Positions 1 through 64,000 of a stretch of 64,000 bases of DNA are shown in pieces (within the stretch, counting starts at the first letter, position 1; each line of letters begins with the position of its first letter). Source of the DNA: [Lactobacillus] timonensis (GTDB taxonomy: Bacteria; Bacillota; Bacilli; Lactobacillales; Lactobacillaceae); assembly GCF_900240275.1 (NCBI RefSeq), contig NZ_LT964761.1:310298-374297 (forward strand), in the 5' to 3' direction. The translations under genes and the position numbers were made by a program. The notes beneath the pieces were generated by a model that was not told where the DNA came from, did not search any database, and worked only from the letters and a program-made list of their open reading frames with translations.

Positions 1-8
1 AAATATGA

Positions 9-37
9 AAAAGATCGCCGATAGGAGACGATCTTTT
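9..37 (+). terminator. Hairpin, probable terminator of an upstream gene
   Basis: A 9-bp perfect stem (AAAAGATCG / CGATCTTTT) encloses an 11-nt loop. The right arm ends in four T, so it could terminate a plus-strand gene lying before the window. The upstream gene is not visible, so this rests on structure alone. Confidence 0.4.
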
Positions 38-60
38 CAGAGACTGTATCACAAAAAGAA

Positions 61-96
61 GAACCGTTCGGAATTACAGCGAATTCCGAACGGTTC
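61..96. repeat. Perfect 15-bp inverted repeat
   Basis: The arms at 61-75 and 82-96 are exact reverse complements around a 6-nt spacer. There is no T-run directly after it, so it is not a classic terminator. It sits at the edge of the AT-rich accessory segment and could be a mobile-element or termination relic. No transposase is visible next to it. Confidence 0.5.
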
Positions 97-244
97 ATTC
101 ATTATAAGGGACTTATGTCACAGCCCCGTTTTTTGTCAGCTAATTAATTAGTTCGCTTTGGAAACAAAACCGTTAATTTGATTAATCCTCAATTTGGGGC
201 GGGTACATTTAGCCAAAATCTGCACACCATGACTCATAGGCATC

Positions 245-282
245 AAAAAATCAGTCCAAGCAGTCGAGCCGCTTGAACTGAT
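245..282 (-). terminator. Rho-independent terminator of the DUF6020 gene
   Basis: Reading the minus strand, a 12-bp stem with one wobble (arms 271-282 and 250-261) is followed by six T (245-250). It lies about 40 nt past the stop of the membrane-protein gene and fits as its terminator. Confidence 0.75.
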
Positions 283-320
283 CAAATGTGGCTATCAGCA
301 CCAATTGACAAATATATAAA

Positions 321-2342
321 TTACTTCTTACTTGTTGGAGCATCAATCCAGCAAGTAACCAAACCTATAATTGCACCAATTAAAATAAAAAATGGATACA
401 TATATCTTTGCGAACCATTTATAGGCGACATCATAAAAATGGGAACCTGTAACAATACTACGAAAATAACCATAGCATTTTTATCTAATCCAAAGGTCAA
501 AGTAATTAAAAAGGCTAAAATAACCATCATTATAATTAAGTTACCATTCAACAGGATAGCAAACGGTGGCATTTGTGAGAAAATATTATACAAAATTGCT
601 ATTAGCTTTCGTGCCTGTGGACAGTGCTTTGAATAGTTTACCTTTAACCATTGTCCATTCACCAGTAAGCCAAAATTCACCGGTGCAACATTTAATGTAC
701 TTGTCGCCCATTCCGGGGACACATTTTTATATTGGACACTAACAGGATCAATATATGAATATCCTTGACTCATAAATGCCTCTACTAATACTTCTGGATG
801 TTGCATCATTAAACGAAGCCACACTTTTTTGTAGTCACGAATATCGTTCTTTGTAACAGTTCTAAATCTATAACCTATCACAAAACTTTTCTTAATATGA
901 TGATCAAACGTTCCGTTCGATTTTAACCCTATTTCTTTATCACCACTAGACTTAATAGGATCCGAGTCGACAGGATTATATAATTTGGCTAAATTTTTTC
1001 TAACAAAAACTCGATTAATAGCTTCTTTTTCTGAAGTAGTCAACGAAGAACCAAATCGTTTTTGATATAAAGCTGTTGATTGAATCATTACAGCTTCTCC
1101 TTCAATCGGGTCACTTACAGGTACTTGCAACATGCTAAACAGCAGGTGTTGTCCACTCAAAAAACAAATAACAACCATTACTGATACGATCGATATGCGC
1201 AATATGTGTTTATTTTTAAAATACAGAACTGCCGAAATAACCGCACTGAACATAATAATATACACTGCATACTTTTCAGTGGCTAATTGTACAAATAACG
1301 TTAATATCAGTCCAAGCCACCACCAAATTTTTTTGAACAGCAACCTATCATGTAATAGATTAGCTAATAATAGTACAGTACCTAATAATGCCGCGCTGTA
1401 CAAAACGTTTTTCGTTAAAAACATACTGATGATGGGTAACATCGGAAAAAGAGCATAAAACCATTTGAAATAATTAACCTTTTTAATGGACATGCCCAAG
1501 TGCTGAAACGAAACTAAGCTATAAGTGAGAGATGAAACAACTGCTAGCACCTGTTCTAACGAACTTATAAAAAGTCCAATTCCTGCACTATGAAAAATTT
1601 TTAGACCAATCTTAAAGTTAGTCCCATAAAGAAGAGTTACCAAAAAATCGTGCTGATTGGAAATTGAAAACGGATGCTTACCAAGTAAATACCAGCCAAT
1701 AGGGTAAATATCTCTAGCCCAATCCCCATGACCGAAAAACTCTAACAGTTGATTATACGTATCGGCACTCATTGTTGCTGGATAAAGGATAACAATATAG
1801 GGGATCCAGCAAATCAAAATAGTTAAAAAAAATTTCAAAGCATTAGAACTTATTTGTTGTTCGCTATGATTATTAACAACGTTCTTTTTAGAAATCAGAA
1901 TCGACTGTTCTAAAGCGTTCAACATTAAATAAATAAAAATAGCTATCCCAATCGAAGAAACACAAAAAATAGCTAATTTAAATTTATGATAAACATAAAT
2001 ACTTACTACGTCTAAACGTGATATCCGTCCATAATTTATATAAAATCCCAAAACAATCGCATAAAGCAACGTAAAAATCTTAGCAGCTACTGGTAATTTG
2101 AATGCCCTTATGGAACTAATTACATACCATAAAATAACAGAAGTTCCAAAAAAAACAAAAATGTTAATCTGCGTAAAAGGTTGTACAAATTCATTTAACA
2201 ATTTGAACAACATATCTTGCTTGGATAAATTAAGACCACCTTGCCATTCGCCGCTTATTTTTAAAGGTAATGAAATACAAATAGATAAAAGAATAATAAT
2301 TATCCATTTACTTTTTTTACTACTAACAATTCTAGTGTTCAA
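321..2342 (-). CDS. DUF6020-type polytopic membrane protein
   Basis: This predicted 673-residue integral membrane protein has roughly 12-14 hydrophobic segments spread over its length. A central polar stretch (around residues 185-225, with YPATMSADTYNQ and HPFS) resembles the conserved loop of DUF6020 proteins, which recall glycosyl- or mannosyltransferases of the GT-C fold. That relationship is my recognition of the family, not a demonstrated activity. The start is a TTG preceded by a GGGGGG Shine-Dalgarno at about 6 nt. A terminator follows on the same strand. The gene lies in an AT-rich segment beside an acyltransferase-3 gene and a GT2 gene, suggesting a shared role in building or decorating a surface glycan. 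It has its own leader of about 230 nt from its upstream neighbour. Confidence 0.75.
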   Translation of the reverse strand: MNTRIVSSKKSKWIIIILLSICISLPLKISGEWQGGLNLSKQDMLFKLLNEFVQPFTQINIFVFFGTSVILWYVISSIRAFKLPVAAKIFTLLYAIVLGFYINYGRISRLDVVSIYVYHKFKLAIFCVSSIGIAIFIYLMLNALEQSILISKKNVVNNHSEQQISSNALKFFLTILICWIPYIVILYPATMSADTYNQLLEFFGHGDWARDIYPIGWYLLGKHPFSISNQHDFLVTLLYGTNFKIGLKIFHSAGIGLFISSLEQVLAVVSSLTYSLVSFQHLGMSIKKVNYFKWFYALFPMLPIISMFLTKNVLYSAALLGTVLLLANLLHDRLLFKKIWWWLGLILTLFVQLATEKYAVYIIMFSAVISAVLYFKNKHILRISIVSVMVVICFLSGQHLLFSMLQVPVSDPIEGEAVMIQSTALYQKRFGSSLTTSEKEAINRVFVRKNLAKLYNPVDSDPIKSSGDKEIGLKSNGTFDHHIKKSFVIGYRFRTVTKNDIRDYKKVWLRLMMQHPEVLVEAFMSQGYSYIDPVSVQYKNVSPEWATSTLNVAPVNFGLLVNGQWLKVNYSKHCPQARKLIAILYNIFSQMPPFAILLNGNLIIMMVILAFLITLTFGLDKNAMVIFVVLLQVPIFMMSPINGSQRYMYPFFILIGAIIGLVTCWIDAPTSKK

Positions 2343-2574
2343 TTTATTCCCCCCTATTTAACGATCAAGTCCCTATGTTCAAGAAAAAAGTCCGTCCAAA
2401 AGCGATAAACTTTAAAATTGTTCAAACCGTAAAAGTTTGAATCTAACTATTAAGACACTAGTTAGACAACGGCAACTGATAATCTCTTAAGCAATATAAT
2501 CCAAGATGAATGCAAGCTTAAACAAGTTAAGTAAGATCTAACGCAGCAATGTTATATTTTAAGGAAATACGTTA

Positions 2575-3543
2575 TTATCCTTGTCTTTTAGCATTCAACA
2601 ATTTTAAAAATAAAATATATACGAAAAATAAACCAAAATCGAGTAACAAGCGAAAAATGATAAGAATGACAGATTTATGCGGCAACATGAATTGAAAATT
2701 TTGCCAGAATAAGTCTAGCTGGTGAATACACATAATCGCTAAAGTATGCCTACCAATCAACTGTAACCACCGCAATTGATAGCTTCTAGTAAGAGCCATA
2801 GAGCATAAGAATGTAACAATACTACCACCTACAGCTGCCATTATCGACCAAGTAAATTGTGGGTAGTGGCGTGTCGCAAGCTCTATGTATAAACCATTTT
2901 GTACACAAGTTAGCCACAGAATGACACTCACAATAGCAATTAGAAATGTCCAATTAGATTCTAAAATTGCCCTGCCACGGAGCTCACCACCAACAGCCAT
3001 AAATAACGAAGCAATTGGAACAATATCCAACGATTGTGGCAACCAAAATCTTGTAGATATTAAATAAGCAGCAAAAGCAAAAATAATTGCAAAAAAGATC
3101 ACTCGCCGCTTAAACACAAGATTCAACAAATCAAAAAATAATTTAGCCCAGAAGAAGACAAAAAGAAACCACATTACACCAGCAGTGGGATGGTTGCTAA
3201 ATGGAACGTCAGAACCCCAAAAAACTGCACCAATAAAACTTGAAAACAGTTGTTCATAAGTATCATGATATCCAGAAATAATCCAAGATTCTAAATGAAA
3301 CAAAAAAGTTATTATGCACGCCAATAACCATATCTTTAAAAAAAGCTTTCGGGCGGTATTCCAAAAATCTGCCCAATCACGTACACGATGGGATGTATAC
3401 CCTGACAAAATAAAAAATAATGGCATATGGAAAGAAAACACCCAAACACGAAACGGTCCCTGAGGCAATTCATGCCCTGCTACCATCAATATAATTGCGA
3501 TGGCTTTTGCAACATCAACCCATATTAATCTTTTTTTGGTCAT
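2575..3543 (-). CDS. Acyltransferase-3 family membrane protein
   Basis: The 322-residue protein opens with the signature of the acyltransferase-3 (OafA/fucose-4-O-acetylase-like) family: WVDVAKAIAIILMVAGHE, then HMPLFFILSGY near residue 40. The H of the first and the HMPLFF of the second are the conserved polar motifs. About ten hydrophobic segments follow, as expected for an integral membrane O-acetyltransferase that moves acetyl groups onto sugars at the outer surface. The start ATG has an AGGAG-type site upstream. It lies 70 nt downstream of the GT2 gene on the same strand and probably acts on the same cell-surface polymer. The acceptor cannot be told from sequence. Confidence 0.85.
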   Translation of the reverse strand: MTKKRLIWVDVAKAIAIILMVAGHELPQGPFRVWVFSFHMPLFFILSGYTSHRVRDWADFWNTARKLFLKIWLLACIITFLFHLESWIISGYHDTYEQLFSSFIGAVFWGSDVPFSNHPTAGVMWFLFVFFWAKLFFDLLNLVFKRRVIFFAIIFAFAAYLISTRFWLPQSLDIVPIASLFMAVGGELRGRAILESNWTFLIAIVSVILWLTCVQNGLYIELATRHYPQFTWSIMAAVGGSIVTFLCSMALTRSYQLRWLQLIGRHTLAIMCIHQLDLFWQNFQFMLPHKSVILIIFRLLLDFGLFFVYILFLKLLNAKRQG

Positions 3544-3613
3544 AACCTATACTCCTATTTGTCTACTTTATACATTAAAATATCCCAAAATCAGTTCTGA
3601 TTTTGGGAGTAAC

Positions 3614-4564
3614 TTAATAATCGCTGTCTTCTTCTCTCCACTGCGATTTTTGTACCCTAAATTCATATTCTCGCCGTTCTTTTCGCTGGATAGCATCCAA
3701 TATAAGCCCACTATAAAAAGATAAAATTCCAGCAATAAAACAAAAACCACAGACAATTAAAGTTGGTATATTTAAAACTTTGCCAGTCTGCTCATACGGA
3801 ATCCAAACATCTGGAACAAAAAATGCCAAAGACAAAAGCATCAAAATTAAAGCTAAAAAGCCAAAAAATCTTAATGGTTTATAGTTTCGGAATAATGTAA
3901 AAATCAATCTCAATACTTTAAATCCATCAGAAAACGTACTGAGTTTGCTAGTACTCCCTGCAGGCCTATCTCTATAATCAATAACATGATTCTTAACAGA
4001 TAAATTATTTACCGTAGCAAAAATGCTCATCTCAGTCTCAATTTCAAACCCATGTGAAAGAACGGGATAGGTCTTGACAAAACGATAGCTAAAAGCCCTA
4101 TAGCCAGTCATTATGTCCTTAATATCTGTATTGAAAAAGTAGTTTATGCTACTACGAACTAATTTATTACCAATGCCGTGAAACGGTCGCTTGTTTTCAG
4201 AAAAGTAGCTAGAACTAAGCCTATCACCAACTACCATATCATAATCTTCATTTAGAACATACTTTGCCATTTTCGGAATTTCTTCGGCTGGATAAGTGTC
4301 ATCTCCATCAATCATTACGTAGCATTTAGCTTCGATTTCTCGAAACATTTTTCGAATAACATTACCTTTACCCTGTTTATACTCATACCTTACTTTAGCA
4401 CCGGCATTTGCTGCTATTTGCGCAGTATCATCTGAAGAGTTATTGTCATAAACAAAAATCTCCGATTTAGGTATATTTTGAATGGCTTTCTTGCAATCTT
4501 TAACTACCTTATCAATAGTTTTAGCCTCATTGTAACAAGGAATTAATACGGCCACATCAATCAT
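3614..4564 (-). CDS. GT2 family glycosyltransferase, polyprenyl-phosphate type
   Basis: This 316-residue protein has an N-terminal GT-A domain: VLIPCYNEAKTIDKV at the start, YDNNSSDDT around residue 40, and the metal-binding DGDDTYPAEE around residue 95, followed by MTGYRAFSY. Two hydrophobic segments at about 228-250 and 265-290 anchor the C-terminus in the membrane. The layout matches DPM1/GtrB-like enzymes that charge undecaprenyl phosphate with a sugar for transfer outside the cell. RBS GGGAG lies upstream of the ATG. With the DUF6020 and acyltransferase genes downstream on the same strand it makes a plausible three-gene glycan modification set. The sugar donor is unknown. Confidence 0.88.
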   Translation of the reverse strand: MIDVAVLIPCYNEAKTIDKVVKDCKKAIQNIPKSEIFVYDNNSSDDTAQIAANAGAKVRYEYKQGKGNVIRKMFREIEAKCYVMIDGDDTYPAEEIPKMAKYVLNEDYDMVVGDRLSSSYFSENKRPFHGIGNKLVRSSINYFFNTDIKDIMTGYRAFSYRFVKTYPVLSHGFEIETEMSIFATVNNLSVKNHVIDYRDRPAGSTSKLSTFSDGFKVLRLIFTLFRNYKPLRFFGFLALILMLLSLAFFVPDVWIPYEQTGKVLNIPTLIVCGFCFIAGILSFYSGLILDAIQRKERREYEFRVQKSQWREEDSDY

Positions 4565-4963
4565 TATGGAATCTCCCTATTAGACCATGAAATATTTATC
4601 TTTACTAAACCAATCAATTATTACATAAAATTACTTTCACGTGTAGATAAAATTAAAAATTCTGAATGGTTTATTAAAAGGCACTTTTGCCACAGCTGTT
4701 TACTATTACCAATCACAAAGAAGTGTAAGTATTCTTTTTAGACATTTCCTGCTCAATTGTTCCTTTTTAAGCCATTTAACCAAACTAGATAAAAGATAGC
4801 ACAGCAAATATATAAGATTTTTGTTCTCTCAACAATACACTTCGCCAGGATTTAGCGCCTGATTCAAAACATATTCACTTTTAGAACAAACATATGTAAT
4901 TAACACTTTTACAGTTTGTACCGATTTTTCAAAAGCATATTGCATCTTCGTTAAACCAAAAAC
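4565..4963. other. AT-rich non-coding spacer
   Basis: About 400 nt without a credible reading frame lie between the GT2 gene and the 3' end of the broken transpeptidase gene. It must contain the promoter of the GT2 gene and the 3' end of the transpeptidase transcript. I see no clear terminator, RNA gene or repeat in it. Confidence 0.5.
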
Positions 4964-6982
4964 TTACCACCAACTAATAACTACCTTCGTTCCAGCCGGC
5001 ACATTATCCCGAATCCACTTAGCATCAGGTAAAGTTAAACGAATACAACCATGAGATGCTTGTTACTTACCTAATTTTGCTGCCTCCCAACCGATTACCT
5101 GGTGATTACCATTAAACGGAACCGAGTGAAAAAGGTATTCACCGTGATGCAACCAAGAAGTCCAGTACCAAGCACCTTCACCTTGACTCGGTACATAAAA
5201 TGAGTAACCACGTTCACGCTGAACATAAAATGTTCCCGTTGGGGTTTTATTACCCAAGCCTGCTGATGAATACATCTGATAAATCACTTTATCTCCAGAC
5301 ATCAGATAAACCCGGTTTTTCTTGATGCTAACGTAAATCCAGAAGTTCGGCGTAGCTGCCACATTAGGATATGGTCTCCATTCAGAAGGCTGATAGATAT
5401 TCACAGGCCGCATCAGATATTCATTTGTTAATTTCTCGATGCCGTTCGTAGCCCAAGCATTATTTTCATCGAAATGGTAAGTCTTACCGTTCAATACCTG
5501 ATTACCTGTTTATGCCTGCCCCTGAGCACTAAAATCGTAAATATTACCATTAATTCGCTTCACCCCGGTCCAGGCCCAAGCGTTGATTGGATCAAAGTAA
5601 TACCAATGATCATTCAGGTATTGCCAACCCGTATTAGCCCAAGCATTGGCGGTATCGAAGTCATACGTGGCACCATTAATTGACTGCAAACCTGTTGCAG
5701 CCTTACCGGTTTGCAGATCAAAGTAGTACCATCGGCCATTAATCTTTTCCCATCCTGATGCACGGTAACCCGACTTAGTATAGTAATACTAATGATGATC
5801 TTTACTCAGCCAACCAGTTTGCAAAGATCCATTGCTATTAAAAAGATAGTCAACACCATCAATGGTGTGCCAGTCTTCCGTCAACATCTGATGGGATGAA
5901 GTATTGAAATAATACCAATTACCTCCCACTTGTTGCCAACCACTTAATGCCCATACATTATTCTGATCAAACAAATACCAATGCTGATTAAGATACTGCC
6001 AGCCGGTTTGAGCCCAGGCATTTTGCAGGTCGAAATCATAGCTATTACCATCAATTTGTTGAAACCCTCTTTTTGCTTTATAAGTTTGCGGATCAAAGTA
6101 GTACCACCGACCATTTAATTTCTGCCAGCCAGTGGCAATATTTCCATTAGGCATATAGTAATACCATTGATGATCTCGCTGAAGCCAGCCAACTTGCTGA
6201 GCCCCGTTACCATCAAAATAGTAGGGAACGTTATCGATTATTTGCCAACCGGTTAACAAATACTTAGACGTTGGGTCTAAGTAATACCAAGTATTGTTTA
6301 ACTTTTGCCAGCCAGTATTCGCCCAGGAGTTATTCTGATCAAAGTCATACCAGGCACCATTTATTTGCTGAAGACCTTTTGCAGCCTGGCCATTCTTTTG
6401 AAAATAGTACCAATTTCCAGCATTGGATTTAAACCATCCTCGTTGAGCCCAGGCATTTGTTGGATCAAAGTAATACCAGCCATTATTAACAAACTGCCAA
6501 CCCGTTAGTGCCCAGGCATTAACATCGTCAAAATCATAAAGATGTTGATTAACCGTTTGTAACCCCGTCAATGCTTGACCATTGTCTCCAAAGTAATACT
6601 AACGACTATTTATTTTCTGCCAGTTAGTATTTGCCACCCCAGCTTGGTCAAACAAGTACCAATGTTGGTCAATCATTTGCCAACCATGAAGATCATTACC
6701 ATTCTTACCATAACCATTTATCTGTCCATCATGACTGACAACGTAGTTACTGTTATGGGTCTGATTGTCCTGTTGATCATCTTCAGTCTGTACATCGATA
6801 TTTGATGTTACCTTTGTAGTAGGTTGTTGCTCTACCGGTACATTAGTTATTTGACTAGCTTCCTCTGCACTAGTGCTGTCCGCATGAACAGTGATCCCGT
6901 TGGACAAACCCACTAGCGCAGAAATAATCATACCAGCAATCAGCCATTGCTTCCCAGCCTTGTATAATTTAAAGTGTTGCAT
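4964..6982 (-). pseudogene. L,D-transpeptidase with wall-binding repeats, four in-frame stops
   Basis: One continuous reading frame of 672 codons runs from an ATG with an AGGAGAGAG site to a TAA at 4964-4966. It is interrupted by stops at 6599-6601 (TAG), 5789-5791 (TAG), 5506-5511 (TAA, approximate) and 5063-5065 (TAA), with no frameshift between them. The N-terminus has a KxYKxGKxW-type signal (LYKAGKQW) and a hydrophobic stretch ending in HADS. The middle is more than 20 Trp/Tyr-rich repeats of the GW..WYYFD type, like glucan- or choline-binding repeats. The C-terminus is a YkuD domain with GKTPTGTFYV, FHSVPF and, after the last stop, SHGCIRLT carrying the catalytic Cys. Two stops replace a Trp conserved in the repeats (TGG to TAG). 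As read, no product would contain the catalytic Cys, so this is a pseudogene unless the stops are read through. Confidence 0.85.
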
Positions 6983-6999
6983 TTAAAATACTCTCTCCT

Positions 7000-7752
7000 C
7001 ACAATTATCCGATATATCCATTAATAATATAACATTCCACAAATCACAATTTGATAGCTGTTGCCATTTCAAAGCTCCAGTTTAAAACCTCACTTTGGTC
7101 ACCTGAAATTATTACCCTTCATGAATATCATCTACAACTACAACATCTATTTTTCTTTATTCATTAATTTAAACATCGGTATTAGTTAGCGGCTATAACG
7201 AATACTAATCAATTCGAAACCAACCTCTATAGTAAAATAGGCCAGCATAATTTATCGAATAAGAAAAGCAACTAACCAACATAGAAATTTAAGACTATGT
7301 CCATTGTAGTTTAATAAAAGTCAATATATTGAGCAATAACCCTCCCCTATTATTCACATGCAATATGTTGTGACTAACAAACCGTGAGATAGTTTTAGGC
7401 CTGCCAATAATGACAGCTATAGAGAATATAATAATTGTTAAAAACAATCTTGTTCATTACAACTATGTTGATACGAACAACTTGTACGTTAACTGTCCAT
7501 CACTTTCTGTACCGTGAATTTAGTAGTTGATTTAGTATATTAAATTCAAGCAATTAATAGAACCGGAACTATGACAAAAAAACGAAGTGATTAACCAGCG
7601 TTTTTCTTTTACTAATTTGATATCAATCGAAAATACATTTTTGACATACGACAAATATTCAAATTGGTCGTATCAGTAATTTAGAAATTCGCGAATTCTC
7701 AATTTTGACACCCGACCTATACACAGATATGTCGGGTGCTAATTTTTCATTA
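7000..7752. other. AT-rich non-coding stretch at the accessory/core boundary
   Basis: About 750 nt carry no supportable gene. There is an imperfect inverted repeat at 7179-7205 (10-bp arms, one mismatch), a perfect 12-bp palindrome AATTCGCGAATT at 7686-7697, and the hairpin at 7709-7738. The base composition changes sharply to GC-richer sequence at the permease gene just beyond. It may be decayed sequence at the edge of an accessory block. Confidence 0.5.
7709..7738. terminator. Hairpin downstream of the APC permease gene
   Basis: An 8-bp perfect stem (CACCCGAC / GTCGGGTG) lies 15 nt after the permease stop. On the minus strand only weak T tracts follow, and on the plus strand a five-T run follows within a few bases. 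It most likely ends the permease transcript. Confidence 0.55.
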
Positions 7753-9111
7753 CTAATCTTTAAACTGTTCGTTATGGTTAACCCGTAGCTTGTCCAGCCA
7801 CTTGACCAATGCCCAGATAGGCAGGCCGACAACGACGATCCCGATAAAAAGGAGGACGCCGGCTGGATCGTTGAACACCTCACTGATCAGCACGAATAAA
7901 CCACCTAACAAGGCGACTAGCGGAATCACCGGGTACAGCGGCACTGAAAATGGCCGCTTGGCCGGGTCTGGTTGACGGTGACGGAGAACAAAGATCCCGA
8001 CAAAGGCCATCGTATAGAAAATATAGACCGTAAACACACACAGGTCCGACAGGTGGTCAGGGTCAAAGAAGCACATCATCACCGTTGCCAGCACCAGGAT
8101 AAAGATGGTGGCGTTAACTGGCACTCGCGACTTAGGCGTCACGTAAGCTAGAAAACGCGAAAACGGTAAGTCACGGCGCTTGGCCATCGCGTAGACGATC
8201 CGCGGAAAGGTCATCATCTTCCCGTTGAGGGTCCCCATCATCGAAATGATGATCCCCAGTGACAGCAGTTTGCCCCCGACCTGACCAAAAGCCGACGTCG
8301 CTAAGTAGGCAGTAGCGTTTTCGCCTAAGCGGTGAATCTGGCTGACCGACAAGAAACGAAACACACCGTAAGTAATCAAGGTGTAGATTACCAGGACGGC
8401 GGTAATCCCCAGAATAATCACCTTCGGTAACAGTTTCTGCGGATTCTTCATTTCACCACCGAGGTTAGCAATCAGGATCCAGCCATCGTAGCCGAAGAGG
8501 GTCGCCAGGACGGCCACCCCGAAATTGCCGGCACTCTGCTGAACCTCCGTCAGGGTTTGCCCGAGGGCGTGTTGGTGACCAAACAGCATCCCAAAGATGA
8601 TGATTGCCGCAATCGGGATCAGCTTGCCGGCAGTTGTGATAACGGCAAAGGCGGCTCCGACCTTGTTTTCCAGCATGTTCATCAGGGCAATCAGGACGAT
8701 CGTAATCACCGCCAACGGAATCCGCCAGGCAGCCGATAAACCAAAGAAATTGGCCATCAGGATACTCATGAAGCCAGCCACCGCGGCGATAATCGCCGGT
8801 CCGTAGACAATCACCTGCATCCAGCCAGCCATAAAGCCCATCAGACGACCGTATAGTTCTTCAATGTAGACGTACAGACCCCCGGTGTAAGGCATCTGCG
8901 CCCCAATTTCGGCAATCGTCAGCCCACCGGTCAGGGTAATGACCCCACCGAGTACCCAGGCGACCAGTGCCATCGTGGAGGAACCAGCACTATCCAAAAC
9001 TGAGCCCTGTTTAAAGAAGATCCCGGAGCCGATGATCGTCCCAATCACAATTGACAGTGCCGACCAGAACCCGAGTGAACGTTTTAATTCGTTTGCTGGT
9101 TCTTTTTCCAC
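7753..9111 (-). CDS. APC-family amino acid permease
   Basis: This is a polytopic transporter with about 12 membrane segments. The N-terminal motif SIVIGTIIGSGIFF is the substrate-binding GSGIF element of the amino acid/polyamine/organocation superfamily. The overall pattern (GGLTIAEIGAQMPYTGG, then GWILIANLGGEMKNPQK) resembles the L-type/SteT serine-threonine exchangers, but the substrate cannot be fixed from sequence. A longer frame reaches 9168, yet a GGGGGA site sits 6 nt before a GTG at 9111, giving 452 residues, so I chose that start. It is monocistronic in appearance, with the DUF915 lipoprotein gene upstream on the same strand. Confidence 0.85.
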   Translation of the reverse strand: MEKEPANELKRSLGFWSALSIVIGTIIGSGIFFKQGSVLDSAGSSTMALVAWVLGGVITLTGGLTIAEIGAQMPYTGGLYVYIEELYGRLMGFMAGWMQVIVYGPAIIAAVAGFMSILMANFFGLSAAWRIPLAVITIVLIALMNMLENKVGAAFAVITTAGKLIPIAAIIIFGMLFGHQHALGQTLTEVQQSAGNFGVAVLATLFGYDGWILIANLGGEMKNPQKLLPKVIILGITAVLVIYTLITYGVFRFLSVSQIHRLGENATAYLATSAFGQVGGKLLSLGIIISMMGTLNGKMMTFPRIVYAMAKRRDLPFSRFLAYVTPKSRVPVNATIFILVLATVMMCFFDPDHLSDLCVFTVYIFYTMAFVGIFVLRHRQPDPAKRPFSVPLYPVIPLVALLGGLFVLISEVFNDPAGVLLFIGIVVVGLPIWALVKWLDKLRVNHNEQFKD

Positions 9112-9183
9112 GCTAATTCCCCCATTCATTTTATTAGAGTTTTCTAATTTTACCACGAACGGGGCCAAAATAAAATACTCTAC

Positions 9184-9966
9184 TTACTTTCCCCACAAGA
9201 ACTGGTTGATCAGTTTAAAGACCCGCGGGTTTTCGTGCAGTTTACTGTGCTGGGCCTTGGCACCGTGAATAACAACCTGACGGTACGATGCGGGCCGGTC
9301 GCCGAGCATCTGCTTGATTGACCGTGAAGATCGATTATCAATCCGTCCGTCGGTGCCGCCGCCCTTGTTGCCCATGATGTTGAGCACCTGGGCGTGGGGG
9401 TAGTTATTTTTAAGGTCTTGTAGGTGGGTGAGCATCCGTTGGAAGACCCGGTTGTTGACCGGTGCACCGGTCATGCCGGCACCCGCGAGGACCACTTGCT
9501 TTTTCAGCCTTGGCATCCCCTGCTCCTGCCCATAATCGTTGAGGAAGGCAAAGTTATCAGTATTACCCATGGAATGGCCAACGAGGTTGATAGTCTTGAT
9601 GCCGTCCTCTTTTTTCAGCTTCCAGACTACGTTGCGAATGTAGCGGCCACCCTCGGCCATATCTGTGCTGCGGTTGTTTTGCAAGTTCACCTGGACAATC
9701 GGATTCCGCTTGCCCTTAATTGACGGACCATGCAGGGTGACATGACCATCGGACTTCACCTGTGCCTGGACAACTATATCAGTCACCCCCGCCTTGCGAG
9801 CCGCCACGACCATTGAGTCCTCGGCTCGCGAACTAGAACCATAACCATGGACAAAGATCGTCGGCGTCGTCGAATTGACCCATTTCTTTTGGGACTGGCG
9901 ACTGGTGCAACCGGCCAGGCCGATGACCAGCAAAACTAACAATAAGTTAACCCACCACTTTTTCAT
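9184..9966 (-). CDS. DUF915-type alpha/beta hydrolase lipoprotein
   Basis: The 260-residue protein starts at an ATG with AAGAAAGGAT upstream; a longer in-frame extension to 10011 lacks a site. It begins with a lipoprotein signal (hydrophobic run ending LAGC at about residue 20), so it is predicted to be attached to the outer face of the membrane. The hydrolase fold shows FVHGYGSS (oxyanion region), GHSMG (nucleophile Ser), GTDGRIDNRSS (probable acid) and AQHSKLHE (catalytic His). This is the pattern of DUF915 'cell surface hydrolase' proteins of lactobacilli. The substrate is unknown; an esterase or amidase is possible. It lies between the permease and the DUF2325 gene, all on the minus strand. 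Confidence 0.85.
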   Translation of the reverse strand: MKKWWVNLLLVLLVIGLAGCTSRQSQKKWVNSTTPTIFVHGYGSSSRAEDSMVVAARKAGVTDIVVQAQVKSDGHVTLHGPSIKGKRNPIVQVNLQNNRSTDMAEGGRYIRNVVWKLKKEDGIKTINLVGHSMGNTDNFAFLNDYGQEQGMPRLKKQVVLAGAGMTGAPVNNRVFQRMLTHLQDLKNNYPHAQVLNIMGNKGGGTDGRIDNRSSRSIKQMLGDRPASYRQVVIHGAKAQHSKLHENPRVFKLINQFLWGK

Positions 9967-10019
9967 GACTTTATCCTTTCTTAAAAAATCCTGGTTGATG
10001 CCAGGACCCACTTTAACCT

Positions 10020-11396
10020 TTAGTCTAGTTGCAGGCGACCAAGTGCGTGTTCAACGTGGTGCTGGTCGCTGGACGGTGCCTTTTCAAAGGCCACCTCGTA
10101 CTTTCCCGCGTGACGGGCAGCCAACTTGACCGCCTTACCATCAACACCATCCACACACACGATGGCAGCGTCAACCTGGCGCAGGGCCTGCTTGATCTTA
10201 CTCGACGTCACGTTCTGTGGCCGGGAAGCGTCCAAGCCGTAGAAGACACCATGGTGGTCCGCCATGACTTCCCGCAACGGTCCCCACTGCTTTGGCTTGG
10301 CACTGATAATCAGCACCTTGCGCTGGTGCAAGTCAAAGTGAGGGTCAACAGGCTTGGTCGTGGTCGACTTGGCTACCGGTTTTGCTATGGTTTTTGCCTT
10401 TTCCTGGTTGTCGTGGTCAACATTGACAGTCTCTTCTTCATAGGCCCAGCGCAGGGTTCCAGAAGCAGCATCGCGCATCCCGTGACCATGGTCGTAATAG
10501 GCAAAGTCAATTGGCATCCCCGCGTGCAGGCCGAGTTTGCCGTAACGCTTCGGGTCAATTAGCAACGTAGCCCCTTCTTCGGCATCCAGCGGTGAATCAC
10601 CGTTCTGGGTTTCGGTGATCTGAAACATCTTCGTCCCCGCGACTTCATGGAGTGGCGCCTTGCGGAGCACCTGGATTGGTCGGCCGCCGTGCTGGACTTT
10701 CAGTTTCTTGATGATCGGTGCTAATCCGGCACCATGACGTTCACCGAGCTCAACCACGTCGCCATCTTCCAGTTCGTATGGCAGGGCGTGAAGGACCCGT
10801 TCGGAGTAATACTGGCGGTTGATCATCGCCCCGCTGAGCTTACGGTGAACCACGTACCGGTTGTCAGCAGCTAGCTCAGCTTCCGTTGGCTCTGCCGGTT
10901 GCTCATCACCAGCCGGTTCCGTTATCTCCTGGTCTTTTTTTGCCGGTGCATCATCAACCAGGTCGGTCAACGGGGTGCTCTCCTCCTGGTCAGCGGCATT
11001 ATTCAATGACTTGTCCAGCAGCGATGCAAATTCGCCACTGACCTGCTTGGGCATTTTCTCCCCAGGGTGGTCAACAAGCTCCTGCGTCCGCCGATGGTGT
11101 TGTCCCTGATGGTCATCACGGTGGCCTTCTTCCGCCGCTGGCTGGTGGTCATCGTGGCGCCGCCGCATCCGAAAACGGCGACTACCCTGCTGGCTTTCGT
11201 AGTCCCGGTGGTGATGATGGCGGGAATGGTGGTTCCAGTCTTCATCCCCCTCGCCCACTGCCCAGTCGTCGACCGGCTGCAAGCGGTTGAGCAACCGTAA
11301 AATCATCGTCAAACTCCGCTGAGTTTGCTTGAGGCTGGCGGGATCGTCACTGGTGTGCTTCAGTAATTCCATTAATTCATTGCGGTAATCATACAT
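10020..11396 (-). CDS. DUF2325 protein with His-rich N-terminal region
   Basis: This 458-residue soluble protein is of unknown function. The last 95 residues (from KVLIISAKPKQWGPL to the end) match the DUF2325 fold, a small Rossmann-like domain. The N-terminal third is low complexity and very rich in His, Arg and Asp (for example HHSRHHHHRD and RRHDDH at about residues 60-115). An acidic, Glu/Pro-rich linker (around 125-180) follows, then a middle domain with MINRQYYSERVLHALPYELEDGDVVE. Start chosen at the ATG with GGAGGG 6 nt upstream (TCCACC spacer). The His tract could bind metal, but this is only a possibility. It stands alone between a hydrolase gene and valS. Confidence 0.75.
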   Translation of the reverse strand: MYDYRNELMELLKHTSDDPASLKQTQRSLTMILRLLNRLQPVDDWAVGEGDEDWNHHSRHHHHRDYESQQGSRRFRMRRRHDDHQPAAEEGHRDDHQGQHHRRTQELVDHPGEKMPKQVSGEFASLLDKSLNNAADQEESTPLTDLVDDAPAKKDQEITEPAGDEQPAEPTEAELAADNRYVVHRKLSGAMINRQYYSERVLHALPYELEDGDVVELGERHGAGLAPIIKKLKVQHGGRPIQVLRKAPLHEVAGTKMFQITETQNGDSPLDAEEGATLLIDPKRYGKLGLHAGMPIDFAYYDHGHGMRDAASGTLRWAYEEETVNVDHDNQEKAKTIAKPVAKSTTTKPVDPHFDLHQRKVLIISAKPKQWGPLREVMADHHGVFYGLDASRPQNVTSSKIKQALRQVDAAIVCVDGVDGKAVKLAARHAGKYEVAFEKAPSSDQHHVEHALGRLQLD

Positions 11397-11501
11397 GGTG
11401 GACCCTCCCAAATTTGTTTCTGGTCCTATTGTAACAGTTATCATCACCCAAAATTAGCAAAAAGCCAGTTGTCTGCCAAATTCATGACAATCTTCAATCA
11501 A

Positions 11502-11530
11502 AAAGACGATGGCTCTCCACCATCGTCTTT
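11502..11530 (-). terminator. valS terminator
   Basis: On the minus strand a perfect 11-bp stem (AAAGACGATGG / CCATCGTCTTT) with a 7-nt loop and a short T tract lies 27 nt after the valS stop. Confidence 0.8.
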
Positions 11531-11556
11531 CGTATTCAACTTGTCAGCTCAAGATA

Positions 11557-14214
11557 TTAAGCATTCTTCAGACTAGCCAAACGGTCCTTAGCAGCCGCCA
11601 GCTTGTCTTGCCATTCAACCGCCTTCTGCTTTTCGGCGTTAACGACCTTTTCAGGGGCGTTGGCGACGAACTTCTTGTTGGCCAGCTTCTTGGCGGACCG
11701 GTCAACTTCCTTCTGCAGCTTGGCGATTTCCTTTTCCATCCGCTGCCGTTCTTCATCTAGGTCGACTAGTTCGGCCATCGGGATGAAGACCTCGGCGTTG
11801 GTAATTACGGCGGACATCGCCAGCTTCGGTGCGGTCAGGTTAGCATCCAGCTTGATTTCACTGGTGTTGCAGAACCGCTGGATGTAGTCCTGGTTGTTGG
11901 CGAAAATCTGTGTCACCTCATCGTTACCCGGATTAATCAGCAGTTCGACCGGCTTGGACAGTGGGGCGTTGGCCTCGTTCCGGATATTCCGCACTGCGGT
12001 AATCAGCTCGATCAGGCGGTCCATCTGCACTTCCGCATCCGGGTTAGCCAGTTCATCATGGATCGTCGGGTAGTCGGCCACCATGATGGATTTCCCGCTA
12101 TGAGGCATTGACTGCCACAGTTCTTCCGTCGCAAACGGCATGATCGGGTGGATCAGGCGCAGCGTTTGATCGAGGACGTAGGCCAGGATGTCACGGGTAT
12201 TGGATTTTTCCTCGTCCGTCCCGTTGTTGAGCGTCTCCTTGGTCAGCTCGATGTACCAGTCACACAGGTCGTTCCAGATGAAGTTGTACATTGCCCGGCC
12301 GGCTTCCCCGAATTCGAACTTCTCAAACTGGTCGTTGACCTGCTTGATCGTCGCGTTGAGCTTGCTCAAGATCCAACGATCAGCCAGGTTCCACTTGCTT
12401 TCGTCAGGCAGAACCGGCTTGGTGTCATCCGCCAGGTTCATGATCACGTAACGGCTGGCGTTCCAGATCTTGTTGATGAAGTTCCAGGCAGCGTCCATCT
12501 TCTTGTAGGAGAAGCGGATATCCTGGCCCGGCGTTGACCCGTTAGTCAGGAACCAGCGCAGAGCGTCAACCCCGTACTTGTCGATGACGTCCATCGGGTC
12601 GATCCCGTTGCCCAGCGACTTACTCATCTTCCGTCCCTGTTCGTCACGGATCAGACCGTGGAGGATCACGTTGCGGAACGGTGCCTTGCCGGTAAACTGG
12701 AGACTCTGGAAGATCATCCGGGAAACCCAGAAGAAGATGATGTCGTAGCCGGTCACCAGGGTGCTGGTTGGAAAGTAACGCTTGAAGTCAGCGGCGTTCG
12801 TGTCCGGCCAGCCCATCGTGGTGAATGGCCAGAGGGCACTGGAGAACCAAGTGTCCAGCACGTCGGGATCCTGTTCCCAGTTTTCGGCATCCTTCGGTGC
12901 TTCCATGCCAACGTAGGTTTCACCGGTCTGCTTGTTGTACCAGGCCGGAATCTGGTGACCCCACCACAACTGACGGGAAATAACCCAGTCGTGGGCGTTT
13001 TCCATCCACTGTTCAAAGGTATGCTCGAACCGCTTCGGTACGAAGTTAACCGCGTCGTCAGTCTTCTGGTTGTCTAAGGCCGTCTGGGCCAGCGGCTTCA
13101 TCTTGACGAACCACTGGGTCGACAGGCGAGCTTCCACTTGAACCCCGGTCCGTTCAGAGTGACCAACGGAGTGGACGATTGGTTCCACCTTCAGCAGGTA
13201 GCCACCTTTGTCCAGGTCGTGGACAATCGCCTTGCGGGCGGTAAAGCGGTCCATCCCCTGGTACTTGCCACCATTTTCGTTAAGCGTAGCGTCTTCGTTA
13301 AAGGTGTTTAGTTCCGGCAGGTTGTGGCGCTTACCAACCAGGAAGTCGTTCGGGTCGTGGGCCGGCGTAATCTTTACCATCCCGGTCCCGAAGTCAGGCG
13401 TAACGTAGTCGTCAGCGATGATTTCGATCTCCCGGTCAACCAACGGCACGCGAATGTGCTTGCCAACGAGGTCCTTGTAGCGTTCATCCTTCGGGTTAAC
13501 CGCGACCGCTTCGTCCCCGAACATCGTTTCTGGCCGCGTCGTCGCAATTTCAATGTAGCCCTTGCCGTTGAAGGTCGTCCCGTCAGTAAACGGGTACTTA
13601 ACGTGGTAGAAGGCACCCTTGTCGTCCTTATGGATAACTTCGATGTCGGACAGAGCCGTCCGGGCTTGCGGGTCCCAGTTGATGATGTAGGTACCACGGT
13701 AGATCAGGCCCTTCTTGTACATGTCCACGAAGACCTTGCGAACCGCCTTGTTCAACCCTTCGTCGAGGGTAAAGCGTTCGCGGTCGTAGTCGACGGAAAT
13801 CCCCATCTTAGCCCACTGCTTGTGGATGATGTCGGCGTATTCGTCCTTCCAATTCCAAACTTGTTGAACGAACTTTTCCCGACCAAGGTCGTAGCGGGAA
13901 ACGCCCTGCTTGCGCAGCCGTGCTTCCACCTTCGCCTGGGTGGCAATCCCGGCGTGATCCATCCCCGGAACCCAGAGAGTGTCGTAGCCCTGCATCCGCT
14001 TGCGACGGATAATAATGTCCTGCAGCGTCGTGTCCCAGGCATGCCCTAAGTGGAGCTTACCGGTAACGTTCGGCGGTGGGATAACGATTGAGTACGGGTG
14101 GGCTTTCTTATCACCATTCGGCTTAAAGAGACCTTCGTCGATCCACCACTGGTAGCGGCCGCTTTCGACCGCTTGCGGATCGTACTTGGTCGACATTGAT
14201 TTGTTGTCTGCCAT
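11557..14214 (-). CDS. valS: Valine--tRNA ligase
   Basis: This 885-residue class I aminoacyl-tRNA synthetase charges tRNA-Val with valine in the cytoplasm. The catalytic domain has [14 protein letters not shown] (HIGH-type motif) near residue 47 and KMSKSLGNG near 535. The insertion (editing) domain includes the [11 protein letters not shown] motif around residue 225 that hydrolyses mischarged Thr-tRNA. The C-terminus from about 815 is a charged coiled coil typical of bacterial ValRS. The ATG has a GGAGG site. It is controlled by a T-box leader upstream (14742-14975), from which it is separated by an unusual ~500-nt spacer. The length matches the family. Confidence 0.98.
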
Positions 14215-14289
14215 AATAAATCCTCCAATTCTGCTTCATAACCTTTGACTTGTTGACTGAGGGTGGCTTACTTATCCCGCGTTTGGAAC

Positions 14290-14740
14290 TGACCGCATCA
14301 TTATCGGCTGATGGGGCTGGAACGCCGTGGACACAACTTCAAGCCAAGCGTTACTTGTCTTGAAGCTTGGTCTTGTCGTAAGTTCAGTTTTGCTTCACTA
14401 ACGACAATTTCACGGCTGAGCCCTAGCCGATATCGATGCTTAGTCAAGATGATCGGTAAATATCAACGAGGTGCAGTGGCAACTCCTTATGACCGCCATC
14501 CGGTCTCAGTAGTGATATTTGACTTAGCGTTTTAACGCTTAGTCAAAGCCCCAGTTTGAAGACAAGCCTGCTTGGCTTCAAATGGTGGTCACTACGTTAC
14601 AGACCGGAGTTTGGCGGGATATAAGGAGATATATACCCATCTCCGCAAGCCAGGCATAGTTCGTTCCAGTAGGACAGTTAGGCTCAAAGTGTCCCCGCTA
14701 CGTTCCCGCATGCACTGGCGTGAGCAATCGACTCGCCAAA
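14290..14740. repeat. Hairpin-rich spacer between T-box and valS, candidate dispersed element
   Basis: About 450 nt fill the space between the T-box terminator and the valS ribosome site. Several inverted repeats are visible: 14518-14547 (13 of 15 bp pair), 14554-14582 (13-bp arms, one mismatch, flanking CT), 14625-14644 (GGAGAT / ATCTCC) and a related hairpin near 14338-14372. Short plus-strand frames (14311-14535, 14572-14775) lack ribosome sites and run opposite to valS, so I do not call them genes. The block resembles multi-copy intergenic repeats I associate with limosilactobacilli, but copy number cannot be seen here. Confidence 0.45.
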
Positions 14741-14741
14741 A

Positions 14742-14975
14742 GAAAAAGCCCGTCCTAATAACTAGGACGAGCTAACTCGCGGTACCACCTAACTTGGGTT
14801 TTACAACCCCGCTTGAAGTTGGTAACGGAGTGGCACTCCGCGATAACCTACTGTTAGTTCAGCTACCGCACTCGCGAGCTACTTGAATAACCACTGCTGG
14901 CACCCTCTCAGTCAACGGGCACTTCCTGTGCAGCTGGTGATTATCCCCTCTCGGTCAACGTTTAATGTCTAAATG
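14742..14975 (-). promoter_or_regulatory. T-box riboswitch leader of valS
   Basis: The minus strand contains the T-box antiterminator core AGGTGGTACCGCG (14778-14790). It is followed by a terminator hairpin with arms 14752-14757 and 14763-14768 (extended to 14748-14772) and a U-rich tail (14742-14747). Upstream sequence folds into a stem I-like structure. T-boxes sense uncharged tRNA by codon-anticodon pairing and open transcription of the synthetase; here the partner should be tRNA-Val, inferred from the downstream gene. I could not fix the specifier triplet with certainty. Confidence 0.92.
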
Positions 14976-15001
14976 TTAATCAACTTTACTTCAACAGTCA
15001 A
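14973..15001 (-). promoter_or_regulatory. valS T-box promoter
   Basis: On the minus strand TTGACT (14996-15001) and TAACAT (14973-14978) are separated by 17 bp, close to the vegetative sigma consensus. It overlaps the very end of the tpx gene region and drives the T-box leader. Confidence 0.75.
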
Positions 15002-15004
15002 GAC

Positions 15005-15502
15005 TTACTTTTTTAGCTGGTCTAAAACGTGCAGTGCCGCCAGGTAGTCTGGCTCGTGAGTTTGTTCCTTAACCACTTGCTCGTAGATAATCTTCCCGTT
15101 TTCATCCATGATGATGATCGAACGGGCCAGCTGGGCTTCGTCCGGGATCAACAACTTCAGGGCGTAGCCAAAAGACTGTTCGTAATCAGACATCAGCTGG
15201 ATATGGTCCAGACCGGCCGCGGCACACCAACCACGCTGTTCAGCGACCGTGTTGGTTGACACCGTAATGAAGTTCACCTCTGGATAGTCCTCCATCGCCC
15301 GGTTGAACTTGCGCGTCTGCATGCTGCAAACTGGCGTATTGATATTAGGAACCACGCTAAAGAGGGTCACCTTACCGAACAATTCCCGTGTCTTTACCCG
15401 CTGGTTATCCTGATCGAATAACTTGAAGTGCGGAATATCCTCACCCACCTTTGGCAAATCGCCAACGGTTGACAGCGGCTGGCCTTTAAACGTAACTTCC
15501 AC
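15005..15502 (-). CDS. tpx: Thiol peroxidase (Tpx-type peroxiredoxin)
   Basis: The 165-residue atypical 2-Cys peroxiredoxin reduces H2O2 and organic peroxides with thioredoxin as reductant. The peroxidatic Cys lies in NINTPVCSMQT (about residue 58) and the resolving Cys in GWCAAAGL (about 92). The Thr of the T-x-x-C active-site motif is present. A longer frame reaches 15559, but an AAAGGAG site 9 nt before a GTG at 15502 gives the usual family length, so I prefer that start. A hairpin sits just before the ribosome site. There is no clear terminator between tpx and the valS promoter, so some read-through into the T-box is possible. Confidence 0.93.
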   Translation of the reverse strand: MEVTFKGQPLSTVGDLPKVGEDIPHFKLFDQDNQRVKTRELFGKVTLFSVVPNINTPVCSMQTRKFNRAMEDYPEVNFITVSTNTVAEQRGWCAAAGLDHIQLMSDYEQSFGYALKLLIPDEAQLARSIIIMDENGKIIYEQVVKEQTHEPDYLAALHVLDQLKK

Positions 15503-15522
15503 GAGCAAACACTCCTTTCGGC

Positions 15523-15557
15523 GAGAAACCAGTTGCCTGCTCAAACCACTGGTTCTC
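15523..15557 (-). promoter_or_regulatory. Hairpin in the tpx 5' leader
   Basis: Arms GAGAAACCAGT (15523-15533) and ACTGGTTCTC (15548-15557) pair with one bulge, a few bases upstream of the tpx ribosome site. It has no T-run after it on the minus strand. It may protect the mRNA 5' end or modulate initiation; function unproven. Confidence 0.4.
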
Positions 15558-15639
15558 ATTAAATTTTAATCTGAAATTATCTTTAGGATAACATAATTTA
15601 CCCCTCAGAACCAGGCAAAAGACAGTCTTTCATCGTTCA

Positions 15640-16866
15640 TTAAAGCAGTTCCGCAAAAACGTCTTCGTTGGCGTTTAAGAACTCGTCTCCCGGGTGGATC
15701 GTGGTGATCTGAATACCATCTAGTGCCCGTTGCATCAAACCGTCAACGTCCAGCGCTTGCTCGTACTGGCGAGCCTTATCCACCCGCGGTTTGGTCTTCG
15801 GCCGTGGGGGCGTAAAGACGGTACAGCAGTCTTCGTATGGCAAAATCGACAGGTCATAAGTGTCGATATCTTCGGCAATCTTAATAATTTCGGTCTTGTC
15901 GTAGCTCAGTACTGGCCGCAGAACAGGCAGGTTGGTAACCTCTTCGATCGCCCGCATACTCTCCATCGTCTGCGAGGCCACCTGACCGAGTGATTCACCA
16001 TTGAAGACGGCGAGACGGCGGCGACGGTGGGCTAACTCGACGGCAAGGCGCAGCATAAAGCGCCGTTGGACCGTCATCAAATAACCCTCCGGCACCTTTT
16101 CCTTAACCGTTTCCTGGATTTCGGTAAACGGAACCTGGATAAACTTGATTCGTCCCGAGTACTTGGCCAGCTTAGCGGTTAACTCCTTAGCCTTGGCGAG
16201 GGCCTGCTCACTGGTGTATGGCGGGCTGTAGAAATGGACCATCTCCAGGTCAACGCCCCGCTTCATCGCCAGGTAAGCGGCAACTGGCGAGTCGATCCCG
16301 CCGGAGAGCATCATCATCCCCTTGCCAGCCGTTCCGACTGGTAGTCCACCAGCGCCCTTGATTGTTTCGCAGGACAAGAAAATGCCGTTCTTGCGGATTT
16401 CTACCCGGATTTCCAGGTCGGGGTGGTGAACGTCGACGGTCAACAAGTCCGGAAACTCGTCGAGCAGCGCCCCACCGAGGTCACGGTTCATCTGCATCGA
16501 ATCCATTGAAAAATCGTGGTCGGCCCGCCGTGTCTGAATCTTAAAAGTCTGCGGGTGGTTCACCACTTTCTTCACCAGGGCGATGGCCGCCTCCTTCGTC
16601 GCGTCAAAGGTCCGTTCCACCTTGATACTTGGTGAAAAGTTCTGAATACCAAAGACAGCCGACAAGCGGTCCATTACTGGCTGACTCGGCGTCCCATTCA
16701 ACGTAATGTGGAGCCGGTCAGGACCGGGGTGCACTTTGACGTCAGCGAAGTTGTGAACGGCGTGGCGGACGTTGCTGCCGAGGCGGTCAATAAATGACTT
16801 GCGGTTATGGCCCTTGGTCGATAGTTCTCCGTAGCGGACCATTACTTCATCGTAATTGACGGTCAT
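15640..16866 (-). CDS. thiI: tRNA 4-thiouridine synthase ThiI
   Basis: This 408-residue enzyme makes 4-thiouridine at position 8 of tRNA, a near-UV sensor base and stability factor. The N-terminal ferredoxin-like and THUMP domains (about 1-165) bind tRNA. The PP-loop ATP-pyrophosphatase motif [19 protein letters not shown] is near residue 185. There is no C-terminal rhodanese domain, as is usual for the Bacillales/Lactobacillales form. The ATG has a perfect GGAGG and starts 11 nt after the stop of the cysteine desulfurase gene, so the two form an operon. Sulfur probably comes from that partner, as in the NifZ-ThiI system of Bacillus subtilis (family knowledge). Confidence 0.95.
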
Positions 16867-16877
16867 GTCAATCCTCC

Positions 16878-18032
16878 TTAGTTAATAATCTTTTGAAACT
16901 CAGCGTAAAGCTGATCGAAGACGCGGTTAAACTGGTCGGCTTCTTCCAGTGTATTCTGGTCGCCGAGGCTGACCCGGACCGCGCTCGTCGCTTCCTTATC
17001 GGGAACCTTCATCGCCACCAGGGTGCCGGCTTCGTCCGTCTTCTTGGAAGCGCAGGCCGAGGTGGTCGAAATGTAGATGCCGTGTTCCTCGAAGGCGTGA
17101 ACGATCGTTTCCCCACGAACGCCGACGATGGCAAAAGTCAGCACGTGTGGCGCAAAGTGCGGATTATCGCTGTCGCCGGAAAAAACCTTCACGTGCGGCT
17201 TGCCGACCAGGTGCTGATAAATGCGGTGCTTGATGGACAGTTCCTTTTGAACATTTTCGTCCTCGCGCTCCTTGACCAGGCGCAGGGCCCGGGCCAGGGC
17301 AACATCGCCAGCCAGGTTTTCCGTCCCGCTGCGGTGGTTATGCTCCTGACCACCACCAGCAACCAGCGGCATCAGCTTACGACCAGCACGGTGAAAGACG
17401 AAGCCCGTCCCCCGCAAGCCGTGGAACTTGTGTCCTGAGAAGGTCGCAAAATCGACGCGGGGGCCAAAGACCATCGAATCCAATCCCTTGCCCACTGCTT
17501 GGACCGCGTCGACGTGGAAGTGGATCTTCGGGTACTTTTGCAGGATCTTGCCGATTTCGTTGATCGGCTGGATCGCCCCGATCTCGTTATTAACGGCCAT
17601 GATCGACACTAAAATCGTGTCCGACCGGATGGCAGCTGCCACGTCCTGGGGGTTAACCCGGCCCTCGCTATCAACCGGCAGTACCGTGATGTCAAAGCCG
17701 AGTTCCTTTAACTCGTTCATCGTGTTGGCAACGGCACCGTGTTCCACGCTGGACGTAATAATGTGCTTGCCGTACTGCCGTTTGGCCCAGGCTGTTCCCT
17801 TGATGACGGCGTTGTCACCCTCTGAACCACCAGAGTTAAAAATAATTTCTCCCGGCTTGACCCCACATAGTTTTGCAACCTGCGCCCGCGCCTGTTCCAA
17901 CAGGTTCCAGGCTGGTTCGCCCAGCTTGTGCAGGCTCGACGGGTTGCCCCAGACGTCGGTAGCCACCTTATTAAAGGTATCGAGAACCGCCGGTAACGGA
18001 CGGGTGGTGGCACTGTTATCGAAGTAAATCAA
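16878..18032 (-). CDS. Cysteine desulfurase of the NifS/IscS family (ThiI partner)
   Basis: This PLP enzyme of 384 residues releases sulfur from cysteine as a protein persulfide. The fold-type I landmarks are visible: [12 protein letters not shown] at the start, [10 protein letters not shown], the PLP lysine in [13 protein letters not shown] (about residue 205), and the mobile catalytic Cys in [10 protein letters not shown] (about 328). The start is a TTG with AAAGGAAGAGG upstream. The gene is directly followed by thiI on the same strand with an 11-nt gap, so its main job is likely sulfur supply for tRNA thiolation rather than Fe-S assembly. I give no symbol because NifZ-, IscS- and NifS-like names are used variably. 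Confidence 0.93.
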
Positions 18033-18069
18033 GTTGGCCTCTTCCTTTCATTTATCGTTATGTGCAATA

Positions 18070-18100
18070 AAGCCTAACGTCCAGCATGAACGTTAGGCTT
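18070..18100 (-). terminator. ezrA terminator
   Basis: A perfect 10-bp stem (AAGCCTAACG / CGTTAGGCTT) with an 11-nt loop lies 60 nt past the ezrA stop. On the minus strand it is followed by TTTATTG. Confidence 0.75.
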
Positions 18101-18160
18101 CAGTAAACCCGCAATATTATAACAAATCCTGGGCTAAATTACAGCGGCAAAGCTCTGGAC

Positions 18161-19876
18161 CTAGTCGGACATCAGCGTCCGGTTCTTAACATCGTTATAG
18201 TAAGAATCCTCAATCCTCTTGAGGGTCCCTGGTTCAGCGATTTCGAGGGCGGTGGCGATTTTCTCCATGGCTTTCTTGTATTCGTAGGCATCGTAGTACT
18301 TTTGTGCTTCGGCTGCCGCCTCCGTGACGTCATCATTGTCCTCTAGGCGGTTAGCGTACTGCATCAACCGCTCAGTAAGAAGGGCGGCATCGCGGAGATC
18401 GTCGGTCTTGTCGCTCAGCGTTTGCATATCTGATTGAACCATCAGCAACTGCTTGGTAATCTCGTCCATGTTTAGTTTTTCGGCATGGATATTTTCGTTG
18501 AGTTTTCCAATTTCGTCGCTAACCATGAAGAAATAGTCGAGGTAGTGCTTGCTCAACCCTGGCAAGTTCAAAGCTTCGGCGTGGCGCTTGATCGCCTTAA
18601 TCTGGCTGGCAAAGTGCTTAACCGCCTTTTGGGCCCGCTGCTCGTCTTCCTGCATCATCGCGACGTTATCGTTAATTTTCTGCTGCTGAACTTCGACGTC
18701 GTTGAGTGACTTTTCACCCTGCTGGCAGTGTTCCAGGATGCGGCTGTCGACCGCCGTCCGGTCCTTAACTGCCGCCTTGTCTTCCTGGTACTGGTTGGCA
18801 ATCGACGCCAATTGTTCATCTAATTCCCGGGTATTGGCCAGCTCATCATTATTAAAGGTGTAGGACTCGCTCAGCCGGTTCAATAACGACTTGAGCTGAT
18901 CGTTTTGCTTTTGCGCGTGGTCAAGGTGGGAGCCAAGGTTATCCAGTGCCGGTTGAACATGTTCACGGGCGTCAATTTCTCGTTGCATAATATCGTAGTA
19001 GTGGTCAATCTGGGTCTTCAAGTGCTCATTGGTATGGGCCACATCTCCCAACTGCAACTGGTTGAGCTGCTCAAGGGCCGTCGTGGCCTCCTGCTGGAGA
19101 CTCTTGATTTTGTCTTCAAGGTGGTCTTCAACGAAGTGGTAGTGCTGGTCGCTAAGCTGTTCAACGGCACCCCGTAATTCTTTAAGTTGATCCGGGTAAA
19201 CCGTCAGCAAAGGTTTGTAGAGGGCTGGCACCTTTGCGACCAGCTGTTGGAAGGCGGTTAATTCGGTCAGGAGGTTTTTCAGCAGTTCATCAGCAGCCAA
19301 GTAGTCGCCACTCTTAAACATCTTCACAAAGTGCTGATAATCGCCCTCCAGGTCGGCCAGCTGCTTTTCCAGGAGGTGGATACTCTTGCCAAACTGGTAA
19401 CCGTCGTCATCAAACTGCTGGTGGAAGTCCTGCAATTGCTTACCGAGGGTCGCGACGGCCGTCTGCTGTTTGCTTTGCAACTGGGTCAGTTCATTAATGT
19501 CCTTGCTAATACTCCGTGACGTTTGCTGAATAGCCCCCAGCTCGGCAGCCAGGTCGTTGAGCTGGCCACGGGAGCTAAACAGCTTGGTGCCCTGCAAGAG
19601 TTGTCCGGCTTCACCAACCTGGTCGTCAATTTGCTGAAGCGGCTCAATGACTTGCTCGTGGTAGTTCTTCGCAACGCCAGCAGCCGCTTCCTTTGTCCGT
19701 CCCGAAAGGTTAGCTTCATCCAGCTTGTGCAGCTGGTCAACAATTTCTTTTTCGTTAATCCCTTGGCGCAGCTGTTTTAGCTGAGCGACAGTCTCTTTGC
19801 CCTGGTGCTGCAGATACAGCACGCTGACTAAAATGACGATGACGACCACCAAAACAACCACTAATACCTTAAACAT
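18161..19876 (-). CDS. ezrA: Septation ring formation regulator EzrA
   Basis: The 571-residue protein has one N-terminal membrane segment (residues about 2-22, mostly Val/Leu/Ile) followed almost entirely by coiled-coil and spectrin-like helices rich in Gln, Leu, Glu and Asp. This is the architecture and length of EzrA, a membrane-anchored modulator of FtsZ ring assembly that also links to the PBP1 cell-elongation switch in Gram-positives. The C-terminal part (NDDVTEAAAEAQKYYDAYEYKKAMEKIATALE) matches the conserved end of the family. It is transcribed alone on the minus strand, divergent from rpsD, with a terminator after it. Confidence 0.93.
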   Translation of the reverse strand: MFKVLVVVLVVVIVILVSVLYLQHQGKETVAQLKQLRQGINEKEIVDQLHKLDEANLSGRTKEAAAGVAKNYHEQVIEPLQQIDDQVGEAGQLLQGTKLFSSRGQLNDLAAELGAIQQTSRSISKDINELTQLQSKQQTAVATLGKQLQDFHQQFDDDGYQFGKSIHLLEKQLADLEGDYQHFVKMFKSGDYLAADELLKNLLTELTAFQQLVAKVPALYKPLLTVYPDQLKELRGAVEQLSDQHYHFVEDHLEDKIKSLQQEATTALEQLNQLQLGDVAHTNEHLKTQIDHYYDIMQREIDAREHVQPALDNLGSHLDHAQKQNDQLKSLLNRLSESYTFNNDELANTRELDEQLASIANQYQEDKAAVKDRTAVDSRILEHCQQGEKSLNDVEVQQQKINDNVAMMQEDEQRAQKAVKHFASQIKAIKRHAEALNLPGLSKHYLDYFFMVSDEIGKLNENIHAEKLNMDEITKQLLMVQSDMQTLSDKTDDLRDAALLTERLMQYANRLEDNDDVTEAAAEAQKYYDAYEYKKAMEKIATALEIAEPGTLKRIEDSYYNDVKNRTLMSD

Positions 19877-19976
19877 GAAAAAATTCCTCCACCCTAGCGC
19901 GTAATATCACTGAAATTGTATCATAATTATAGGAAAAGATTCATTGTCGTTTGTGATTTTCTTAACGACTGTTGGA

Positions 19977-20005
19977 TTGACAGGAAGACGCTGACGCGGT
20001 AAGAT
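19977..20005 (+). promoter_or_regulatory. rpsD promoter
   Basis: A consensus TTGACA (19977-19982) and TAAGAT (20000-20005) are spaced 17 bp apart, about 180 nt upstream of rpsD. It gives a leader long enough for the structured region that follows. Confidence 0.85.
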
Positions 20006-20031
20006 GGTTTTTGTGTAAAATAATTGCAGCG

Positions 20032-20173
20032 GTGAGTGGCAAGCTCGTCAACAGACTGGTGCCCAAGCGGTGTTTCAAGTAACCGCGGCTGCATAGGTGA
20101 ACGATTCAAATCAGCCTGCACGAATGCCAAACTCACGATCGAATTATTTTACTCCAAATTAATTTACTTGGAG
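20032..20173 (+). promoter_or_regulatory. Structured rpsD leader, candidate S4 autoregulatory element
   Basis: Arms GTGAGTGGC (20032-20040) and GCC-AA-ACTCAC (20126-20136) close a roughly 105-nt folded domain. Downstream, CTCCAA (20152-20157) can pair with TTGGAG (20168-20173), which would cover the rpsD Shine-Dalgarno. In Firmicutes S4 represses its own mRNA through a leader (established for Bacillus subtilis). The same role here is an inference. Confidence 0.6.
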
Positions 20174-20183
20174 GAACATTAAT

Positions 20184-20789
20184 ATGTCTCGTTATACTGG
20201 TCCAAGCTGGCGTGTATCTCGCCGCCTTGGTGTTTCACTTTCTGGTACTGGTAAGGAACTCGAACGTCGCCCATACGCACCTGGTGACCATGGCCGCGAC
20301 CGTCACGGTAAGATGTCTGAATACGGGATGCAACTGCGCGAAAAGCAAAAGCTGCGCATGATGTACGGGATGACCGAACGTCAATTTGCTAACCTATTCG
20401 TACGTGCCGGCAAGATTAAGGAAGGTACTCACGGTACTAACTTCATGATCCTGTTGGAACGTCGGCTGGACAACATGGTTTACCGTCTCGGCTTGGCTAC
20501 TACCCGTCGCCAGGCTCGTCAGCTGGTTAACCACGGCCACATCACTGTTGATGGCAAGCGCGTTGACATTCCATCATACGAAGTTAAGGTTGGCCAAGTG
20601 ATCTCTGTTCGCGACAAGTCCAAGAAGCTTGACGTTATTCTGAGTGCCGTTGACGCTGTTGTCAGCCGTCCATCATACGTTGAATTCGACAAGGACAAGC
20701 TGGAAGGTAAGCTGGTTCGTCTGCCAGAACGTGAAGACATGAACGCTGACATTGACGAAGCCCTTATCGTTGAATACTACAACAAGTAA
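20184..20789 (+). CDS. rpsD: 30S ribosomal protein S4
   Basis: The 201-residue primary-binding ribosomal protein nucleates assembly of the 16S 5' domain. It begins [16 protein letters not shown] and contains the S4 RNA-binding domain around residues 90-150 ([15 protein letters not shown]...[12 protein letters not shown]). It lacks the Cys zinc motif, as in the zinc-independent version. GGAGG lies 8 nt before the ATG. The gene is monocistronic with its own promoter, structured leader and terminator, as is common for rpsD in Firmicutes. Confidence 0.98.
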
Positions 20790-20821
20790 TCTTTACCGAT
20801 TACCTGGCTTTGTTCAAGAAA

Positions 20822-20850
20822 AGCATCCGGAATTTCCGGGTGCTTTTTTA
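20822..20850 (+). terminator. rpsD terminator
   Basis: The stem AGCATCCGG / CCGGGTGCT (one wobble) with a 5-nt loop is followed by seven T-rich bases. It lies about 33 nt after the rpsD stop. Confidence 0.85.
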
Positions 20851-20881
20851 TTGTGCCATCAATCCGATAATGGTCGTGTGC

Positions 20882-20887
20882 TATACT
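20882..20887 (+). promoter_or_regulatory. Extended -10 of the nitroreductase gene
   Basis: TGCTATACT carries a TG-extended -10 hexamer (TATACT) 25 nt before the start codon. A good -35 is not obvious, as is typical for extended -10 promoters. Confidence 0.5.
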
Positions 20888-20911
20888 TACTTTTAGAAAG
20901 GAAATGATTGA

Positions 20912-21574
20912 ATGAACACGAAACAACAACGCCAAGCCATCATTGAAACGGCTCACCGGCGGTACGCTACCAAGAAGTATGACCCAAGTAAGCACATTAG
21001 CCCGGCCGACTGGCGGACGATCCTTGAAGTTGGCCGTCTCTCGCCCAGTTCGTTTGGCTATGAACCATGGCAGTTTGTTTTAATTGACAGCGATAAAGTC
21101 AAGCAAGACATTAAGCCCTTCTCCTGGGGTGCGGTCAACAGCATTAACGGGGCCGATAAGCTCCTATTAATCCTTGCCCGGACCGATGTTGCTTACGATA
21201 GCGATTATGTTGCCCGCCTGGTCCGCGATATCAAGGGCCACCTCTACAGCAAGCTGAGTCCCGTTTCCCAGAGTTTCAAGCACTTTCAGGAAAACGACCT
21301 TCACTTAGCTAGCCCACGGGCACGGTTCGACTGGGCCGCAAAACAATGCTACATTGCGATGGCTAACATGATGACGGCCGCCGCCGAACTCGGCATTGAC
21401 TCCTGCCCAATTGAAGGGTTCAACTACCGGAAGATGAACCAGTACTTGAAAGAACACCACCTGGTGGATACTAAACATTGGCACGCTGCGGTAATGGTCA
21501 GCTTCGGCTACCGTGACCAGCCAATCACGCCCAAGGTTCGCCAACCATTAGCTGATATTTACCGGAAGATTTAG
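20912..21574 (+). CDS. NAD(P)H-dependent nitroreductase family protein
   Basis: The 220-residue FMN flavoprotein of the nitroreductase superfamily has RRYATKKYDPSKHIS near the N-terminus (FMN phosphate contacts). It also has EVGRLSPSSFGYEPWQFV (flavin-binding loop) and the helical WAAKQCYIAMANMMTAAAELGIDSCPIEGF segment typical of the NfsB/dihydropteridine reductase group. Such enzymes reduce quinones, nitro compounds or flavins using NAD(P)H. The natural substrate is not readable from sequence. AAAGGA precedes the ATG by 9 nt. It has an extended -10 promoter, so it is probably transcribed alone or together with the following YueI-like gene. Confidence 0.88.
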   Translation: MNTKQQRQAIIETAHRRYATKKYDPSKHISPADWRTILEVGRLSPSSFGYEPWQFVLIDSDKVKQDIKPFSWGAVNSINGADKLLLILARTDVAYDSDYVARLVRDIKGHLYSKLSPVSQSFKHFQENDLHLASPRARFDWAAKQCYIAMANMMTAAAELGIDSCPIEGFNYRKMNQYLKEHHLVDTKHWHAAVMVSFGYRDQPITPKVRQPLADIYRKI

Positions 21575-21658
21575 CCTTAATTGTGCTGGCCGCGGTTATT
21601 TTGTGAAGCCGCCGCCAGCAATGTTACAATATGCTGGTAATAAAACGGAGGCGATCGT

Positions 21659-22123
21659 GTGGCTGAAGAACATGAAGATCAAACCGAACAACGACTCAAG
21701 GACAGTATGAATGGTCCGCGGGCCCTCAAACCCGATGAACAGCACCACTACCTGGGTACCTTTCGCGAACGGGTTTACCTCACCATCAGCGTTGGTCAGG
21801 CCCGCCAGCATGACTGGACATTAACGGTGCAGAGCGTAATGGAACACCACCCGCAGGCCCAGTTAATCATCAACGGCAACCTGCCAAGCAAACTTACCCA
21901 TCCCTACCAGCTGGTGGCAATTAAGGCCAGTGATCGTTTTACGATTAAAACCGACCCCTTCTACCACACCCGGCCAACGGATCTGGCAATCGTCATTGCC
22001 AATGACCACGCGGTCTACCAGTCGCCGGTTGACGTTGAAAAGGTTGCCGCCAATGATCACCAAGCGCCACGCAGCCAAGCTGATCGCCAGTCGACAACTG
22101 GCTGGCAGCACCTGTTTCACTAA
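21659..22123 (+). CDS. YueI/DUF1694-like protein
   Basis: This soluble protein of 154 residues starts at GTG with an ACGGAGG site. The central part (RERVYLTISVGQA, then HHPQAQLIINGNLPSKL and PYQLVAIKASDRFTIK) matches the pattern of DUF1694/YueI proteins, whose biochemical role is unknown. The C-terminus is polar and probably disordered. It is 20 nt upstream of rarA in the same direction, so the two are likely cotranscribed, an arrangement known in other lactobacilli (memory, not verified). Confidence 0.7.
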   Translation: MAEEHEDQTEQRLKDSMNGPRALKPDEQHHYLGTFRERVYLTISVGQARQHDWTLTVQSVMEHHPQAQLIINGNLPSKLTHPYQLVAIKASDRFTIKTDPFYHTRPTDLAIVIANDHAVYQSPVDVEKVAANDHQAPRSQADRQSTTGWQHLFH

Positions 22124-22143
22124 GCAAGAAAGGAAGTTTTACC

Positions 22144-23433
22144 GTGCAAGAACCGCTTGCCTACCGGATGCGGCCACGAACCATCGACGAAGTTGTTGGT
22201 CAGCGTCACCTGGTGGCACCAGGAAAAATCATCAACCGGATGGTCAAAGCCAAAATGCTCTCCTCGATGATTCTCTATGGACCACCGGGTACTGGCAAGA
22301 CCAGTATTGCTAGCGCGATTGCCGGCTCAACGAAGTATGCCTTCCGAAAGCTCAACGCTGCTACCGATACCAAGAAGGACCTGGAAGCCGTCGTTGCCGA
22401 AGCGCGGATGAGCGGAACGGTGATCTTGATGCTCGACGAAATCCACCGCCTGGATAAGTCAAAGCAGGACTTTCTCTTGCCCCACCTGGAGAGCGGGCGG
22501 GTGATCATGATTGGGGCCACCACGGAAAACCCTTATATCTCCATCAACCCCGCTATCCGCAGCCGGGTGCAAATCTTCCCGGTCCACCCGCTAACTCCGG
22601 CGGATATCAAAGTGGCCGTCCAGCGGGCAGTGACCGATAAGACCCGCGGGTTGGGCAAGATGCCAATTGAGCTGACCGATGAAGCGCTGCAACTCCTTTG
22701 TACCGCCACCAACGGCGACCTGCGTTCCGCGTTGAACGGCCTGGAACTAGCAGCCCGGTCTACCGATCCGGATAACCAGGGCCAGATCCATTTGACCTTG
22801 CCGGTAATGGAAGAAAGTATTCAAAAAAAGGCCATTGCCGCCGACCGCAATGGTGACGCCCACTACGACGTCATCTCGGCCTTTCAAAAGTCAATCCGTG
22901 GTTCTGATACCGATGCGGCCCTCCACTATCTGGGCCGGTTGGTAGAAGCCGGTGACCTGCCAATCATCGCCCGACGATTGATGGTGATTGCCTACGAAGA
23001 CATCGGGATGGCCAACCCCCCGGCAGCCCAGCGTGCGGTCACCGCGGTCCAGGCAGCCGAGCGGCTTGGTTTTCCGGAAGCGCGCATCCCGCTAGCTGAC
23101 GCGGTAATCGAATTGTGCCTGTCACCGAAGTCCAACTCCGGCATTACCGCCATCGACAAAGCCATCACCCAGATCCACCGCGGCGGTACCGGCGAGGTCC
23201 CAGCCGACCTCAAAGACGCCCACTACCAGGGAGCGGCCAAGCTGGGCCACGGCAAAAACTACCGCTACCCTCACGACTTTCCTCAAGACTGGGTTGCCCA
23301 GCAGTACCTGCCGGATAAGATCAAAAACGCCCAGTATTTCAATCCGAAGGGCAACGGCAACTTTGAGGCGGCCTTCAAAGACCAGTACTGGAAACTCAAA
23401 CGGGCCCAGGAACGTGGCCTGAACAAACTGTAG
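22144..23433 (+). CDS. rarA: Replication-associated recombination protein A (RarA/MgsA ATPase)
   Basis: The 429-residue AAA+ ATPase acts at stalled replication forks. The Walker A GPPGTGKTS is near residue 49, Walker B MLDEIHRLDK around 100, and sensor TTENPYISIN around 125. The C-terminal half with MVIAYEDIGMANPPA and the conserved HYQGAAKLGHGKNYRYPHDF is the tetramerisation domain of RarA/WRNIP1. GTG start with GAAAGGAAG upstream. The 6S RNA candidate follows directly, the same neighbourhood as bsrA near yrvN in Bacillus subtilis. Confidence 0.96.
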   Translation: MQEPLAYRMRPRTIDEVVGQRHLVAPGKIINRMVKAKMLSSMILYGPPGTGKTSIASAIAGSTKYAFRKLNAATDTKKDLEAVVAEARMSGTVILMLDEIHRLDKSKQDFLLPHLESGRVIMIGATTENPYISINPAIRSRVQIFPVHPLTPADIKVAVQRAVTDKTRGLGKMPIELTDEALQLLCTATNGDLRSALNGLELAARSTDPDNQGQIHLTLPVMEESIQKKAIAADRNGDAHYDVISAFQKSIRGSDTDAALHYLGRLVEAGDLPIIARRLMVIAYEDIGMANPPAAQRAVTAVQAAERLGFPEARIPLADAVIELCLSPKSNSGITAIDKAITQIHRGGTGEVPADLKDAHYQGAAKLGHGKNYRYPHDFPQDWVAQQYLPDKIKNAQYFNPKGNGNFEAAFKDQYWKLKRAQERGLNKL

Positions 23434-23464
23434 CCTCGTTGCAAACTTGGAGATGTCGCTTTGA

Positions 23465-23493
23465 TTGCGTTTTCAGAGTGAGCATGCTACCAT
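23465..23493 (+). promoter_or_regulatory. 6S RNA promoter
   Basis: TTGCGT (23465-23470) and TACCAT (23488-23493), preceded by TG (extended -10), are spaced 17 bp apart. Transcription would start near 23500. Confidence 0.6.
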
Positions 23494-23499
23494 ACAGGT

Positions 23500-23720
23500 A
23501 GACATTCTGTTGTGTACGCCTTGTCTAAACGCAGGTTTGCCTTACAGTCTTATAATATTGGGGCAGCGGTATCGTCTCGCGGACAACATGCCTTTTCACT
23601 TGGTAGTTGGAAACTTGGCGGCCAAGTCCCACCTGTTTTACACACAGGTCAACACTGAATGACAATTAACGGCACGAACGGAGTTCTCCCCGGTGGCTTT
23701 TAAACCACCGGGGTCTTTTT
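23500..23720 (+). ncRNA. ssrS: 6S RNA candidate with terminator
   Basis: A roughly 220-nt gap after rarA lacks a reading frame but is strongly structured. The 5' segment CATTCTGTTG (from 23503) pairs with CAACACTGAATG (to 23661) as a terminal stem, and the middle contains an A/T-rich open region like the promoter-mimicking bubble of 6S RNA. It ends in a strong terminator, with a perfect 9-bp stem CCCCGGTGG / CCACCGGGG (23688-23696, 23705-23713) plus T-run. 6S RNA binds vegetative RNA polymerase holoenzyme in stationary phase. Synteny with rarA supports the call, but no covariance search was possible. Confidence 0.72.
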
Positions 23721-23819
23721 TGCCCTAATGGCCCTAAAAATAGTCGATCAAGGACCTTTACCAATTGGTTAAACCTGGTGTATGATAATAGTAGAAATAG
23801 TTGAGAGGGGGTTATTGAT

Positions 23820-24323
23820 GTGGCACAACAATACAAACACATCCTGGTTCCAATTGATGGATCCCAGGAAGCGGAATTGGCATTTAAGAAGGCTGTTGCC
23901 GTTGCCAAACGTAACGGTGATGATACCGAATTAAGGCTGCTTCACGTTGTCGACACGCGCGCATTCCAGAACATTTCCAGTTTTGACAGTTCCATGGTAG
24001 AACAAGTTACCGAAACTGCGAAGAAGACGCTGGATGAATACGTGGACTTCGCTAAGAAGCAAGGGTTAACCAACGTTTCCTACACCATTGAATATGGTGC
24101 GCCAAAGACCATCATTGCTAGAGACGTCCCGCAAAAGATGCATGCCGACCTGATTATGATTGGTGCAACGGGGCTTAACGCCGTGGAACGGATTCTGATT
24201 GGTTCAGTTACTGAATTTGTTACCCGGACAGCCATTTGTGATGTTCTGGTGGTTCGGACGGACCTGGACAACCAGCCAATCCCCGTTAAAAACGGTCGGA
24301 AGAAGACTCACCACCGTAAATAA
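23820..24323 (+). CDS. Universal stress protein, UspA family
   Basis: The 167-residue cytoplasmic protein of the Usp fold shows the N-terminal HILVPIDGSQEAELAFKKAV strand-helix and the C-terminal ATP-binding pattern G-2x-G-9x-G-S (GATGLNAVERILIGSVTEFV). It is therefore likely an ATP-binding Usp. Start is a GTG in GAGGGGGTTATTGATGTG; the overlapping ATG is in another frame. A possible -10 TATGAT lies upstream, and a terminator follows at 24345. It is a single-gene unit. The cellular role of individual Usp proteins is unclear. Confidence 0.92.
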   Translation: MAQQYKHILVPIDGSQEAELAFKKAVAVAKRNGDDTELRLLHVVDTRAFQNISSFDSSMVEQVTETAKKTLDEYVDFAKKQGLTNVSYTIEYGAPKTIIARDVPQKMHADLIMIGATGLNAVERILIGSVTEFVTRTAICDVLVVRTDLDNQPIPVKNGRKKTHHRK

Positions 24324-24344
24324 ACATCACCAATAACACGAAAC

Positions 24345-24370
24345 AGCCCGCAATGACGCGGGCTTTTCTT
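24345..24370 (+). terminator. usp terminator
   Basis: A 7-bp GC stem (AGCCCGC / GCGGGCT) is followed by TTTTCTTTTT. Confidence 0.8.
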
Positions 24371-24421
24371 TTTGCTGACAGTTGCTTACAATATCATTAT
24401 TGACTTTTCAGGAGGACCCTC

Positions 24422-25906
24422 ATGGCTTACCAAACGAATAACCAGCAACAGGACTTTCGCTTCACCGTCCAACTAGCCTTTCCGAGCGGTTTTAATGATC
24501 AGCAGCTGACCGCGGATGCCAGCAACTAGCTCACTGCTGCCGTTCCTGAAGCAGGCTACCATTCGCACGGGATTAGTCTCGCCTACACCGGCTGGCGGCA
24601 CCCCACGGCGGGTAGCAACTACCTATTCAATAACGAAGACCGGCTGACCTTTGTCCACAATGACCAGCAAAACTGCTTAATTCTCTGGGGAACTCGCCGG
24701 TCAACCGCCAGTCTACACGCCGCCAATGTCCTGGGGCTCGGCAGTAACTTCCGTCTTGAACTGGAAAAAGCGCTCCTCTTTTACGCCACCCGGATTTACC
24801 ACGGCAGCTTTGTCATTGCCGGGATTGACTACCAGACGCCAGTTAACCAATCACTGGCCGGCAACTTCCAGCAACAGGAAACGATCAGCCAGGGCCAGCT
24901 TAACCAGCCATTCGCCCACCGCGACCACCAACTGCAGTTAGCAGACGGTGTTCCCAACGAACGGGACCTCTTTGCCACCACTGACCGCTTCCAGCAACCG
25001 CTGCTGGTTGCCCTGAAAAAATTCGTCGGTGCCACCAGTAATGACAACCGTCACCGGTTTGATTCTTCCTGGCGGTGCTTAAACACTATTTATTCGACCA
25101 TCTTCCAACGGCCGATGACCGCGGAAAATCGGGGCGACAACGACGCCCAAACGCTGCAATACTTAGCAGAGAAAGTCTTCAGCCAATCAGCTGCCTTTGA
25201 TCAGCCAAACCAGCTCGCGACTGACTTCGTGTTAAACCTGCCGCCACGACGAGTTATCAAACTGGTCAGTGATGCCGCGCGGACGGAGGCCCGCTTTGTG
25301 GACGCCCACAAAGAGCGGTTCGCCTATCCAGAAGTGGAAAAATTCAATTATACCTGGATGCAGCTGAACTTCATCGTCCCCTTCTTCCAGATGCTTAACG
25401 AAGATCACGATGTTAACGATGATTTATTGCCGCTTTTCATGCACTTTGGCCAGCTGACCTTCCATCAAAAGCGCAACGGCGAGGTGGTCACTTACCCGCG
25501 GGCTTCCAGTCTCAATCAGGACCACATTAACGCCATCAGAAAGCTGGCCGCCACGGGCGACGAGGAAGGTGAACAAACAATGTATAAACGCTACTGCAGC
25601 GCCATCAACGGCTTGCTCAACACCGTTAACGCCTATCACCGCCACCTTAATCATCCTTGCCCAGCATCCCCTAACGCAACCATGGCATTGCGGATCTTCT
25701 TTAACTACGTCCGCGTTCTTCGCAATAACTACTTTCACGGCGGTTATAGTGCCGAAGATTTTCTCTTCACTGACACAAGCAACCAGCAGGAAATCGCCGC
25801 CATCGCTGATATTTTAACCGCATATAACCGGGTCCTCCTTAATCTCTATGCTGGCCAGCTCTCCCCAAGTCCGCGCGACCGTTCAGTTGACAGTCTGACC
25901 TGGTAA
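24422..25906 (+). pseudogene. HEPN-like protein gene interrupted by one in-frame TAG
   Basis: An ATG at 24422, with an AGGAGG site, opens a 494-codon frame that is continuous to 25906 except for a TAG at codon 36 (24527-24529). Codon use and protein-like character continue unchanged on both sides, so this is one gene with a nonsense codon. The C-terminal 80 residues contain RVLRNNYFHGG, an R-x4-H motif of HEPN ribonuclease-type domains, followed by the usual C-terminal helix. I do not recognise the N-terminal 300 residues. Without read-through or an internal start only the downstream part (for example from Met at 25115, 263 residues with the HEPN motif) could be made. HEPN proteins often act in RNA cleavage, toxin-antitoxin or defence systems, but that role here is only suggested. 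Confidence 0.7.
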
Positions 25907-25916
25907 AACAGAAAAA

Positions 25917-25955
25917 CCACTAGCACTGTAGAAAAACAGTGCCAGTGGATTTTTT
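25917..25955. terminator. Bidirectional terminator between convergent genes
   Basis: A 13-bp stem (CCACTAGCACTGT / ACAGTGCCAGTGG, one mismatch) has T-rich sequence on both sides and separates the HEPN-like gene from the primase-like gene. Confidence 0.8.
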
Positions 25956-25956
25956 G

Positions 25957-27111
25957 TTAGAATGGTAGTTCATCTTCATCAATGTCGAACATGGTGTCCA
26001 CACTCATTTGGTCGTCCGCCATCGTCGATGTCTGCTTCCCAATGCCCGGCGTGGTATCAATCAGGTGCTGGGCAGCTCCGGCCTCGCGACTCTGATCGAA
26101 GGCATCCAGCAGTTGCTGGTAGGTCAGTACTTGCGGGCCAGCCACTGCGGTTGCGTTTTGCTGGATCAAGTTACCAGCAGCGGCAGCCGCCTGGTCAAAG
26201 TTAATCTTTACCTGGCAACACTGCTTATCGACCAACAGCGTTACTTGGTCATCATCACCATCATAATCTGCGTAGAACTTAGCGGCCATGATCAAACCGG
26301 CATCGCTGTTGTCAACACAGAGGCGGATTGCTTGTGGAATCCCCCAATCCTTGATGTAGTTAACGATGGCGGGCAGGCGGGTTCCCGAACCGCCAACTGA
26401 CAGGAAACGGTAGGCCCCAGTGGCGTTGCTCTTGTCCAACAAGCGGTAATAAGCCAGTGCCCGCAACGGGTCTTCAAAGACCAGCAGGGTGTAGTCAGCA
26501 CCTTCCTGGTAATGGTAGCCAAAATTGAAACCATAGTAGTGCTTTGAATCCTTGCTAGTCCGGGTTGTTAACCGGTCATCTTGTTCGATCAGCTGACTGG
26601 CACCAACGATCCTGTGCTGGTGGTCTCGCCACAGCATGATCCCTTCGCCGTTAGCCAGCTGGCGAAGCATGTCGAGGTCGAACAACCGGTTAACCAGTGC
26701 AGACGAAAAGTGACAATAATCCGCCAGGAGCTTGGTCACCTGCTGGTGATAGCCCGAGTCTGGCCACCGTCGTTCATCGAAGGATGCCTCATCTTTGACC
26801 GTCCAGTCACCCTGCGGACCCGCATCGTTACCCAGCGTTGCGAGAACTTCATCGACGAAGTGCCCCTTGGGAATGCCCATGTACTCGGTAATAAACCGGA
26901 AAAGGTTCCCCGAGAGCCCCCGTGAATTCCAGAAGAAGGTATCAGTCCGGTAATGGCTGGTTCCGGCAGCGACGATCACCAGCGAATCGTGATCGCTTAA
27001 ATGGTAGTAGCCTTTTTGGCCGGTGGATTCAAAGGGAATATTCTTGGCTTTTAGGTAATCGAGAATCGACGCGTAACACAAGCGTTTAAACTTTGCGGAA
27101 TCAACTTGCAT
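25957..27111 (-). CDS. DUF3991/Toprim primase-like protein
   Basis: This protein of 384 residues shows an N-terminal zone (about 1-115) with FFWNSRGLSGNLFRFITEYMGIP, which matches the DUF3991 domain. A Toprim-like region follows (LLVFEDPLRALAYYRLL, the acidic E at about 230, then CVDNSDAGLIMAAKFYADYDGDD near 300). These DnaG-like pairs are common in plasmid, ICE and phage-associated primase/relaxase-accessory proteins. The longer frame to 27516 has no ribosome site before it, while GAAGGAGG lies 8 nt before the ATG at 27111. The C-terminus is polar and acidic. A chromosomal copy between usp and a regulator hints at an accessory insertion. Convergent with the HEPN-like gene. Confidence 0.78.
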   Translation of the reverse strand: MQVDSAKFKRLCYASILDYLKAKNIPFESTGQKGYYHLSDHDSLVIVAAGTSHYRTDTFFWNSRGLSGNLFRFITEYMGIPKGHFVDEVLATLGNDAGPQGDWTVKDEASFDERRWPDSGYHQQVTKLLADYCHFSSALVNRLFDLDMLRQLANGEGIMLWRDHQHRIVGASQLIEQDDRLTTRTSKDSKHYYGFNFGYHYQEGADYTLLVFEDPLRALAYYRLLDKSNATGAYRFLSVGGSGTRLPAIVNYIKDWGIPQAIRLCVDNSDAGLIMAAKFYADYDGDDDQVTLLVDKQCCQVKINFDQAAAAAGNLIQQNATAVAGPQVLTYQQLLDAFDQSREAGAAQHLIDTTPGIGKQTSTMADDQMSVDTMFDIDEDELPF

Positions 27112-27189
27112 GATGGTGCCTCCTTCATTCTTGTCCGTCGCAACGGAATACAACATCATACCCCTCTTAATAGCAGTCGTCAAGACACG

Positions 27190-27213
27190 AAAAAAGCGGC
27201 GTAACGCCGCCTT
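27190..27213 (-). terminator. Terminator of the XRE-TPR regulator gene
   Basis: The stem GCGGCG / CGCCGC (27196-27201, 27205-27210) is followed on the minus strand by six T, 17 nt after the regulator stop. Confidence 0.8.
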
Positions 27214-27226
27214 TCTTCTTTTTGGG

Positions 27227-28066
27227 TTACATTGCGGCCAGTTGCTGGTCCAACCGTTTGGTCCGGTCATCATTTTGCATGATGATGGACAGGCTATCCG
27301 CAATTTGTAAGTCCTGCTTAGCCTGAGTATTGTCATGCATCCCCAACTCGGCGTTCCCCCGCATTTCGTAGAGGTCGTCGAGTAAAAAGAGTGATGAATC
27401 AGCCTGGTCGGTCCGGATCCCGCGGTTAACCGTCTGCAGGGCTGCCTTGTATTGGCCAAGGCGCAGGTACAGCGAAGTGATGTCGTGGTAAAGAATGACC
27501 CATTGCTGTGTACCACCGATCAGCTGCTTGTCGTCGATCAAGTTGACTGCCCGCATGGTAAAGCGCTGTGCTCGTTCCTTATTACCCCGCTTTTCGTAAG
27601 CTAAGGCCATCCCGACCGTTGTCATTGCCAGGTAAATATTGGCACTAGTGGTCGAAAATTGGGTTAATACCAGCTCAAAGTTGAAGATCGCCTCGTCAAC
27701 CTGGTCACTCGCCACTTGGATGCGGCCCAGAAGGTAGTAGTACAGCTGCTTATCAACGTCGGTGCTCAGTTGCTTGACTTTGATCTTCTTTAATTCCTTA
27801 CGAGCGGCTTCGTATTCGTCATGAACCAGCAGGATGCTAGTTTCATCAAAGATGCTCGTCAGCGATACATCATCGCTCTTGATAATTTGGTCAGTCTTAA
27901 TGTCTAAGCGGGCACAGATGGCCGTCAAGATGTTCATCTTGGGAATCCGGTTCTGCTTTTCCATCAAACTAATCGTTGCCTGGGTACAAATCCCCTCCGC
28001 AAGGGCTGTTTGTGACAGGCCCCGCTTACGGCGGATTTTTCGTAGTTCTTCACCCCGTAATTGCAT
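27227..28066 (-). CDS. XRE-family regulator with TPR-type repeats
   Basis: The 279-residue transcription factor has an N-terminal helix-turn-helix (about residues 3-60: LRKIRRKRGLSQTALAEGICTQATISLMEK), followed by helical repeats to about 270. This is the Rgg/PlcR/ComR-like architecture in which the repeat part often binds a secreted peptide. No small pheromone gene is evident beside it, so the ligand and targets are unknown. The start ATG follows AAAGAAGG. A terminator follows. Its upstream neighbour on the same strand is the membrane GDPD gene, separated by 34 nt, so co-transcription is possible. Confidence 0.82.
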   Translation of the reverse strand: MQLRGEELRKIRRKRGLSQTALAEGICTQATISLMEKQNRIPKMNILTAICARLDIKTDQIIKSDDVSLTSIFDETSILLVHDEYEAARKELKKIKVKQLSTDVDKQLYYYLLGRIQVASDQVDEAIFNFELVLTQFSTTSANIYLAMTTVGMALAYEKRGNKERAQRFTMRAVNLIDDKQLIGGTQQWVILYHDITSLYLRLGQYKAALQTVNRGIRTDQADSSLFLLDDLYEMRGNAELGMHDNTQAKQDLQIADSLSIIMQNDDRTKRLDQQLAAM

Positions 28067-28100
28067 GCTATTACCTTCTTTGTTGAAATAGATTATAAAT

Positions 28101-29567
28101 TTAAAGTAATTCCAATAATTTGCCAGCTACTTGATTACTTAAAATGTACTTGTTATTGCGTGAAATTTCAAGTACTTTTTCATAATCGTTGGTTATTATA
28201 CCATCAACGCCTAATTGTTTCATCCGATAGGCATCTCCCGTCCGGTCAACGGTCCAAGCATATACTTTTTTATGATGACGATGTAATGCTTCGACTAAAT
28301 TTTCATTGAGCATATGATAATTTATACAATAGAAGTTACCATTTAGTGGCATCCGACTAACCACCAGCGGAAAGATTATCCCAATTTTAGCATTCGGCTG
28401 GCGTTTTTTCACGATTGTAACAATCTTGATATCTACGGAGTGGAGCCAAAAATACGGATGGTGCACGCCCAAGCCGTACTGCTGCTGGAAGTATTTGACA
28501 GTCGTTGCTGGCGCCACTCCCTGTTGCGGCTTCAGCTCCACCAGTAATGGTACCTGGCGCTGGTTTGCATAACGCAAGTAGTCACTAAAAGGTGTTAGCT
28601 GAGCGTGGTGCCCATTCACGACTGCCGTTTGGTGGGCTAGCTTTACCAGCGGGTACTGGCGAACCACTCCGCGAAGAGCCGTCGTTTTGTCCAACTTGCT
28701 GTCGTGAAAAGTAATAAAACGGTCATCCTTGGTTAACTGAACGTCGGTTTCGACCCGGTCAGGGTGTAATTTCGCTGTTGAAGACAGACTCTGGACGGTG
28801 TTGGGTACCCCGTTATTGCCGTTAACGCCGCGGTGAGAAATCACCAGCGGGTGGTTGATCATCGCGGTTGCCTGCTGTTGGCCGATAAAGATCGCCCCGA
28901 GCGCGATGACGAACCCAACGCTGAGTAACTTAACCGGCAGCACCGTTAGCCAGCTAGTTGAATCCTCATCTGGCAGCTGCCAGAACCACTTAACGACCAC
29001 CGTGAACCAGTAGCTGAGCAGCATGGTTACTACTAGCAGCCACCAACCAGCCGCAATTAGGTCTGGACAGTAACGTTGCACAAGGACGCCAGAAAAGACC
29101 AGGGTAACGGTCAGTACCGCCATCCATAGCACCCGGCTGCCATCCCAGGAGATACCGTCCAGCAAGCCGCCGGTTCGCTCCAAAATAAAGCGACGTCCCC
29201 ACATTAACCACCAGGTGCCGAGAAGCAACCAAATGACTACTAAGACGGGCACAATCTTCCAGCGGTCCAGAATTAGCAGGCGCAACAGAGGAACTGGCAG
29301 TGGCAGCAGCGCCTCGACACTGGTCGTTGACCCCAAAGCACCAACAGGTAAGAGAAGTAACCAGTTAATAATCGTCCCAACAGTCAGCCAGGCCCATTCG
29401 CTGACCTCACTAATTCCCCGCCGGTGAGCTATTACCCAGGTAAGCAGGCCAACCAAGACTGCAGTAAATGCTAGCTGCGCTGCGGGATGGTCCACTAACA
29501 AGTCACTGGCAATTAATTGTCCCATTATCCCAATCCAACAGTAGCTAAAAAGTGGCCACTCTACCAT
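28101..29567 (-). CDS. Membrane-anchored glycerophosphodiester phosphodiesterase
   Basis: The N-terminal ~245 residues contain about seven to eight hydrophobic segments. From about residue 253 a GDPD catalytic domain faces outside: ISHRGVNGNNGVPNT (catalytic His), ETDVQLTKDDRFITFHD (metal ligands Glu-Asp, second His), and the ELKPQQG and TVDRTGDAYRMKQLGVDGIITN elements. Such enzymes hydrolyse glycerophosphodiesters, including teichoic-acid or lipid-derived units, at the cell surface. The frame extends to 29618, but that part overlaps the ddl terminator, and GGAGGCGGAGAAT precedes the ATG at 29567, giving 488 residues. Confidence 0.88.
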   Translation of the reverse strand: MVEWPLFSYCWIGIMGQLIASDLLVDHPAAQLAFTAVLVGLLTWVIAHRRGISEVSEWAWLTVGTIINWLLLLPVGALGSTTSVEALLPLPVPLLRLLILDRWKIVPVLVVIWLLLGTWWLMWGRRFILERTGGLLDGISWDGSRVLWMAVLTVTLVFSGVLVQRYCPDLIAAGWWLLVVTMLLSYWFTVVVKWFWQLPDEDSTSWLTVLPVKLLSVGFVIALGAIFIGQQQATAMINHPLVISHRGVNGNNGVPNTVQSLSSTAKLHPDRVETDVQLTKDDRFITFHDSKLDKTTALRGVVRQYPLVKLAHQTAVVNGHHAQLTPFSDYLRYANQRQVPLLVELKPQQGVAPATTVKYFQQQYGLGVHHPYFWLHSVDIKIVTIVKKRQPNAKIGIIFPLVVSRMPLNGNFYCINYHMLNENLVEALHRHHKKVYAWTVDRTGDAYRMKQLGVDGIITNDYEKVLEISRNNKYILSNQVAGKLLELL

Positions 29568-29586
29568 ATTCTCCGCCTCCGTGACA

Positions 29587-29623
29587 CAACAAAAGGTTGC
29601 AACAAGCTGATGCTGCAACCTTT
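29587..29623 (-). terminator. ddl terminator
   Basis: On the minus strand a perfect 10-bp stem (AAAGGTTGCA / TGCAACCTTT) with a short T tract (TTTTGTT) follows the ddl stop by about 30 nt. Confidence 0.75.
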
Positions 29624-29653
29624 ATTCAACTATTAACCAACCCAAGCTGGCAG

Positions 29654-30793
29654 TTATTTTTCAGTATAGTTCTTTTCGCCGACTTTTTCGGTCCCCAGCT
29701 TCTTAAAACTATGCTTAATCTTGCTCTTCCGCTCAAACTCCGCCAAGCCCAGCTTGATGATCCGATCGATCAGCGTGCTGTAGTCGATTCCTGATACTTC
29801 CCACATCTGCGGGTACAGGGAAATGTTGGTGAAGCCCGGCATCGTGTTTGGCTCGCTCAGGTATGGCACGTTGTTGCTGTCGACCAGGAAGTCGAAGCGG
29901 CACAGTCCCGTCATCCCCATGGCACGGAAGGCCTTTAAACTCATGTTGGTGATTTCCGCAGCCAGCTTGCTGTCAATCTTCGCCGGCAAGTCGAAAACCA
30001 CCTGGGAAGCATCGACAAACTTGTTCTCGTAGTCATAGAACGGGTCTCCCTTTGGCACACGAACCGCCCCGGTCTTAGAAGCAATTGGCTTCTGGTTACC
30101 AAGGATGGAAATTTCAATTTCTTGTGGATGGTCAATTCCCTTTTCCACCAGCACCTTGACGTCGTACTGGAAGGCATCGTTTAATGCCGCCATGAATTCA
30201 TCAGCAGAGGTAACCTTGTGAATCCCCACTGATGACCCCTGGTTGGCCGGCTTAACAAAGACCATCGAGCCAAGTTCGTTTTGTACCGTTTCCCAACTGT
30301 ACTGGTCACGGTTTTCCGGTGTTAACAAGACGTACGGGACGTTGCGGATGCCTGCTTGATCACAGATTTTCTTCGTCAAGTCCTTGTCAAAGGCGATTGC
30401 GCTAGCGGCAATGTCACAGCCAGCATACGGCTTCTTCAGCAACTTAAAAAGCCCCTGAACGGTCCCGTCTTCCCCCAGGTTACCGTGAATTACCGGGAAG
30501 AAGAAGTCAATATCCTTGACGGTGTTGAGTGCCGTCAGCGGTGCCAGCGGTGAAGAGGTATCCATCGTTGCGTAGGCTTCCTTGACCACTTTTTCTTCCG
30601 GCTCACCGTTAAAAATACGCAGTGATTGTTCATTGTTTAGTAAGATTCCGTCAGTCGTAAACATGAATAAGGAGACGTCATACTTGTCCTTGTCCATTGC
30701 ATCGTAAATGTTGTGCGCCGAACGTTTGGAAACGTCGTGCTCCGACGAGTTGCCCCCGAACAGTAGCGCGACGTGGAGTTTCTTGGTTGTCAT
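29654..30793 (-). CDS. ddl: D-alanine--D-alanine/D-lactate ligase (Phe-type, vancomycin-resistant form)
   Basis: This 379-residue ATP-grasp ligase makes the terminal dipeptide or depsipeptide of peptidoglycan precursors. FGGNSSEHDVSKRSA is at the N-terminus, the glycine-rich KPANQGSSVGIHKV loop around residue 180, and EPNTMPGFTN at the end. In the omega-loop the sequence reads FYDYENKFVD, with Phe where D-Ala-D-Ala ligases such as E. coli DdlB have Tyr. In lactobacilli and leuconostocs this Tyr to Phe change goes with D-Ala-D-Lac formation and intrinsic vancomycin resistance (established family knowledge). It is transcribed alone with its own terminator. Confidence 0.95.
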   Translation of the reverse strand: MTTKKLHVALLFGGNSSEHDVSKRSAHNIYDAMDKDKYDVSLFMFTTDGILLNNEQSLRIFNGEPEEKVVKEAYATMDTSSPLAPLTALNTVKDIDFFFPVIHGNLGEDGTVQGLFKLLKKPYAGCDIAASAIAFDKDLTKKICDQAGIRNVPYVLLTPENRDQYSWETVQNELGSMVFVKPANQGSSVGIHKVTSADEFMAALNDAFQYDVKVLVEKGIDHPQEIEISILGNQKPIASKTGAVRVPKGDPFYDYENKFVDASQVVFDLPAKIDSKLAAEITNMSLKAFRAMGMTGLCRFDFLVDSNNVPYLSEPNTMPGFTNISLYPQMWEVSGIDYSTLIDRIIKLGLAEFERKSKIKHSFKKLGTEKVGEKNYTEK

Positions 30794-30881
30794 TACTTAA
30801 ACCACCTATTCTGTTTGTTATTTTTTCCGTTAAATTCCAGAAACTAAAGTATACCATGACCATTAGCGACAAGCAACGCAA

Positions 30882-31871
30882 TTATTGCTGTGACGGGTCT
30901 GTTTGCTGTCCGCCATTAGCAATCAAGCGGCCAATCTCATCTGGCAGGTCGCCATTAACCAGGAGGGCCTGCATCAACCGGCGGTAATTAAATAACTGCG
31001 TCCACTGCTGCTCCGTTTTTAGCGGGTTTTCACTATCCATCCACTTGGCCCAGCGACGGAGTTCGTGTTTAAAGTACTGCCGGTAAATCTTGTGCCGGTT
31101 GAGTAATTCCACGATGAGCATTGCTAACTGCTCGCCTTCACCGCTAACAACCGGGGTGGTCAAATTCCGGTAGGACTCAATCACCGTTGTCAGGAAAAAG
31201 AGGTTATCGCCGCGCGTCATTTGCGGTTGATGAACCAGTTCGTAGTGGGCGTTAGCCAGCTCAATAATCATGTGAGCCCAGCCGTCCCGGCGAACAAAGC
31301 CGCGGGTATCATGTTCAAGAACGGTTAGCAGCGCCACCGCATCACCTAGCTGGCGGATATTATCGTCAGGCAGGGTGATAATCTGGCGGGCGTTGGTGTA
31401 TAAGAAGAGAACGATCATCGCTAAGGCCATCGCCCGGGTAAAGACCGCGTTGTTGTCAGGCTCCAGGACGTGAGAATACAGGTGCTCCGGTGACAGTGCC
31501 CATTGCAAAGAGATCTGAATCTGACTATCAGTCAGGACCCCGGTGGCCAGCATCGTACTCCAGACGTAGTATGTCCAACGAGCCCGCACATCCCAGTTGC
31601 GCACCTGGAAGGCGGTCAGCATCTGCTGGAGAAAGTCATCGCTAATCCCCGGCAGCGGCTGCTTGCCGACCCGCTTGGCTAGCCGCTCGATTTCTTTCTT
31701 GTAGCCAGTGCTCACCCGTGGTAAGACGACCCGGGTACGCTTGCGTTGGGGAACACTGGCGACGACCTTGCCGACCTCTTCGCCTAACTTGCCAAAAAGG
31801 TCACCGCGACGGGCCTGGTCATGGAGGTTTGCTAACGCCATTGCCGCCGCATCAATTGCCACATCGTTCAT
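30882..31871 (-). CDS. DUF2785 family protein
   Basis: This soluble helical protein of 329 residues is of unknown function. It is rich in Ala, Leu and amphipathic helices with a repeated LAMIVLFLYTN / LIANGG-type pattern, matching DUF2785 proteins by general character. ARWTYYVWSTML and AHMIIELANAHYELVHQ are recognisable conserved stretches. GGGAGG lies 7 nt before the ATG at 31871; a longer frame to 31889 has no better site. Convergent or co-directional genes around it are all minus strand. No catalytic motif seen. Confidence 0.7.
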   Translation of the reverse strand: MNDVAIDAAAMALANLHDQARRGDLFGKLGEEVGKVVASVPQRKRTRVVLPRVSTGYKKEIERLAKRVGKQPLPGISDDFLQQMLTAFQVRNWDVRARWTYYVWSTMLATGVLTDSQIQISLQWALSPEHLYSHVLEPDNNAVFTRAMALAMIVLFLYTNARQIITLPDDNIRQLGDAVALLTVLEHDTRGFVRRDGWAHMIIELANAHYELVHQPQMTRGDNLFFLTTVIESYRNLTTPVVSGEGEQLAMLIVELLNRHKIYRQYFKHELRRWAKWMDSENPLKTEQQWTQLFNYRRLMQALLVNGDLPDEIGRLIANGGQQTDPSQQ

Positions 31872-31893
31872 CTTCTTTCCTCCCTTCACAGAA

Positions 31894-31926
31894 ACGGAGC
31901 TGTGAACAAGTTGTCAACAGCTCCGC
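31894..31926 (-). terminator. Hairpin between the GcvH-like and DUF2785 genes
   Basis: The stem CGGAGCTGT / ACAGCTCCG (9 bp) has a long paired loop. The T-run on the minus strand is weak (GTTTCTG), so terminator function is likely but not certain. Confidence 0.55.
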
Positions 31927-31931
31927 TAACA

Positions 31932-32237
31932 TTAATCTTTAATTAACAGTTTTAGTAACCATTCGCTGCCGCTTGCCGCTGTATCAACCCAGCCGTTCAG
32001 CAGCGGGTTGATGGCGATGACCTGACCGCTGAGTGGCGCTGCCGAAAAAGTAATCATTTGCCGGGCCTCAATGGAAACAAAAAAGTCAGCAGCTGCCAGG
32101 TAAGCACCCTTATTAGGCAGGTCTAAAAAGAGCAAGCGTCCCCACTCTTTTAACCGGTCGGTCCGAAAGCCAATCGTTGCCACGGTTCCCCGAGCACCCG
32201 GCTCCTTGACTATCCACCAGTCGTCATGTTGATTCAT
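31932..32237 (-). CDS. GcvH-like protein lacking the lipoyl lysine
   Basis: This 101-residue protein has the biotinyl/lipoyl-carrier fold pattern of glycine cleavage H proteins: TVATIGFRTDRLKEWG at the start and FVSIEARQMITFSAAPLSGQVIAIN where H proteins show ESVK...APVSGEV. The position of the lipoylated Lys appears to be Gln (SIEARQ), so lipoylation is unlikely. It starts 9 nt after the stop of the rodA gene (ATG at 32237 with AGGTGG upstream; an alternative GTG three codons earlier has a poor site). No other glycine cleavage gene lies nearby. Perhaps it is a repurposed scaffold. Confidence 0.7.
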   Translation of the reverse strand: MNQHDDWWIVKEPGARGTVATIGFRTDRLKEWGRLLFLDLPNKGAYLAAADFFVSIEARQMITFSAAPLSGQVIAINPLLNGWVDTAASGSEWLLKLLIKD

Positions 32238-32246
32238 GCTGGCCAC

Positions 32247-33449
32247 CTACCGAAAGTCTTTCTTGTTGCTGAACATGTAGGAATGATGGTGGTACCTCAT
32301 CGACATCACCATGCCGACACCAATCATGTTCCCGATCAGACTGGAACCACCCGCCGAAATAAACGGCAGCGGGATCCCGGTCAGCGGCAAGAGTCCGATG
32401 TTCATTCCGATGTTTTCAAAGACGTGGAAGAGGATCATCATGATTACCCCTGTCGAGATGTAGGCATAAAACTCGTTTTTAGTATCAAAGGTTACCCGGA
32501 TCATCAGGTAAATCAGTAAAAAGTACAGCAGAATTAACAGAATTCCCCCAAAAAAGCCGAAGTTTTCGCCGACCACGGAGAAGATCATGTCGGACTCACG
32601 AACAGGGACGTAGACGTGGGAATTGTTAAAACCGGTCCCAAAAAGTGCCCCGGAACCCACGGCCTTAATGCTCTGCCACAGCTGGTAGCCCTGGTTGGAC
32701 GTATCGGCGTTCGGGTGTAGCCAGGTGTCGACCCGGTTAAACTGGTAGGCCTGAAAGCCCAGGTGTTCCAGAATCGTTCGTCCCCAGTCACTCGTGACCA
32801 GGAAGAGGGCCGTTCCCCCAACAACCGCCAAAATGATCGCCGCTGGAACAATAATCCGCCAGGTCACTCCGGAGACGAGGACCATCCCCGCAAAGATTGC
32901 GAAGAAAACCAGCGCCGTCCCGAAGTCGTTTTGGAAGTGGAGCGAAATCAGGATGGGCAACAGCCACAAGAACATCGTCCCGATTAAGCGCCAATCACTG
33001 TTGACGGTGTGGGTCCCGACCTCGTTGTTATGGGTGGTAATTACCCGCCCCATCATTAAAATATAGGCCGGCTTCATAATTTCCGACGGCTGGAAGGTGA
33101 AGGGCCCGACGGCAAACCAGCTCTTCGCCCCAGTACTAGCAAAGTACGACCGGCTGTAGAAGACCAGGATGGCATACATCAGAAAAATCCCGATCCAGTA
33201 AGCAATCGGTGCTAGTTTCCATAACTGTTCGGCATCAAATTGCATAATCACAACGATCATCACCGTCCCGATTAAATACCATACCAACTGGGTAACTACC
33301 TGGCGGGCAATGCTGACCTGCTGTTTATCGTGGTAAGCAGCAACGAAGATTGATGCCAGCCCGATCAAGGCCAGCAATAGTACACAGAAGATAATACCCC
33401 AGTCGATCCGGGACTCGTCGTCGCCGCGATTTACTTTTGCTTGCTGCAT
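32247..33449 (-). CDS. rodA: Rod-shape SEDS glycosyltransferase RodA
   Basis: This 400-residue polytopic membrane protein of the SEDS family polymerises lipid II in the elongasome. Around 10 hydrophobic segments are visible. SEDS motifs include FSRSYFASTGAKSWFAVGPFTFQPSE (about residues 105-125) and FISAGGSSLIGNMIGVGMVMSMRYH at the end; LPLTGIPLPFISAGGSS is highly conserved. Context with mreB supports RodA rather than FtsW. GAGGAG site upstream of the ATG. The following GcvH-like gene starts 9 nt downstream, so the two are cotranscribed. Confidence 0.93.
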   Translation of the reverse strand: MQQAKVNRGDDESRIDWGIIFCVLLLALIGLASIFVAAYHDKQQVSIARQVVTQLVWYLIGTVMIVVIMQFDAEQLWKLAPIAYWIGIFLMYAILVFYSRSYFASTGAKSWFAVGPFTFQPSEIMKPAYILMMGRVITTHNNEVGTHTVNSDWRLIGTMFLWLLPILISLHFQNDFGTALVFFAIFAGMVLVSGVTWRIIVPAAIILAVVGGTALFLVTSDWGRTILEHLGFQAYQFNRVDTWLHPNADTSNQGYQLWQSIKAVGSGALFGTGFNNSHVYVPVRESDMIFSVVGENFGFFGGILLILLYFLLIYLMIRVTFDTKNEFYAYISTGVIMMILFHVFENIGMNIGLLPLTGIPLPFISAGGSSLIGNMIGVGMVMSMRYHHHSYMFSNKKDFR

Positions 33450-33476
33450 AAATCAACTCTCCTCGAATTGGTCGAA

Positions 33477-33511
33477 AACGGGCCCCAAGGCCGATCGCCA
33501 CGGGTCCCGTT
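33477..33511 (-). terminator. Hairpin after the DUF2969 gene
   Basis: The arms AACGGGCCC (33477-33485) and GGGTCCCGTT (33502-33511) pair strongly and enclose a secondary GGCC-GATC-type hairpin. On the minus strand it is followed by TTTTCG. It may separate DUF2969 transcripts from rodA, or it could be a partial terminator. Confidence 0.5.
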
Positions 33512-33515
33512 ATTT

Positions 33516-33740
33516 TTAATACTGGTGAAGATGGAATTGCTGAAGGACGACTTCGAGGCCCTCTTCTTGAGAACGAACACCAAATTCGCTCCCGTCATTG
33601 AGCATGATAGCTTTAAAACGCTGCCCATTGGTAAGCACTTCGCCAATCAGCCGACCGCGAATAAAGACCTGCTGGACGGGTTGCCCGCCCCGCTCGATGT
33701 CCTTGACACTCACTTCAACCTTTTTTTCTCTTTTTGACAC
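33516..33740 (-). CDS. DUF2969 small protein
   Basis: This 74-residue charged protein (VSVKDIERGGQPVQQVFIRGRLIGEVL, GQRFKAIMLNDGSEFG) matches the DUF2969 type found in lactobacilli between mreB and rodA genes. Its biochemical role is unknown. It starts with ATG 22 nt after the mreB stop, so it belongs to the mreB unit and may support cell-shape functions by context alone. Confidence 0.75.
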   Translation of the reverse strand: MSKREKKVEVSVKDIERGGQPVQQVFIRGRLIGEVLTNGQRFKAIMLNDGSEFGVRSQEEGLEVVLQQFHLHQY

Positions 33741-33762
33741 GTTCTCACCCGTTAGTTAAATC

Positions 33763-34824
33763 CTAGTTCTTAAAGAAGCGGGAGAAGAAACCGCCCTTTT
33801 TGGCAGTCTCGCTGCTTTCTTCTGACTGCTCTGCTGGTGACGACTGATTATTTTGCATCCGTTCCAGCATTTCACCGGCGCCTTTAGCCACGTTGTCCAG
33901 TGGGTCTTCAGAAACCACTACCGGCACTTTCAGCCGCGAGCTAAACAGCTGGTCGATCCCGTGCAAAAGCGACGTTCCCCCCGTCAGGATAATCCCACGG
34001 TCAATAATATCGCTAGCCAATTCCGGCGGAACGGTCTCCAGAACGGAAACCGACGCGTTAACGATTTGTTCCAGTGTGTCGTGGAGCGCCTCTTCGATTT
34101 CGTTTTCGTTGGTTTCGATCTGCTTTGGCATCCCGGTAGCAACGTCACGACCACGAACGTCCATCGTCTTCGGGTCATCGACGTGCAACGCCGTCCCAAT
34201 TTCGATCTTGATCTTTTCGGCAGTATGCTCACCAATGACCAGACCATGCTTGTTCTTAATGTAGGACGCAATGTCAATGTTCATCTTGTCCCCGGCCATT
34301 CGGACAGACTTGCTGGAAACAATGTCGCCGAGTGACAGGATGGCGATGTCAGAAGTTCCCCCACCCATGTCAATAACCATGTTGCCTTGCGGTTTAAAGA
34401 TATCCAGTCCGGCACCAATGGCCGCCACTTTCGGTTCGTATTCCAGGTAAACCTTGCCGCCACCAGACTGTTCAGCCGCTTGAATGATCGCCTTCCGTTC
34501 AATTTCGGTAATGTTGGTTGGCGCACAAATCATGATGTTTGGCTTGGACATAAAGCCCTTGACGCTCAGCTTGCCGATAAAGTACGACAGCATCTCCTGG
34601 GTTACGTCAAAGTCCGAAATGACCCCGTCCTTCAATGGGCGAATCGCGCGAATGTTGCTAGGGGTCCGGCCCACCATTCGGTAAGCTTCGGACCCCACCG
34701 CGAGAACCTTATTTGTGTTCGTGTCAATTGCAACTACTGAGGGTTCGTTCAGTACAATTCCCTTACCCTGTACGTAAATGAGGACGTTGGCAGTCCCTAA
34801 GTCAATCCCAATATCAGTCGCCAT
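33763..34824 (-). CDS. mreB: MreB/Mbl-type rod-shape actin
   Basis: The 353-residue bacterial actin organises the elongation machinery beneath the membrane. The actin-fold motifs are visible: DIGIDLGTANVLIYV (phosphate 1), the connecting DMGGGTSDIAILS loop (about 165), and the adenosine-binding GIILTGGTSLLHG (about 290). An extended polar C-terminal tail (about 325-353, Ser/Glu/Gln rich) is longer than in B. subtilis MreB. Which paralogue it is (MreB, Mbl or MreBH) cannot be settled here. It is downstream of murA on the same strand; a terminator separates murA from whatever follows it. Confidence 0.92.
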   Translation of the reverse strand: MATDIGIDLGTANVLIYVQGKGIVLNEPSVVAIDTNTNKVLAVGSEAYRMVGRTPSNIRAIRPLKDGVISDFDVTQEMLSYFIGKLSVKGFMSKPNIMICAPTNITEIERKAIIQAAEQSGGGKVYLEYEPKVAAIGAGLDIFKPQGNMVIDMGGGTSDIAILSLGDIVSSKSVRMAGDKMNIDIASYIKNKHGLVIGEHTAEKIKIEIGTALHVDDPKTMDVRGRDVATGMPKQIETNENEIEEALHDTLEQIVNASVSVLETVPPELASDIIDRGIILTGGTSLLHGIDQLFSSRLKVPVVVSEDPLDNVAKGAGEMLERMQNNQSSPAEQSEESSETAKKGGFFSRFFKN

Positions 34825-34880
34825 CTGCCGTTATTTCTCCTTCCGGTTTAAAAACTACGCATTATTGTAACACAAAACTG

Positions 34881-34911
34881 GCACCAACCGGGTGCTGAAC
34901 CCGGTTAGTGC
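34881..34911 (-). terminator. murA terminator
   Basis: A 13-bp stem with one wobble (34881-34893 with 34899-34911) is followed on the minus strand by CAGTTTTG, a short T tract. It lies just after the murA stop and would separate murA from mreB. Confidence 0.7.
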
Positions 34912-34921
34912 ACCAGTAATG

Positions 34922-36238
34922 CTAATTTCTTTGAGTTTTCTTATCAAATGCCTTGATCGTCAGGGTCGTTTGGTCATCGAAGTCAACCCGGTCAATTTGG
35001 GCACCGAGTGCCGCCAGCTTCTGATGAAAGTGATAGTAGCCGCGATCGAGGTACTTGAGGTTAGAAACCTGGGTAATCCCGTTAGCTGCCAACCCTGCCA
35101 GGACAAGGGCTGCGCCGGCCCGCAGGTCAGTTGCTGCCACTTCGGCACCGTTAAACATCGTTGGCCCGTTTAAGACGGCAGTTGATCCCTCCACCTTGTA
35201 GTCGGCATTCATCCGCCGTAACTCTTCAAGGTGCATAAAGCGGTTTTCAAAGACCGTTTCGTTGAGGACCGACGTTCCGTTAGCTAACAGTTGCAAGACC
35301 GACATCTGCGGCTGCATATCAGTCGGAAAGCCCGGGTACGGCAGGGTCTTAATATCAGCTGGTAGAATGACCGAAGTCCCGATGACGCGGATGCCGGCAT
35401 CTTCTTCAATCACCGTCATCCCCATCTCTTCCAGCTTGGCAATCAGCGGCTGGTTGTGCTCGGCGATGGCACCCTTGACCAACACATTACCATTGGTGAC
35501 GGCTGCAGCGACCATAAAGGTCCCCGCTTCGATACGATCTTGAACAATATTGTGTTCACAACCGTGGAGGAAGTTAACCCCCTGAATGCGGATAATATCG
35601 GTCCCGGCACCATGAACACGGGCACCCATCTTATTAAGGGCGTTGGCCAGGTCGACGATTTCTGGTTCACGAGCAGCATTTTCAATCACGGTAATCCCCT
35701 GCGCCAGGGTTGCCGCCATCATCACATTTTGCGTCGCGCCGACACTCGGAAAGTCCAAATAAATGTTCGCGCCAATCAGTTTTTTAGCAAAGGCTTCCAC
35801 GTAGCCGTCGTGCTGGATAATGGTGGCACCCAGTGCCCGCAACCCCTTTAAGTGGAGGTCAATGGGGCGTGAACCAATGGCACAGCCGCCGGGCATGGCG
35901 ACGCGGGCGTGACCCGTCCGTGCCAGCAGCGGTCCCATCACCACCATCGATGCCCGCATCTTAGAAACATACTTAAACGGTGCTTCGGACGATAGCTGAC
36001 GAGTAGCATCAAAGGTAAGCTCGTTATGCTGTTGGTCAAAATCAACACCCACGTTAAGGAACTGCAAGAGAGCGTTCATCATCTTAACGTCTGACAGTAA
36101 CGGCACATTAGTTAAGTGCACCTGTCCCGTCGACGCCAGGATGGATGCCGCCTGGATAGGCAGAACCGCATTCTTTGCACCCTCGATATTCACGGTACCG
36201 ACCAAGCGGTTACCGCCATGTACAATAATTTTTTCCAT
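34922..36238 (-). CDS. murA: UDP-N-acetylglucosamine 1-carboxyvinyltransferase MurA
   Basis: The 438-residue EPSP-synthase-fold enzyme makes the first committed step of peptidoglycan synthesis. [27 protein letters not shown] is the N-terminus, and [12 protein letters not shown] carries the catalytic/fosfomycin-target Cys (about residue 117). Two in-frame ATGs lie close together; the second, at 36238, has GAGG at a better distance. It is preceded by the small DUF1146 gene, 20 nt away. Confidence 0.96.
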
Positions 36239-36257
36239 GATCAAAAACCTCGCAGAC

Positions 36258-36482
36258 CTATTTCAACGCCAGTAAAAAGTTGCGTAGCGTTGTGAAAAAA
36301 GTAATAACAAAGGACGCACATCCTTCACCGATAGCAACGGCGAGCAACGTAATCAGCAGGGATAACGTTCGTGGCGGCCGGTTCCACATCGTCTCCAGGT
36401 GAATACCCTGGATTGCCCGAAAAGCCACCCAGATAAAACCAACCTGGACGAGCAGGTTGATTAAAGATGAGACGTCTGTCAT
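36258..36482 (-). CDS. DUF1146 small membrane protein
   Basis: This 74-residue protein has two predicted membrane helices (about residues 4-24 and 40-60) and the MWNRPPRTL motif between them, like the DUF1146 (YwzB) family commonly sited between the ATP synthase operon and murA in Firmicutes. AAGGAGG is upstream of the ATG at 36482; the longer frame to 36521 lacks a site. Its function is unknown. Confidence 0.85.
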
Positions 36483-36570
36483 TTCTCTTCCTCCTTGCCG
36501 TAATCCCTTTAATCTTAACATACTGGCTTTCTGGAGACGAAACTTATCAGCAATTATTAACTTTACTTAA

Positions 36571-36602
36571 AAAATAAGCCGCCACGGGAATACCCATGAC
36601 GG
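36571..36602 (-). terminator. atp operon terminator
   Basis: Minus strand stem CCGTCATGGG / CCCGTGGCGG (two wobbles) with a TATT loop is followed by CTTATTTTTT, 20 nt after the atpC stop. Confidence 0.85.
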
Positions 36603-36621
36603 TTTTAATTGCAGATATTGG

Positions 36622-37053
36622 TTAACGGTCAAGCGTCTTGGAAATTTGTAGACGGTTGATCGCGCGCTTAAGGTGAACTTCAGCCCGCCCAAGCGAATCC
36701 ATATCGTGATTTAATTTTGCACGCTCAATCAATTCTTCAGCGCGCTTTTTGGCGTTTTGCGCCCGCGAAACGTCAATGTCTTCTGGCAATTCGGCACTGT
36801 CAGCAATAATCGTTGCTACGTTGTCCTTGAATTCAACAAAGCCACCGTTAACCGCGATTACGTCGTCAGCATCACCAGAATCCTCGTGTTTCAGCCGCAG
36901 GGCACCGATACTGAGAGCACCGATCACCGGCAAGTGATTGGCCATGATCCCCCGTTCACCATCACTGGTATGCATAACCAGCATGGTGGCAGGGTGATCA
37001 TAAGTTTTGCCGTCGGGAGTCACAATGGTGACCTGAAAGGTCTTTGCTGCCAT
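36622..37053 (-). CDS. atpC: ATP synthase epsilon subunit
   Basis: A 143-residue F1 rotor-stalk subunit. It has the N-terminal beta-sandwich (FQVTIVTPDGKTYDHPA, SDGERGIMANHLPVIGAL) and the C-terminal helical hairpin rich in Lys, Glu and Ala that can inhibit ATPase. Last gene of the atp operon, 15 nt from atpD. Confidence 0.96.
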   Translation of the reverse strand: MAAKTFQVTIVTPDGKTYDHPATMLVMHTSDGERGIMANHLPVIGALSIGALRLKHEDSGDADDVIAVNGGFVEFKDNVATIIADSAELPEDIDVSRAQNAKKRAEELIERAKLNHDMDSLGRAEVHLKRAINRLQISKTLDR

Positions 37054-37068
37054 GTTGATCCCCTCCTA

Positions 37069-38529
<1,461 letters not shown>

Positions 38530-38532
38530 TCA

Positions 38533-39489
38533 TTATTCTTGAGCAGCCATCCCACCGACAATTTCAGTGATTTCAGTGGTAATTGCCGCTTGCCGCGCAC
38601 GGTTATACTGCAACTGCAACGTTGAAATAATATCGTTGGCGTTGTCAGAGGCAGACCGCATCGCATTAGCACTGGAGGCATGTTCAGACGTTTTCGCATC
38701 CAAAATAGCCCCGTAGATCGAACTGTTACAGTACTGGGGAACCAGAACCTTAATTAACTCGCTCGCAGAAGGATACAACTCCGTCCCGTTGCTCGTCTTA
38801 AATTCAGTATTGGTTTCCTTCTTGTTCTTTTCGTCAATACCCAGTGATTCCTTTGTAATTGGCAGCACTACCTTGGTAATGTTGCTGGAAGTGATCCGGT
38901 TAACGTAGTGACTGTAAGACATGTACAGCTGATCATAAACGCCATCAAAGTACATTTGGACACTCTGCGTCACAATTTTACGCACTTCAGCGTATTGCGG
39001 CACGTCATTGACACCATTGTACTCGTAGACAACGTTCATCCCGCGCTTTTTAAAGAACTCGGAACCCGTTTTCCCAATAGTCAGGAAGACAGTATTATCC
39101 TTTGTTAAATTATGTTGCTCCATCAAGTCTAGCGTAGCCTTAATAACGTTACTGTTATATGACCCTACTAGTCCCCGGTCAGAAGTAACGACCAGAATTC
39201 CAGTCTTTTGAACCTTCCGACCATGAAAAAGCTGGTTAACAAGACTGAGCTCAGACACGTCAGTCCCCTGCTCATTATCCTTGTTCTTTTTTGCTAGTGC
39301 GGCATAGTGCGATTCAACCAGGCTGACCAACAGCGATTTTACTTTGGCCGCGTATACTTCATACGTTTTTGTGTGGTGCTGAATTTGGTTTAACTTGGAA
39401 GTTGAAACCATCTGCATAGCCGTCGTGATCTGACGCGTACTGCGTGTGGATTCAAGCTTATGCTTTACAGCAGCTAATGATGCAGGCAC
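38533..39489 (-). CDS. atpG: ATP synthase gamma subunit
   Basis: A 318-residue central rotor shaft. The N-terminal helix (KHKLESTRSTRQITTAMQMVSTSKL) and C-terminal helix ending in AAITTEITEIVGG form the coiled coil inside the alpha3beta3 head. Conserved TSDRGLVGSYNSNVIKA is at about 105. Start is GTG with GGATGG upstream. Slightly longer than B. subtilis, due to an insertion around residues 190-230. Confidence 0.95.
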   Translation of the reverse strand: MPASLAAVKHKLESTRSTRQITTAMQMVSTSKLNQIQHHTKTYEVYAAKVKSLLVSLVESHYAALAKKNKDNEQGTDVSELSLVNQLFHGRKVQKTGILVVTSDRGLVGSYNSNVIKATLDLMEQHNLTKDNTVFLTIGKTGSEFFKKRGMNVVYEYNGVNDVPQYAEVRKIVTQSVQMYFDGVYDQLYMSYSHYVNRITSSNITKVVLPITKESLGIDEKNKKETNTEFKTSNGTELYPSASELIKVLVPQYCNSSIYGAILDAKTSEHASSANAMRSASDNANDIISTLQLQYNRARQAAITTEITEIVGGMAAQE

Positions 39490-39518
39490 TAACTGTCACC
39501 ATCCTTTCCTGGTTGATT

Positions 39519-41096
<1,578 letters not shown>

Positions 41097-41102
41097 TCAT
41101 TA

Positions 41103-41654
41103 TCAAACATCTTTATTAACCAGCAACCGACGAATTTGTTCAATCTTGGTGCGAACACTCCCGTCAAGGGTTTGGTTCGCCGTTTTAACAATCACTCCGC
41201 CGAGAATTGAAGGATCCACACTGTCATTGAGGACCACTTCGGAAGCACCAAAGCGTTTTGCTAAGGCGCTGGACAATTCTTCTTTACGGGAGTCATCTAG
41301 TTGAACTGCAGTAACCACGTCGGCGTGCACCCGCTGGTAGTGGGCATCGTACCGCCGTTCAAACTCATCAATAATTGCGACCAAGTCATTCATACGCCCA
41401 TAGTCAAAAACCATCTGTACGAGGTTGGCGACCGGCTGGGCAGCACCACTTTTCAGGGCATCGACCAGCGGCTTCTTCTGGGCGGCAGTTAACTGAACCC
41501 CCATTAATGAAGGGACCAGCTGTGGATTGGCAGTGATCACCTGGCGAAGCGCCAGCAGTTCTTGATAAGTCGGGTCCAATTGACCGGCCTCGTCGACGAG
41601 CTCAAAGAGAGCCCGCGCGTAACGGCGGGCGACCGTTTTCTTATCAAGCTTCAT
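41103..41654 (-). CDS. atpH: ATP synthase delta subunit
   Basis: A 183-residue peripheral stalk subunit joining F1 to the b dimer. N-terminal helical domain ([18 protein letters not shown]) and C-terminal conserved [25 protein letters not shown] are both present. It overlaps atpF by 11 nt, indicating translational coupling. Confidence 0.96.
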
Positions 41655-42153
41655 GTTTTACCAGCCCTTCAATGTATGAATCAATCAATGCTTGTTGATC
41701 ATCAGCATTCAACTGCTTTTGAATCAGCTTAGAAGCAATCTCAACAGATAAGTTTGCTACGTCGTCCTTAGCACTGAGCAGCGCATCTTGACGAGCCTGT
41801 TCAGCGTCGATCGCTGCCTGTGCTTTGATGCTGGCAGCGTCGTTTTGGGCCGCTTCGACAATCTTAGTGCGTTGATTTTCACCAGATTTCTTAGCGTCAC
41901 TGACAATTTGTGCCGCTTCATGTTTGGAACCCTTCAGTTCAGCCTGCCGTTGGGCGGCTAATGCTGCGGCTTCCTTGCGGTTCTTTTGGGCACTATCAAT
42001 ATCGTTAGCAACCCGCTTTGCCCGCTTTTCCATCATCTGGGTGACTGGTTTCCAGGCAAAATGCCAAACCAGTGCAGCCAGGATAATGAACGAAATCAGG
42101 TAAAACAGCATATCGCCCACGTATAACTGATTGGACTCAGCTAAGACAAACAT
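41644..42153 (-). CDS. atpF: ATP synthase b subunit
   Basis: A 169-residue F0 stator. One N-terminal membrane helix (about 14-32) precedes a long charged coiled coil (35-160) that dimerises and reaches up to F1 via delta. GGAGG site before ATG; sits between atpE and atpH. Confidence 0.96.
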
Positions 42154-42206
42154 CTATTGACACCTCCTCCTGTTCAATGATTTGTCTTGAATTGAAAAAT
42201 TCAAGA

Positions 42207-42419
42207 TTACTTGTTCATGACCAGGAAGCTGACAACGATGGCCAGGATCGGAACGGCTTCGATAAGGCCGACACCGATGAACATAGTAGTACGAAGATCA
42301 CCAACGATTTCTGGCTGGCGAGCCATAGCGTCAATCGTGTGACTAATAACAATACTGTTACCGAAACCAGCGGCAATAGCAGCAAAAGCAGCTGCAAGTC
42401 CTGCAGAAATTGCACCCAT
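42207..42419 (-). CDS. atpE: ATP synthase c subunit
   Basis: A 70-residue hairpin of two membrane helices. The proton-binding Glu lies in [12 protein letters not shown] in the second helix. Start chosen at the ATG (42419) with AGGAGG upstream; a longer frame overlaps atpB and would add 19 residues unlike the family. Confidence 0.96.
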
Positions 42420-42465
42420 AATAAAAATCCTCCTAAAAATATGTGGTGAAGGTGTTGACCATAGA

Positions 42466-43176
42466 TTATTCGCCAACGACCTTCCGAGAAATATAAACCG
42501 ATGTTAATGTTACAAAGACATAAGCTTGAATGGCACCAATGAAGACCGAGAAGCCTTGCCATACCATTTCAATTGGCAGACTAACCAGGATGGTTGGTAC
42601 CCCGTGAGAAAAGGCCAACTGACCAAGCAGCTTCAAAAGCAATTCGCCTGAATAGATGTTCCCAAAAATACGAAGACCCAGCGTTAAGAAGTTACTGAAC
42701 TCTTCAATAAAGTTAATTGGCATCATAATTGCATTTGGTTGAACATAGCCCTTGAAGTACTCCTTGAGGCCCCGGTGAGTCATCCCCGCAAAGTGTGATA
42801 ACAGGATCGCACTCATGGAGAAGGTTAACGTGATCACGGGGTCAGCAGTTGGACTTCTGACTAATTCGTGACCACCCCAGCCAATCTGAACAAACAGCCC
42901 TAACTGGTTAGAGACAAACAGGAAAACGAACAGGATAAAGATAAAGAATTCAAAGAACCCTGCTGTATCCGCAGTAAATTGTCCCCGCACGATGGAATTA
43001 GTGAAGTCAATCAGCCATTCCAGTGCGTTTTGTCCACCCTTCGGCTTCATTGTGACGTGCCGTGATAGTGCAAACATCAAGAAGAAGACGACCACGCAGA
43101 CAACGATACAGGAAATGACGTTTGTCCAGTTGAAATTTAGGCCAAAAAGCTTAAAGGTATAAGCATCACCGCCCAT
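42466..43176 (-). CDS. atpB: ATP synthase a subunit
   Basis: A 236-residue F0 subunit with about five to six membrane helices. The essential Arg lies in [21 protein letters not shown] (about 165). First gene of the operon, after AGAGGTGG. No atpI lies upstream; a 200-nt leader and promoter region do. Confidence 0.97.
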
Positions 43177-43263
43177 TTACATTCCACCTCTTTTCTTCAT
43201 AACAATAATAGTTGGTTTGTAATTTGGGACCAGCAAAGACCTGTCTTCCCAGTTACGCATAAT

Positions 43264-43323
43264 AATATACCATAGAACTGACGCGGGATAAAGCGCTGAT
43301 CCAAAAATATTTAAGCGTTTACA
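43264..43323 (-). promoter_or_regulatory. atp operon promoter with cre-like box
   Basis: Minus strand TGGTATATT is an extended -10 (hexamer 43264-43269) about 90 nt before atpB. Some 45 nt upstream, TGTAAACGCTTAA (43311-43323) resembles the CcpA cre consensus with one deviation. Carbon-dependent control of the operon is a possibility. Confidence 0.45.
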
Positions 43324-43370
43324 AATAGGACATTTGCTTATATTTATACAATCGGCGGACGCTTTTCTCG

Positions 43371-44117
43371 CTACGAACGTTCCCGCCACGAAATCAGCCA
43401 GGCAGTTACCGGTACGGCCAATAAAACCCCGATAAAAGACACCAAAACAATGATTATTTCACCCACGAAAACCTTATCATTAATTACCGTTAAAAACGGG
43501 TAACCTAGTCCTGCAAACCAGATGAATAAAGCTAGAAAACCACCAAAAAAACCAAAAAATAATGTATTTAAGGCGGTACCAATTATTTGCCGACCAATGT
43601 GGAGGCCGGCTTGAAAAAGTGAATTCTGCTTGGCCGGTAATTGTTCGTCAAGGATAGTCGCCATTCCTGCCGCGACAGAAATAGCGGCCTCGGCAATTGC
43701 CCCCAGTGAACATAAGCCAGCGACCATGACAGCCACTTGTGAGTATGAGACCCCGATTGCCAGCGACATTCCTTCTAACGCGTCGGTATCCTCAACACCA
43801 AACCCCGGGACATGCGCTGCATGTTCAACGAGGATAATTAAGCCGAACAAAACCAGAAAGACAATGATGGATGATAGAAATGACCTGCCAGCAACAAAGC
43901 TATCACTGACACCCAGCCAGATGGTCTGAGCCAGAATCAGCGTCCCTGCCAGCAAGGTGATCCACAGCGGCGATAGTCCCCAGGAAACCAGGACAATCGC
44001 AAAGAAAAGGCAGCAGAAATTTAATAAGAGACTCCAAAAAGCACTCCATCCTTGTCGTCCACCAACGATCACCATCAGTGCCAGCAAGACCAATGTTAGC
44101 AAACTAATCGTGCTCAT
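43371..44117 (-). CDS. YibE/F-like membrane protein (short)
   Basis: A 248-residue protein with about seven to eight hydrophobic segments, lacking a soluble extracytoplasmic domain. VEDTDALEGMSLAIGVSYSQVAVMVAGLCSLGAIAEAAISVAAGM is the recognisable YibE/F family core. It overlaps the longer partner gene by 14 nt, so the pair is co-translated. The family is of unknown function, possibly transport of a small solute. Confidence 0.8.
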   Translation of the reverse strand: MSTISLLTLVLLALMVIVGGRQGWSAFWSLLLNFCCLFFAIVLVSWGLSPLWITLLAGTLILAQTIWLGVSDSFVAGRSFLSSIIVFLVLFGLIILVEHAAHVPGFGVEDTDALEGMSLAIGVSYSQVAVMVAGLCSLGAIAEAAISVAAGMATILDEQLPAKQNSLFQAGLHIGRQIIGTALNTLFFGFFGGFLALFIWFAGLGYPFLTVINDKVFVGEIIIVLVSFIGVLLAVPVTAWLISWRERS

Positions 44118-45225
44118 TCAGCCAACCTCCTTCACCAATCATCGCCGCCATCAACCAGCTGGTCAACGGGATCGCCAGAATAATCCCAATCCCACAAACG
44201 AGGCTCTGCGTGATCCCCAGACTCATGGTCATCGAAAAAGTGTAGCCCCAGGAATTGCCATTGCACAGAAATAAGACGCTGCTGGTGAGCATTTCTGCGG
44301 CAAAAATTAGCATCAAAACGTTGGCTAGTGGGCCCATGACCTGCTTGCCAACCTGTCGCCCTGCTCCTAATAGCTGGTGACGGGTCGCAGCTGGCTGCAG
44401 CCGTTTAACTTCAAAGAGAGTGGCCACAATATCGCTGCTAACGTCCATTACCGCTCCCAACGAGCCAAGAATAGTTTCGGCAATAAAGAGCGGTCGTTGG
44501 ACCTGAGTCACGTACATCATCGACTCAAAGTACAAGCCGCGTTCACGAGTAATGGTAATGAGAAGCCAGGACAGACTGACAGCCACAGTGGTGGCAGCCA
44601 ACGTTGCTAAAAAGGCAGCCAACATTTTGCGAGTCGGGCCCATTATGAGCAGCAGACTAATCACCGTGAAGGTCCCTGCTAACAAACTAAAGAGCAGTAA
44701 GACACCACGCCCCTGCCATTTCAGATCAAAGTTGATTGCCAATATGAACAGTGCCGTATTAGCAACCAAACTGGCCAGGGCTCGTAAGCCAGCAGACCCC
44801 ATCATCAATACCAGCATGGTCACAACCAACCACACCAGCATCACAATCACCACGTCACGTTTCATTCCGCTCACCATGGCCGACAATCGGCCCCTTTTGC
44901 CCGCTAGCTGACTCAAAAACACCTGGTTGCCCCGTTGATAACGTAACGACATTGTTTGAGAGACGGTGTAGTGGTTACGCACCACCAACGTGCGTCCGCG
45001 GTGTTTTGTGTTAAGCAGCCGGACCGTTAAACGCTGAGCAACTAGGTAGTCGGTATTTTTAAACTGATCCCGTTGGCGTTGCCGGCTGGTTGTATCCACC
45101 TTAGCAACGACTGCGACTGGTCGTGAATAGAGCCAAGCGTCATACTTGGTAAATAAGAAGAGTCCCATCCCAACCAGCAACATCACGCCTAGCCACAACC
45201 ACCATTGATATCCCTTTAACTTCAT
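44104..45225 (-). CDS. YibE/F-like membrane protein (long)
   Basis: A 373-residue protein with one N-terminal membrane segment, an extracytoplasmic region of about 100 residues (about 30-130), and then a polytopic C-terminal half with LGSLGAVMDVSSDIVATLFEVKR. The arrangement (long plus short paralogue) is how YibE/F genes usually occur in lactobacilli. CGAGGTGAG precedes the ATG. It lies between the upp terminator and the atp operon. Confidence 0.8.
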   Translation of the reverse strand: MKLKGYQWWLWLGVMLLVGMGLFLFTKYDAWLYSRPVAVVAKVDTTSRQRQRDQFKNTDYLVAQRLTVRLLNTKHRGRTLVVRNHYTVSQTMSLRYQRGNQVFLSQLAGKRGRLSAMVSGMKRDVVIVMLVWLVVTMLVLMMGSAGLRALASLVANTALFILAINFDLKWQGRGVLLLFSLLAGTFTVISLLLIMGPTRKMLAAFLATLAATTVAVSLSWLLITITRERGLYFESMMYVTQVQRPLFIAETILGSLGAVMDVSSDIVATLFEVKRLQPAATRHQLLGAGRQVGKQVMGPLANVLMLIFAAEMLTSSVLFLCNGNSWGYTFSMTMSLGITQSLVCGIGIILAIPLTSWLMAAMIGEGGWLNEHD

Positions 45226-45250
45226 GCTTTACTCACCTCGCTTAATTAAA

Positions 45251-45277
45251 AGAAAAAACCGCGACAACTGTCACGGT
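45251..45277 (-). terminator. upp terminator
   Basis: Stem ACCGTGACA / TGTCGCGGT (45269-45277, 45258-45266, one wobble) is followed on the minus strand by six T, 18 nt past the upp stop. Confidence 0.75.
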
Positions 45278-45295
45278 CGTTGAATGGTTTCAAAT

Positions 45296-45931
45296 TTACT
45301 TGGTACCGAAGAGACGGTCACCCGCGTCACCCAGTCCAGGAACGATGTAACCATCCTTGTTCAGGTGGTCATCAAGGGCACATGTGTAGAGGTCAACATC
45401 CGGGTAAGCGTCCCGAAAGGCCTTAACACCTTCTGGTGCGGAAACAAGGCAGGCAAACTTCATATTCTTTGGCTCGCACCCGCGTTTAACCAGGGCGCCG
45501 ACTGCATCAATCGCGGAACCACCGGTAGCCAACATTGGGTCCACGATGAAAATCTGCCGCTCAGTAATATCATTGGGCAGCTTGACAAAGTATTCGTGAG
45601 GCTGCAGAGTCTCTTCGTCACGGTACATCCCGATGAAGCCGATCTTTGCTGCCGGAATGAGGTCGGTAATGCCATCAACCATTCCCAAACCAGCACGCAG
45701 GATTGGTACAATGGCGACCTTCTTGCCAGCCAGTTCCTTTTGGGTTGTCTTACCCATCGGTGTTTCGATTTCAACATCCTTCACCGGCATGTCACGTGAA
45801 ACTTCGTAAGCCATCAGCGTGGCGATTTCCCGGACGGTTTCCCGGAAAAACTTGGTACCCACGTGCTTATCACGGATCATTGTCAACTTATGCTGGATCA
45901 GTGGGTGATCCAAAACTTCAAATTTACCCAT
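45296..45931 (-). CDS. upp: Uracil phosphoribosyltransferase
   Basis: A 211-residue salvage enzyme that makes UMP from uracil and PRPP. The PRPP loop [15 protein letters not shown] is near residue 132; the base-contact [12 protein letters not shown] is at the C-terminus. The length is typical. ATG with a nearby AGGAAGG-like site. It lies 65 nt downstream of glyA, with no clear terminator between them. Confidence 0.97.
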
Positions 45932-45996
45932 CGCAATCTTCGTCCTTCCCTATTTAAATCGTTCCTATTATAGCCATTAACTGCCCCGCCGTGCAA

Positions 45997-47232
45997 CTAG
46001 TCAAGTGGATGTTTTCTCGTCAGTTGCTGAACTTCACACCTCAACTCCGCTAGTAGCTCATCATCCAGCGGGTGGCGCAATGCTTGGCAGATGATGCGGG
46101 CCACCTGGCGGCTATCTTCTGCAGTAAAGCCACGACTAGTGATCGCCGGAGTGCCTAATCGCAACCCACTGGTCACAAAAGGACTCTGCGGGTCATTAGC
46201 AATCCCCTCTTTATTAGTGGTGATATTAATGGAGTCCAGCAATGACTGGGCATCTTTGCCCGTCAAACCAGTCGCGGTCAGGTCCAACACCAGCAGGTGG
46301 TTAACCGTCCCGCCAGAAACGATGCGGACTTGGTCATCAGCAGCAAACACGTCAGCCATTGCCGATGCGTTGGTGACCACCTGACCAATGTAGGTATGAA
46401 AAGCTGGCTGAAGATCTTCATACAACGCCTGCGCCTTAGCCGCAATCACGTGTTCAAGCGGCCCGCCCTGTATTCCGGGGAAAACTGTCGAATTGATCTT
46501 CTTTCCCAGCCGTGAATCGCGGGAAAGGATCATTCCCCCACGTGGCCCGCGGAGCGTCTTATGAGTAGTGGTAGTAACCACGTCGGCAACTGGCACAGGG
46601 TTGGGGTGGTAGCCGGTAGCAACCAGTCCCGCAATATGGGCCATATCAACCATTAAATAGGCCCCAACTTCATCAGCAATATTCCGAAACTGCTGCCAGT
46701 CAATCTCCTGGCTATAAGCCGAGGCCCCGGCCACAATTAGTTGTGGTTTAACCCGCCGAGCCTGCTCACGAATTGCTTGATAGTTAAGCTGTTCACTTTT
46801 TGGATCCAACCCATAACCAACCGAGTGGTAAAGCTTGCCACTGAAGTTGACCGTCGAACCATGTGACAGGTGCCCGCCAGCAGACATCCCCATCCCCATG
46901 ATCGTGTCTCCAGGTTTCAGTAAAGCAGCATAAACCGCCATGTTAGCCTGCGACCCAGAGTGCGGTTGAACGTTCACGTAAGTTGCGCCAAACAGCTTCT
47001 TCGCGTGGTCGATGGCTAATTGCTCCACCTGGTCCACTTCCCGACAACCACCGTAGTAACGGTGTCCGGGATAGCCTTCAGCGTACTTATTGGTCAGTAC
47101 TGACCCCTGAGCTTCTCGGACCGCCTTTGAGACAATGTTTTCAGACGCGATCAACTCAATTGTTTCTTGCTGCCGCTCTTCTTCGCCCGCGATTGCCCGC
47201 CAAAGCTGCGGGTCTTTACCAGCATAGTTCAT
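45997..47232 (-). CDS. glyA: Serine hydroxymethyltransferase
   Basis: The 411-residue PLP enzyme interconverts serine and glycine with tetrahydrofolate, the main one-carbon source. The PLP lysine motif [14 protein letters not shown] is at about residue 225; [13 protein letters not shown] is near 55. AAAGGAGG precedes the ATG at 47232; the longer frame to 47274 is unlikely. Confidence 0.97.
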
Positions 47233-47291
47233 CGAAAGGACCTCCTTTGTTGCCAGACAACTTATTACCAACATTTTATCACAGACAAAGA

Positions 47292-47322
47292 GACAGGCAG
47301 TGGAATGATCCCACTACCTGTC
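47292..47322 (-). terminator. Terminator of the tdk-prfA-prmC-tsaC operon
   Basis: A 12-bp stem (GACAGG.AGTGG with CCACT.CCTGTC, one wobble) lies 25 nt after the tsaC stop. A short T tract (CTCTTTG) follows on the minus strand. Confidence 0.65.
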
Positions 47323-47344
47323 TTCATTACTAACTATTTATTAA

Positions 47345-48382
47345 TTAGGACTTGTCAACCGCCAAAAAGTGGACCCCACCAGCTGACTTATTAAGTCGGT
47401 TCATGTAGGCCTCCCCCAGTCCCTCGGCAGGGAAAGCCTGGCAGACAATGGCCTTCACGTTCTGCTCGTCATCGAACTCCCGCAGACCATCAAAGAGGCG
47501 GGCACTAGCGTCCTTAACACCATTTCCCAGCGAGAACTGGCTAGCATTCATCGGCAGGCTAGCATTTTGCAGGACTTTTTCTTCCGCCATTATACCAACG
47601 TCAAATGGCTGTTGTTGAACCCACTCGATCACCTGGCCCCAGTCTGTCCCCGAATCAACGATGTAAACCTGCGCAGCTGGTGCGTAGTGCTTATACTTCA
47701 TTCCCGGTGCCTTGGGCGTTTCGTTTTTACCAACATGGTGGTGGTTAAGGTCAATCGAACCGATGACCGCTTCGATCTGTTCCTTAGTCACTGCCCCTGG
47801 TCGTAAAATCACAGGATGGTCACCCGACATGTCCAAAACAGTCGATTCCACCCCAACCCGCGTTGGGCCATTATCGAGGATCCCGGCAATTTTGCCGTGA
47901 AGGTCATGATAAACATGTTGAGCCGTCGTCGGGCTCGGCTTTCCCGACGTGTTGGCAGACGGTCCCACCAACGGCACTCCTGCCCGCTTAATCAAGTCGA
48001 GCGTCGGTTGGCAGTCAGGAAAACGAAAGGCCGCCGTCTTTAGGCCGCCAGTAACCGTTTTAGAAAGCGAATGCGGCTTAATTTTAAAAATCATCGTTAA
48101 CGAACCAGGCCAGAAATGATCCATCAGCTTGTAGGCCTTATCCGGGATATGGGCCGCGTACTTCTCGGCCATTTCCCGTGAAGCAATGTGAACGATCAGC
48201 GGGTTGTCGCTTGGCCGTCCCTTAGCCAGGTAAACCTGCTTAACCGCTTGTTCGTTAGTAGCGTCAGCACCCAGGCCATAGACAGTCTCCGTCGGAAAAG
48301 ATACCAGGTGTCCCTGCTGGATTTCCTGCGCCGCGGCGTCAATTTCATCTAACTGGAAAATTCGGGTATCAAAGTGTTGCAA
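47345..48382 (-). CDS. L-threonylcarbamoyladenylate synthase (Sua5/YwlC type)
   Basis: The 345-residue enzyme makes the threonylcarbamoyl-AMP used for t6A37 in tRNA. The N-terminal YrdC domain shows FPTETVYGLGADATNEQAV and KGRPSDNPLIVHIA, and the C-terminal Sua5 domain is present (long form). GAGGAG lies 7 nt before a TTG at 48382; upstream ATG codons in the longer frame overlap the end of prmC and lack a site. It forms an operon with prmC, prfA and tdk. Confidence 0.9.
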   Translation of the reverse strand: MQHFDTRIFQLDEIDAAAQEIQQGHLVSFPTETVYGLGADATNEQAVKQVYLAKGRPSDNPLIVHIASREMAEKYAAHIPDKAYKLMDHFWPGSLTMIFKIKPHSLSKTVTGGLKTAAFRFPDCQPTLDLIKRAGVPLVGPSANTSGKPSPTTAQHVYHDLHGKIAGILDNGPTRVGVESTVLDMSGDHPVILRPGAVTKEQIEAVIGSIDLNHHHVGKNETPKAPGMKYKHYAPAAQVYIVDSGTDWGQVIEWVQQQPFDVGIMAEEKVLQNASLPMNASQFSLGNGVKDASARLFDGLREFDDEQNVKAIVCQAFPAEGLGEAYMNRLNKSAGGVHFLAVDKS

Positions 48383-48396
48383 TTTAGGTCTCCTCA

Positions 48397-49242
48397 TTAA
48401 CCACATATTCTAATCATCCTCATCCGGTCCGCAATATCGTGCTTGGTAGTCAGCCGTTTTTGGGGCAGCTTGTCTTTAGCCAGTTTCGTAATCGCTTTTT
48501 CCTGGTCGTAGCCAGTTTCACCATAAAGTTTACCACCAGGTTTGAGGTGGGGTGACAGTTCATCAAAGAGTCGCCGGTAAAAACCGAGACCGTCACTGCC
48601 AGCAAACAGCGCCAGACTGGGTTCATAATCACGAACTGCTTCGTCCAGTTCATCAACGGCAGTTGTTGCCACGTAGGGCGGGTTAGTAACAATCAAGTCA
48701 AATTTTTGATTGCCGAGACCGTCAAATAAGTCGCTAACTACTAAGCGACCGCTAGCACCGTGGAGCACCTGATTGGCCTTGGCCACCCGCAGCGCGTCCG
48801 GTGAAATATCGCTCATCGTCAACTGCCAATTTGGCCGTTCATTCGCCAGGGTAATGCCAATCACCCCGCTGCCAGTCCCTAAGTCTAAGACTGACAGCTG
48901 CTGGTCAGCTGGATTATCGTGCAAAACCCAGTCCACTAGTTCCTCGGTCTCGCTTTCCGGGATGAGAACACTGCGCGACACAATAAAGGTCCGCCCGTAA
49001 AAGGGTGCCCGGCCGACAACGTACTGCGGTGGCTCGTAACTAGCAACCCGGTCGATGGCCATCCGAAACCTCTTCAGCTCATCTTTACTCATGATTTCGC
49101 GGTTGTGGGATAACCGGTCTGCCGGGGTCCAATCATGCATCATTTCCAGGACGAAATTGACCGCATCCGGATCAATCCGCCGCTCTTCCAGCATTCTCTT
49201 CGCTCCCCGCTGAGCCTGGAAATAAGTCAGCTCGCTATTCAT
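48397..49242 (-). CDS. prmC: Release factor glutamine methyltransferase PrmC
   Basis: A 281-residue SAM-dependent methyltransferase that modifies the GGQ glutamine of release factors. The SAM motif [16 protein letters not shown] is near residue 112 and the substrate-Gln motif VTNPPYV near 178. It overlaps the prfA 3' end by 8 nt, so it is coupled to its substrate's gene. Confidence 0.95.
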
Positions 49243-50323
49243 TGCGCAGCTGCTCTAATTTCTTCGTCTGGTCGGCGATGATCAATGCGTCGATAATTTC
49301 ATCAAGCTCCCCGGCCATGATCCGGTCCAACTTGTTTAAGGTCAGGCCAATCCGGTGGTCAGTCACCCGGTTTTGCGGGTAGTTGTACGTCCGGATCCGC
49401 TCCGAGCGATCACCAGTCCCGATGGCGTCCTTTCGCTGTTGGTTATAGGCGTTCTCTTCTTTTTGTTGGTAGTAGTCGTAAACCCGCGCCTTCAGAATTC
49501 GCATCGCCTTCGCCCGGTTCTGCTGCTGGGAACGTTCATCCTGCATGGCAACGACAATACCGGTTGGCTCGTGAGTCATCCGTACTGCCGAACTGGTCTT
49601 GTTAACGTGCTGACCACCAGCACCAGATGAGCGGTAAACGTCCACCCGGATATCCTTGGGATCCAGAGTAATATCAACGTCTTCGGCTTCCGGCATGACA
49701 CCGACCGTTGCCGTGGAAGTGTGGACCCGGCCCGCCGATTCAGTTACTGGTACCCGTTGAACCCGGTGGGCACCATTTTCAAACTTCAGCTTTGAGTAGA
49801 CTTTATCACCGGTGATCATCAGGACAATTTCCTTAAAACCACCCACTTCGGTTGGGCTTTCGTCAACGACTGATACGTGCCAGCCCTGGCTTTCGGCGTA
49901 GTGTAAGTACATGTTGTACAAATCGGCTGCAAATAATGATGCTTCATCCCCACCAGCAGCCCCACGAATTTCCATGATGATGTTCTTATCATCGTTCGGG
50001 TCCTTCGGCAAAACAAGGACAAGCAGTTCCTGCTCTAGTTTTTCCTTCTCTTCCTGTGCGTCGGTCAATTCTTCCTTCGTCAGGTCGCGGAGGTCCTCGT
50101 CATCGGTCTCGTTCAAAAGGTCGGTATCGTCCTTGATAGTCTTGACTGTCTTTTGGTACTGCTTATATTTTTCAACCGTTTCCCGCAGCTGGCCTTCTTC
50201 CTTTGACAGCTTCATGAACCGCGGAGTATCGGCAATGACTTCCGGGTCGGAAATCATTTCGTTCAGCTCATCATAGCGGTCAACAACCGCCTGGAGCTTA
50301 TCAAAAATCTTGTCCATTTCCAT
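49235..50323 (-). CDS. prfA: Peptide chain release factor 1
   Basis: A 362-residue RF1 terminates translation at UAA and UAG. The GGQ motif [16 protein letters not shown] is at about residue 228. It starts directly after the tdk stop (no gap), and its end overlaps prmC. RF1 competes at the in-frame TAG codons seen in the window. Confidence 0.97.
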
Positions 50324-50908
50324 TTATTTTTCCAGTCCTTTCAGCAATGGGTGAAAGTAGTGCTTCCGGCAAACCGGATAATACGACTCGTTGCCACCAA
50401 TTTGCACCTGTTCGCCCTCGTACACCGGTCGGTCATCATGAATTCGCAAGTTCATCGTCGCCTTGTGGGGGCAGAACCAGCAAATTGTTTTCATTTCTTC
50501 GATTTTATCGGCATAGATTAAGAGGTACTTGGATCCTTCAAAAAGCTCGTTTTTAAAGTCGTTTTTCAAGCCAAAGGTCATCACCGGAATGTTGAGTTCG
50601 TCAACTATTCGCGTCAGCTGCAAGACGTGTTCCTTGGTCAAAAACTGGGCTTCGTCAATCAGGACGCAGTAGACCCGGTGATCCAACTGCTTAACCATTT
50701 GGTAGATATTGGTGTCATGCATCACCGGAGTGACCTTGCGGGTCAACCCAATCCGGCTGGCGATGATTCCCCGCCCCGACCGGGTATCGACCCCGCTCGT
50801 CAGCAATTCTACCGGCTTTCCCTGTTCCTCATAATTATGGGCAACCTTTAAGATATCGATCGACTTGCCAGAATTCATCGCACCATACTTAAAAAACAGC
50901 TGGGCCAA
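50324..50908 (-). CDS. tdk: Thymidine kinase
   Basis: A 194-residue type II thymidine kinase for thymidine salvage. The P-loop YGAMNSGKS is at the N-terminus, DEAQFL at about 88, and zinc-binding Cys motifs CWFCPHK and PVCRKHY at the end. A TATAAT-like -10 lies upstream at 50943-50948. First gene of the tdk-prfA-prmC-tsaC operon. Confidence 0.96.
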
Positions 50909-51052
50909 TCTACTCTCCCCCTCTTCATTGCATAGCAGATTAATTATAGTCGATTGCGGCGGTCTTGACCAGGGCGGCGATCAACTACTTTTCTTTTATC
51001 GGCAGAACGTTTAAAATTAACGCGATAAAATGATTTACGGAAGGAATTGAAA

Positions 51053-52390
51053 ATGACTGTCAAAAGTTCATTCGCCACGGCTGTCGGCAAGAGCAGCTAC
51101 TGGTTTCTCCATACCTTTTTCCACGGTGGTAGTTCACTGCCGGGAAAACTAGCATTACGGATTGACCCTGACGTGCTGACCGCCTTTGCAAAAAAATATG
51201 ATCTGGTAATTGTCACCGGAACCAACGGGAAAACCCTCACGACTGCCCTATCCGTCCGGGTAGCTCGTCAAAAGTTTAACCATGTACTGACCAACCCGAC
51301 TGGCTCTAACATGAAGCAGGGCATTGTCACCACTTTTTTGACTGCTCCGCGCTTAAATAAAAAAGGGCTAGCCATCTTGGAAGTCGACGAAGCTAACGTC
51401 GCAATGGTTTGTTCCTATATCAAGCCACGAGCCTTTATCCTGACCAATATTTTCCGTGACCAGATGGACCGCTATGGTGAAATCTACACGACCTATAAGA
51501 AGATCCTCAAGGGAATCCGGATGGTTCCACAGGCGACGATCATCGCTAATGGTGACGAGCAACTCTTCAACAGTGTCGACCTGCCTAACCCGGTAATCTA
51601 CTACGGCTTTGACAACGGTTATCAAGATGATCTCCGTGCCCCTGCTAATACAGACGGCTTGCTGTGTCCCAAGTGTCAGCACATCCTACACTACCACCTG
51701 CGGACCTACAGTAACCTGGGTAATTACTTCTGCCCTCACTGTGGTTTTCACCGGCCAAAGCTGACCCATGCGGTCACCGCCGTCAATAATCAAACGCCGA
51801 ATAGCTCCGACTTTGCTATCGATGGTCACCCCGCCCACATTGCTATCGGTGGGACCTACAACATCTATAACGCCCTAGCCGCCTATTCACTGGGCCGCTT
51901 CCTTGGTGTTCAACCTGCCCAAATCAGTCGGGCCTTTAACGCTGACGAACGGGTTTTCGGCCGTCAAGAAGAATTCCAGCTAGGCGACAAGACCGTCACC
52001 CTCATCCTGGTCAAGAACCCCGTAGGACTGAACCAGGTGCTCGACATGATCACAACAGACAAACGCCCGTTCTCCTTTGTCTTCCTGCTCAACGCAAACT
52101 ACGCAGACGGGATCGATACCAGCTGGATTTGGGACGGCAACTTTGAAAAGCTGAAAGACTACCAAATCCCGCAGTTCATGACTGGTGGTGAGCGCTACCG
52201 CGACATCAGCACCCGTTTGATGATGGCCGGAATCGACAACGTTTGGCACGAAAAGGACCTCACCAAGGTGATTAATAAGATTAAGCAGTTGCCAACTAAG
52301 CAGGTCTATGTTTTAGCCACCTACACAGCTGTCTTGCAACTAAGAAAAGAACTCGCCGAAAAAGGCGTTGTTAAGGGAGGAATGGACTAA
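51053..52390 (+). CDS. murT: Lipid II amidotransferase subunit MurT
   Basis: A 445-residue Mur-ligase-like protein. With GatD it amidates the D-Glu of lipid II. The ATP motif VTGTNGKTLTTAL is near residue 58. A Cys4 zinc ribbon (CPKCQHI...CPHCGF) sits around 205-230, a hallmark of MurT. GGAAGGA precedes the ATG at 51053. It overlaps gatD by 1 nt. Confidence 0.95.
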   Translation: MTVKSSFATAVGKSSYWFLHTFFHGGSSLPGKLALRIDPDVLTAFAKKYDLVIVTGTNGKTLTTALSVRVARQKFNHVLTNPTGSNMKQGIVTTFLTAPRLNKKGLAILEVDEANVAMVCSYIKPRAFILTNIFRDQMDRYGEIYTTYKKILKGIRMVPQATIIANGDEQLFNSVDLPNPVIYYGFDNGYQDDLRAPANTDGLLCPKCQHILHYHLRTYSNLGNYFCPHCGFHRPKLTHAVTAVNNQTPNSSDFAIDGHPAHIAIGGTYNIYNALAAYSLGRFLGVQPAQISRAFNADERVFGRQEEFQLGDKTVTLILVKNPVGLNQVLDMITTDKRPFSFVFLLNANYADGIDTSWIWDGNFEKLKDYQIPQFMTGGERYRDISTRLMMAGIDNVWHEKDLTKVINKIKQLPTKQVYVLATYTAVLQLRKELAEKGVVKGGMD

Positions 52391-53094
52391 TGGCTCAGTA
52401 CCACTTACAACTCGCCCACCTTTACGGGGATTTGATGAACACCTATGGCGATATCGGCAATATTACGGCGTTGAAGTACTATGCAAAACAAATGGATACT
52501 GAAATTGATGCTAAAGTCATCAGCATGGGCGATGACTTTATTGCCAATGACTTTGACCTTGCCCTTTTTGGCGGCGGCCAGGATTATGAACAGATGGTTA
52601 TTTCAAAGGATATCCAGGGTAAAAGAGCAGAGTTGGTTAAATTTATCGAAAATGACAAGCCGCTAATTGCCATTTGTGGTGGTTACCAACTGCTCGGTCA
52701 CTACTATATCGGGGCTGACGGGGAAAAGATCCCTGGAATTGGCGCACTGGACCACTACACCCTCTCCCAGGACCACCACCGGTTCATCGGTGATATTGTT
52801 ATTGAAAACCCTGAACTAGGGAAGCTACATGGCTTTGAAAACCACAACGGCCGAACTTTTATTGGCAAGTCTGAACGACCATTGGGAACGGTCCTTAGTG
52901 GTCACGGGAACAACGGTGAAGATAAAACCGAAGGGGCCATTTACAAGTCCACCTATTGCTCGTATTTCCACGGACCAATTTTGACGCGAAACGGTGAAAT
53001 CGCTAAAAAGATGCTGCTGACCGCCCTGCACAACAAGTATCCAAATGACGACTTCAGCCAGCAAGAATCCCTGGAAATTAAGCCAACCTTCTAG
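52390..53094 (+). CDS. gatD: Lipid II isoglutaminyl synthase glutaminase subunit GatD
   Basis: A 234-residue class I glutamine amidotransferase. The nucleophile Cys is in LIAICGGYQLLG (about residue 96) and the partner His in YFHGPILTRNGE near 197. It supplies ammonia to MurT. Stop and start overlap (TAATG), so they are strictly co-translated. Confidence 0.95.
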   Translation: MAQYHLQLAHLYGDLMNTYGDIGNITALKYYAKQMDTEIDAKVISMGDDFIANDFDLALFGGGQDYEQMVISKDIQGKRAELVKFIENDKPLIAICGGYQLLGHYYIGADGEKIPGIGALDHYTLSQDHHRFIGDIVIENPELGKLHGFENHNGRTFIGKSERPLGTVLSGHGNNGEDKTEGAIYKSTYCSYFHGPILTRNGEIAKKMLLTALHNKYPNDDFSQQESLEIKPTF

Positions 53095-53105
53095 GAGGCA
53101 TGATG

Positions 53106-53423
53106 ATGAGCGTCAACGAAAACTTAACCTTGTTTTCTGGGATAACCACCTTCCTGTTCATCGTGATTTCATTCTTTGAGTTTCGGTTAAATGGTTACCT
53201 CCGTAGTCACTACCAGGAAATCAATGATGAAGATCTCCGTCAACGCTGGCACAAAGTCATGAGGATGGAAAACCAGTGGAACCTCTTTTCCTGGGTGCTG
53301 ATTTTAGCCCTCTTCATTCTGCCAGATAACTACTTGTTGCTGATCTCCTGCATTCTTTGTCTCTTGGAAACGTTGGTTACCCACCAGATGGACCAGCTGA
53401 AACGCCAGATGCAAAACCAATAA
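53106..53423 (+). CDS. Small membrane protein of unknown function
   Basis: A 105-residue protein with two to three hydrophobic segments (about 8-26, 60-78 and 80-98) and a basic C-terminus. Three consecutive ATG codons follow GGAGG; the third at 53106 has the best spacing (7 nt). It is co-directional with murT-gatD, 11 nt after gatD, so it is probably their third gene. I do not recognise a family. Confidence 0.6.
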   Translation: MSVNENLTLFSGITTFLFIVISFFEFRLNGYLRSHYQEINDEDLRQRWHKVMRMENQWNLFSWVLILALFILPDNYLLLISCILCLLETLVTHQMDQLKRQMQNQ

Positions 53424-53431
53424 AATTTAAA

Positions 53432-53468
53432 AAACGACCTGGACGAAAGCAATCCGTCCAGGTCGTTT
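53432..53468. terminator. Bidirectional terminator
   Basis: A 14-bp perfect stem (AAACGACCTGGACG / CGTCCAGGTCGTTT) lies between the convergent small membrane protein gene and the C69 dipeptidase gene. Confidence 0.85.
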
Positions 53469-53484
53469 GCTATTTCTATGATAA

Positions 53485-54876
53485 CTAGTAATTCAACTTG
53501 ATCTTCAGGGCACCCACCTTGACGATATCGCCAAGACACTTCATTGCCAAATCGTGAGCAGCCTTGGCTGTCTGGTCATTAGCCGCCTGCAACTTATCCT
53601 GCAATGTCTTACCGGACAGTTTAGCTGCCTGTTGGTCAGTCTCCAGCAAAATATGACGGCCAGTTGCCAAGGTATTCTGCTTAAGGGCCTCGATATTAGC
53701 ACTATAACGCTTTGGATGTTCGTCAACAATCGTGGCAATGGCATGAGTCAGCCAGTACATGTTGTTAATGTCAAAGTCCTTCTCCTTTGAATCACGGTAA
53801 GGAGCGGGCGTATCCATGACGTTAGTGTAAAACGGTGCCAACCCGTTAAAGGCGTTCGGCCCGTACGCCAGCCAGCAGACAGCTGCGAAATCAGCAGGGA
53901 CATCGTTGCGAACCTGGAGGACGTGAACTTCCTGGTTACGCTGGAAGCCAATTGGCCGAAAAGCATGTTTTTCACCCTCGCTACCACGGCCATACGGGTC
54001 GTAAGGTGTGTGCTGGTAACGAGAACTCAGTGCATACTTAAAGTCTTCAATCGTCAAAAGGTGTTCCGGCTTCTTAGCAAATGGCAGGTCAGGATTATCT
54101 GGTGACTGGAGATCACTCGGGTTGAATAACCGTTGAATGTACCATTGCCGCGGAATATTGTACCCATAATCGGAATCGTTATGGCTGCCAAAAATGTGCC
54201 GGAAGTTGTAAGTATTGCCACCATCGGTGTTCAGGTGATACTGCTCGATCAACTCTTCCAGGTCAGCTGATGCTAGCGTGTCATCCCTATTAAAATCAAA
54301 GTCAGTAATGCTAAACCAATTTGGCGCAGCAACGTAGCAGTCGTCTGGCACGCGCTTGGCTGCCCAATGGTGTCCGCCGATCGTTTCCATGTACCATACT
54401 TCGTCCTTATCAGAGAAGGCCACCCCGTTTGATTCGTAAGTCCCGTACTTCTCCAGCATGGAACCGAGCAGCTGAACCCCTTCGCGGGCACTATGAATGT
54501 ATGGCAGAATGATCGTAACAAAGTCTTCTTCACCAATCCCTGCTTTAACCATCGGATCGATGCCTAATACCCGCGGGTTGGTCGTACTAGTTTCCGTTGC
54601 GGACATGCAAACGTTAGCAGCGTTAATGCCGCCTTCAGCCCAAATCCCCATCGTCTTGATATTGGCTTGTGGCAACGCCGTATAACGTAGCGGGTTTGCC
54701 GGCAAGTCAACTTTACATTTGCTGGTAACTGATTGGTAGTTCTTTGGTTGCGTGTCCGGGGCAACGACAACGAAACGTTTGGGGTTAAAAGCCGTACTAA
54801 AGTCTTCATTACGGGCAATCAGCGTTGACCCATCCGCCGTGGCCTTTTTCCCGGCCAAAATAGTTGTACATGGCAT
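53485..54876 (-). CDS. C69-family dipeptidase
   Basis: A 463-residue N-terminal-nucleophile peptidase (PepD type). The catalytic Cys is residue 3 (MPCTTILAGKKATADGST), exposed after removal of the first residues. RNEDFSTAFNPKRF and YVAAPNWFSITDFDF continue the fold. It cleaves dipeptides in the cytoplasm. ATG start with AAGGAGAG upstream. Several paralogues are usual in lactobacilli, so I give no symbol. Confidence 0.92.
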   Translation of the reverse strand: MPCTTILAGKKATADGSTLIARNEDFSTAFNPKRFVVVAPDTQPKNYQSVTSKCKVDLPANPLRYTALPQANIKTMGIWAEGGINAANVCMSATETSTTNPRVLGIDPMVKAGIGEEDFVTIILPYIHSAREGVQLLGSMLEKYGTYESNGVAFSDKDEVWYMETIGGHHWAAKRVPDDCYVAAPNWFSITDFDFNRDDTLASADLEELIEQYHLNTDGGNTYNFRHIFGSHNDSDYGYNIPRQWYIQRLFNPSDLQSPDNPDLPFAKKPEHLLTIEDFKYALSSRYQHTPYDPYGRGSEGEKHAFRPIGFQRNQEVHVLQVRNDVPADFAAVCWLAYGPNAFNGLAPFYTNVMDTPAPYRDSKEKDFDINNMYWLTHAIATIVDEHPKRYSANIEALKQNTLATGRHILLETDQQAAKLSGKTLQDKLQAANDQTAKAAHDLAMKCLGDIVKVGALKIKLNY

Positions 54877-54915
54877 TAGTTATCTCTCCTTCATTTTGCG
54901 ACACGACATATATAG

Positions 54916-55464
54916 TTAGTCGGCCAGCGTCCACTTCAATTCATCCAGCACTTGTGGAAATTCCTCAAAGCCGTCACCAGCAAGATAGTGACCGCCCATC
55001 AGGTTCACAATAAGTTTAGCCCCTAAGCCGTGAGCAATCTGTTCCGCGTTTTCAAATGGTGCAATCCAGTCGTTCTTGGCGGTAATCACCACGGCCTTAT
55101 GTAATCGTGGAGCAACTTGCTGGTAATCCACCGGGACTTTGACAAATTCATCGAGTGACGGGCTGCCTTTCAGGGGGCGGTCAAACGGGGCAACCAGAAC
55201 CAGGTTAACATCCCGTAATTCTGGATGCCGTTGGATGAACTTCATTGCCGTCACGCAGCCTAAACTGTGGGCAACCAATGTCAACCCCGGTTCAGTCGGC
55301 AGCTGTTGGTCTAAAAAGTGTTGCCAGGTATCCAGGTGCGGTGCGAAAGCCTCCGGCATCGCCAGCCGATTAACCGTAATCGACGGGCGGGCAGCTTTCT
55401 CCAGCCACGGGAACCAATCATCATCCCGCGTTGATGTTCCGTGAATCAAATATGCATTTGCCAC
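54916..55464 (-). CDS. RBBP9/YdeN-like alpha/beta hydrolase
   Basis: A 182-residue serine hydrolase. HGTSTRDDDWFPWL at the start, nucleophile elbow VAHSLGCV (about 72), TAKNDWIAPFENA for the acid, and GGHYLAGDGFEEFP with the His. GTG start with AAAGGGG at 55464; the ATG further upstream lacks a site. The substrate is unknown. Confidence 0.85.
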   Translation of the reverse strand: MANAYLIHGTSTRDDDWFPWLEKAARPSITVNRLAMPEAFAPHLDTWQHFLDQQLPTEPGLTLVAHSLGCVTAMKFIQRHPELRDVNLVLVAPFDRPLKGSPSLDEFVKVPVDYQQVAPRLHKAVVITAKNDWIAPFENAEQIAHGLGAKLIVNLMGGHYLAGDGFEEFPQVLDELKWTLAD

Positions 55465-55514
55465 GCTAACGTCCCCTTTCAACAATTAAACCCATTATAA
55501 CACTGATGTGAAAC

Positions 55515-55541
55515 AAAAAAGGTGCCGAATTTCTCGGCACC
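55515..55541 (-). terminator. Terminator of the GlsB-like gene
   Basis: The stem GGTGCCGA / TCGGCACC with six T on the minus strand lies 20 nt past the stop. Confidence 0.85.
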
Positions 55542-55562
55542 ACATTACTGATTACATTTTAT

Positions 55563-55832
55563 TTACGCGGCATCTGCCTTATCCTTTGGCCAGAATCCCA
55601 GCAAGAGGGAAACAACCAAGACCACAATCACTGCACCAATTAGTGACGGGATTAACGCCATCCCGGCTAACTGTGGACCCCAATCTCCAAAAATCCATTG
55701 GCCAACACTGGCTCCGATCAGACCGGCGATGATGTTAGAGATCCAACCCATGGCACCACCACGGTGAACAATTGCCCCCGCGGCCATCCCGATTAAACCA
55801 CCAATAATTAACGTCCAAATCCAGTGAAGCAT
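55563..55832 (-). CDS. GlsB/YeaQ/YmgE-type small membrane protein
   Basis: An 89-residue protein with two to three Gly-rich membrane helices (IIGGLIGMAAGAIVHRGG, IIAGLIGASVGQWIFG, VIVVLVVSLLLGF), the pattern of stress-linked GlsB/transglycosylase-associated proteins. AAAGGACG precedes ATG. The function is not known; often stress-induced with Asp23-type proteins, though none are beside it. Confidence 0.85.
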   Translation of the reverse strand: MLHWIWTLIIGGLIGMAAGAIVHRGGAMGWISNIIAGLIGASVGQWIFGDWGPQLAGMALIPSLIGAVIVVLVVSLLLGFWPKDKADAA

Positions 55833-55954
55833 ATCTCAGCACGTCCTTTCTATTCGACGAGTTGGGACAACATTTATTTTGTGATCTTAGTATAGCAAGC
55901 CGGTGTTGATAAGACAATTTAGAAGTTTTGTCTTAAACTATTTTTAATAACTTA

Positions 55955-56998
55955 TTAATAGGAAACTTTCAACAAGGACTTGATTGTCTTACGGGCGGCC
56001 ATATCCTGGTAGGCCTGCTGAATATCATCAAGGGAGTAAACCCGCGTAAAAATCTTACCTGGGTTAATCACACCATCAAGCACTGCTTTCAAGAGCAACT
56101 TCTTGTCATAGTAAGCTACGGATGCCGGACCACCAGCAATGACCACGTTGCGGAAGAATAACTCACCCAGGTCAAAGGACTCATCGTATGGGACACCAAC
56201 CCGGCCAACGTGAGCACCGGGACGACCCATCTGAAGAGCTTCGGCCGTTGACTGCCGGGTACCAACACATTCGAGGACTGCGTCAGCTCCCTCCCCGTTG
56301 GTTAACTCCATTACTTTCTTGACGGCATCGTCACCACGTTCCTCAACGATGTCCGTTGCGCCAAACTCGCAGCCGAGAGATTGACGGTCTTCATGGCGGC
56401 TCATCAGAATAATCCGTTTGGCCCCGCGTAACTTAGCCGCAATAACTCCGCACAGACCAACCGCGCCGTCACCAATCACTGCCGCGGTATCGCCAGGTTG
56501 AACATTGGCGCAGCGAGCAGCATGATAACCGGTTGGCATAACATCAGAGAGAGCTTGCAGACTTGCCAGCATCTTGTCACTATAGTCTGCTGGCTGACCA
56601 GGAATACGTACAAGCGCCCACTGACCGTGCTGGTAGCGAATATATTCCGCCTGGTAGCCACTGGAGAAGTTATCACTGTGACTGAGGCAGTAGCCTTCGT
56701 AACCCTTCCGGCAGGAAACACAGTGACCACAACCGTGGGTAAACGGGGCAATAACAAAGTCCCCCTTCTTAAAGGTTGTGATTGCATCGCCGACTTCCTC
56801 AACGATCCCTAATGCTTCGTGACCGGTGTTCTCAGAGTTGGCTTCCTTCGCGTCTAGACCGCGGAAAGACCATAAATCAGAACCACAAACACTGGCACGA
56901 ATAACTTTTAAAATCACGTCGTCATCAGCCTGGATTTTCGGTATTTCAGCATCTTTAACCGCCATTTGACCAGCTTTGACAAACATTGCTTTCTTCAT
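55955..56998 (-). CDS. Zinc-dependent alcohol dehydrogenase family protein
   Basis: A 347-residue medium-chain dehydrogenase. Catalytic zinc Cys in ASVCGSDLW, GHEALGIVEEVG, structural zinc CGHCVSCRKGYEGYC, and nucleotide-binding VIGDGAVGLCGV (about 170). NAD(P)+ dependent; substrate uncertain. ATG at 56998; a GTG/ATG extension to 57013 is possible. The promoter has a perfect MerR-type palindrome, suggesting induction by electrophiles or aldehydes. Confidence 0.9.
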   Translation of the reverse strand: MKKAMFVKAGQMAVKDAEIPKIQADDDVILKVIRASVCGSDLWSFRGLDAKEANSENTGHEALGIVEEVGDAITTFKKGDFVIAPFTHGCGHCVSCRKGYEGYCLSHSDNFSSGYQAEYIRYQHGQWALVRIPGQPADYSDKMLASLQALSDVMPTGYHAARCANVQPGDTAAVIGDGAVGLCGVIAAKLRGAKRIILMSRHEDRQSLGCEFGATDIVEERGDDAVKKVMELTNGEGADAVLECVGTRQSTAEALQMGRPGAHVGRVGVPYDESFDLGELFFRNVVIAGGPASVAYYDKKLLLKAVLDGVINPGKIFTRVYSLDDIQQAYQDMAARKTIKSLLKVSY

Positions 56999-57039
56999 TT
57001 TTAAGTGTCCCATTTACACAAAAATTTAGCTACGTCTTT

Positions 57040-57070
57040 ATCGTAGTTCCTCAAGTCAACTTGAGGTCAA
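57040..57070 (-). promoter_or_regulatory. Promoter with MerR-type operator and 19-bp spacer
   Basis: Minus strand TTGACC (57065-57070) and TACGAT (57040-57045) are separated by 19 bp. A perfect 18-bp palindrome CCTCAAGTTGACTTGAGG (57049-57066) occupies the spacer. Long spacers with central dyads are the signature of MerR-family activated promoters (NmlR/AdhR group). The regulator gene is not in the window. Confidence 0.8.
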
Positions 57071-57133
57071 GATAACCCTCCTCACTTTTTTGACCGTAAA
57101 ACCGTTTTCTGAGAAAATCTCTCAAATTAACTA

Positions 57134-57162
57134 TTGCATTCTGGCGCGTTGGTCGATAAAGT
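57134..57162 (+). promoter_or_regulatory. Promoter of the AAT-type permease gene
   Basis: TTGCAT (57134-57139) and TAAAGT (57157-57162) with a 17-bp spacer, about 60 nt before the start codon. Confidence 0.55.
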
Positions 57163-57221
57163 ATTTATAGTTTTAATTAGATAACGATGAGAAAATCGTA
57201 TTTAATAGGAAGGAAGTAATT

Positions 57222-58640
57222 ATGAGCCAGTCACAAAACAAGTCAGAACTGAAACGTTCAATGACCGCCGGCCAGATGGAAATGATTTCCCTGGGTGGGG
57301 CCATCGGTGTCGGTCTCTTCATGGGGTCCCAGTCAACCATTAAATGGACTGGCCCTTCAGTTATGCTCTCCTACGCCCTGGTCGGTGTCATTTTATACAT
57401 TGTCATGCGGGCCCTCGGTGAAATGATCTACATTAACCCAGGGACGGGGTCCTTTGCCGACTACGCCACAGAATACGTTCACCCGATTTTCGGCTACATT
57501 GCCAAATGGGCAAACGTCTTTGAATACATCGTCGTCGGGATGTCCGAAGTAATTGCCGCTACTGAGTATCTCCAGTACTGGTGGCCACATACCCCGACCT
57601 GGATAGCCGGTATCGTAATCATCTTTTTCCTCACCATCGCCAACCTGGCTTCGGCAAAAGCTTACGGGTCACTGGAGTTCTGGTTTGCTATGATTAAGGT
57701 TGTTACCATCATTTTAATGATTGTCCTCGGTTTTGGGGTAATCTTCTTCGGCTTCGGTAATCACGGCCACCCAACAGGGATCTCCAACTTGTGGGCACAT
57801 GGCGGTTTCTTTACTGGCGGAGTCAAAGGCTTCTTCTTCTCCCTCTCCATTGTCGTCGGTTCGTACGAAGGAATCGAACTGTTGGGGATCTCTGCCGGTG
57901 AAGTTGCCAACCCGCAAAAGGCGATCGTGAAGTCAGTTAAGTCCGTCCTCTTCCGGATTCTTATCTTCTACATCGGTGCTATTTTCGTAATCGTCACCAT
58001 CTATCCGTGGAACAAGATCGGCATGATCGGGTCACCGTTTGTGGAAACCTTCGCCAAAATTGGGATTACCGCTGCAGCGTCAATCATCAACTTCGTCGTC
58101 TTAACGGCTGCCTTATCCGGAGCTAACTCGGGGATTTACTCCTCATCACGGATGCTATGGAAGCTGTCCGAGGAAGGGGACGCTCCCAAGTACTTCCGCC
58201 ACATTTCCAACCGGGTGGTACCAAACCACGCGATCTACGGAATTTCCGGTGGCATCCTGATCGGCTTTATCCTGGACATGATTGCCACAGCCATGAACAA
58301 GTCAGCTTCTAACATGTTCGTCGTTGTCTTTAGTTCGTCTGTTTTGCCAGGAATGATTCCATGGTTCGTGATTCTGCTAGCTGAGCTGCGTTTCCGCAAG
58401 AACAACCCTGAAGTGATGGCTCACCACCCGTTCAAGTTGCCACTGTACCCACTTTCTAACTACTTTGCGTTCATTATGTTGGTGGTCATTGTCATCTTCA
58501 TGTTTATCAACCCTGATACACGGATTTCCGTGATTGTCGGTGCAGTTGTTCTAATCTTAGCAACGGCAGTCTACCTTCACCGTTGGGGATTAGACAAGAC
58601 GCCGCACGATGCTGACGCCGCGAAGAACGCTAAAGATTAA
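57222..58640 (+). CDS. AAT-type amino acid permease (APC superfamily)
   Basis: A 472-residue transporter with 12 predicted membrane helices. GGAIGVGLFMGSQSTIKWTGPSV is the substrate loop of the AAT family, and EMIYINPGTGSFADYA, GISAGEVANPQKAI and SSRMLWKLSEEG are further hallmarks. Members carry basic, aromatic or small amino acids; the substrate is not readable here. ATG with AAGGAAG upstream. Confidence 0.9.
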   Translation: MSQSQNKSELKRSMTAGQMEMISLGGAIGVGLFMGSQSTIKWTGPSVMLSYALVGVILYIVMRALGEMIYINPGTGSFADYATEYVHPIFGYIAKWANVFEYIVVGMSEVIAATEYLQYWWPHTPTWIAGIVIIFFLTIANLASAKAYGSLEFWFAMIKVVTIILMIVLGFGVIFFGFGNHGHPTGISNLWAHGGFFTGGVKGFFFSLSIVVGSYEGIELLGISAGEVANPQKAIVKSVKSVLFRILIFYIGAIFVIVTIYPWNKIGMIGSPFVETFAKIGITAAASIINFVVLTAALSGANSGIYSSSRMLWKLSEEGDAPKYFRHISNRVVPNHAIYGISGGILIGFILDMIATAMNKSASNMFVVVFSSSVLPGMIPWFVILLAELRFRKNNPEVMAHHPFKLPLYPLSNYFAFIMLVVIVIFMFINPDTRISVIVGAVVLILATAVYLHRWGLDKTPHDADAAKNAKD

Positions 58641-58664
58641 TCGCAACTAGTTTTGCAAGCGATG

Positions 58665-58711
58665 GACCCGCACGTTCCCACCTGCTCGAACGTGACGGGT
58701 CTTTCTTTTAT
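58665..58711 (+). terminator. Permease terminator
   Basis: Arms GACCCG-CACGTTC and GAACGTG-ACGGGTC pair with one bulged base, followed by TTTCTTTTA. Confidence 0.85.
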
Positions 58712-58759
58712 TGCTCACCGCGTACCAAATAGTTCAATCAACAGCAAGGAGGAACTAAT

Positions 58760-59935
58760 TTGCAGAAAAAAGAATCCTTTTATACCAAAGACGTTGTACT
58801 CGTCATGATGGCTTCGTTTTTCTTCATGTTCAGTACAATGTTTATCAACCCGTTAATCAACGGTTACGCCAAGGAACTGGGATCGACGGCCGTCTTTGCC
58901 GGGCTTATCGTCGGTATTATGAGCCTCGCGTCAATGTTTTTACGGCCAGTCGCCGGAAACCTCACCGATCATTTCTCCAAGTACTTACTGGCAACTATCG
59001 GCGGTGTCCTAATCTTTTTGGGTATTCTTGGCTATACTCTGACCCCCAATAGTGAATTATTGCTGGTCTTTCGCTTACTTAATGGGACCGGGTTTGTCCT
59101 TGCCACTGTCTGTATGACGACCTGGCTTGCACTGCTGGTCCCTCGCCAGCACGTCGGCGAAGCAATGGGCTTTTACGGGTTAATGAATGCTCTCGCCATG
59201 GCCGTGGCCCCGGCAGTCTCTATTAACCTCTACCGGCTCATCGGTTACCGTAAGTCGATCATGTTGGCAGCGGTCGCGGCATTATTGATGATTATCTGTG
59301 TCCAGTTTGTTGGTGACCACGGTAAACCTGTTCAGTTAACCCGTCCCCGCGCACATACAACATTTCAAATCATCCAGCCAAATGTCCTCCCCGTGGCGAT
59401 TTTAACCACCCTCTTTGCCATCCCCTACTTTACTACCCAGGCCGACATTGTCTCCTACGTCGAACAGCGGCATGTGAGTGTCGCCATCGGCAGTTATTTC
59501 CTTATCTACGCCGTAATCCTCTTAGTCATCCGAATAGTCTTTAAATCCGCCTTTGACACGGTCCGCTTCGGTGTCTGGTTTTGGGTCAGCTGGGTAGCTA
59601 CCGGGCTTTACGTCTACTTGTTAGCAGCAATGACCAATAATTGGCTGATGTTCTTGGCAGCTGCCGGGATGGCGGTTGGCTATGGTGTCATCTATTCTGT
59701 TCTTCAGGCAACGGCGATGCTGCTGGCGCCAATGGAAGAACAAGGCTTAGCCAGCGCCACCTTCTACCTCGGCCTCGATATTGGGATGACCCTGGGACCT
59801 ATTATCGGCGGAATCATTGATACAATCTTCCCCATCCATGATTTTTACCTGGTCCAACTCGCCCTCTTACCGTTAATGCTGGTTGTCTACCTCATCTGGC
59901 GCAAACGACTAAACGACGCAATTGACCACCACTAA
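58760..59935 (+). CDS. MFS transporter
   Basis: A 391-residue major facilitator with 12 predicted helices. The first loop NGYAKELGSTAVFAGLIVGIMSLASMFLRPVAGNLTDHFSK contains the RPVAG..D motif between helices 2 and 3. The substrate is unknown (drug efflux or sugar/metabolite). TTG start after AAGGAGG at 7 nt. Confidence 0.88.
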   Translation: MQKKESFYTKDVVLVMMASFFFMFSTMFINPLINGYAKELGSTAVFAGLIVGIMSLASMFLRPVAGNLTDHFSKYLLATIGGVLIFLGILGYTLTPNSELLLVFRLLNGTGFVLATVCMTTWLALLVPRQHVGEAMGFYGLMNALAMAVAPAVSINLYRLIGYRKSIMLAAVAALLMIICVQFVGDHGKPVQLTRPRAHTTFQIIQPNVLPVAILTTLFAIPYFTTQADIVSYVEQRHVSVAIGSYFLIYAVILLVIRIVFKSAFDTVRFGVWFWVSWVATGLYVYLLAAMTNNWLMFLAAAGMAVGYGVIYSVLQATAMLLAPMEEQGLASATFYLGLDIGMTLGPIIGGIIDTIFPIHDFYLVQLALLPLMLVVYLIWRKRLNDAIDHH

Positions 59936-59939
59936 AGAC

Positions 59940-59976
59940 AAAAAAGCAGCGACCATTAGCTGGCCGCTGCTTTTTT
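59940..59976. terminator. Bidirectional terminator
   Basis: An A/T-flanked 12-bp stem (AAAAAAGCAGCG / CGCTGCTTTTTT) with an inner CCA/TGG pairing. It ends both the MFS gene and the small minus-strand gene. Confidence 0.88.
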
Positions 59977-59984
59977 CATGAAAG

Positions 59985-60098
59985 CTACTTAACTTCCTTG
60001 GCATTTTCCATCGCCTTCATTAACGAAGGGTTCTTGGAGTGACAGTCCTTAATCATTTGGACTTCTTCTTCCGTTAATTCAACTTGGTACTTTTTCAT
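59985..60098 (-). CDS. Small 37-residue protein
   Basis: The minus strand shows an ATG with GAGG 8 nt upstream opening a 37-codon frame that reads MKKYQVELTEEEVQMIKD, with a CHSKNPSLMKAME motif and a charged tail. It has a good ribosome site, sits 34 nt behind the copper ATPase gene and ends 9 nt before the terminator. It may be a small cytoplasmic accessory of the copper module (one Cys, one His, two Met). I recognise no family. Confidence 0.65.
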   Translation of the reverse strand: MKKYQVELTEEEVQMIKDCHSKNPSLMKAMENAKEVK

Positions 60099-60132
60099 CG
60101 CCATAACCTCTTTCATCGTTTCGTTACTATGA

Positions 60133-62097
60133 CTATACCACGTTCTTGGCCGCTGTTGCAGGTTGATTTAGGTTAACCCGGTCGATGTGCACCCAGTTAA
60201 GCAGCAACGACGAAGTAACGACGGACACTGATGAAAAGGCCATTGCTAGAGCGGCAATTTCTGGTGTTAACTGAAGCCCGAGACCCACAAAGAGACCGGC
60301 AGCAATTGGGATCCCAATCAAGTTGTAAATCAGTGCCCAGAATAAGTTAAGTTTGATCCGCCGGAATGTTGTCTTAGCAAGTGAGAGTGCATTAACAACG
60401 CCGCGCAGATCATTTTTAACCAGAACGATTCCGCCTGCTTCAATAGCAATGTCAGTTCCACCACCCATGGCGATCCCGACTTCGGCCGTCGACAGTGCCG
60501 GCGCATCGTTAATCCCGTCACCAACAAAAGCTACCTTTGCTCCCTGTTGTTGGAGGAGCTTAACTTGTTCAGCCTTCTGGTTAGGCAAGACCCCGGCGAT
60601 TACCAGGTCAATCCCAACTTGGCGGGCAATCTGCTTAGCGACTTCTTCATTATCCCCGGTAATCATCACGGTAGTCAGTCCCCGCTGGTGAAGCGCCGCC
60701 ATCGTTGCGGCCGCTTCCGGACGGGAAACGTCCTGGATGGCCAACAAGCCGATAATTCGCTTGTTTTCGCCAACATAGACCACCGTTTTCGCTGCTTTGC
60801 GCAACGCGACCGCCTGCTGAGCTAATTCATCGTCCAGTTGCCAACCGTCAACCAGTCGTTCACTACCGACGGCAACCTGGTGGCCATCAATAACACCACT
60901 CACGCCCTGCCCTTCAACAACTGCAAAATCATCAACAGCCGACAGTGTTAAGTCGTCTTGCTGCGCCCGGTCGTCAACGGCTTTGGCCAACGGGTGTTCT
61001 GACAAGTTTTCCAAACTAGCCGCCACCATTAAAACCCGCTGTTGATCATTGCCAACAACATCCGTTACTTGCGGGTGGCCCGTGGTAATCGTCCCAGTCT
61101 TATCAAAAACTACCGTTGTCAACGAACTAACGGCCTGAAGTGTCTGACCATCCTTAATCAGGACACCCATTTTAGCTGACCGTTCAGTACCAACCATCAA
61201 AGCAGTTGGTGTTGCTAAGCCTAAAGCACATGGGCAGGCAATCACGATGACGCTCACAGCAAAGAGTAGTGACTGGATAAAAGTGGCCCCTAGTAGTGCA
61301 TACCAAATGGCAAAGGTTGCCAGGGCAATAATCATCACTACTGGTACAAAGTAGTGAGCGACAACGTTAGTAAAATCTTGAATCGGCGCGCGGCTAGTTT
61401 GGGCCTTCTTCACCATTTCAACGATCTGAGCCAACATCGTCTGGCTCCCCACCTTGGTCGCTTGAAAAACGAATGTCCCGGTCTGGTTGATCGTCGAACC
61501 AACAACCGCGTCGCCAGCAGCCTTTTCTACTGGCATGCTTTCACCAGTGACCATTGATTCATCAACAGCCGATTTGCCACTAATAACTGTCCCATCAACT
61601 GGAACCTTTTCTCCTGGCTTGACGCGCACTTCATCACCGACCTGAACGTCATTAAGCGGAACGGTTACCCACTGACCATCGCGCTTCACAACCGCTGACT
61701 TGGCCTGCAGTTGGAGAAGTTTACTGATCGCTCCTTCAGCATTCTGGTGAACCCGTTCTTCCATTGCGTCGCCCAGCGTGACGAAAACGGCAATGAAAGC
61801 GGCACTTTCGAAGTAAACGCTCCGGCCAGTAAACAAGGCGAAGACACTGTAAAAGTAGGCCACCGTCGTGCCAATAGCAACCAAGGTATTCATATTAGCA
61901 TCATGGTGTTTGGCAGCTGCCCAGGCGCTTGACCAGTAAGGTAAAGCTGCCACCAGCATAATCAACGTAGTGGTCACAAAAGCCACCCAGTTATAGCCAG
62001 GCATCATCCAGTGAAAGGGCATTGCCAACATCTGAATCAGGAGTGGCAATGACAGGACAAATGAAATCCAGAACCGCTTGGTTTCAGATAGCTTCAT
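60133..62097 (-). CDS. Copper-translocating P1B-type ATPase (CopA-like)
   Basis: A 654-residue pump. TM-CPC motif [14 protein letters not shown], phosphorylation [12 protein letters not shown] locus SEHPLAKAV and hinge GDGINDAP are all present. The terminal helices carry YNLIGIP and [10 protein letters not shown], the P1B-1 copper(I) signature. There is no N-terminal heavy-metal-binding domain. The ATG overlaps the stop of the cupredoxin gene by 1 nt (TGATG); the two are translationally coupled. Confidence 0.93.
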
Positions 62098-62474
62098 CAC
62101 TTAACAACCACCTTTCCGTGAAACATATTCATTCCGCAAGCAAAGTCAATTGTCCCGGTCTTATCCGTTGGAATGTCAATTGTTGTCACATCCCGTTTTG
62201 TCAAGTCCTCATTAACCCCCAGCCGGTCAAAAACGACGTGCGACAGACAGGCAGTACTGTCTTGCATATCAAAGTTTAACTTCGCTGGAACTCCCTTTTT
62301 GAGAACAATTGTGCTTGGCGAATAACCACCTTTGACAACCACTGTTGCTGACTGTTGATTATCACTACCAGTGGCTAATTCAGCAGCCTCCTCGTGTTTT
62401 CCAAGGAACCACCAGCCAATCACTCCCGCCAAAATAGCTGTAACCACGACCGCAATGATTTGTGTTGTCCCCAT
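62097..62474 (-). CDS. Membrane-anchored cupredoxin-domain protein
   Basis: A 125-residue protein with one N-terminal membrane helix (about 4-24), then an extracytoplasmic cupredoxin-like domain. Metal-ligand candidates are ACLSHVVFD (Cys, His) and [10 protein letters not shown] (Cys, Met, His). Probably a copper chaperone or copper-binding partner of the ATPase it is fused to by overlapping codons. Start at 62474 with AAAGGGG upstream. Confidence 0.88.
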
Positions 62475-62500
62475 TTTCAAGACCCCTTTCAGCATCTGTT

Positions 62501-62555
62501 TACATTTGTAATCATTAATCAATTATCATTTTACTCTATCGTTTACAAATGTCAA
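62501..62555 (-). promoter_or_regulatory. cop promoter with two CopY-type boxes
   Basis: Minus strand TTGACA (62550-62555) and TAAAAT (62528-62533), 16-bp spacer. A perfect TACATTTGTA (TACAnnTGTA, 62501-62510) lies downstream of -10 and a near copy (TACAAATGTC as read on the plus strand, 62544-62553) overlaps the -35. This is the double operator of the CopY copper repressor in Enterococcus and lactococci (family knowledge). Confidence 0.85.
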
Positions 62556-62567
62556 CACAAATACATT

Positions 62568-62593
62568 AAAAAAACTCGTTGTCAAACAACGAG
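62568..62593 (-). terminator. Terminator of the ComK-like gene
   Basis: The stem CTCGTTGT / ACAACGAG with a 3-nt loop and seven T on the minus strand lies 15 nt past the stop. Confidence 0.88.
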
Positions 62594-62608
62594 AATGATT
62601 GCCATGGC

Positions 62609-63367
62609 CTAGCCAGTATAAGGAGTAAATGGCTTAAAGCCCAGCTGGCTAATTGCTGCCCGTTCTGCTGGCGTCAGTGTTTTTTGCTCAAATGCGCGTT
62701 TCATTACCAGTTCGTGCTGGTGAATGCACAACAGCTGGTTGTACTCAACGAGCTGGTGTTGGAGCCGCCGGCGACGCTGGAAATCCGAAAACTCGACCTT
62801 CGATCCCGCCAAGCCATGACAGTACTGGCGAAAGTCAGCTAATTCGAGTTGGAGGTGTGCTACCTGGTCTGCCGCCTGCATGTTATTCAAAAAAGACTTC
62901 GCACACCACTGGACCGTCACCAGTAAAGGGGCATGGTTGTGAGCACTAGTAAATTGCAAACAGAGGTTATTATTTTTTCTGTCGGCAATTTCAGCATGGA
63001 CCAAGTGATGCGTCATCACCCAAACAACTTCCTCGTTAGCCGTGCCGCATGTCGGTACCAACTGGTATTTTCCTGCCACCGCTGCCCTGGTTACCCGGGG
63101 CATCCCCAACATTCGGTAGCACACCCGGTTATCCGCTTCGCTAATACAGTTTTCGGTAAAAAACTGCCGCAGTACCATGGTCAGCGGTCGGCGAATCAAC
63201 AACGTCTTTCCAGCCCGATCAACTACGAGGGTAGCTGGCTGTTCGTGATAGTCGCGACCAGTTAATAAGACAACCGAGTCCCAGGTAACGTGATAGGCAG
63301 CAACAACGTAGTCCACCTGTTGAAGAGGAAAAGTCGTGATGTTAATTGATAGGCATTGACCAGCCAT
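62609..63367 (-). CDS. ComK-family competence transcription factor candidate
   Basis: A 252-residue protein. Its middle (about residues 35-140) aligns by pattern with ComK: a VDRAGKTLLIRRPLTMVL segment, then YRMLGMPR..., a PTCGTANEEVVWVMTHHLVHAE stretch matching the Ser/Arg-Trp-Ile-His region of ComK, and a C-terminal helical part. It is longer than B. subtilis ComK by about 60 residues. ATG at 63367 with GGGGTG; longer frames upstream have no site. Divergent from a ComX-like gene, which supports a competence role. Confidence 0.65.
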   Translation of the reverse strand: MAGQCLSINITTFPLQQVDYVVAAYHVTWDSVVLLTGRDYHEQPATLVVDRAGKTLLIRRPLTMVLRQFFTENCISEADNRVCYRMLGMPRVTRAAVAGKYQLVPTCGTANEEVVWVMTHHLVHAEIADRKNNNLCLQFTSAHNHAPLLVTVQWCAKSFLNNMQAADQVAHLQLELADFRQYCHGLAGSKVEFSDFQRRRRLQHQLVEYNQLLCIHQHELVMKRAFEQKTLTPAERAAISQLGFKPFTPYTG

Positions 63368-63589
63368 GTAAGCACCCCGGTAAAGATAATTTGTCAAGCA
63401 GGGGAAAAGCGTCTTTGACCAGCAAAAGCGCTTTCTCCCACGCCAATTAATGAGATTACAGAAATAATGACTGGTTGTCAATAAGCTTTACCCATAAAAA
63501 GCACTTTCTTACTGTGTTTTCTTAAGAAAAGATTTTTCCTAAACTGTATTCAACCTTGGCCAGGGAAATCACAATGATAAGGTGAAAAC
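63368..63589. promoter_or_regulatory. Shared regulatory region of the divergent competence-like genes
   Basis: The 222-nt gap contains three copies of a related motif: AAAAGCGTCTTTG (63405-63417), AAAAGCGCTTTCT (63424-63436) and AAAAGCACTTTCT (63497-63509). It also holds a perfect 14-bp palindrome TTTTCTTAAGAAAA (63517-63530). AAAA...TTT pairs recall ComK K-boxes (AAAA-N5-TTTT) but with shorter spacing. Promoter hexamers are not clear. Confidence 0.6.
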
Positions 63590-64000
63590 ATGAGTAAACG
63601 AACGATGACTGAAGGCTTAAGTTTTCTGCTCGCAAACGAGCGGACTAAGCTCATCCACGGGGTCTTAAAAAGCCTCTACCTCCGACAGAGTGATGACGAT
63701 TACCAGGATTGTTTCCAGGAAGGATGCCTGCTCTTTGCCCAGGCTTACTGTGACTTTCCCCAAGAAGTTAATGAACACGAAAACTACCTAATGCACTTTG
63801 CTTACCAAAGGATCCGCTGGCGACTGCTTGACCAGCGCCAACGAGCATCATGGCAGGCAAGTCACTGCGAATGTTCCCTGGATAGCCCGGCGCTCAGCCC
63901 AACGCAGAAAGAGCTCCTCTTCCTCGACCCCGCAAGCAATTCGCCGCTAGCCGTCACGGCGAAGAACGACTTGTTTGCGCGCTTAGCTAATGATTGTACG
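63590..64000 (+). CDS. ComX/SigX-like alternative sigma factor, 5' part (truncated by window end)
   Basis: The frame runs from an ATG (AAGGTG upstream) to the window edge, 137 codons, without a stop. The translated part shows DDDYQDCFQEGCLLFAQAY, matching sigma region 2 core-binding and helical patterns of ComX/SigX-type small sigma factors. Typical lengths are about 160-190 residues, so only the C-terminal part with region 4 is missing. Divergent from the ComK-like gene. Confidence 0.7.
   Translation, partial: MSKRTMTEGLSFLLANERTKLIHGVLKSLYLRQSDDDYQDCFQEGCLLFAQAYCDFPQEVNEHENYLMHFAYQRIRWRLLDQRQRASWQASHCECSLDSPALSPTQKELLFLDPASNSPLAVTAKNDLFARLANDCT

Follow-up and report, generated by a model that had tools for sequence, protein, structure and literature searches.

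A ComK-like gene and a ComX/SigH-like sigma factor gene are recurrent neighbors in the Lactobacillales and may form a competence control locus

A protein that is, as judged from its relatives and from profile comparison, a divergent homologue of the competence regulator ComK is encoded head-to-head with a small sigma factor in the genome of [Lactobacillus] timonensis (Limosilactobacillus; Lactobacillaceae, Lactobacillales; 1.68 Mb), and the same two genes are neighbors in many other members of the order. This locus may control the ability to take up DNA in many lactobacilli and their relatives. In our view the two products probably control competence jointly, as SigH and ComK1 do in Staphylococcus aureus, with the sigma factor reading a box in front of the late com genes. 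The kinds of parts were already known; what appears to be new is the recurrent neighborhood, in an order said to lack ComK, and an element in the leader of the sigma gene. A 2012 paper on Latilactobacillus sakei describes the Lactobacillales as having no ComK homologue (PMC3364868), and among the titles listed in searches of open-licence PMC papers none concerns lactobacilli with a sigma gene next to a homologue of ComK.

The window, i.e., the whole stretch of DNA that was analyzed, is 64,000 nucleotides long (G000:C1:310298-374297). The comK-like gene (62609-63367, minus strand) is an ORF of 252 amino acids with an ATG start. A search with this single protein found relatives in 22 of 33 genomes of the same genus (its own included), whereas 23 further genomes of the order gave none; the relatives in the genus are only 24-37% identical to it, which indicates that this family evolves fast. 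The sigX/comX-like sigma gene is on the plus strand, and its first 137 codons are inside the window (63590-64000). Completing the gene beyond 64000, which the initial annotation had called for, gave a full ORF of 186 amino acids that ends at L001:9448, 150 nt, stop included, past the window end. Both ORFs are real, and so the head-to-head pair sharing a 222-nt intergenic region between the two ORF starts (63368-63589) is as originally described. Relatives were also sought among plasmids, and none were found.

The plus-strand protein is, by its sequence, a sigma-70-family factor of about the size of ComX and SigH. Its match to TIGR02937 (sigma70-ECF; 47.1 bits) is above the cut-off of 42.9 bits and, together with the length of 186 amino acids, upholds the family to which it had been assigned; the Pfam models for sigma-70 regions 2 and 4, taken singly, gave 16.4 and 16.9 bits, both below their cut-offs. 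The absence of late com genes from the genome had been named as an argument against a role in competence, but these genes are present and open: six comG ORFs are open, of which five match Pfam models, and so are comEA, comEB and comEC, all three of which have such matches. No comGG was identified at the comG locus, and transposase-like ORFs, recognized by eye, lie past the last comG ORF (L069 6509-9423; G000:C1 about 1329508-1332422), which may mean that the operon is disrupted at its 3' end.

The comGA leaders provide a candidate target for the sigma factor. Among 18 Limosilactobacillus comGA loci, 15 have a plausible start (L214, L218 and L223 have no reliable one), and 13 of these 15 have a CGT[ACT][CT] box at -26 to -31, whereas shuffled leaders gave means of 1.5 to 2.4, depending on the zone counted, and a maximum of 8. 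The two without the box are L217 and L228. An earlier count used 13 leaders picked with the box in view; the present one takes all of the plausible starts. CGTAT also occurs upstream of comEA in the timonensis genome. There, by eye, the comEA ribosome site is inside the 3' arm of a terminator-like hairpin that has CGTAT in its loop (L070 1918-1960; G000:C1 about 1391917-1391959), so that terminator and promoter appear to be overlaid. The conservation of the box in front of comGA would suggest that this sigma factor reads it in late com promoters. Streptococcal ComX/SigX is also a small sigma factor and acts on late com promoters, which have a short -10 box. The streptococcal box, TACGAATA, has only a loose resemblance to that of the Limosilactobacillus comGA leaders, and streptococcal ComX/SigX is not known to have a ComK partner. 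A sigma factor of this kind in a lactobacillus is SigH of L. sakei, the overproduction of which turns on comG, comE and comF; that it yielded no transformants counts against a competence role. Unlike the gene described here, L. sakei sigH is in a locus syntenic with B. subtilis sigH (PMC3364868).

The pairing of the two genes is found across the order Lactobacillales, which gives it much stronger support than the initial annotation could have had. A search with A3, a mixed alignment described below, found the ComK-like gene in 164 of 301 Lactobacillaceae genomes, representing 28 of 40 genera, and in 69 of 148 genomes of an order-wide draw. The sigma profile matched every genome of both sets (301 of 301; 148 of 148), and these figures were set aside because many of the weak matches span the helix-turn-helix end only. 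Gene placement was counted from 129 genomes with ComK-like and 137 with sigma matches, among the matches listed. Both genes could be placed in 110 family genomes, and among the matches listed they are within 1.5 kb of each other in 66 of these (54 divergent, 11 tandem and 1 convergent), on the same contig but at least 2.5 kb apart in 31 (30 of them at 2.5-47 kb) and on different contigs in 13. The count left out 17 genomes with weaker listed ComK-like matches (E about 1e-9 to 5e-7), all second matches and 11 listed sigma genomes for which no ComK-like row had been entered. One left-out genome, G111, has its listed sigma gene on another contig, and including it would make the count 66 of 111. 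Outside the family, the two genes are within 1.5 kb in 32 of 39 genomes (18 divergent, 13 convergent and 1 tandem); this count omits 16 genomes of one family (f8), in which the ComK-like matches cover about 60-80 columns only and the sigma matches are weak.

Of the best 30 ComK-like loci of the family search, which include the present one and were unselected for linkage, 20 have the sigma gene within about 1.5 kb and 18 are divergent to it. In four order-mates fetched with PF06338, a divergent sigma gene was present in all four, one of them broken. Most of the 40 regions fetched for closer study had been chosen for gene proximity, and therefore linkage was counted from the placement count and the family-search loci; the 82 leaders and the 66 intergenic regions discussed below are nonetheless drawn in part from those 40. 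Within the genus, 20 of 22 loci are divergent, L020 is convergent and L006 ends at a contig edge. L020 and L086 (G032:C25) are one and the same Limosilactobacillus locus, found convergent. Because proximity is kept while orientation is mixed, what is conserved is the linkage, more than a particular orientation. Some genera have the sigma gene away from comK and, directly after it, a pair of small genes, which encode DUF1659 and DUF2922 proteins in L245 (3241-4361); by eye, L246, L247 and L249 have the same arrangement.

The conserved element of the shared region is in the leader of the sigma gene. A dyad, P1, with the sequence CCTTGGCCAGGG (one T.G pair) is present at 63554-63565 on the plus strand, near the expected start of the sigma mRNA, and a corresponding dyad occurs in most of the 82 leaders. 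Its center is mostly 30-38 nt before the sigma start and, by eye, about 7 nt after a -10-like box. An exact even-centered palindrome with arms of at least 5 was found in the scanned zone of 71% of the 82 leaders, compared with 9% of shuffles. The sequence of P1 differs among leaders (for example, CTCAAGAGCTCTTGAG, CAAGGCCTTG, CCAAGGGCCCTTGG and CCACAAGCGCTTGTGG) and the arms stay complementary. In 25 of the 82 leaders, chosen for a strong P2 helix (see below), all eight of the eight pairs have changed on both sides, and 88.5% of the P1 cells are paired, versus 67.3% after shuffling and at most 54.5% after sliding.

The rule for P1 recognized it in 73 of the 82 leaders and missed it in nine, some of which have G.T pairs in the core; the 73 yielded 68 unique leaders. 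In 47% of the 68 unique P1 leaders the 3' arm of P1 and the bases that follow it can pair with the segment containing the ribosome site (P2; score of at least 14), compared with 9% when leaders were swapped and 4% when they were shuffled. P1 and P2 have this arm in common and are mutually exclusive. Among 16 hand-picked folds, 10 have P2 as their predicted minimum structure. The leader in the window was examined for a helix covering the ribosome site, as in S. aureus sigH, and the possible P2 helix there, TCAC/GTGA over the Shine-Dalgarno sequence AAGGTGA (63569-63585, plus strand), has 4 bp only and a score of 10, below the threshold of 14. Rfam had no match at gathering scores in 17 kb around the locus and none at E of 0.1 or lower in 11 loci.

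The P1/P2 leader of the lactobacillar sigma gene recalls that of S. aureus sigH. One study reports that a 13-base inverted repeat in the sigH leader likely hides the ribosome site, and that deleting half of the repeat turned on a SigH-dependent reporter in all cells (PMC3486894). The difference is that many of the relatives studied here combine a 5' dyad with a competing helix.

As far as the leader is concerned, the chances are close to even that P1 acts not as RNA but as DNA, as an operator bound by a dimeric protein where sigma transcription starts; it may also act in both ways. Self-complementarity extends to the central four bases of P1 with few exceptions (among 43 unique 16-mers retained because of their high dyad score, 41 for pair 1 and 42 for pair 2), although the loop of an RNA hairpin would not need it. 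Furthermore, P1 forms in two of the 16 chosen folds, P2 has only 4 bp in the window itself, and the folding energies of the leaders are only weakly lower than those of shuffled sequences (mean z of -0.44, versus -0.14 for an upstream control). However, the sequence of P1 varies freely while its pairing is kept, as in the eight of eight covarying pairs of the 25 chosen leaders; departures from pairing on the sense strand favor G.T over A.C by 15 to 4 (p 0.019, not corrected for kinship); and the 3' arm also pairs with the ribosome-site segment well above the swapped-leader control.

Upstream of the two genes, the putative promoters are of different quality. The comK-like gene has what is, from the sequence, a convincing vegetative promoter, TTGACA-17-TAATCT, with the -35 hexamer at 63476-63481 and the probable -10 hexamer at 63453-63458 (both minus strand, assigned by reading). 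By eye, an element resembling TTGAC[AG]-17-TAT[CT][TG]T is in the same place in 15 other Limosilactobacillus rows. A rule-based scan for promoters and terminators gave no sigma-70 match, i.e., it did not accept the comK-like promoter, and its one terminator is at chance level. For the sigma gene there is a possible weak -35-like TTTTCT (63517-63522, plus strand) separated by a 17-nt spacer from a possible -10-like TAAACT (63540-63545, plus strand); by eye, the TATGCT/TATAAT-like boxes that precede the dyad in relatives are in the same position as TAAACT.

These features lead to the following proposal for the competence control locus. The comK-like gene would be transcribed from its vegetative-type promoter, and its product would bind to and act on the region between the genes, with activation of the sigma gene as the most likely effect. 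The sigma factor would then direct RNA polymerase to comG and comE by means of the CGT[ACT][CT] box. In many of the relatives the 5' dyad of the sigma mRNA may compete with the helix covering the ribosome site, so that the sigma factor would also be held off after transcription. The genes themselves, their homology, the linkage across the order, the open late com genes and the conserved dyad of the leader are observed; that the protein binds DNA, which way control runs, what the leader does and whether the organism is transformable are parts of the scheme that we infer. The likeness to S. aureus is that both a ComX-like sigma factor and a ComK protein are present; in that organism both are needed for the transformation genes (PMC10182052). 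B. subtilis ComK, in contrast, works with the vegetative sigma factor (PMC3486894). S. aureus SigH and ComK1/ComK2 differ from the present case in being separate regulators, and the accessible text mentions no shared sigH-comK control region, whereas here the two genes are neighbors and often divergent.

A more tentative extension, which we hold to be possible but on balance doubtful, is that the order-wide locus unites the two known types of competence master regulator, the ComK family and the ComX/SigH-like sigma factors, in a two-key switch, and that a bistable leader of a type not described before, with the 5' dyad set against the ribosome-site helix, gates the sigma mRNA. Lactobacilli carry DNA-uptake genes, but most of them are not known to be naturally transformable (PMC12470161). 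If the two-key reading is true, lactobacilli would be silent, not incapable of transformation, because transcriptional and translational locks must both open. The conserved pair offers two genes to induce together and one leader to bypass, and hidden competence in food and probiotic bacteria becomes a directly testable question. The probabilities that we attach to these readings and to their alternatives are not mutually exclusive.

Some species have broken copies. For example, the sigma gene has in-frame stops in G131 (C1:431945-432409) and G053 (C1:1876244-1876633) and single stops in several more genomes, and the comK-like gene is split in G099 (C1:1150671-1153202). Broken copies in a neighborhood that is kept suggest a loss of competence control in some species. 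They would also fit the view that the whole locus is a decaying remnant, in which inertia or some other role, such as pili or nutrition, maintains the competence genes and no transformation takes place, as would the 137 of 301 family genomes that have no ComK-like match and the lack of known natural transformation in most lactobacilli (PMC3364868 and PMC12470161, as far as their available sections go). We regard a remnant as unlikely, however, since the genes are mostly open across species that diverge as fast as noted above, the neighborhood is kept, and the comG and comE ORFs are open in the timonensis genome.

A little less likely still is a toggle, in which the ComK-like protein would repress or brake its sigma neighbor. 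Where two divergent genes have overlapping control regions, one of them often codes for a local repressor, but classical ComK proteins are activators. The S. aureus proteins point both ways, in that ComK2 represses competence under strong oxygen limitation (PMC12491500), while ComK1 activates (PMC10182052). In addition, the pair is convergent in 13 of the 39 genomes outside the family, and with such non-divergent arrangements co-inheritance fits better than an obligatory repression through a shared promoter.

The proposal depends on the minus-strand protein being related to ComK, which the initial annotation had claimed; the claim is supported by relatives and by profile comparison but not by the window protein alone, which, as a single sequence, scores 12 bits against PF06338 (E 0.18), below the cut-off of 22.3. 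A PF06338 search of its own genome gave no match at E of 0.001 or lower, and a search of genome contigs with the single protein gave none, whereas the same search with an alignment gave 11 named loci. The comparison of A1, an alignment of 21 Limosilactobacillus ComK-like proteins, with A6, seven classical ComK proteins, is more informative: hhalign reported a probability of 82% and an E of 1.1e-5 over 119 colinear columns, and the negative control, A1 against the sigma alignment, gave a probability of 0.4%. The mixed alignment A3 matched classical ComK at E 8.1e-12; eight of its 22 rows had been found with the ComK model, and the homology was therefore rested on A1, not on A3. Independently, the curated cut-off of PF06338 is passed in 21 of 201 family genomes, including one of the same genus (G009), and the homologues in the order-mates L201 and L203 are also over it. 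L024, from the PF06338 family search, scores 33.8 bits with PF06338 and 103 bits with the Limosilactobacillus profile. Taken together, the relatives over the cut-off and the match between A1 and A6 lead us to call the protein a divergent ComK-like homologue and not a Pfam-grade ComK. That it is a lineage-specific regulator with a chance resemblance to ComK around a VPTCG motif is most improbable, because its weak Pfam score, comparable with those of unrelated families, and the fact that it is the only one of the 21 A1 members to match ComK at E of 1 or lower are outweighed by the colinear profile match with its clean control, by the relatives over the cut-off and by the divergent sigma gene, one broken, in all four fetched order-mates.

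Classical ComK activates late competence genes and is under MecA/ClpC control. The homology of the present family to B. subtilis ComK is at the profile level, over a conserved core in which the FPT..S...C.W region of ComK aligns with VPTCG..N..V.Y.M.H. The ORFs here differ from classical ComK in being longer (233-290 amino acids, versus 177-193 in A6), highly diverged and next to a sigma gene. NCBIfam searches with 22 ComK-like proteins gave ten families, each matched by one member, and a PDB sequence search with one classical ComK gave no ComK structure.

The shared region had been credited with three AAAAGC..CTTT copies and a perfect palindrome, through which the two genes would be wired. 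The palindrome, TTTTCTTAAGAAAA, does exist at 63517-63530; it contains the weak -35-like element and so overlaps the -35 region of the sigma gene, and it is the sole match in the window at up to two mismatches (0.40 expected; at least one match in 32 of 100 shuffles). Two of the three copies are AAAAGC-N-CTTT (63424-63434 and 63497-63507), but the third, AAAAGCGTCTTT at 63405, is spaced differently and is absent from the AAAAGCNCTTT matches at one mismatch. Two copies (63405-63417 and 63424-63436, plus strand) fall within the 5' UTR predicted for the comK-like gene and are not conserved, and the other, AAAAGCACTTTCT (63497-63509, plus strand), is 15 bp upstream of the comK-like -35. With one mismatch, AAAAGCNCTTT occurs eight times in the window, compared with 7.14 expected, i.e., at chance. 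Among the 66 divergent intergenic regions (own included), five have AAAAGCNCTTT with at most one mismatch, and exact copies, two of them, are found only here.

Genome-wide, AAAAGCRCTTTCT has three exact matches, two at this locus and one inside an ORF that by eye resembles a PTS transporter. At up to two mismatches there are 93, versus 119 for a reversed control pattern, and none of the 93 is near comGA or comEA, the late-competence promoters in which the motif had been expected. Since the motif is not conserved in relatives and has no genome match near these genes, a circuit through the AAAAGC..CTTT copies is unsupported. AAAAGCRCTTTCT was likewise rejected as the mark of a regulon: the genome scan gave no promoter set, the motif is species-specific and its extra exact match, the one whose surroundings were inspected, is intra-ORF.

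Two other candidate sites were sought in the same region. B. subtilis ComK uses AAAAN5TTTT boxes, and near-matches to these are clustered here, since six of the 60 window matches to AAAA-N5-TTTT at up to one mismatch are in the 222 nt, at four non-overlapping places, with 64.2 expected in the whole 64-kb window; however, across the 66 intergenic regions a spacing of N5 is no more enriched than N3, N4, N6 or N7, which is a difference from B. subtilis. CcpA cre sites, searched with the consensus, have no match at up to three mismatches in the 222 nt and are at chance in the window (147 versus 164.6 expected). Directly beyond the comK-like gene, at 60133-62474 on the minus strand, are two ORFs, one for a P-type ATPase of 655 amino acids that by eye belongs to the copper type and one for a protein with a cupredoxin domain (PF13473, E 7.2e-24).
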